A stretch of 39,872 bases of DNA. It comes from Saccoglossus kowalevskii (lineage: Eukaryota; Hemichordata; Enteropneusta; Harrimaniidae). Of this stretch, positions 1 to 39,872 are shown piece after piece. The DNA is taken from assembly GCF_000003605.2 (NCBI RefSeq), contig NW_003137823.1, positions 706,956 to 746,827 on the forward strand, written 5' to 3'. The number at the start of each line of letters is the position of its first letter. The first letter of the stretch is position 1. The notes below the pieces were generated by a model. It worked only from the letters and a program-made list of their open reading frames with translations, did no database searches and was not told where the DNA came from. Position numbers and translations under genes: made by a program.

Positions 1-135
1 TAAATATGGTATGGTATGTGATAGATGTGTTTCTAATAGAATAAATATGGTGTGCTTCTAATAGAGTAAATATAGTACATGCAATAGATGTGCTTTTAAT
101 AGCATAAATATGGTATATGTGACAGTATATGGTGC
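1..135. repeat. Decayed minisatellite at window edge
   Basis: The nine-base start taaatatgg (once taaatatag) recurs at 1, 42, 67 and 105. Each is followed by variants of an 'atagatgtgcttctaatag' segment, in copies of 41, 25 and 38 bases. The uneven spacing and substitutions indicate an old tandem array with internal deletions. It probably continues to the left of the window. No coding potential is visible. Confidence 0.65.
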
Positions 136-3100
136 ATTTACAAAAAAAATGTACTCATACATGGGTAATGGCCTCTAAACCATATAAAATAAAAAAAAAA
201 GAATAAGTTTGATTGTAAATACCCATGAGATGTATTGTATATTCCTGTCATGCAGCTATATTTCATCTATTCATTTCAAGTCTCAGTTCAATTTGAAATC
301 ATTGAGCAATCCATCTTTCCTTTCAACTTAGTTATGATTTATTAATATTTTCTTGGTTAATAAAAATATCCAATTTTGTGGATCTTAATTTTATATATAT
401 TATATACATATTACTATAATATTGCTTTTGTCATGACATCTATCTCCACATTGCATATTAAAAGAAATAAGCCAATGCAGACACTGTATGAGATTATGTT
501 TGAAATAAGATTAAAAGAATATAAGTAACCAAAACAAGTATGTGTTTACATATATGTGTCGAGATTCTCAAACGCAAGATTTTAACCACAGTAACTTGTC
601 ATGTTTTTTCTGTCTCAAATAATGAATAGTTTGGATCAATGACAATTGTAAATTGTGATTGGTTCAAAAGTCAATTGGTGCCTAGATAGAAAGTAGCAAA
701 TGTATCATTTATTTTTCTGTTTTCTTGCGTATGTTTAAAGGGTTCTGATTACTTGCATTACACGATTGGTCAAATAAATGTCAGTGATTCAACAGGATAT
801 TAACACAGAAAATAAATCAATTTAAAAGTGTAATAGTACCTGACAGTTACATACAAACCTGGAACTGTGTTCATTATTTTTTTGAATAGGTTTGATGAAC
901 ATGTTATAAAATCTTTCAAGAATAAATCCACTATATTAAAACTCCCTTTTAGTGAGTTTTGCTGCTGCTGACTAGATATATTTATAACACTACACATGTA
1001 TGTGTATCACCTCATTACCGTACAGTACTGACAATCTCTTTTTTCAGTTTTCACAACCTATAACAATAGACCCTCAAAGACGTATCAACTTCCAATTAAT
1101 TTTGTTGATTCATTTTTTCTCAGAATTTTATAAACACCTGAAAATACAATCATTGTAGTGAGCACTCTGTGGTCCTCACTCTACAGTATGTACAATTCAT
1201 TGATCCTTGTGACATTTTAGGAAGAATTTGTGAAAGGTTTTTAGTGGATTTAACAACCAATAATTATGCCAGTCCTATTAGTTGCATTCACACACAGCTC
1301 TTCAGCATGGATTAAGAGGTCAAAAGCAAGCAAGGAAACAGGTTCAATTTTATCTGTTTTTAAAACCCGTTCCAGATCCTTTGCACATGCTAAGGAAGTG
1401 TGTGAGAACTCTGAAAAGGTGAATCTATCCAGGATCCATTTGTCAGTAAACTTTGATGTATATGTGGCATATCTGTAATTGTTTAATTTCCTCTGGTATA
1501 AAAAAGCAGTCAATGTAAACTGTTTGTGAGAAATTTAATAATAAAAATATCGTGGTAATTTACAGCATTATTTGAACAACTCTGATTACTTGTTTTATCA
1601 CCATGTTCTTGTTCTTTTTCTATTTATGTTTATGCCCTTTCCACACCCTTCTATTGAGAAATTTCTCTCTTTCTTTAGTAAAGTCAATGGTTGTGTTCTT
1701 TAGTGGCTGAGTTAGAATAATTAAAAGGACATTATGTTGAACTAGTTATCAATCATACTTGTGAAATGAAATTGTGCATTTATCTTCCAAAGTTGACTTT
1801 ACAATGGTGACAGCGATGGAGTACAAATTGCTTACAGTAACTGACATCACATGGCAGCATGATTTTATATAGATATCTGTGCTCTTTAATACCATAGTCC
1901 TTCTATTAGTTGAACCACAGGATTTTGGCTAAAATTTGGATAATATCTACTGTATTCAACTTATATTTATTCTCACCGATGACAACTAAATTTAATTTTT
2001 ATTTCTGAGTGTGTTTTCATGTTTCACACTTTCTGTTTATATCTTGTGACATCTTTAATTCTGCAAAATATTATTTGATAATTCAGTCATCTCCAAAGTT
2101 TCTTTCAAATTATTGCTGTAAAATCTGTATTAGAAATCATGGCTTCTATTAAAATTGTACAATGCAACAGAGGGGATGCAGCTTCTATTAGAGCATCTAC
2201 ACATATGAGAAATGATGAATTTTTAGTTCTCAATTATTCAAAAAGAATGGGTGCGACTTCTATTAGGGACGCAGCTTCTAATCCAGATTTTACGGGTACA
2301 AGCCATGTCTGCAATCCAAATCTATTGCTAGCAGCAATGGGATACAAACTGTTTTGATACCACTTGGTAGCATGATTTTATACTGCAGTAACTTGTGCTT
2401 TTATAATAATCATTAGGCTTTGAGAATATAAATTCCCTTCCATTTATACATGTATTACAAGCCATGTTTCAGTGTTAATATATCTTCTAAGTACATTTAT
2501 TTGGGCAATTAAGTTAGCACTCTATGGTGTCAGCCATGGGATGCTAGCACTCTAATGTGACAGCATAATAGTGATGGAGACATGTTCATCTTTGACGTTC
2601 AGCAAACTAATTAATGTATCCACAAGGCCTAATTGCCTTAATTCACACAATGAGCAAATCTTAAAAATATTATGGCAATGTAAACTGATTTCGCTTTCAT
2701 GTAGTGATGCAGACATAGTGGCAGTGATGGCTCTGAATCTAGAATAAAAAATGTCATACAATCTGATATAAATTGCATCACAATCACCCTTGTTGACAAT
2801 TTAATTGCTTTACAGTTAAATTAATGAGAGTTAAAGTGATAAATTAGATGTTGTGTCATCAGCAAAAGCTTTAGTGTGTTTGCCTGTCGTGCTTGTGTAC
2901 CTGAAGACTGATGTCTCTCATGACACTATAATATGCAGTATGTATACGTGTATATTGTGGTATCTTGCCTCTATGATGTCTGCAGTATTATATGTACAAC
3001 TTTTCCTCATTAGTCTCATCAAGTCGTTGGAATTTGATGCATCCAAAATAATTTTATTGTCCTTTTTTAGCAGTAGCTTTGAAAGAAAATAGCTAATTAT

Positions 3101-3630
3101 TCTTTGATTAATGTTTTTTCAGGTAGCGAGAAAGAAAACCAGTAATAATTTGATTGTGATTAAGGCAGCTATGCCAATGTTTTCAGTAAGCTGAGATATA
3201 AGAGAATACAATCGCGTATGAACCTAAAAATACTGTTTTTTTTACGCATGATTGGTTGTCTCTCTCTGGTTGTTTTTTTCTATGTGTTTGATTTTTGAAA
3301 CTGGGTCTTGAAATTGTTATGTGCCTTATATAGTTCCGACTATATTTCAAAAATGTATCCATGATCTTGTGACAATGATGATGATGTTGTGTGTATTTTT
3401 TAAATTTTTTTTTTGTTAAATGACAATTTCAAAAGACACTGGTACCTGTATGTATAAGCATGCTCCATATTCCCTCCAGTGTTTGAGAGACTGTGATATG
3501 TTGTTTCAGGACTTTTGCTATGCAAAGAAAAGATATTGCATTGTTAGTTTGTTACCTATTCATACATTTGTTATTCCTCTCAGATATCAATGGACAAGGT
3601 TGTAATAGTTATGGTACACTATGTTTCATA
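136..3630. other. Gene-free AT-rich stretch
   Basis: Only short open frames (under 90 codons) occur here, with no recognisable domain and no convincing exon. The sequence has many A and T runs. The motif cttctatta recurs at about 2141, 2193 and 2252, and related cttctaatag occurs at the window start, which hints at decayed copies of the same repeat. I see no tRNA, rRNA or transposon end. Confidence 0.6.
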
Positions 3631-4644
3631 TAACTGAACCAATCTCTTCACCTCTTTTGATAACTGAACCAATCACTACATCTGTTTTGATAACTGAACC
3701 AATCTCTTCACCTCTTTTGATAACTGAACCAATCACTACATCTGTTTTGATAACTGAACCAATCACTACATCTGTTTTGATAACTGAACCAATCACTACA
3801 TCTGTTTTGATAACTGAACCAATCTCTTCACCTCTTTTGATAACTGAACCAATCACTACATCTGGTTTGATAACTGAACCAATCACTACATCTGTTTTGA
3901 TAACTGAACCAATCACTACATCTGTTTTAATAACTGAACCAATCACTACATCTGTTTTGATAACTGAACCAATCTCTTCACCTCTTTTGATAACTGAACC
4001 AATCACTACATCTGTTTTGATAACTGAACCAATCACTACATCTGTTTTAATAACTGAACCAATCACTACATCTGTTTTAATAACTGAACCAATCACTACA
4101 TCTGTTTTGATAACTGAACCAATCTCTTCACCTCTTTTGATAACTGAACCAATCACTACATCTGTTTTGATAACTGAACCAATCACTACATCTGTTTTAA
4201 TAACTGAACCAATCACTACATCTGTTTTGATAACTGAACCAATCACTACATCTGTTTTGATAACTGAACCAATCACTACATCTGTTTTAATAACTGAACC
4301 AATCACTACATCTGTTTTGATAACTGAACCAATCACTACATCTGTTTTGATAACTGAACTAATCACTACATCTGTTTTGATAACTGAACCAATCACTACA
4401 TCTGTTTTGATAACTGAACCAATCACTACATCTGTTTTGATAACTGAACCAATCTCTTTACCTCTTTTGATAACTGAACCAATCACTACATCTGTTTTGA
4501 TAACTGAACTAATCACTACATCTGTTTTGATAACTGAACCAATCACTACATCTGTTTTGATAACTGAACCAATCACTACATCTGTTTTGATAACTGAACC
4601 AATCACTACATCTGTTTTGATATCTGAGCCAATCAGTTTGTGAG
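3631..4644. repeat. 30-bp minisatellite, 33 units plus a diverged end copy
   Basis: The period is exactly 30 bases from 3631 to 4620, with no insertion or deletion. A 34th, diverged partial unit runs from 4621 to 4644. There are two unit types. The common one contains ccaatcactacatctg; the other contains ccaatctcttcacctc and lies at 3631, 3691, 3811, 3961, 4111 and, with one change, 4441. Minor variants (ttttaa for ttttga; gaacta for gaacca at 4351 and 4501) mark segmental duplications, for example repeated spacings of 150 bases (3811, 3961, 4111 and 4351, 4501). Each unit carries TAACTG (Myb-type core) and CCAATC (CCAAT box). Frames are open on both strands only because 30 is divisible by three, so I treat the array as noncoding. 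Confidence 0.97.
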
Positions 4645-5536
4645 TTGAATGCCTATGAATATTGGTTAACCAAACGGTGCTTATCGATTTTAAAAATTTG
4701 AATTTGTTTTTGAGATATGGCAAGAAAATATTTAACAAAATGTTGCAATTTCAATGGAGTTGGTAACGTGACTGGAACCATTAGCACATCGCCTGCTGGT
4801 GCCTTTATATACCATCCATATCAGTAGGCTATCCATGAAGACTTTCAGCAATCTAAACAATTGTACTTGAATACAAATTGCATACAGCTATCATTTTATA
4901 ATGCCTTAAAATATTATAAACCCCAAAATAATTACACAATCAAGTATTGTCACACTGAATTTTTTATCAATAATTGTAATGGTAAAAAAAAATTCATACA
5001 TTTTCTAACATCAATATATTACTTACTCCAGATTGATTTTTATATATTAAAGTATTAACTCTGAGACAGAAAAAAGAAATTTATTAGGTCAAATTAGGCC
5101 AAGTTAATAGATATTCACAATGTAATTAAGATAACACATCGCAAGGGAAATGTTGTGACAAATTAGAGTTTGAGCTGATTGGCTGGGTCTCTGATATCAT
5201 CTTCTATCAATTTATTGGTAAATTTGTTTTATGATGAATTAAATGTAAGATTGTGTTTGAGATGAGAAACTGAGGCGATTAACTGTCTGGCTGCTATATA
5301 ATTATCTTCTTATTTAAAATTCAATGAAATTGTATGTATACTGACCCTATAGGTTTAGTGCATGCAGTGTTTTCAATTAAGAAGAGAAATGAAAACGGAT
5401 GAAACAATTCAGAATGATTGTCAGTGCTTAAGTGAGTTTATTTTGATGCAATCAAATTTTAAATCGTAGCTAAAACTGTTGTGATTTTCATCACTGTGCT
5501 GTTAATGAAATTGTCTTGCTAAATATCGGTCAATTG
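4645..5536. other. Gene-free AT-rich stretch
   Basis: This is unique-looking AT-rich sequence with short, stop-rich frames. I see no repeat array, RNA gene or exon in it. Confidence 0.55.
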
Positions 5537-5836
5537 AACACCCCCGGGCGGCACAGTGGTGGACAATTATATAATATATACTAGATAGAGTACATGCTTG
5601 CTGTATTGTTGTGTATGTTGATTATATGTGCATGTATATAAAGGTAACATGTAAAATATGTTGCAAAGCAGCTTTCCCTAGATTTGGTTCTCAAGTGTTT
5701 CTCTGTGCATTTCTACTTTACTCAACTAAAATCTTTAAAGGCTTGCTATGTGAAATGTATAATCTACTGTGAGATTGTGTTGCATCTGCATATACTTTAG
5801 GGGCTCTTGATAATTAAACAACAACAACAACAACCC
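5537..5836 (+). mobile_element. Possible degraded SINE-like retroposon
   Basis: At 5544-5561 the GC-rich string gggcggcacagtggtgga resembles the head of tRNA-derived SINEs known from other animals. About 270 bases on, an (AAC)n tract at 5818-5834 could be its tail. The body between them is AT-rich, and I could not identify A and B box promoter motifs. Both ends could be coincidental. No target-site duplication was established. Confidence 0.2.
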
Positions 5837-5868
5837 CCTCACTCACCCTCTACCTCCAAACACAACAT

Positions 5869-5886
5869 CCCCACCCACCCCACCCC
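5869..5886 (-). other. G-quadruplex motif on the minus strand
   Basis: The plus strand reads C4-A-C3-A-C4-A-C4. The minus strand is therefore four G-runs of 3-4 separated by single T loops, the pattern of very stable parallel quadruplexes. It ends a G-free stretch of about 75 bases on the plus strand that starts with (AAC)n. Confidence 0.8.
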
Positions 5887-8800
5887 TGTTAGTGAAATTT
5901 ACGATTTTGATTTGAGAAATATGTGGAAACAAGATCCAATTTAAACTTTAATATCACTTGATCGGAAGGCACATCTATAATGCTAATTATTTCAGCTGAA
6001 ATGGGTTATTGATAGGTTATTGATTTGGGTTCTGTTATATACCAAAATAAACTACATTTCATTCATTCAGCACTTTTGTTCAATATATTGTTTCAATTAG
6101 AAGGAAGGAAATGGTGTAAGAAAAAAATAAATTATTAAATCTATCATAGCAGTGATACTTGTACCATTTATACATGTATAAGATTAGTATTTGATAATTA
6201 AAGTTCCCATAATACATTCAACACTTGGAAAAAACTTTGTAGACATGAAATTTGAACATACATTGTATGACTAGTGCTTAAAGGTTACAATCAAACAACC
6301 TTGATTATTAGTAAAATAAAGTATCATGATATAGTTCTTAAATATAGAGATCCATGGTTGTCTCGTGTTGGCGTTCCGTTAGGGAATACTAATTAACCTT
6401 TTTCAGTTGCCAACAGACTTTCCTAATCCAATCAGGAAAAGGATGTGCCATCTTATCTTCATAGGATTATGTTTCAGAAATAAGATATAAATGAGATTAT
6501 CTCAATTTTGGATGTTGTGATTGATCCTGTATGTCCTCTAACAGCAACCTGACTGTATACGAGCCGTCTTTGTATTAATGCTCAATAATCTGTGTGTATA
6601 GATACGGTACAGGTAATAAGTCCAAGAATGTGAATGATGAGATGAGCTACAGCACTTTTTATGCACACTTAGGGGACTGTTGATGTTGTGTTGTCCATTA
6701 TTTAATTTCAGACTCTCCAGACAAGCATTTTCCATCACTTGAGTGTGTGATTATTCTTGGGGATTTTTCACAAGATATGCAAATGTTCACCTTGTGTTTC
6801 CTTATAGTTAGTATTAACTGCTATTTGAATTTTATAATTTGTCTCTAATCAGTAGTAATTTTCCACCATGCTACAGGCCATCTCTATATATTCACTGCAT
6901 TTACAAATTAACTTTACATTGTAGATGGACTTTCACCTACAGCTATTCTCATTACCATGAAATCTGTCAGCAGCAGGATTCAACGAAATATTTACAATTA
7001 TTTTGCACATGCTTCTACAATTAAAATTATATTTTTCCACCGTTTTATATAATATATTTTTATATAGACACATTTCATGGACATGTGACTGTAGATAGTA
7101 GATGTAATATTTGACCAATACATAGCTTAGAGTACAGTTCAAGCATAACTTAACATTTAGCTAACTATTTAGCATATCTTGCTTTCCAAACCTCCATATA
7201 CCTAAATTGTGCTGAGTAGGCTGCCAAAATATGTAAAGTATTGCATACCAACACCTAAATACACCAAGAACATAGAACACTTTTCTGGGAAAATGTCATC
7301 TAACTGTAAGGTCATCACTGATTGGCTGCTGAGTTGGAATGCTAATTTTTGGCCCCCATATAGTAAATATCGCACTTGTGTGCCAGCTGACTGTGACTGT
7401 ACTGTATTTAACAATAATAATTTGTTTTAACTGACAACTCCTATGTTTTTGGGCAACATTGAGACCAGTTTACAATATTTAATTTTTTTATCTTAATTTC
7501 ATTGAAAAATTCTATTAGATATGTGAAAGTTGGCATTACAAGAAAGAACTGTGATTACTATTACCATATTTATTCTAATAGAAGTGCATCTCTAATATTG
7601 TTCTGATGCTACCATACAGCAAATACCTTACATCCCTTATCAAATTGTAGACCTGATTTTGAGCATTAGTTAATTATTCTGCCTACATCCATATATCTCA
7701 TTTAACGGCCAAGTGGATGATCTTTCATTGACCTTCTCCCTCACATATGTGTGACTTAAAGTTAACAAATATATTTCATAGTATTAATGAATAGCTTTGA
7801 AGCTGAGTGAAGATGATATTATCATATTAACCTTTTTAAGACACTCTTCTAAATGCTTCTCAGTATATCCGTAAACTGAAGCCTTATTTAATATATACAT
7901 GTACCATACATTGCTTGGCATGTGTATATTATATTAAGTGACACATTGCCAGATGCAAGTTCACATTAACCCATTTATTTCTATCACCTTTCAGAAAATA
8001 GTTTTAACACTTTTTAAATTAGTATTTGCGGCATTCAAAATTGGTAACACAAAACAACTTGGTTCCAAATTAGTATTACCAGATTAAAACATTCAAATAT
8101 TCTCACTGCAAAATGTATATTAATGATTGGGAATTTCAGTATTCTGAGGCTTGTCATGATGTAAATGCTTGTGCATTGTAACGTGCCTTGATGTTAACTT
8201 TTGAACTTACTTGTCAGAAATGAACATTTGTGTTGCCTGTATTTTTACTATTTAATTAAAGCAATTTGAATGCTAATTTTACTTTTTCCAAAGTATTTTC
8301 TGGGGCAGATATTAGGTGTAGTTGGCAAAACAAAGACAGAAAACTCTCAGAGAACTGTACTTTGGGCTAGTTGTTGTGACAGACACACCTGAACAGAATA
8401 ATAACAAGACCATCCAGCCCTACATGTGTAAATAATACATTTTTGTATAAATGTGATTGTTCAGGATTACCACAAAGTTGAGTTTGTGGTGCTTTCTCAA
8501 CTTTAACTGTTTTCACAAGCTCTTCGACTAGCATTTCACAGTAGCTTGCACTAGCCTAAAGAAATAAATGGTCCAGTTGTACAAATCCGAGTAACATATA
8601 GAACGTTCTGTGCATAGCATCGTCTTTGAGAACAGGACTATATACCCCCTTAGTGTCATCCCTGTGTCGACTCATTCAATTCCAAGTCCAGATCAGTCAC
8701 AGACATACAGACCTATAGAGGAGGGTTAAATCTTTGCTTGTAACAATTTAATGCATGTTACTTCAAGCAGATTATAATATATAATTTCAAACACATGGAA

Positions 8801-8900
8801 AGAGCCTTGATAATTAACAATTACAGCTATATGTACATGTACAGGTAAGCTTTTAAGTGTGTGCTTATAGTCCATTACTCTATGTTCTAATCAGTAGTCC
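5887..8900. other. Gene-free AT-rich stretch
   Basis: Frames are short and look random. I recognise no exon, RNA gene or transposon end. The right part (from about 8880) grades into diverged edge copies of the 76-bp array. Confidence 0.55.
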
Positions 8901-10805
8901 CTAAGAGCTAAGTTGGTTACCAAGCTAATACTATGAAAGCTCTAATCACAAGACTGGATGGCCATATATGCTGTCACTGATGGCTAAAATGGTTACCAGT
9001 TCAATTCTTTAAAGGCTATACTCACTGGACTGGATGGCCATCTATGCTGTCACTGAAGTCTAAGATGGTTACCAGTCCAATTCTTTGAAGGCTATACTCA
9101 CCGGACACGATGGCCATCTATGGTTTCACTGAGGGCTAAGATGGTTACCAGTTCAATTCTTTGAAGACTATACTCACCAGACTGGATGGCCATCTATGGT
9201 TTCACTGAGGGCTAAGATGGTTACCAGTCCAATTCTTTGAAAGCTATACTCACCAGACTGGATGGCCATCTATGCTGTCACTGAGGGCTAAGATGGTTAC
9301 CAGTCCAATTCTTTGAAAGCTATACTCACCAGACAGAATGGCCATATATACTGTCACTGAGGGCTAAGATGGTTACCAGTCCAATTCTTTGAAGGCTATA
9401 CTCACCAGACAGAATGGCTATCTATGCTGTCACTGAGGGCTAAGATGGTTACCAGTCCAATTCTTTGACGACTATACTCACCGGACACGATGGCCATCTA
9501 TGGTTTCACTGAGATCTAAGATGGTTACCAGTCCAATTCTTTGAAGGCTATACTCACCAGACAGAATGGCCATCTTTGCTGTCACTGAGGGCTAAGATGG
9601 TTACCAGTCCAATTCTTTGACGACTATACTCACCGGACACGATGGCCATCTATGGTTTCACTGAGATCTAAGATGGTTACCAGTCCAATTCTTTGAAGGC
9701 TATACTCACCAGACAGAATGGCCATCTTTGCTGTCACTGAGGGCTAAGATGGTTACCAGTCCAATTCTTTAAAGGCTATACTCACCAGACAGAATGGCCA
9801 TCTATGCTGTCACTGAGGGCTAAGATGGTTACCAGTCCAATTCTTTGAAGGCTATACTCACCAGACAGAATGGCCATCTATGTTGTCACTGAGGGCTAAG
9901 ATGTTTACCAGTTCAATTCTTTGAAGGCTATACTCACCAGACAGAATGGCCATCTATGCTGTCACTGAGGGCTAAGATGGTAACCAGTCCAATTCTTTGA
10001 AGGCTATACTCACCAGACAGAATGGCCATCTATGCTGTCACTGAGGGCTAAGATGGTTACCAGTTCAATTCTTTGAAGACTATACTCACCAGACAGAATG
10101 GCCATCTATGCTGTCACTGGGGGGCTAAGATGTTTACCAGTTCAATTCTTTGAAGGCTATACTCACCAGACAGAATGGCCATCTATGCTGTCACTGAGGG
10201 CTAAGATGGTTACCAGTCCAATTCTTTGAAGGCTATACTCACCAGACAGAATGACCATCTATGGTTTCACTGAGGGCTAAGATGGTTACCATTCCAATTC
10301 TTTGAAGACTATACTCACCAGACAGAATGGCCATCTATGCTGTCACTGATCGCTAAGATGGTTACCAGTCCAATTCTTTGAAGGCTATACTCACCAGACA
10401 GAATGGCCATCTATGGTTTCACTGAGGGCTAAGATGGTTACCAGTCCAATTCTTTGAAGGCTATACTCACCAGACAGAATGGCCATCTATGCTTTCACTG
10501 AGGGCTAAGATGGTTACCAGTCCAAATCTTTGAAGGCTATACTCACCAGACTGATGGCCATCTATGTTGTCACTGAGGGCTAAGATGGTTACCAGTCCAA
10601 TTCTTTGAAGGCTATACTCACCAGACAGAATGGCCATCTATGCTGTCACTGAGGGCTAAGATGGTTACCAGTCCAATTCTTTGAAGGCTATACTCACCAG
10701 ACAGAATGACCATCTATGCTGTCACTGAGGGCTAAGATGATTACAAAAGCCAATGCTTTGAATGCTATCAGCAGTCTTTATGGCCATCAATGTTGTAACT
10801 TAGTA
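8901..10805. repeat. 76-bp minisatellite, about 25 units
   Basis: The landmark g-ctata-ctcac returns every 76 bases (9014, 9090, 9166, 9242 and onward to 10686). Offset over 22 periods is almost nil because one single-base deletion near 10552 and one insertion near 10119 cancel. The first copy (8938) and last copy (about 10763) are the most diverged, as expected when unequal exchange homogenises the middle. Every unit contains ATGGCCAT, expanded to the 10-base palindrome GATGGCCATC in the left-hand copies, and taAGATGGtta. Since 76 is not a multiple of three, no protein repeat is encoded. No differing spacers are present, so it is not a CRISPR-type array. Confidence 0.97.
9469..9772. repeat. 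Higher-order duplication of a two-unit block in the 76-bp array
   Basis: A 152-base dimer at 9469-9620 is followed directly by a copy at 9621-9772. By eye they are identical except at the last base. The dimer is marked by the private variants 'cgactata', 'ccggacacga', 'gagatctaag' and 'catctttgctg'. This indicates a recent unequal crossover or slippage event. Confidence 0.9.
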
Positions 10806-13800
10806 TAAAATAGTTTCTCTCACAGATATGTTTATTTCATTTCCTTTGACAAGTAATGTGTGCATAGATTAAATCTTTTTCGACTGCTTCATAGCTTGAT
10901 AAAACACTAAAGAATTTTATCGCCCAACAAGCTAGGCTGCATGTTGCTCATACCATACTTAATTTTGTATTAAATTACACAATTTTATGTTTTTTCCATT
11001 GAATTACATTGATTAAACCCAGTAATAATATCATCAGCCCGCTGTACAGATGTGTAAAGTTCACATTCAAAGGTATGAATCCTATCACCAACTAGAACTT
11101 CCCTACATTCAACACAACGTCACTTGATTGTTCCCAAATAATGTAGTATATGACACTGATATTTGTAAAGGAATTCCTATTTTCCGGAGATATTCTTCTT
11201 CAGTGTAACCTGTTATTTTCACTCAAATTAACGACGAATGTAGGATTGTCTGACACTGCATTCAAACTTCAACCGACATACTGCCCCTGTGCAATTCAAT
11301 TTCATGGAAGAAAAAGCTTGGGAAAATCTATGGTGTATCTCTCATGTCATCCTGCAATTACCTTTTTTTTTGTGTTGTCACCATGACAACTGTCGTATAG
11401 TAATGTAGACGATGAGGCAGTAAGAGAAGGTTATCATTATTGAATGGAATGAGGCAATCAAATAGATTGTTTGATCTTTGCTAGTTGGAGATGTTCATTT
11501 GAAAACGATGCCGTAACCTAATACTTTTTTTAATCTGTGTGTGTTCTGTAAGGATTCGTACTTTACAGAACTGTCAGGGTATTTGCTCATTTTGACGCAT
11601 TGTCTAAAATTCATTTTACAAAAATTCAGTTGGATTATCTTGAAATTTGAAAGGGTGGTGATCATTTTTGTCTGACATCATGGAAGTTGTGTGTTTGGTC
11701 CCCTCTGACAATCACTCAGCACCATAAGGTAGAATACATTTTGCCCAAACTTCTAAGCAGGGTATTAGTTCCGGGGATTAGCATAATATTGGTTGGTTCC
11801 GTGTGCTGTTCTTGTCCTCAGTGCACTTAAAAACTGTATATCATTATCACAATGAGTGTTGGATTTTTGCAGGAATAACTGGAATCTATAATGGAGCCTG
11901 TAAATTGGACTTGATCTCATCAGTCTTTCAAATAAAATCAATCAATCAATCAATCCAATATGATACACATATTTATGTGATTGCTTTGGAGTAAAAGCAT
12001 TTTCTTAGTAGTTAAATATTGAGTCTTGATATATTGAATTGTATGCATGTAAATAAACTTTATTATGATAATCATATTTAAAACTCAATATTGAAACTAC
12101 ACATGCTCAAGGCAGCTTATAATTCATGCCAGGCTCATTATGAGTTTGTATTTTTAAATATGAAAATACATCCAAAGTTTGATGATATTGTTGAATTCTT
12201 GTTGTTGAGATGTTTAATAACCCATATTTATTGTTCCTACTAAAACTTAGTTGCCACATTTGCTCTATTTTTGTGCATTTTTCTAAAATTGTAAATGTAA
12301 ATTTAAGTTTAACTATATAAATCTGTAAAAAGGGTTAATTTAATTTTCTCAATAATGATGTCATTCAATGCGACCTATTAAACCGTAATGGGAGTCTGAC
12401 CTGGATTTGTGTCACACAATATAACTTGATCATTATGATGTCCAGTCTGCCAATTCCATTTACTAGTAGACTATACAGTGTGTGCAGATGATTGTTACCT
12501 GATAGGCTAAGTGGCAATGGTCACGCTATGTTTTATTCAACGGAAATCTAAGTGAATATCAGCAATGATGAGTATAGAATCACATGTATGATGTAAAGAG
12601 TACATGCAGGTACATTCTTCTAATATATATGCATCTATACCGTTAGGTGTATTAGGTGAGAGTCAATAACGTGTGTTGTGATCAAACATTCTTTACATAT
12701 TTTAACCATTATCTAAAGTGTCTGCATGCTTCCTGAAACTTGCTTGTCAAATAAATTAAGAATACATTCAGCTCATTCCAGTGACCGACCTACTTTTCTT
12801 TGTGTCTATATGCATGTGTTAAGCCTAATATGTAAGCTATAGAAATGTATGCAACATGGACTGCTCACTAATACCACTTGTCATAGTCTTTGATGACTGT
12901 TGCACTTAGGGTATTCTTGTACTAAGATTGAGAGTCATACATATGGAATTATGATTGTAGTTCGTTGTTCATAAAACTGTTCTACAGTCGTAACCATCAA
13001 TTGTGTTATGTAATATTGTACATCATCTAACACCAAAATCAATGAAACATAATTTCTGTAAAAAGTTGTAACTGCATGTGAATAATCAAATGTCACCAAC
13101 ATTGGTGCGTGCAACATTAGTGATGTCTCATATGAATGTATTTATTTGTTTACATTGAAAACAGAAACACTTATACTGTGTAATAAAAATAGAATCATGT
13201 CACTGAATGCACATTTGCAAAGCACAATTGAAAAGTTCTTTTCATTGCCATTTTCACAATGTTTTTTTCATTGCCATTTTTACAATAATGAGGTTATCAC
13301 GATAATACTGCACTGTAAATAGGGTGGAAATTGTATTAATTGGAGTTTAGGTCAAGGTATGCTGCAAGTACATGCTCAATAAGTGACTTGTGAAACAATG
13401 TCTGAAAAACTAAAACAAGATTTGTTAATAAGTTTCATATTTGGTATTTTTCGTAAACTTAAAAATCTGATCTAATCTGATGAATCTGTGTAACAGAATT
13501 AAGATAAATTCATTTACCAATGAATTTCATAATAGGAGTAAGGCTGTCTAGATGAATCATTATTATTGATAAGAATATACTGGTAACATCTATGTTAAAA
13601 GAAGGCTACATGCATGTTTACAATGCTGTTATTTGATGATAGTCTATATATCAAAATGACTTTTCAATTGATGTCCTTTTATCATGATTACCCATTAGCA
13701 TGCCCTGACCTCAATGTAACAACTATAAAACTATGAATCAGGCACAATCCAGATATCTGATATTAGGAAGACAGCTTTTTAGATATATTTGTTGTGCTTT

Positions 13801-16397
13801 TAAAATTAATTATTTGTTATGATGACTTATGTCAATGCTGTAAATTAATCAGAATTCCTTGAGCATGGCCCATATTTGTGGAGATTAATATCTTCCTCAT
13901 CAAATTAAATAATATTTATCAAGATTACTTTTTCAATTACAAAATTAAATTAAATTAAATTTAATAATTGATTTTTATCATAATGGTAATTATTACAGTA
14001 TCAGATTATAATATACATAAGCTAAAGTTTGTTTTCCCGTTTCATTGCTAATATAATAGCATATATTATATATTAAAGTACAGATGATGTTCATCAGTTT
14101 AGATTGAAATCTGCTGGTTTTTGTTGTTCTCTAAGGTGATCATGACTGTTTCAAAAGTGATTAAATTGAGTAAGAATTGTTTAAAATCGAATACTTTTGG
14201 TTCATTTAGGAAACTAAAACATTTAGGTATCCCAATGCATGTAGCACTTGCACATGATCTTTATCATAAAAATTGTGTTTGAAGCGCTGTGTATCAACAC
14301 TGCTACCCTGATCAACTGCATTGCATGGATAGACACAGTACAAACGCTGAAGGCATCTTCTATAAATAGAACTAACGAAATCAAGTTTACTAATTTGCCT
14401 AACAGATTCAAGTTTACCAATCAGCTTCCACTATAAATGTAATAGCAGTCATATAAGCCTCTACCACCAATTTCCTGTCATCAATTGACGTAGTGAATCG
14501 TTAGACTCAGATATTGCTTTAATGATACCATCACATACATTTGTAATTCAGGGACTCAGAAAATGGCTTGACTTGATAACATCATTGAATAAATCTCAAC
14601 TAAGCGGTGTACATGGCAAGACCTGCATTGTGTTTATGACTACTGTACTTTCACTATGTAATTCTCTCCGGATTCCTACCCTTTAATATCTGTACATTCA
14701 TGTCAAATTGTTTTTCTTTACGCATATGTTGTGTAGTATGCAAACTGCTTCACCGTAACGAGAAACAAATTTTTGCATGTCAGAGAAAAACACCAAATTT
14801 TGTAGCAGTGAAAACTTCTGTACTGTCTTAAGACATCAAGCATCGCTGACTTTCGCAAAGTTGTCTCTTTACCGATGCCATAAAATCCTCAAATCGCAAA
14901 CATTTCTAGCAACAAAAATTATACCGTTTACAATACTTTCAAACCCAAATTTGAAATTATTTTCATTCCTAATACAGGAGATAATGGGCTTTCCTTTAAA
15001 TTGCGCATCTATCAATAAAATATGTGAATTAGAGATAAATATAACTGTTTGTCACCAGATGTTACGTTTTTAAAGTGGATTGCTGAATCATGGGTACTTT
15101 GCATAAATTAATAAGTTTGTCACTTATTATTTTTATTCTGATTTCATGCTTACTTTCTCAGACTTGATTCAGAGCAGTTTATACCCTGCCTCATAGATGA
15201 AGGAAAAAGTATATGCACAAGGGAGCCTATAAATTAAAATGTACGTCTAGCTTAGGGTGGAGGTGGGTGTGGGAAGTTTAGGCCAGTAGCTAGTGTGAGA
15301 AATAATTAATTAAGGTAAGGAGGCTCCAGCGATCTGACACATAGAAATAAGTGCAGGGAATGAAGACATTTTACTGCAGTTCTTGAGAACAGATACTGCA
15401 GTAACCAAATATTTTAGTTTTATTCTGTAGTGTAAATCACAATTTTTACAAAATATTTGTACTTTTTACCCAACCAATTTTGCTTGGATATATTTACAAA
15501 CTTTTTATACAACCATGTTATATTATTCTGCAAGGGACAGAGATTAATACAGTTACTGTACATATAGTGTTAATTGACTTGAATATTCATTAATATTTTT
15601 AGTATTTAAGATTACCTCATTGTTGTTTATTCTTGGTCATAATTGTTCCGAACCAAATTTTAATCAGTATTTTCTGTGAAAAATTTTCTTTAAATATATT
15701 ATTCATCGTATCATTTCTGAATTTGTTATTTAATGTGAAGATTCTTATAAGGGAAAGATGTAACAGTTCAGTTATGTTTGTGTCCTTAGGAGAATAGATC
15801 TCTAATTTATTTTATTTGAACTTATTTATACTCTGTAACCTATTCAGCAACCCCATGTTGCCCATCGAGCCCTGTTTTTTAGATGGAGCTCTAGTCAATT
15901 AATCAAGATGTCTCTTGATGTTTGAGCCACTTGTGAATATCCGTATCAAACTACATGCTGAGAAACAGACAGTTGGTTACCATACATTGTGCTATTATTC
16001 TTGTGAGACTTGAATTTTGTAATCATTTAATTAATATACCATTGGATAAGGAACTCCTGGGAGTAAAACTTGCAAGGACATGATGATTAAATGTAAAGTA
16101 CAACTGATTTGAGGTAAATTAACAAATTATTGGTTTAAAAAGTATCAGGTTGTAATATGCCAAAAAATAGAAAATGTTTGTAGTAATAAAAGGTCATTCA
16201 AAGAAAGCAATATAATATTTTTCATTTTTACTTTGAAACATAATTCCTTTTTTCGTCTCTAAAAATTATGTATCCTATACTTGAGATCGTAAAATCACAG
16301 AATCATATCTGAGGTGATTAAGTTGATTCTGTGCATGTCTGTGAACTTCACTATTATTTTTTCAAGGCAACTATACGTGCATCTGAATCAGTCTTGT
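10806..16397. other. Gene-free AT-rich stretch with a possible retroposon tail
   Basis: No exon-like frame is recognisable; the longest frame (14777-15073) has no known motif. At 11931-11956 an AATAAA hexamer runs into (AATC)5, which looks like the tail of an old retroposon on the plus strand. Its body is not identifiable. A 16-bp imperfect inverted repeat lies at 12009-12024 and 12083-12099. A pentanucleotide-like aaatt run lies near 13940-13965. Confidence 0.5.
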
Positions 16398-16399
16398 AT

Positions 16400-16430
<31 letters not shown>

Positions 16431-16602
16431 TTTGTTTGTTTGTTTGTTTGTTTGTTTGTTTGTTTGTTTCATTCATTCATTCATTCATTCATTCATTCAT
16501 TCATTCAAGCAACCAACCAACCAACCAACCAACCAACCAACCAACCAACCAACCAACCATTCATTCATTCATTCATTCATTCATTCATTCATTCATTCAT
16601 TC
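16398..16602. repeat. Compound tetranucleotide microsatellite in a single register
   Basis: In order: (TTTA)n from 16398, (TTTG)n from about 16431, (ATTC)n from about 16470, (AACC)n from about 16507, then (ATTC)n again from about 16559 to 16602. The distinguishing base of each block (A, G, C, C, C) stays at positions that are multiples of four from 16398 with no slip in register. The reading frames here are repetitive artefacts. Confidence 0.97.
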
Positions 16603-17155
16603 ACAGTTTTATGAATATTGGCAAGTAAACAACAAGTTTGTATTCTACATAAAAAACTGTCCTTGTCTCAACATCTCTATTCATACCTGAATGATGATTG
16701 GTGTCAATCAAGTACTTGTGTGCCTTTAATAGGAAATAACGACTTGACATTGCCAAACCAGTTTTACAATCAGTGATTTCCACAATCAGTGAGCAAGGCG
16801 ATGAGTGCGAGAATATCTTACATGCCTGATTTGACTACAAAACAACTAATCAATGGAAATACGGTCAATATTGGTTAGAATGTCTCTTTAAAAATCTCTA
16901 CAGATGGCATAAATTACGCAGTTCTTCAAGCATTAAAGGTCAATTTTTGTAATTGCGCAGCACACAATAATGGTCTTGTGGTTACCTTCTGTGTGTGCGT
17001 GTGTGTATTTGTATGTGTGCATATACAGTAAAAGACTCATTCAGCTGGCTTCCAAGAGCTAGCTTTTGCCTTTTCAAGAAGACCTACATTTTTTAGTGAC
17101 TCTCATTGTCAACAGTAATTTCAACTCATTGATTGTAGTATTTACTTATATTATT
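16603..17155. other. Gene-free stretch
   Basis: Ordinary AT-rich sequence between the microsatellite and the next repeat element. A small alternating GT tract occurs at about 16990-17020. Nothing else is recognisable. Confidence 0.5.
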
Positions 17156-18690
17156 GACTCCCGTGTGCAAAGCACAAAAAGGGACTCTTTGCAGTTACTG
17201 TGTCTGTCTGTGTGTCTGTGTGTCTGTGTTTGTGTGTGTCTGTTCCACTGCTATCTCAAGAACCATACTTTGGTTTTTGATGAAACTTGGTGCATAGATG
17301 CTCTGGGTCAATGCACAGATTTGATTAGGTTTTGGTAAAAATCCATGCATATTATTTACCTAATTTGCATAATGATTAATCAATTTTTGGCTTTTCCACT
17401 GATATCTCAAGTACTAATCATCACATTTCAATAAAACTAGGTACATAGATATCATACAACAGTTTTTAGGGTAATATCAGTACATATTAATTACCTAATT
17501 TGCATAATTAATTATTTTTTTCCATGAATGTTCCACTGATATATAAAGAACCACTAATTGGATTTTAATGAAACTTTTAAAGAGTATTCACCATCACATT
17601 TCAATGAACCTAGGACTAAGCAGAGACCCAATTAATTTTTGGTAAATATTTCTGCTTATTAATCACCTAATTAAAATAATTAATTAACACTGATACATGT
17701 ATCTCAATTACTGATCATCACATTTGAATAAAATTTGGTACATGAATGCTTTAGGACGATAGACAGGCCTGATTAATTTTGGGTTGAAATTTGTTCATAT
17801 TTATTCTCTAATAATAATTCATAATTTTTTTGTTCTAATCACATAGATATTACATTATGCAGGCCTTATTAGTTTTACACTCAAATCTGTTCATATCAGT
17901 TACCTGATTTACATAATTAGTTTTCAGCTATTCCATCAATATCTCAAGTACAAGTAATTTTGAATTAATTTTTAATGTGTCTTCAATACAGGAGTTCTTT
18001 CTAAGCTTTCTTTGATTATACACCTGTCGCCATAAGTTACAATGTGTTGTAATTTTGCCGTATTTCACGGGGTATTTTCATCCCACCATATTAAGAAATG
18101 TGAATTCCAAATATGGAATGATTACGCGCGTAAGCGTCCTTTGATAATAAAAACAAACATGGCTGTCACCAGGGTTTGACCGGACTCTACACAAAGATGT
18201 TCGCTGATTGTGTTCTAAACATTTTGGATTTCAGCATCCCCATGATGTATCTTTGAAAGGAAAAGATGTATAAGAATAAGGTTATTACGAGAATACCTCA
18301 AAGTATGTACTCCACTGTGCATCGGTCGATACTGCCGCTGTACTGTCTTCGTGCATACTTTGAGGTATCCTCGTAATAACTTCATAGTATGAGAAATATT
18401 TAGACTGGTTACTCTGCACAATTTATATATCTGGTAGTTTTGGAAGCAAACTATGATAGCTTTGACCTACATGAAGGCTATGGCAAAATATTAAATTATG
18501 CTCAGACTGTATGCATGTACATTGTATGTATATATGTGCTGTTTCACTGATATCTCAAGTAATATATTCAACATATTTTAATTTTTAATCAATTTTAAAT
18601 ATTCTTCAAATCCAGAAGTATTTCATGTTTCCAATACTCTCAGCACAGGGTTTTATAACTTGCAAAATCCCTTGACTCAAAATTAAAAAG
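17156..18690 (+). mobile_element. Hairpin-microsatellite-core-repeat element (copy 1)
   Basis: A bulged hairpin at 17156-17187 (GACTCCC pairing with GGGACTC with one mismatch, then TGTGC with GCACA) is followed by a TG/TGTC simple repeat at about 17199-17241. Diverged copies of a core unit follow, each starting with 'cactgatatctcaag', passing through 'aaacttggtacatagat' and ending near 'cctaatttgcataat'. Copies begin around 17249, 17398, 17530, 17690 and 17930, with a further one near 18543. The last two share an extended match but are separated by about 500 bases of different composition, which looks like an insertion. A second bulged hairpin lies at 18648-18672. The plan resembles non-autonomous Helentron/pearl-type elements, but no transposase or Rep/helicase frame is present. 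Boundaries are approximate. Confidence 0.5.
18280..18381. other. Near-perfect foldback, miRNA-precursor-sized
   Basis: The left arm 18281-18307 and right arm 18354-18380 are reverse complements at 26 of 27 positions, with a single A/C mismatch. Wobble and normal pairs extend the stem inward by three (T-G, A-T, C-G) and outward by two. The loop is about 40 nt. Surrounding sequence is unusually CpG-rich for this window, including the 12-base palindrome TTACGCGCGTAA at 18122-18133. It could be a small-RNA hairpin or a compact foldback insertion. The 68-codon minus-strand frame across it is a by-product. Confidence 0.75.
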
Positions 18691-21600
18691 CCATGTTGTG
18701 TTGTGAGTCAGTGGAAATCTTGGCAGGAAAGGGTTAAATGGAAAATAATTTACTCTAATTGTGTTGGTCTTCATCATCAATGTGAGTTTAGTGTGTGCCA
18801 TCAAGCTATCTAGAATAAGTTATTCATGTTGCATATTATGCATTATGCCCAATTAAATGAAAAAATTAGATTTTATGTAGTCACCCAAAACACTTAGACA
18901 GAAATATTTTAGGGGAATTCAGTGACCTTTAACCTATTGTGTGTCAAAGTCAACTCTCATTCCCTTTGACAAAATAAACCTCCACAAATTTTGATCAAGA
19001 CCTGTACTAGAGAAATTATGTCACTTAATTTGGTCAAAAGAAATTATATAAAATTACATATTCCGATACTTTGTTAATTACCAATTTATGTTGTCATGCA
19101 GCATTAAATAGTTTTCAGATCTGAATGGTGTGTAAATAATGAAAATTAGTCTTAACTCTTTGAGTATGACAAAGACTTCATTAATGATGAAATTATATCA
19201 CTCTATTTATATGTGTATGTCATAAAATTAAGTACTTCCTATTAATATTTAATTTTTCGCATTTCCTGAGTACTTATGTTATAATTGATAAAGGAGCTCC
19301 ATACTTGACTGGCCAGGTAATCATTTATGCAATTCAATGTTATATAGGACTACCTGCAGTGAGGCAGCTCATTAATATCTTGGAGACACAGAAGAAAGGC
19401 ATTTGGGGGGGTGGGGTTACCAAAGAGGTTATTCTGGCATTTTTTATTTGTGTTTATTTTTACATGGATTAAAACAAATGGAAATAAGGTAGTTCCTGTT
19501 GCTTTAACTAATTTTAAGCAATCATCCAAGTCTATCTTGCAAAACATGGAATTGTGATGGGTGATGATAATAAACTTGAATCTAGTTTCAAATTTCAAGT
19601 AAAATTATTATTCAAATTCAAAATAATATAAATGTATTTATTTTTTATTCCAATATTCAAATTACTTTCTATTCCTATTTTAAATAAAAACACAATTATT
19701 TCCTGTTCAATGCAAGATCTCAAGTAATATTATGTGAGATATGCTGCAAAAATTGAATGATTTGATTTTCAATTTGTATTTCTTTCACACTTAACAAAGG
19801 ATCTTGCAATGAACGAAAATAGATATTCATATTTGCTCCTCAAAATACCAAACAATGGTACTTAATTTTTGTATTAAAAATATTTAAATTACCTTTAATT
19901 GTTGTTTACCATAAATTTAAGGTTTACGTTCTTAACAGATTATTGTTAGTATATGATAATATAGACTTGCATTTGTCTACCTGATATTTTATCACTTGAA
20001 ACAGTATTCAGTGGTTGAAGCATGATATACTTATGATGCCACACTAACAGAATGTTTCATAAGGAAATCCTTTTAACATATACCATGTATTATTAGCATA
20101 ATTTGTATTGCCATTATATATTTGTCATTCAATGTTCTTCAGAAATTAAACCTGACAGTGAAACACCATCTGTTTGATTGATTGATCACATTCCTTTGAA
20201 CAAAACCTTGAATATCGTGAATCGATCAACTTTCAATCCACTTTGACATTTTGTGGCGTTATTATGGTAGTTATGAAAAACTAGGAGAAATTTGGGAAAT
20301 TATATTTTACTACAGATGTTTTGTATTTAGCTGCGTAATATATATATATATGAGGAGATGCAGATTAAGGAATTTCCTACCCAACTTGCATGGTGACAAC
20401 AATTTTATGAATTTTTCATGAGTTGTGAAATATTTAAAAAATCGTATCTTGTGAGGGAAAAAAAGAATTCATAATGAAATTTTTTCTCAATAAAGAGTAA
20501 ACAGTATAATATTGTTTTGTATATATGTATATTATTACATATTTACTGCAATTTCTATTGGTGCAACCTTGAAAATATACTGGGTATATAAAATATACTG
20601 ATATGCAAATGAGCAAATAAACAAAAACATGATCCCGTTTATTTATTTGGTGTTTGTGTAGTATTCCATGGGATACCTTTTCAGGTGCATTTGAAATATT
20701 TCATTAGAATTATTATAGAGCATTAGAAACTTCAACAAAATGGTAAATCTGTAAGTTTTGATAGTTGTGTTGTGTCGATCAACTGGTATATTCACTGGCA
20801 TTATGCAAATCAGTTATTTAATGACTGATATACAAATCAAAATTAATTAAATACATCTTTGTTGTCTGATGTTAAAATCAGGTTGCCACGCAATGGTGGT
20901 GGATTATGGTGTATTGTTTTTTTTATTTTGAAAAGCACTTGAATTTTGTTCTGCTGTATTTATCAGTCAGAATTTTCTCCCTAACACTGTGAGCGAGGAC
21001 ATGTTTGCAAATATTTGCTTACCAATGGAATTAAATGCTGGGATAACCAAATTGTAGGTGCTGTGATTACAACTTTCCTCTCAATTTTCATAAAGTATAG
21101 TAACATATGCCAATTCTATTTACACAACACAAAGATTTATTTAACATTTAAATACTAGTTGCATACTTTTTATAATATTTTTACATTTGTTTGCACTTAT
21201 TCTATGTAAATCTTTTTACACATGGGCAATAAAGTTTTTATTATTATATTATGTAATAATTACAGAAACCTGTGACCTCACCCTGATGTGGTCATATTTT
21301 ATGACATCACTCATGAAAATAACTTCTGTACCCCACAAATGTCAGGGCAAGGCCTTTAAGGTTCTGTCATGTTATTTTATGCATTTGTAAGCAAAAACAG
21401 ACAGTTATTAATATTTGTAGCATGTATTATCAATTTTAAGCAGGTTTGGGTTAATTGGTCCAAAACTTCTGAAAAATTTGTGAATCAATCACAAAAAAAG
21501 TACTGTATATTTTTTTTACTCTAATCAGATTCATGCTGTGAGTTGTATCAGAATAAAACATTGCTAGAGGAATGCGTTTAGACTCTGTAATGATGTAAAT

Positions 21601-22329
21601 TTACATCATGATGAATTACTAGTTTTGATTACTGAGATACGTAGTAATTCAGAAAAACCATACCTGTGTTATTACAGTAAGATTATCCTGTCTTTAATCT
21701 TTCCAAATTAATTGAAATTAATAACATATTTAATATTTACAAATTATCATATTTAAATCTGCAAAGTTCAGGGTTATCTTAATAGTCTTATTAATCTATG
21801 ATTTATATAAATTACTAAAGGTTCAAAATTTTTAATATTTTTAGTAAGGTAATTTATTGGTAGAAAGATTACAAGATTAACCCGAATTCTAGGAGTTTAA
21901 TCTGGTATTAATCATCATTAGCAAATGATTTCCTGAATTATTTAGAGAATTGACTCTGTAGGATCTGTCATGCATTGATTGTATTACGCACACAGATAAA
22001 CTAAATATTGAACATTGCATAATTTAGGATTTGAATGACAAATATTAGTCTTTCAACAGGAAATCTCTAGCTGTAATACTACACATGATTTTACAGCCAT
22101 TGTAAAGTAAATACATCATAAATGCAGAATGCCACCTTTCAAATCCTTGAAAATCTTTCATAAAATAAAGCCCTTCTAATCAAAACTAACAGTAGGGCTA
22201 TTCATATTACAGACTGTCCATTGTCTACATTTTCTACTCCTTTTTACTATTACTTCACCTGCTGGAAGCCTCTACAGATAGCCAAAATGAATGGGAGAAA
22301 ATACCATCGTTTGCTGTATGGGTTTCATA
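18691..22329. other. Gene-free AT-rich stretch
   Basis: No exon, RNA gene or complete transposon is recognised. Features seen are a G7-T-G4 run at about 19405-19416 and a perfect 20-base palindrome at 21590-21609. Open frames are all under 85 codons and look random. Confidence 0.5.
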
Positions 22330-22560
22330 CTTACTACAAATTTACCTTGATTTGTTCATTTTGTGATAACTTCAACTCTTCTATTTTTATTAAGTGAAAA
22401 TTTTTGGTAAAAAAAATGCTACTTTCAACCTCTTCTTGAAATGAATTTCTTGATTGCTTTGTTATTTTATATGTAGATACCTTGGGCGGAACACTGTTGG
22501 ATTTTTTCATTTCATAATCATCAATTCTCCATTTTTTACAAATAGTTTAATATTTGTTGG
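22330..22560. repeat. Decayed relative of the repeat unit at 39500-39872
   Basis: Ordered matches to the units near the right end include 'tttgttcattttgtgataac', 'cttcaactcttc', 'tttttggtaaaaa', 'tttcaacctcttcttgaaa', 'ttgattgcttt', 'accttgg' and, later, 'tttcatttcataatcatcaa'. The order is preserved but substitutions are many, so this is an older copy of the same family without a recognisable hairpin end. Confidence 0.6.
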
Positions 22561-23929
22561 TAATATCACTGATATGATGTCATTAAAATCTAGCTTGACA
22601 AAACAAGTCGTGACATTTTATATTTTCTGAAGTAGTTCATCTGAATATTTGCCAGCATTTCTTACTTCCTGTTTGTGTATTACCGACAAGATAATTACTA
22701 GACGCTCTAGTGTGTTAGGGGCAACACCTGATAACACAAGACTGTTTCATATGATTTGAAAAATAATATATATATTTGATATAAATATTCCATATATCCA
22801 ATCAATGCATATGGTGCGTTTTAATGATAATACATCTCAAATTTAGTTTTATCAGATTTGTTCTCATTTCGAAATGCACATAAACTTAAAAATTTCATTT
22901 AATAATCATGTCAAATTATTAAAATATTCAGTGAATTATTTTGACCATAGACACACCTCCATCATTTACATCATGTACTGCAATAAAACATGCTAATATT
23001 TCTTACATTTATTGTGAATATCTTTTCCATACTCCATAAATTGTTGCCACTACAGAGGTTCGTGTTGGCACTGGTTCATAATTCACATATATGTCAGTTG
23101 TTCATAAATTAGTCTGAATACCATTTACAATTTCTCTGATGCTACCAAATAATAATTACTGCTTATATTTCACTTCCATGGTTTTTCACAGTCGCATGAT
23201 TCTATGGGCGTTCCCCAAGCTTGCATATAATTAGCAGTCGCTGATTTTCTAACAAACGGTTGATTTTCCTGACATGCACAGTGATGAAGATTTGTAGTCA
23301 GTAAGAGGAGAAAATGGAAATGCAGGTGCTCCCAACAAAAATGGAAAGATTTGGGAGGCATTATTGATGGAGGCTTAAGTTCGGGTTACTGGGTATCATT
23401 TGTTGCTTATACTGAATGTTGGGATACATGAGAATGAGCCAAATATAAGCTGCAGTTACAGACATGTTGCAATTGGCATATATAGTGAGAAAAAAACCTT
23501 TGCAGTATCCAGGCTATTCGTAATTGAGAGATATTTTATGCTAAACACATGTACTTTTGACACCCACTGTATATTGTCATGAGAATTTATGTCATAGACT
23601 AATATAGAAAACAAACATGATAAATATGAGCTTGTCAATGACTTTTATGAAACAAGAGAATAAATGCACTTACATTACATTTCCCTTGACGCAAACACCT
23701 TATGTTACATATAGAACACCTTGACATGTTTTCCTACAATAAACCATTTCCCGTTCACTGCGAGATCCAGTGTTATGCGTGAAATTGAACGTGAAAACAG
23801 GACAAACAAAGATCATAGCGTTGTAGTGGCGACAAACATCGAATGGGATTCGACAAATGCGAAAGTAATTTGGGGGATATTTCCATGCTTAACAAGCCAT
23901 GCATGTTTATAGTAATATAGCTGGAATAT
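22561..23929. other. Gene-free stretch with a small CpG-rich patch
   Basis: Mostly AT-rich unique sequence. Around 23755-23870 there is a local run of CpG dinucleotides and a 63-codon plus-strand frame (23721-23912) with a charged, protein-like segment. I recognise no family and no convincing splice signals. It might be the left part of the adjacent repeat element. Confidence 0.4.
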
Positions 23930-24986
23930 AACCATGTCAAGAATATGATTTTTTAACATTAAAATGATTGACATTTGTATCTGATCGTCAAACAAGTACT
24001 TGTCCATATAAAGAGATATTGCTCTGGAACAGCATTCAAAATCATCCATTTTGAATACATGTATATATATAACATGATGTATAACGAATATATAAAATTT
24101 GAATATAATCAGTCAAAGCATTAAAGAGATATGGCTCTAGAACCCCAATCATTAAAGCAAAATGGCCGTCAGTCAGCCATTTTGAATCCAATCTGAAAAA
24201 TATAATGACGTGCATCAGGAACCAATGTATGTACCAAGTTTGAATGAAATCCATCCATAAATGCCAGAAATGCTTGATATATAATGATTTTTTAGCACAA
24301 AAATGACCACCATTTGGGCATTTTGAATAGGATCGTCAAACCAATACCGGGGTATATCTGTTTATCTATGACATGATGTATAATGAATATTTAAAATTTG
24401 AATATAATCAGTCAAAACAAGTCAGAGATATGGGTCTAGAAGCCCATTCATTAAAACAAAATGGCCGCCAGACAGCCATTTTGAATCCGATCTGAAAAAT
24501 AAATGATGTGCATTAGGAACCTGTAATGTCTAATATGTGTACTAAGTTTGAACGAAATCCATCCATAAATGCCAGAAATGCTTGATATTCATTAAAACAA
24601 AATGGCCACCAGTCAGCTATTTTGAATCTTTTCTGAAAAACAAAATTATTTGCATCAAGGTCCCATAACGTCTAATGTATATACCAAGTTTGAACAAAAT
24701 CCATCTGTAAGCGGCCGAGAAATGCTTGATTTTTAGGATTTTTTTAGCACAAAAATGGCCGCCATTTGGCCATCTTGAATCAGATCGTGAAACAAATTGA
24801 TGTGCATATGTATAATATCATGTATGATGTGTGTGTGAAGTTTGATTGTGATTGGTCCAGGCATTTCAAAGATACAGGTCCGGACGCAGGCACAAACGCA
24901 CACACGCACGCACACAAACACGCATGCACATACACACAGAGGTCAAAACATAAGTCCCCGTTTTCGGACTGCTTCCGAACGGGGAC
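23930..24986 (-). mobile_element. Hairpin-microsatellite-core-repeat element (copy 2, inverted)
   Basis: Read on the minus strand, this has the plan of the element at 17156. A terminal bulged hairpin (24954-24986) is followed by a TG-rich simple repeat (24886-24939) and then long core repeats. The core contains tandem segments of about 140-150 and 300 bases. Hallmarks are CAAAATGGC...GCCATTTTG inverted repeats (24158-24184 and 24457-24483, decayed near 24599), 'gatcgtcaaac' (23982, 24333; variant 24784) and 'aagtttgaa' followed by 'aaatccatc'. No protein is encoded. The far end is uncertain. Confidence 0.55.
24954..24986. other. Terminal bulged hairpin of the repeat element
   Basis: The left arm 24954-24968 (GTCCCCGTT..CGGA) pairs with the right arm 24974-24986 (TCCG..AACGGGGAC), with a two-base TT bulge and a five-base loop. 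The stem is 13 bp, and a CTAA follows at the right edge (24986-24989). Confidence 0.85.
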
Positions 24987-25000
24987 TAATAATGTGCTGT

Positions 25001-26699
25001 ACACATTTGATGATGGTCAATTTCGAAGAAGTAAGGGTATTCAAACGAAATATTCTGTCAAAGATGGGCTTTTCGATGTGAGCTACGAAATAAAGAAATT
25101 CAAGTTCAAAATCAAAACAGTTTGATTTTTGCGACAGACGTTCACTGTGCATCTTTCACGCAACTCGCGAGATCACCTATTGTATCTAGTTGTATCTGTC
25201 TTTAAACTAATCTAATCCTCATTGATTCAAATATCATTCAATTATGACATATCAATTACATCAAAGTGGATTATCTGTGAAGCAATTTGTCTGCATGCTC
25301 CCCATTGGTTGTCTGGCTTCAACACCTAAACATTTAGCCAACCAGGAAACATTGTATTTGTTTGATGGCTTTGACATCCTGTCTAGATGTGTCCTGTAAC
25401 TCACACTGCATCTCAATGGAAAGAGATTGAAAAATTACATTTTTTTCTTTGAAAAAATTTCTTTATTATTAACCTGTTTTTTTGGCAAAAGAAAGACATT
25501 TTTCAGTGTAAAATATTTACCTTAAATCTATGCAATTTTGGAACACAATTCAACTGCATTAATGTTTATTTTGGAATATAGCAAACATGATGTGTTATTA
25601 TTAGAGACAAACTAAGCTCTCACAAATGAATTTCACCAAAACTTCCAATTTTAGTAGATCATCAACTGATTTGCATTGAAACATTGAAAGTGAAATGACC
25701 ATTTGTCACATGCCAATAAATCAATCTTTTGAGAGTCACTACCTAACATAAGTCTGTTTTATTGATTATTGATAAAATCAACAAATGCATCAATAACAAG
25801 CATTCATAGCTAAAATTAAAATAACCCCCCCCCCCCAAAAAAAAAACTTATGAGTAATATTTATTACTTTTTCCTCAAAACTATTACTCTGTTGTCATGG
25901 TGCACAATTAACCACTCTTATGATATGCTGAGAAAAATATTAAAATGCTTGCAACAAAAAAATACATTGCTGGTTGCCATGGCAACAACATCGTTATCAC
26001 TTTCATTGCTGGTCTGAATTTTAATTAACCAATGTGTGCTTAATGTAATGTTTTCAGAGATTAATGTGTCACACGACATAAAAAAATTCAATAGCGTATC
26101 CCTGTCCCTCTCACTATTAAATGGTGTATAAAGGTCGCTATGTTTTATTTTGTGCAACGATTATCAACAACATTCAATCATAAATTGTTAGAAATATTTA
26201 CTTTGTATGTTTCTGTCAAAATTAAATTTTATTTTTAGCCTGTGTAAAATTTTTGTTCTACTTATAGTTATAACCTTTGACATTCCCTGATCAATTCATT
26301 GGTTCTAACAGGAGATACACCATAACATATTTGTAGGTCTGTACTGATGTGAGAATATCTGTAATGTATCATAGAACTGAATAAAAACTGTTGTGCTTAA
26401 TAAGGGATTGACCATATAGTAATTGGAAGGGGCTAGATCAAATAGATCGAATTGACCAAATCTTGGTTACATTGACTTGGCTCCCCTCCTAATTATAGTT
26501 TTTCCAGGGACAAACGTTTTATATTATAGCAATTCTGAAAAAATAAACTGTAGTCTGGCCTCCACCACTCTTTGCATGGCATGGTTGTTCTCATTTGTGA
26601 CATAGCTCAGTTTGTATTGAATGAGTGATATTAATACTGGCGTACTGCTGAACATTTTTTATGAAACAAATATTTGCTGTCAGCTATAGAATTTGTAAT
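25001..26699. other. Gene-free stretch with C12A10 homopolymer run
   Basis: At 25825-25846 twelve C are followed by ten A. A few CpG sites occur at 25128-25172. A 'ggttgccatggcaac' near 25973 resembles an RFX X-box. No exon or RNA gene is recognised. Confidence 0.5.
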
Positions 26700-26906
26700 G
26701 GTTCAGTTTTCTAAAAAATGAAATTTTCAGGTTCAGTAGATGTGTTTAGGTTTCTAAAATGAAATTCTAGGTTACGTAGATGTGTTTAGGTTTCTAAAAT
26801 GAAATTCCAGGTTACGTAGATGTGTTTAGGTTTCTAAAATGAAATTCCAGGTTACGTAGATGTGTTTAGGTTTCTAAAATGAAATTCCAGCTTTAGTAGA
26901 TGTGTT
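26700..26906. repeat. 40-bp minisatellite, about 4.5 units
   Basis: Units with 'gtagatgtgtttagg' and 'tttctaaaatgaaattcc' begin at 26721, 26761, 26801 and 26841, with partial copies on both sides (about 26700 and 26881). The middle units are almost identical and the outer ones diverge. Confidence 0.95.
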
Positions 26907-27619
26907 CAAAAAATGGTAATGTTTTTGGTCATGGCTCACATCATTAAAAATGAACAGTTTTTTTCACCAGAATTTTAGGAAACTGATCTAAATTTTATGG
27001 ACTATTTTAAGATTAAAGTATAAACCCAGCATGTGAATGAATTTTGGAAAGCAAATTGACCAGAAATGTTTTTATGTTATTTGCATCAATTGCCAGTTTA
27101 TGAAGAAAAATATCTTTTTCTTATCATTTCTGGTATCCACAATACTATGCAATAACTTAATGAGAAAGATCTAGATTTTTGAGAAAATAAAATAAAAAGG
27201 GCATTCCCTAAAAAAAAAAAAATCTTGTTGATTCAGTCTGGCTGAGTAGGAGTCATTTGCTACAAGTTAAGTAAATATACATGCTTTGTTACATTGTAGA
27301 TACAACTGTAACCGTTTCACCTTGCACAAAAGTGGACACACCCTAGGTGGCTGAAATTAGACACACTGGACAAATACAAAACACATGTAGCTAGCTTTTA
27401 TATGTAATAAAAACTATTATGTAATAAAATTAGTGGTGTGTCATTTTGTTATTTAGACAAACTTATCTGCCTCGTAATGAAACAAAAACATGGTTGCATT
27501 ATTGACAAAAGAGTAATTTTTTATTCAGTGAAATAGAACTGGAGCGTTTGTTCAGTGGCATGGGCGGCTGTTTAGCCCATTTGTTTCATTATTAACTTAT
27601 TTTGAAGTGGTGTGAATAG
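26907..27619. other. Gene-free stretch
   Basis: AT-rich sequence with a long A run at about 27210-27221. Nothing recognisable is present. Confidence 0.5.
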
Positions 27620-28366
27620 CTCCCTCATCTTGCTTAATATTTGGTTGATTGCCTTTACAAGGTGTGCCCAAGGTGTGCACTGTAGCTAAGTAGCCACAGT
27701 GATATTCAGCACTGAGCTAGGGAGTCACATGAGTGGCAAAGTTCAGAGTGAGAAGTGACAGCCTTGGCATTCTATGACCTGTATTTTGTGCTGTGGTTGG
27801 CGGTGTAGTGGTGATTCCACAAAAGAGTGTAACTTTGCAGTCATCAGATCTCTTCATTATTCACTGATTACCATTGAGTGGAAATGACATAGCTGTGTAG
27901 CTTCCTTGTGTAGGCTTAATACATGAACCAGTGAGTGGGCACACTTTCCACAGCAGTGTGTGTGTGTGTGTGAATCATACAGGGTAGCAAACGTTGCTGT
28001 GCTGTTGGAATCGGTATGATCAAACCACAGCTGGAGTGGATCTCTATGCTAGGGAAATATGGATTATGATCACAGCAAGCAAAATTAACAGGTGGTGGCG
28101 CTGAACACAGAACTTGGTTTATTTCAATCATCGTGTGCCTTAAACGTTTGTTTTAATCAACATACCAATTCTAATGGAATGAGTTTAATTACCAAGCTGC
28201 CATTGTTCACAATTGTAAAGTAGAACCCACTGATGTAAGTAAGACCAGTGCAACTTTTCATACCAGCATATATTTTATATACCACTGTATTCGTTCGTGT
28301 CAACGGCATTATTTGTTGAATGCATCCCGTAGTCACATCGGTGTCAATCTCTGGACGGTGTTTAAA
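27620..28366 (+). other. Candidate 5' leader/promoter region of the ORF1 locus
   Basis: Base composition rises above that of the flanks, with runs such as 'ggtggtggcgctgaacac' and a (GT)n tract at 27956-27971. It leads directly into the ORF1 frame without an intervening recognisable element. The ORF1 reading frame is open from 28175 but has no in-frame ATG before 28367. Non-LTR elements usually carry an internal promoter in this position; no specific promoter motif was identified. Confidence 0.35.
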
Positions 28367-29128
28367 ATGTTGGAGTTTCCACTCACACGTCAGATATGTA
28401 AACATCAACTGGCATTTTTGTGTTTGATGACCCCACTGATATCAATGGATGACCTCAGCGTGAGTGAGGGACTGCTGCTAGCTATGTTGTGTGACGGTGA
28501 TATCGAACAAAACCCAGGACCATTCAAGTCAAAGCATAAGAAATCTGCCTCGGCCGAAGAATTGAACTCGCTTTCTGTCAGTATGTCGAAAGTGGTTGAA
28601 ATGCTGCACACTGCCAATGAGAATATCGCTGAATTAAACAATAAGTTAGATGGTCAGCAGATTGACTTTGGTCAAATGCAAGATATACAAAAAACCATAG
28701 AAGCAGAGGTGTACCAATTAAAAAAAGAAAACGGAGAGTTGAAAAAAATGGTAAACGGCCAATCGGAGGTGTTAGATAGTTTATCACGCTGCAATAACGT
28801 TAGGATATTTGGAATCAATGAAGACGATCAAGAAGACGAACCCAAAGTGGCTAGCATACTCAGCCATCACCTTGGTATGGTGATTGGACCGAAAACAATC
28901 GAGTGTGTATACCGAGTTGGCAAACCAAAAGATGGATACACACGAGCTGTTATTGTCAAGTTTCACTCCTGGAAAGATAAAATGTTTGTCCTGCACAACA
29001 AACTGCGCTTTAGGGATACACAGTATTTTCTGGTTGATGATATGAACAATAAGTATGGGGAGCACAAGAAGCTGCCACAAGCCAGGCGGAATCGTCCTCC
29101 CTCATGGGCTAAAGGTATTGTTATATAA
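28367..29128 (+). CDS. Non-LTR retrotransposon ORF1-like protein with N-terminal 2A-like skipping motif
   Basis: This 253-codon frame is by far the best coding candidate. The first in-frame ATG (28367) has A at -3; the open frame upstream to 28175 lacks ATG. Residues about 13-25 are hydrophobic. Residues 45-52 are DIEQNPGP, matching the 2A consensus D-(V/I)-E-x-N-P-G-P, with skipping predicted between G51 and P52. Residues about 66-140 are rich in L, E, K and Q and look like a coiled coil. From NNVRIFGI (143-150) through YRVGKP (182-187) and the VKFHSW/K segment to FLVDD (221-225) the order fits the RRM-like nucleic-acid-binding domain of L1/CR1/L2-type ORF1 proteins. A basic tail follows. 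Such proteins bind element RNA in a ribonucleoprotein. The protein is short at the C-terminus and no reverse transcriptase frame follows, so the element is incomplete or the exon has been co-opted. Family assignment is by pattern only. Confidence 0.8.
   Translation: MLEFPLTRQICKHQLAFLCLMTPLISMDDLSVSEGLLLAMLCDGDIEQNPGPFKSKHKKSASAEELNSLSVSMSKVVEMLHTANENIAELNNKLDGQQIDFGQMQDIQKTIEAEVYQLKKENGELKKMVNGQSEVLDSLSRCNNVRIFGINEDDQEDEPKVASILSHHLGMVIGPKTIECVYRVGKPKDGYTRAVIVKFHSWKDKMFVLHNKLRFRDTQYFLVDDMNNKYGEHKKLPQARRNRPPSWAKGIVI
28499..28522 (+). other. 2A-like ribosome-skipping site
   Basis: Codons for D-I-E-Q-N-P-G-P with all consensus residues intact. The preceding residues, LLLAMLCDG, are the hydrophobic, helix-forming context expected in the exit tunnel. 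Known 2A motifs make the ribosome omit the Gly-Pro bond. The upstream product here would be a 51-residue peptide, and the main product would begin with proline. In some sea-urchin proteins the peptide upstream of a 2A motif acts as a signal sequence, and a similar dual fate is conceivable. Confidence 0.85.
29111..29120 (+). other. Candidate splice donor inside the ORF1 frame
   Basis: AAAG/GTATTG fits a eukaryotic 5' splice site reasonably (AAG before GT, then AT). It lies four codons before the stop at 29126. If used, the exon would end at 29114 and the ORF1 domain would be fused to a downstream exon. GT sites are common by chance, so this is only a candidate. Confidence 0.25.
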
Positions 29129-30480
29129 TGTTTCTGTTGTACACAGTTTCATATTTCGTTTAAACTCCTGACATACTACGACATTGTCCAATGCCTTGTG
29201 TTATTCAATTACTTGCCATTTCAAACTAAAGAATGTTTCACTGCTGAGCAGTTTTGCATGCCAATCAGAAACCCAACATTGCTATAGGGGCATGTTATTA
29301 ATGCCCCAGTGGTAATTTACGGTTTAAAAATAAATAACTATTCAGTGAGGCTGTCTTATTTACTGTGGTTTTTTAGCCAGTACTAGTAACGCAGCATGAG
29401 TTGTGTTTATTGTCGTACACTTAATATACAGTGCGAGTGTGTCGGGAAAAGTTCGCTGTAATTTTGAATACCATCAATTGCTTTCTTTAGAAAGATGGGG
29501 TGAATATATCTCACGCTTGATTCATCACACACAGTGTGTATGTTTAGAAGACTAGAATTCCCAAGTAGGGATACTGGGTACAAGAGCATACTGTTAACTT
29601 ATTTACACAGGCGTGTCAAGTTTTAGGTGTTCACTAGTTTATTGTGGTGCCATTAATTGTTAATTCTTAGGTGATTAATCATTGAAGTAAGGTGCAGACT
29701 GTTGGATGTATATATGCACCTTGACTTGTTAGCCTACTAACTGATTGTAATTATGGCGGCTCTTTGTGTAATGTTACCCTGTGAAAATGTACCTTGTACA
29801 CAATCTCATATTGTTCCATTACATGAAACTCAAGGTCATCGCTCTTTGAATACAGGGGTCATTGATTCAGCAGCTGACGCTGACAAAGACTCTGGTGGTA
29901 AATATTTGTGAAATAAATCCCCCAATACCGCAGCAATCCGGTCACCAATACAGGAAAGGTCAAAATTGTTTTCTGTTGCTGACTGCATGAAAGTTTTTTT
30001 TAACACAGCCGTGCAAAGTAGCAATTTGTGTTAAGATACAAACAATTTAGCACAGCTAGTTCAAGTTCATGGATGGCTGAACTCCTCTTTGTTATTTTAC
30101 TCCAATTTGTAATTTGTATAACATGGATTGAATAGAGTGTAAATAGATAACAGCAAGCTGGTTAGAATTTATGGCATTGACTTTGTAATTAATCTATTCA
30201 GTGGTACATCTGTTACAACCATGACTATGCCAGTTCAAAATTCTACTTTTCCTTAGATTTAAATTACAAATTTCTGTACGGTAACATTTTTTTCCTTTTC
30301 ATTTGAACATTGTCAGTTCTTCTTAGTTTCACAGGTGGTTGGTTGGTTGGCTAGCATGATGATAGTATTATGTATCTGCAAAAGATGTTAGTCTAACAAT
30401 CTGTATTTATTAAACATCCTTTACGTGTAGGTATGTGTTGGTGCATGAGACAAAAAATCAGTATTTCTAACCAAAATTTT
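29129..30480. other. Gene-free stretch after ORF1
   Basis: No reverse transcriptase, endonuclease or other ORF2 remnant is visible on either strand. A small perfect hairpin (GGGGCAT / ATGCCCC, 7-base loop) lies at 29287-29307. Everything else is AT-rich and stop-rich. Confidence 0.5.
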
Positions 30481-30552
30481 TTAAGTTGATCCTGATTCCT
30501 GATCAATGGTATATTTTTAAGTTGATCCTGATTCCTGATCAATGGTATATTT
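30481..30552. repeat. Exact 36-bp tandem duplication
   Basis: 30481-30516 is repeated without change at 30517-30552. Each copy contains TTGATC and GATCAA as an inverted pair. This looks like a recent slippage event. Confidence 0.97.
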
Positions 30553-32164
30553 TTTTCAGAAATTCTTGTATTTAATTGCGAGCAACTTCTGTGGAGGTGT
30601 AACATTACACGCTTTGCTATTTATGAAATCCTATACTAAAAATAAATTCTGTAATCATAAATGTTGACGGATGTGTTGTAAACTGTTTATAAATACCAAC
30701 TGTGGTTAGAGTGGCAATACATGCTGATTCTTGTTGACAGTTGGGCCCCCAAATTGGTTTTAAATTGACATAATCAGCATGAAATACACACTAAATTTGA
30801 ATTTTAAACTACTTCCGATAAGTAAATGGGAAAGTGTTGCTATTATGTATGTTAACTTGGTTTGGTTGGTTTTTAAAACAACTCTGCTATTTAAAGTAAA
30901 TCAATAGTTGCAAATTTTGTCAACTACTACATCACTAGACGCTACGTGTTTATATCAGTGAAGTGACTGTTGAACAGCTCCTGTTGGACATACTTACATA
31001 TAGAATGTGTTTATCGAGTTGCTAGACCTGTGTATCTACCTAACATAATTACATTTTTTTCCCCAAGATTTTTTTAATTATCTACCGGTATGTATTGAAT
31101 GTTTTCTGTGGAATTTCAATTTTCTGTGTTGAAAAAAACAAATACACAGTACAGTGTTCTGTCAAATTCAACCAGGAAATCCAATGCAAATTTTAGAAAT
31201 TACACCCTAGAGACAAATGTTTGTATGACAATTCATAATATATAGAAATACAATCCATCTGCATTTGCATTAATTATTATCCAGTTCCATTGCTTCAAGT
31301 GACTAATGCTTCGTCTTGCTGCTGGGAATCTAGTTTGTTGGAATATGAAAACTTTTAATGTATATGATAAGATAGATTGTAAATTTCAGGATTGTAATAT
31401 TCCCACCCTATTTAAATTTCTTACGTCACTTTCACAAAATCGTTCTGTGTGATATCAGCTGCATAATAATTAACTTTTTATTGAAGTAGGCAAGGGGATC
31501 TCCCCAAATGAGTTGTACTCTTCAGTTATTACTAGAACATAATCATCAAGTTACATATTTGAAAATGACATCTAACTTAGTTTTGTGATAGATTGCTGAT
31601 TACTTTTCTACATTAAGTCATTTACCACATAAAAGAAAATATTAAAATGAAATAAAAAATTACAGCTTTATAGAAAGACAATAGTTGAATAATTTTTAGG
31701 TAATTTACATAAAACTGTTTGATTTCTATCTGAGTATGTAGGTAGGATTACCAAAAATACAGGATTTATTTTATTTGGCCTTAGGAAAGTGCAAATACCA
31801 TCTGCCTGCCATGATTATTCCAGCTGTAAGTGGTAATATATGGTTTCAAGTGTTGTGTTCTGGAATCACAACAAAGATATTATGTTTCATTCATATGGTC
31901 TCACACTAGACAGTTTCATTTCACTGCAAAAAATCTTTCTCATATTGTTAATCTTGAAAGAATTATGAAAGTGAAATTTTAGCATGCCAAGAATCATTCC
32001 TCAAGTATGTATAAATGTTATATTTAAAATCTGTGAGGGTTTTACTGTCTACACAAAGATGTGTGTGCACGCTATAGTGTTTGATGTTCGTGACGTAGCT
32101 TCATCATCAAAACATCTGACATGTACTTCTGTATATCAACACGCTCTGACATGTATAGAAATGA
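30553..32164. other. Gene-free AT-rich stretch
   Basis: Short random-looking frames only. I see nothing else in it. Confidence 0.5.
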
Positions 32165-32668
32165 ATGTTGTCAAATATTTTTTTGTATATTTCAATTATT
32201 CTAAATAGGAAAAGGTTAAAAAACGTCTTAACTCTGGATTGCTTTCCACTCATCATCTGTCGCATGGTGACGTATTTGACAATTTTGATATGTCAGGCAA
32301 CTATTTATTATTTAATAATTGTTCTATTAATTTCAGTCATTAATGAAAGACAAAATGATTGTTTTAAAATTAAAATGGTTATGCTACTAAAAAACTGTGA
32401 AAATTTAACTTCCATTTTAAGAAATACTGTAAACCATTTAAATTTCACTGCTGTAGTTTTCAGTATTCATGTCATTTGTGAAAGCAAAATTTCGCAAAAG
32501 TCACTGACAACACATGTCAAGAGACTCAGACATTTTCACTCCTACAAAATTTTGCAGTTTTCACTGACTGAAGATTTGTTTTTTGCGAAAAGTGGTTTAC
32601 AGTATATTAAACATAAATTTAAGTTGAATAAAAAAAAATGGTATCGTGAATGTGGGAGAATTCATTAG
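32165..32668 (+). other. Unexplained 167-codon open frame, coding status doubtful
   Basis: The frame runs from ATG at 32165 to a stop at 32666-32668. It is longer than expected for AT-rich noncoding sequence. The conceptual product has a hydrophobic segment at about residues 34-58 that could span a membrane, followed by a basic, polar C-terminal half. It matches no family I recognise. Composition (I, L, N, K, F rich) is what translated AT-rich noncoding DNA tends to give, and no splice or promoter context supports it. Confidence 0.2.
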
Positions 32669-35600
32669 CGGAGTAGATAGCTGCTGTGACATGTGGCCTA
32701 TTTAGGAATTTTAATTATATAGGATGTAGTTAATTTAGTGGATGAATTAAAAGTTGACCTTATAGTGCGAGTTCACGAAACACTGTTGAATGTTGTCTAT
32801 TGTCAGAGTGTTGGTGCTGGTAATCCATTGATGTATGTATATGTATGCTAGAATTATAGCAGGGCTTCATCACAGTATTGTCTGTCTGTTCGGGCTGGCT
32901 ATTGAGTGACCATAGTTTCTATGAGTTGTACTTTTATTTATATCTCCTTGGAGGGTGTGGTATACTGATGAAAAACCCATTCACTGTGCTGTCAATGTTT
33001 GCCATAAGTATGTATTATGCATATTACCCTAGCCCAATTTCCTATATACAGGGTACTGCTGCAAGTCCAATCAAAATATACAGAATTTTGATACAAAATC
33101 TGCCATTAAAATTGTTTATGTTTACTCTTTAATTAACATGCTAGTAAAATGTTATAAATTAATGGTAAATATATTTTTTTTCAAGATGTTTTTTAATTGA
33201 ACTTTTTCTAGTATAGATTTCAATCTAATCAGAGGTTTTTTTTTAGAATTGTTTGCGTTGTTGATGAAAAAAAAACATCTGTTGAATGCGTATATTTATA
33301 GAAGATTGAGTTTTCAGCCAAAAAAATGTATTTAATATTATTAATACCATATGGCAGGGTATTTATTTTATCGTCTACAAATACAGCATACTTGGCTTGG
33401 ATTTGTCAAATAGTTTATGTTACCCTGTTCTCTTATATCAACACATCTTGTATTTGCTGTTTTAGTAGTGTATGTGCTTACATAATATAGTCAAGATAAT
33501 TAAAGTCATATGTAAATGATACAATTTTTAGTTTATGTACATGTTTGAAAGAGAGAATTCTCTTGGAGAATAAAGTATTGAGTGTTTAGTTGAGTCATTG
33601 CTGAGTACATTTAAAAGTACTCACCTGGAAAGTTTCCGATATGCACTATAAGAAATATTGGTACTCTCATTATTAGTGCTGGTCTCTACGGAATTCTTCA
33701 TGCTATTTAAACATTTTTGTTGCATGTTCAATATTTTATTAGGAGAAGAAGAAAAAAAAAAGTGAGTACCCTCAGCAAGTTCTCATTGACCTTTGACATT
33801 TTGTGCTACCGATGTGAGTCATCAGCTTCGAGCAGATGCAGTATGGCTTGGGGAGTTCTTCATGCCTGAAATCACACGTATTCACGGCACTTCATTTAGG
33901 TGAACATGCAAAACTAATGTTTTACGAGTCATCACCATGATAATTTCTAAACGCAGATTTACTGCTCTTATTTCCAATGCAAATATTGCCTGGAATCAGT
34001 AGCTTCAACTCAAGCAATCAGAGTCAGTTATTTAAACAATACAGTGTTGTACTAACGGTGAACTTAAATTGGTGCATATGAACTTGATCTGCAATGATGC
34101 AGTTATGTAGTGGTTGAATTTCATGGAGACATCAACAGCAACTGTCTAGCTGCTCTACTACTTTACCTTAGTAGCCTTCCAGAATACAGATACCGATACT
34201 CCCTATAATATTCCTATGTTCCTAAATTTTTTTTACAAAATTTGAACTAAAACCTGGGTGGCCTCTCAACTCCCTGGTTGTGATGATGGTTTGGAAGTAT
34301 GATGGAAATTTGTCAATTTATTTCAGTTGTTAATACATATTTAAATCGATTTCACTGATTTCATTATAAAACAAGATTGGCTTTAATGACGGAAAAGTTT
34401 TTTTCAAATGTGACACATGGTAATAAAAATATACAGAGATGGTTTTGTCTTTGCCATTTTTCTCTAATAGTAGGATGTGTGCTTCTATAATGTCATTTTG
34501 TCTTTGAGAACACTTTGTAAATTGTGTGAAATAAATTTTACATTGACATTGGCTAGGAAGGAAAATAAAGTTTGTCACGTGCATTTTTCATGAAATAAAC
34601 CCACATAGTGTTTTTGCAGATTTTGTTAATCAGAAAATGTTGCCAAGACCTCCATCAGTTTGAAAAGTACTTTTGTTTTCCACTGAGTCTCTGACAAATA
34701 TTGAATAATTGATTAATATTGATTGATCTGATAAGTAAAGCTTGCGGTGTGTATTGGACTTTTGGCTTCTCATTTTGCGATCACCTTTGGGATTTGAATC
34801 TTTAAAACATCTGATGACATCTTTTCCTACCCATGTTCTAATACAGTGGGATGATATATCATGTCTGTAGACTAATTTTGAGTTCAAATGAAAGCTCATT
34901 CCTGTAGAGTTTACTCATAACTACATCATTTCAGTAGTAAAGAAAATGCATGATGTGTGACAATTTATAGTTTGTGGTTTTTTCCCAGTTGTTTTATGGA
35001 TATGCAATCTTTCTGTAGTTACTGTTTAATATATGTAGTCTGTGGGAAATATACAATCAATGTTTGTATTTCAATGCTTTTCAGCAAGTTCAAACACTGG
35101 TCATTATTTCAACCTCCAATTTACTTGTGTGTTCAAACTTTATTTGCCAATTTTTTCCATCCATGTTCCAATGTGTGTGGGTTCACAATGATTTGTTTCT
35201 GCTCCAAATTACTTATTGGTCTCAGTATAAATGCAAAAAGAGGTAGAGCCACAATCTACTTTGGAATGTCTGCAGTTGAACTAAAGCAAATCACTCAGTC
35301 ATGTAGATTAGTTAACCATTCGTTATGAATATTCATTATTTCAGACATCATGTGGTAAAATGGCTGCACAATGTGAGAAAGTAACATTTTGTACAAAAAT
35401 GTAGCATCAACATTTAAGTGGCAAACCATGGGATGGGCTGAACTAATCTAATATCTAAATATAACAATGATGTAATCTTAATATTTCTATTGTAAACCAT
35501 ACATGTGTGAGTTCCAACAATATATCTTACTGAATCCTCATTTTGAATCACACAACTTCAAACATCTAATAATTCTCATCTAAGTCACAAGACCCTATTA

Positions 35601-36132
35601 AATGGTTTCAGACTAACTTTTTAAGGGCCTCATTGAAATTCATTATTATTTCATGATTCTTGGCTTCAATTTTGTGTTTAAAGTTAAATAGCATGTAATA
35701 TTCATTCATACCATAAGATTTTATGTTAATCCAGACGGTATATTGACAATGTCTAAATTAGATAGACATTAAAGGTAGACGAATGATATCTTCCTACTCC
35801 TAGTGGCTTCATCTATACTTCCATCCAAATTTATTTTTCTCCATGTTTTATATGGTTTATAAAAAGCAGCGTCTTCAAAACTTAGAGTAAGCCCTTTTTG
35901 TTGATAAAGTTTTTTTGATTGTTCTATTGACAGATGATTCACTGTCAAAAAGTGCAGCCTATCCTGTTTTACAAATCTAACATCATGCCTCAATACCCAC
36001 CCCAGCACCTCCCATTATGCTTTTCATATCTCACTAGACTTATCACAGCACTAAATTTTCCAAATCAGCTTAAAAATGAACATCACTTTTATGATAGAAT
36101 ATGATTGTTCCATCATGCATGTCAGGCAACAT
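32669..36132. other. Gene-free AT-rich stretch
   Basis: Plus-strand 34957-35328 (123 codons) and minus-strand 35769-36008 (79 codons) are the longest frames; neither shows a known domain. No RNA gene or transposon end is recognised. Confidence 0.45.
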
Positions 36133-36208
36133 AAATCTCCCTTCTTGCTTTAAATCTCCCATCATGCTTCAAATTTCCCATCATGCTTTAAATCTCCCAT
36201 CATGCTTT
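36133..36208. repeat. 19-bp tandem repeat, 4 units
   Basis: Units 'aaatctcccatcatgcttt' start at 36133, 36152, 36171 and 36190 with one to three changes each. 19 is not a multiple of three. Confidence 0.95.
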
Positions 36209-37764
36209 TACCTTCTCGACCATGGCAGTTTTAATAGTGTACACAGTCATTTCACAGCCTACAAAAAAAAAATGCTAGCATTAACAAATTACTGGATACA
36301 CCCATGCATAGATATTGGGTGTAACAGCCATTCATGTGTTCTTAAACTAAGGTAGAAAAAAGTTGTGAACAAAATTTGGATCAATATTCAAAACCTCCAA
36401 ATCTATTTTACCTCTCGACATCCTGCAGTCTGCACTGTTGTTCCTCATCCAGGAAGAAATTAGGAATTCATATAGTACCTGCTGTAGAATGTATTGTAAA
36501 TTGAGGAGATGCAGTATATCACATTACATTAGTTGAAGTAGAGAGTAATTATGAAGTATAGATCCCCAGAGATGATAAAACATTAAGCATTCATTGTAGC
36601 CATGTTCCCAGTTATTACTAATTGCATTATTCACTGTCTATGCATTGATTCACTAACATGGAAATGTTTTCATTAAGTTATTAGCATTTCTGCTCACTTA
36701 ATTTCCGCATGGAGAAAATAAAATTTTCTTATTTCTATATTCTTACTCTTCTTCAATCCTCTATTGATGATTTTGTATTTGTTTAGAATATTGTAAGTAA
36801 TACCTTCTTAATAATGCCACAGGCATAAGTCTTGGTGCTTACAGTGCATCATTGATGAGTATATTAACTCAAGAATTTTGAGAAAATGATAATCTAATCT
36901 CTAAAATGTATTTCTGGTTCTCACTGATAGAATTTGGTTGAACTTTGGTTGTTACTAGTTAAGGCATTTGATATGGATTTCATGAAACTTATTCAACTCA
37001 GGTGGAATTTGGACATGAAATAAAAGGTTTTTACAGATTTAACAGATGTATTTAACAGATATTAAAATTAACAAAATTGTTAAAAATTATACCAGTGAAA
37101 ATTAAAACAGTTTATATAGTCAGTCTTATTTCAATGATTTATATGCGCTGCCATTAGAAATGTACTACTAATAGAGCGAACAAATAAAGTTTGACTTCTT
37201 CTGTATACAAATTCCGGAAGTTGAGTATATTTGCAAAATGCACAAATAATGTAATTGCGTTGAGGAGCAATGAGTTCAATAATGCATAGCAGTTTCCTTT
37301 CACTAATGCGGATTTGGTATAGACTCAACAAAAATTCTGATGTTATAGAATAGATGTAGAAATAAATTAAGGAGTTGTTAATTGACAAGAGCACAAAAAT
37401 TACCACTTGTTATTAAATAAAGATGTATGAGGTCATTCACAACGATGAAATTTTATGAAAGTTATTATTAGTCATATTTAGAAAATGCTTACTACCGGTA
37501 CTACAAAATTTCCCCCTGTGATTCTTCCGGACTTGTACAATATAGAAACATCTGACCATAAACACACCTGAAGCCACTGAAACTCAATTTATGTCATCTG
37601 TGTATCTGTGTATGAATTGTCTGTGAAACTTAGCAGTAATGCCATCCATATGGCTATCATATAATCAGTATATAAAGGCTATTGCTCTCGAGCGTTATTA
37701 AATACTGTGCAAATTCTGAGACGGTAATCAACTAATGTACTGTCTCTTGATATGCTTCTACTGT
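36209..37764. other. Gene-free AT-rich stretch
   Basis: No exon or repeat array is recognised. CpG density starts to rise at about 37685. Confidence 0.45.
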
Positions 37765-37898
37765 TTACGTAATTTGAAATGATGGAGACGCATGTCGTCA
37801 ATCGTGTTAGTTAATCGTGGTCATGTGACAGCTGCGGCATGCAAACCACAAAGTTCTAATCGTTCATTGTGACGTAAGCACCATGTAACCATGGTTAC
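37765..37898. promoter_or_regulatory. Cluster of palindromic transcription-factor-like sites
   Basis: Within 134 bases lie TTACGTAA (37765-37772, PAR-bZIP/NFIL3 type), TCATGTGA (37821-37828, E-box/M-box type), CAGCTG (37829-37834, E-box), TGACGTAAG (37870-37878, CRE-like) and the perfect 14-base palindrome GTAACCATGGTTAC (37885-37898, RFX X-box type). The surrounding 240 bases hold about a dozen CpG in an otherwise CpG-poor region. This is the best candidate regulatory element in the window, but no adjacent exon was found and binding is inferred from motif shape alone. Confidence 0.4.
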
Positions 37899-39431
37899 TG
37901 ATTACTAAGATTGTCGTGAATGATCCAGGTCTAGACTGTAAACCCAGTGAACATTAACAATTTTCGAATTTTGAAAAATTGTCTGAAATGACGTACTTTG
38001 TCTTTGTCAATACATTTATTCTGTGACTATAATAACAGCTGTTCAAGATATAGGCATCTGTTTTTTGACAGCCTTTTGAATACAAAATTTAAAATATACT
38101 AGTACAAGAAAAATATTGTTGAAGATGCATGTATATTTAGTTTATATTTATTTAGTTCATTTATTTAGTAGTAATTCCTGTGTATTTTAACATGGCACAA
38201 TAATATACCAGTAGTGTAATTAAGCAACTTTGCTTTTTCTGCTGTATTGGAAATGACTTAATGGTGAGGCCAAATAGAATAAATTCTGTGTTTCTGGTAA
38301 GACCTGCCTACCCATTTGGAGGGGGGGGGTCTACAGTTTTTTTTATGCAAATGACCTCAAGATTGTTCATTTTTATGCAAATTAGCACAGGGCATTTTAT
38401 CAATGTTTTATTTTTGTATTTCATGTAACTACTCAATATACATAGTGAAAGACTAGCACATAGTTGTATTACAGAAATATATTCTAAAAAATTTATTTTT
38501 CACTTCTGTAGTTAAACCATGATTATGTTTTCATGAAAAAGGAAAACTTGAAAACAGGAAAAAATATCATTAAAAGATAAAATCCATGTTGTATTTGTTT
38601 TATATTCTTACCCGGAAATATCTAATTTGTTTTCTTTGGCCTGAGGCGGTTTGTACATGTTGTCTGCACATTTGTTCAATAGTGTATGCAGGTGTTGTCT
38701 GTTCATTCTCATCATGGACAATCACACAGATTCAGTTTATCAAAGTGTTAACCATGTTGAAATATATATTATTTTACTTGAAAGTTTGAAAGTAATCAAA
38801 TCTAAGCTGTAACTTGTATCATCCAAGCTGAATTTTGTGTGTGTGTAGCAGACTCAAAGTGTAATGCATGTAACATTCAAATGCATGCTAAATTGTTTCC
38901 ACCATACAAAATTTAATTATATGACATTCTTACAAATGTAAAATCTATTGAATATCTTACATGTGTTGTGTAAAAAATGCCATGTGTGCTTATTTTTGTT
39001 TCATGAGACGCCTGTTATGACACAGAATGGAACTTCATTATGACAAAGTATTGGTTTGTACATTCACATATAATGCCATGAGAAGCCATCCATTTTACAA
39101 CCCAAACAACTAATTCCTCGCATGGGTTACTTGTCCGCATAATAGAGACACAGTTCATTGATCTAAGAGAGAAACTTTTGAAACTTTCTTGGCTTTATGT
39201 CAAAATACTTTGAAAACAAACAGTGGTTCAAGAAGTAGGACTTTCTGTGTTGTTGTTTTATCATCATCTGTTATCGTTAAAGTCTAACTGCCTTTTATAC
39301 TGTACAGGTTTATTGTCCATTTTTAGTGAACTGCTGAAGAGTGAAATTCGTAATTTATTACCTTACTGAGTTGTGTTAGGTAAAACTGAACTTGCAATGC
39401 CTGTAGAACTACCTAGAACTCTCTTGTTTTT
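37899..39431. other. Gene-free AT-rich stretch
   Basis: A G9 run occurs near 38323-38331. No exon, RNA gene or repeat array is recognised. Confidence 0.45.
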
Positions 39432-39872
39432 AGCTCCGCTGTCGACTTTGTCGAGCGGAGCTTATCATATGAGTGATTGTCCGTCGTCGTCGTCGTCCGT
39501 GTCAATGTTTTACTTTTTCGACTTCTTCTTGAAAACTACAAGCCTGAATGCTTTGATACTTGGTGTATATGTACCTTGGGTAGACCTCTCTCAGATTTGT
39601 TCATTTCATGATGATATCTTCAATTCTCTAATGTTGGTGAATATTTTTGTCATTTTTAGTAAAAAGTGATATTTTCAACTTCTTGTTGAAAACCGCAAGT
39701 CCAATTGCTTTGATATTACATATATAGGTACTACATGTGGACCTCTCTCAGATTTGTTCATTTTGTAATGATATCTTTAATTCTCTAATTTTGGTGAATA
39801 TTTTTGTCATTTTTGGTAAAAAGTGATATTTTCGACTTCTTGTTGAAAACCGCAAGTCCAATTGCTTTGATA
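39432..39872 (+). mobile_element. Hairpin-microsatellite-core-repeat element (copy 3, cut by window end)
   Basis: A bulged hairpin at 39432-39462 (AGCTCCGCT-g-TCGA pairing with TCGAGCGGAGCT, loop CTTTG) is followed by a (CGT)n tract at 39479-39500. Core repeats follow with a period of about 157 bases: 'gaatatttttgtcattttt' recurs at 39639 and 39796, and 'ttgttgaaaaccgcaagtcc' recurs near 39684 and 39841. The element runs off the window. The 98-codon frame 39373-39669 crosses hairpin, microsatellite and core, and is not credible as a gene. Confidence 0.65.

Follow-up and report, generated by a model that had tools for sequence, protein, structure and literature searches.

Introduction

Odon et al. 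reportedly described, in 2013, 2A-like sequences in non-LTR retrotransposons of the APE type. The presence of 2A in non-LTR elements is also on record in passages of PMC4981915 and PMC11512398 that refer to it, and a first-pass annotation of the DNA studied here, which placed such motifs both in these elements and in immunity proteins of marine invertebrates, agrees with the literature on this point (PMC4981915, in part). According to the portions of PMC12846837 used here, the nascent 2A peptide prevents formation of a Gly-Pro bond and releases the leader while translation continues, a form of recoding that RNA viruses use widely and cellular genes seldom. In the sea urchin Strongylocentrotus purpuratus, NLR proteins have an N-terminal hydrophobic leader followed by a canonical 2A (Roulston et al. 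2016, PMC4981915, in part), and type II ORF1 proteins (ORF1p) are made up of a coiled coil, an RRM and a C-terminal domain (PMC4120745, in part).

Here we analysed a stretch of 39,872 nucleotides of the Saccoglossus kowalevskii genome (hereafter the window), in which an open frame with an N-terminal 2A motif is a further case of the 2A sequences already known in non-LTR elements. As in the APE-type elements, the 2A core lies in an element frame, and relatives in the same genome have endonuclease and reverse transcriptase (RT) similarity downstream; in contrast to those elements, the window copy showed neither an ORF2 nor a further copy, as far as searched. With the sea-urchin NLRs, as described in parts of PMC4981915, it shares a canonical N-terminal motif preceded by a hydrophobic leader, but its protein is ORF1p-like, its leader has 51 rather than 26 residues, and this leader is hardly alike among its relatives.

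Results

An intact frame with a complete 2A core

The features of the locus are collected in Table 1. The frame starts with an ATG in the context TTTAAA ATG T (A at -3) and reaches its stop at 29126-29128 with no internal stop. Counted stop to stop it spans 317 codons, against a mean of 128 and a maximum of 197 codons for the longest such frame in 100 simulated windows, a simulation whose model does not include decay of a once-coding frame; the intact frame reported in the first-pass annotation was thus borne out. By eye, a candidate splice donor (AAAG/GTATTG) is present at the frame end.

Table 1 Features of the ORF1p-like frame and its product (window coordinates).
Feature	Position	Strand	Basis
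ORF1p-like frame with N-terminal 2A motif	28367..29128	+	253 codons and stop
Upstream extension of the open frame, without in-frame ATG	28175..28366	+	
Predicted leader product, residues 1-51, ending DIEQNPG	28367..28519	+	Sequence; release at G51/P52 expected from 2A literature
2A/StopGo core octapeptide DIEQNPGP, residues 45-52	28499..28522	+	Sequence; aligned with relatives
Predicted coiled coil, helices 63-96 and 101-141	28553..28789	+	Structure model; crude heptad count
RRM domain, approximately residues 142-228	28790..29050	+	Structure model; structural matches; similarity to relatives
Short C-terminal remainder, 25 residues	29051..29125	+	Alignment; model mostly of low confidence

The window is AT-rich and contains minisatellites, one with a 30-base unit in 33.5 copies (window 3630-4635, with open frames of 340 and 370 codons on both strands) and one with a 76-base unit in 24.5 copies (window 8907-10768). 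A Pfam scan of 37 of the 45 listed window frames (at least 75 residues, outside the two large arrays), a set that short exons would escape, returned nothing beyond weak or low-complexity matches.

The octapeptide DIEQNPGP, which the first-pass annotation had recognised as a complete consensus, satisfies the rule (D/G/C/N)(V/I)ExNPGP for 2A/StopGo cores and is the sole DxExNPGP of the window, with 4.9e-5 expected in its six frames and one seen; for NPGP, 0.06 were expected per simulated window and one was seen. The residues directly before the core are GLLLAMLCDG. Excerpts of PMC12846837 give as the favoured upstream context a leucine-rich tract ending in (A/S/C)G, or another active class, assign the DG ending to another 2A class (DLTxDG), and list Gln among the favoured residues at the free core place. 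Compared with the viral L-rich classes of that source, in the parts used here, the window motif has the D(V/I)ExNPGP core, the favoured Gln, the Gly before Asp and a leucine-rich tract in common with them, but shows Asp where they have A, S or C two places before the core Asp. The hexapeptide AMLCDG upstream of the core is leucine-rich in part and ends in DG. Among the 58 canonical sites of the assembly (see below), the Gly is shared with 37 and the Asp of DG is found at one. After leucines, the loci L004, L005, L015, L021 and L031 read AGDIE or VGDIE and the window reads LLLAMLCDGDIEQNPGP, and alignments with relatives give it 2-4 additional residues before the core. These residues could matter, since recoding in sea-urchin NLRs was lowered by changes in the hydrophobic tract adjoining the core (PMC4981915, in part). 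Efficiency aside, we expect the window 2A to be active, as predicted from its sequence.

Residues 15-25 of the leader form a hydrophobic stretch (mean Kyte-Doolittle 2.40), as the first-pass annotation had noted. Before the motif, the likeness of the leader to that of L031 was marginal (equalled by 45 of 2000 shuffles), and no likeness was found to L004, L005 or L015 (913, 636 and 633 of 2000 shuffles as good, using the last 40 residues before the motif for L005 and the last 45 for L015).

The protein behind the motif is ORF1p-like

A structure model built from an 11-row alignment consists of two long helices followed by an RRM, with elements b1 144-148, a1 158-169, b2 178-184, b3 194-199, a2 202-210 and b4 221-224, and its best structural matches are structures of human LINE-1 ORF1p (PDB 2YKO, 2YKP, 2YKQ, 2W7A). 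The coiled coil and RRM-like domain that the first-pass annotation had placed behind the motif are therefore borne out by structure prediction, and of the traits of type II ORF1p we found a coiled coil (predicted) and an RRM related to that of LINE-1. The window protein and human ORF1p share this order of coiled coil and RRM, but their identity is 15-20% and the C-terminal domain appears to be mostly missing in the window protein, whose C-terminal remainder is also shorter than in the relatives L003, L006 and L007.

The Pfam family Transposase_22 (PF02994) was absent from the 11 families matched by the window protein at E≤1, and these matches were coiled-coil noise only; it was also absent, at E≤0.01, from the relatives L002, L003, L005, L006 and L007, so that this profile appears insensitive here. 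PDB sequence searches with the window protein returned no relatives, and a fold search with a single-sequence structure (pLDDT 42) was empty at E≤0.001.

Relatives in the genome carry the motif, a variant, or none

A protein search irrespective of the motif retrieved seven distant relatives (26-32% identity), none with the full DxExNPGP and two with a one-residue variant, DIETKPGP in L004 and DIELKPGP in L005, in which Lys replaces Asn at the corresponding position and similarity to RRM and endonuclease follows. The L005 ORF1 (L066 is the same place and was counted once) aligned with the window protein from the motif region into the RRM (E 2.1e-7). The motif was lacking in L006 (N-terminal part in another frame) and was not seen in L008 (broken frames), both with RRM and endonuclease similarity, and was not found in L002, L003 and L007, which belong to another ORF1 lineage. 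Five further loci (L015, L021, L031, L050, L051) combine the full core with ORF1 similarity, but they do not prove conservation since they were retrieved by the motif pattern itself. One of them, L031, aligned with residues 1-62 and 86-223 of the window protein, with an in-frame stop, and shows endonuclease and RT similarity downstream. Conservation of the motif across copies, on which the first-pass annotation had made its reading depend, gave a mixed picture among the seven relatives found irrespective of the motif, with the Lys-for-Asn variant in L004 and L005 and the full motif in none.

L006 and L051 match closely after the motif position and are comparable before it only at LQCAG and YQQAS, a comparison by eye that suggests natural loss of 2A within one element family. 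Viral contigs and contigs of prokaryote genomes, searched for close relatives only, contained no relatives of the window protein.

No ORF2 and no second copy were found

No trace of an ORF2 was detected by tblastn in the 40 kb window, and four HMMs (13, 8, 7 and 4 sequences), used without a positive control, gave a best E of 0.07. The DNA at 27300-31300 matched only itself in the 572 Mb assembly, a lower-bound count from a search likewise run without a positive control, and a protein search of the assembly gave no close paralogue. Further copies with the same leader, which the first-pass annotation had proposed to look for, did not appear in the assembly by DNA search. A target-site duplication was not seen, as 27401-28400 and 29051-31000 have no exact word of more than 11 bases in common. 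A stretch without a long frame 2 kb downstream (31000-31029, + strand) reads IECVYRVARP, identical at 8 of 10 residues to the RRM strand IECVYRVGKP (E 0.27); we rejected it as probably a chance match, possibly a remnant.

The window copy thus lacks, in these searches, the ORF2 with endonuclease and RT and the multiple copies of an intact non-LTR retrotransposon. The retrotransposon ORF1 of the first-pass annotation holds for homology and predicted fold, which are those of a non-LTR ORF1p, and not for a present-day element. Since neither an ORF2 nor a second DNA copy was found, the window frame is an ORF1 without its element, as far as searched.

Canonical 2A sites across the assembly

The pattern GAYRTHGARNNNAAYCCNGGNCC, which encodes D[VI]ExNPGP but leaves out GTG as a codon for valine, found 58 sites in the assembly and none in the reversed control; with Lys codons in place of Asn it found two, exactly L004 and L005, and again none in the control. 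When the 58 sites are sorted by the similarity of the DNA around the motif, two groups (23 and 16 sites) and three pairs emerge, and 13 sites, including that of the window, stand alone. At least 10 of the other 57 sites adjoin similarity to LINE ORF1, endonuclease or RT (L015, L017, L021, L031, L039, L040, L049, L050, L051, L059), a lower bound since L009-L038 were examined with about 1.5 kb per side; 66 of the 89 listed frames beside motif sites were scanned.

The two repeat groups (within L009-L065) hold 39 of the 58 canonical sites. Some of their loci run into a common protein region (VVVTGTVYQGS...; TSNCDITGQGKL...), with 20 loci matching, and the longest copy of this region (L022) had no Pfam match at E≤0.01. 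The region is presumably similar to a cysteine-protease-like stretch found in mobile elements.

At another locus (L067, G000:C3059:1-10000), predicted GTGAGT/CAG splice sites would join, in phase, a 2A leader exon (7019-7182, MSLLNF...FLLQCGDVEENPGPLPSAE) to a CARD exon (8063-8364, Pfam E 2.6e-9). Further along (L068, 1-3420), a frame of 1140 codons matches leucine-rich repeats (2.3e-16) and, weakly and below cut-off, NACHT (5.2e-4). From its sequence, this locus appears to be an NLR gene whose leader carries a 2A, as in the sea urchin, with a predicted link between the leader and CARD exons and a putative one from CARD to the long frame.

Discussion

The origin of the window frame from a 2A-bearing non-LTR ORF1 is well supported. 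We consider it likely that this frame is an ORF2-less ORF1, single-copy as searched, derived from a 2A-bearing APE-type non-LTR family with members still in the genome. Upon translation, the nascent peptide ending in DIEQNPG would stall in the exit tunnel and the Gly51-Pro52 bond would be skipped, yielding two products, a 51-residue leader and a proline-starting, RNA-binding ORF1p of 202 residues that is probably trimeric, as is human ORF1p. In the ancestral element, the RNA-binding protein would have been freed from its leader with no protease needed.

How this ORF1 came to stand alone can be read in two ways. It might be a relic, left by 3' deletion or rearrangement of a retrotransposon copy, whose ORF1 stayed open by luck and yields no product, and the missing ORF2, the flanks without detectable repeats and the shortened C-terminus all point that way; however, the search revealed no close source copy, which suggests that the copy is old, and still its 253 codons are free of stops over a stop-to-stop length far above the simulated maximum (decay unmodelled). 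Our judgement on the relic is evenly balanced. The same open frame, without ORF2 in 40 kb and without a close paralogue or second DNA copy in 572 Mb, would also suit a co-opted host gene, that is, a single-copy RNA-binding ORF1p that outlived its retrotransposon with its 2A still working. The best relative, at 32% identity, suggests an old copy, and without constraint a frame of such age would be expected to have decayed; the same genome, moreover, has a 2A before a CARD exon in what appears to be a host gene. Against co-option, long open ORF1 stretches are not unusual among the relatives (232-276 codons stop to stop in L002, L003, L005, L006 and L007), which makes intactness weak evidence for it. 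We take the open frame to favour retention mildly, and co-option to be an unlikely reading that still deserves weight.

The remaining explanations concern the motif and its leader. Dual targeting in the style of sea-urchin NLRs, by which the unskipped protein would enter the secretory pathway and the skipped one would stay in the cytosol, would fit the hydrophobic stretch of the leader, and N-terminal 2A signal sequences have a precedent (PMC4981915, in part). However, this leader resembles that of one of four relatives, marginally, and a use of the secretory pathway for an RNA-binding, ORF1p-like protein is not evident; the targeting role that the first-pass annotation had suggested for the leader therefore finds no support beyond hydropathy, and we regard it as very improbable. 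An accidental, functionless DIEQNPGP would account for the unusual DG before the core and for the missing full motif in all seven relatives found irrespective of it, but such a motif is hardly expected in a window of this size, L004 and L005 match seven of the eight positions of the core pattern at the same place, and the reversed control had none of the sites that the assembly has. We give chance scarcely any credence.

The canonical 2A sites of this genome thus lie in non-LTR ORF1s, in two repeat families (23 and 16 loci) and in one exon before a CARD exon of an apparent immune-receptor gene. A lone 2A-bearing ORF1 without ORF2 offers a place to test the transfer of the motif from mobile elements to host genes, and, if it were indeed a co-opted ORF1 with a working 2A, S. 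kowalevskii would have a cellular protein made by ribosome skipping.
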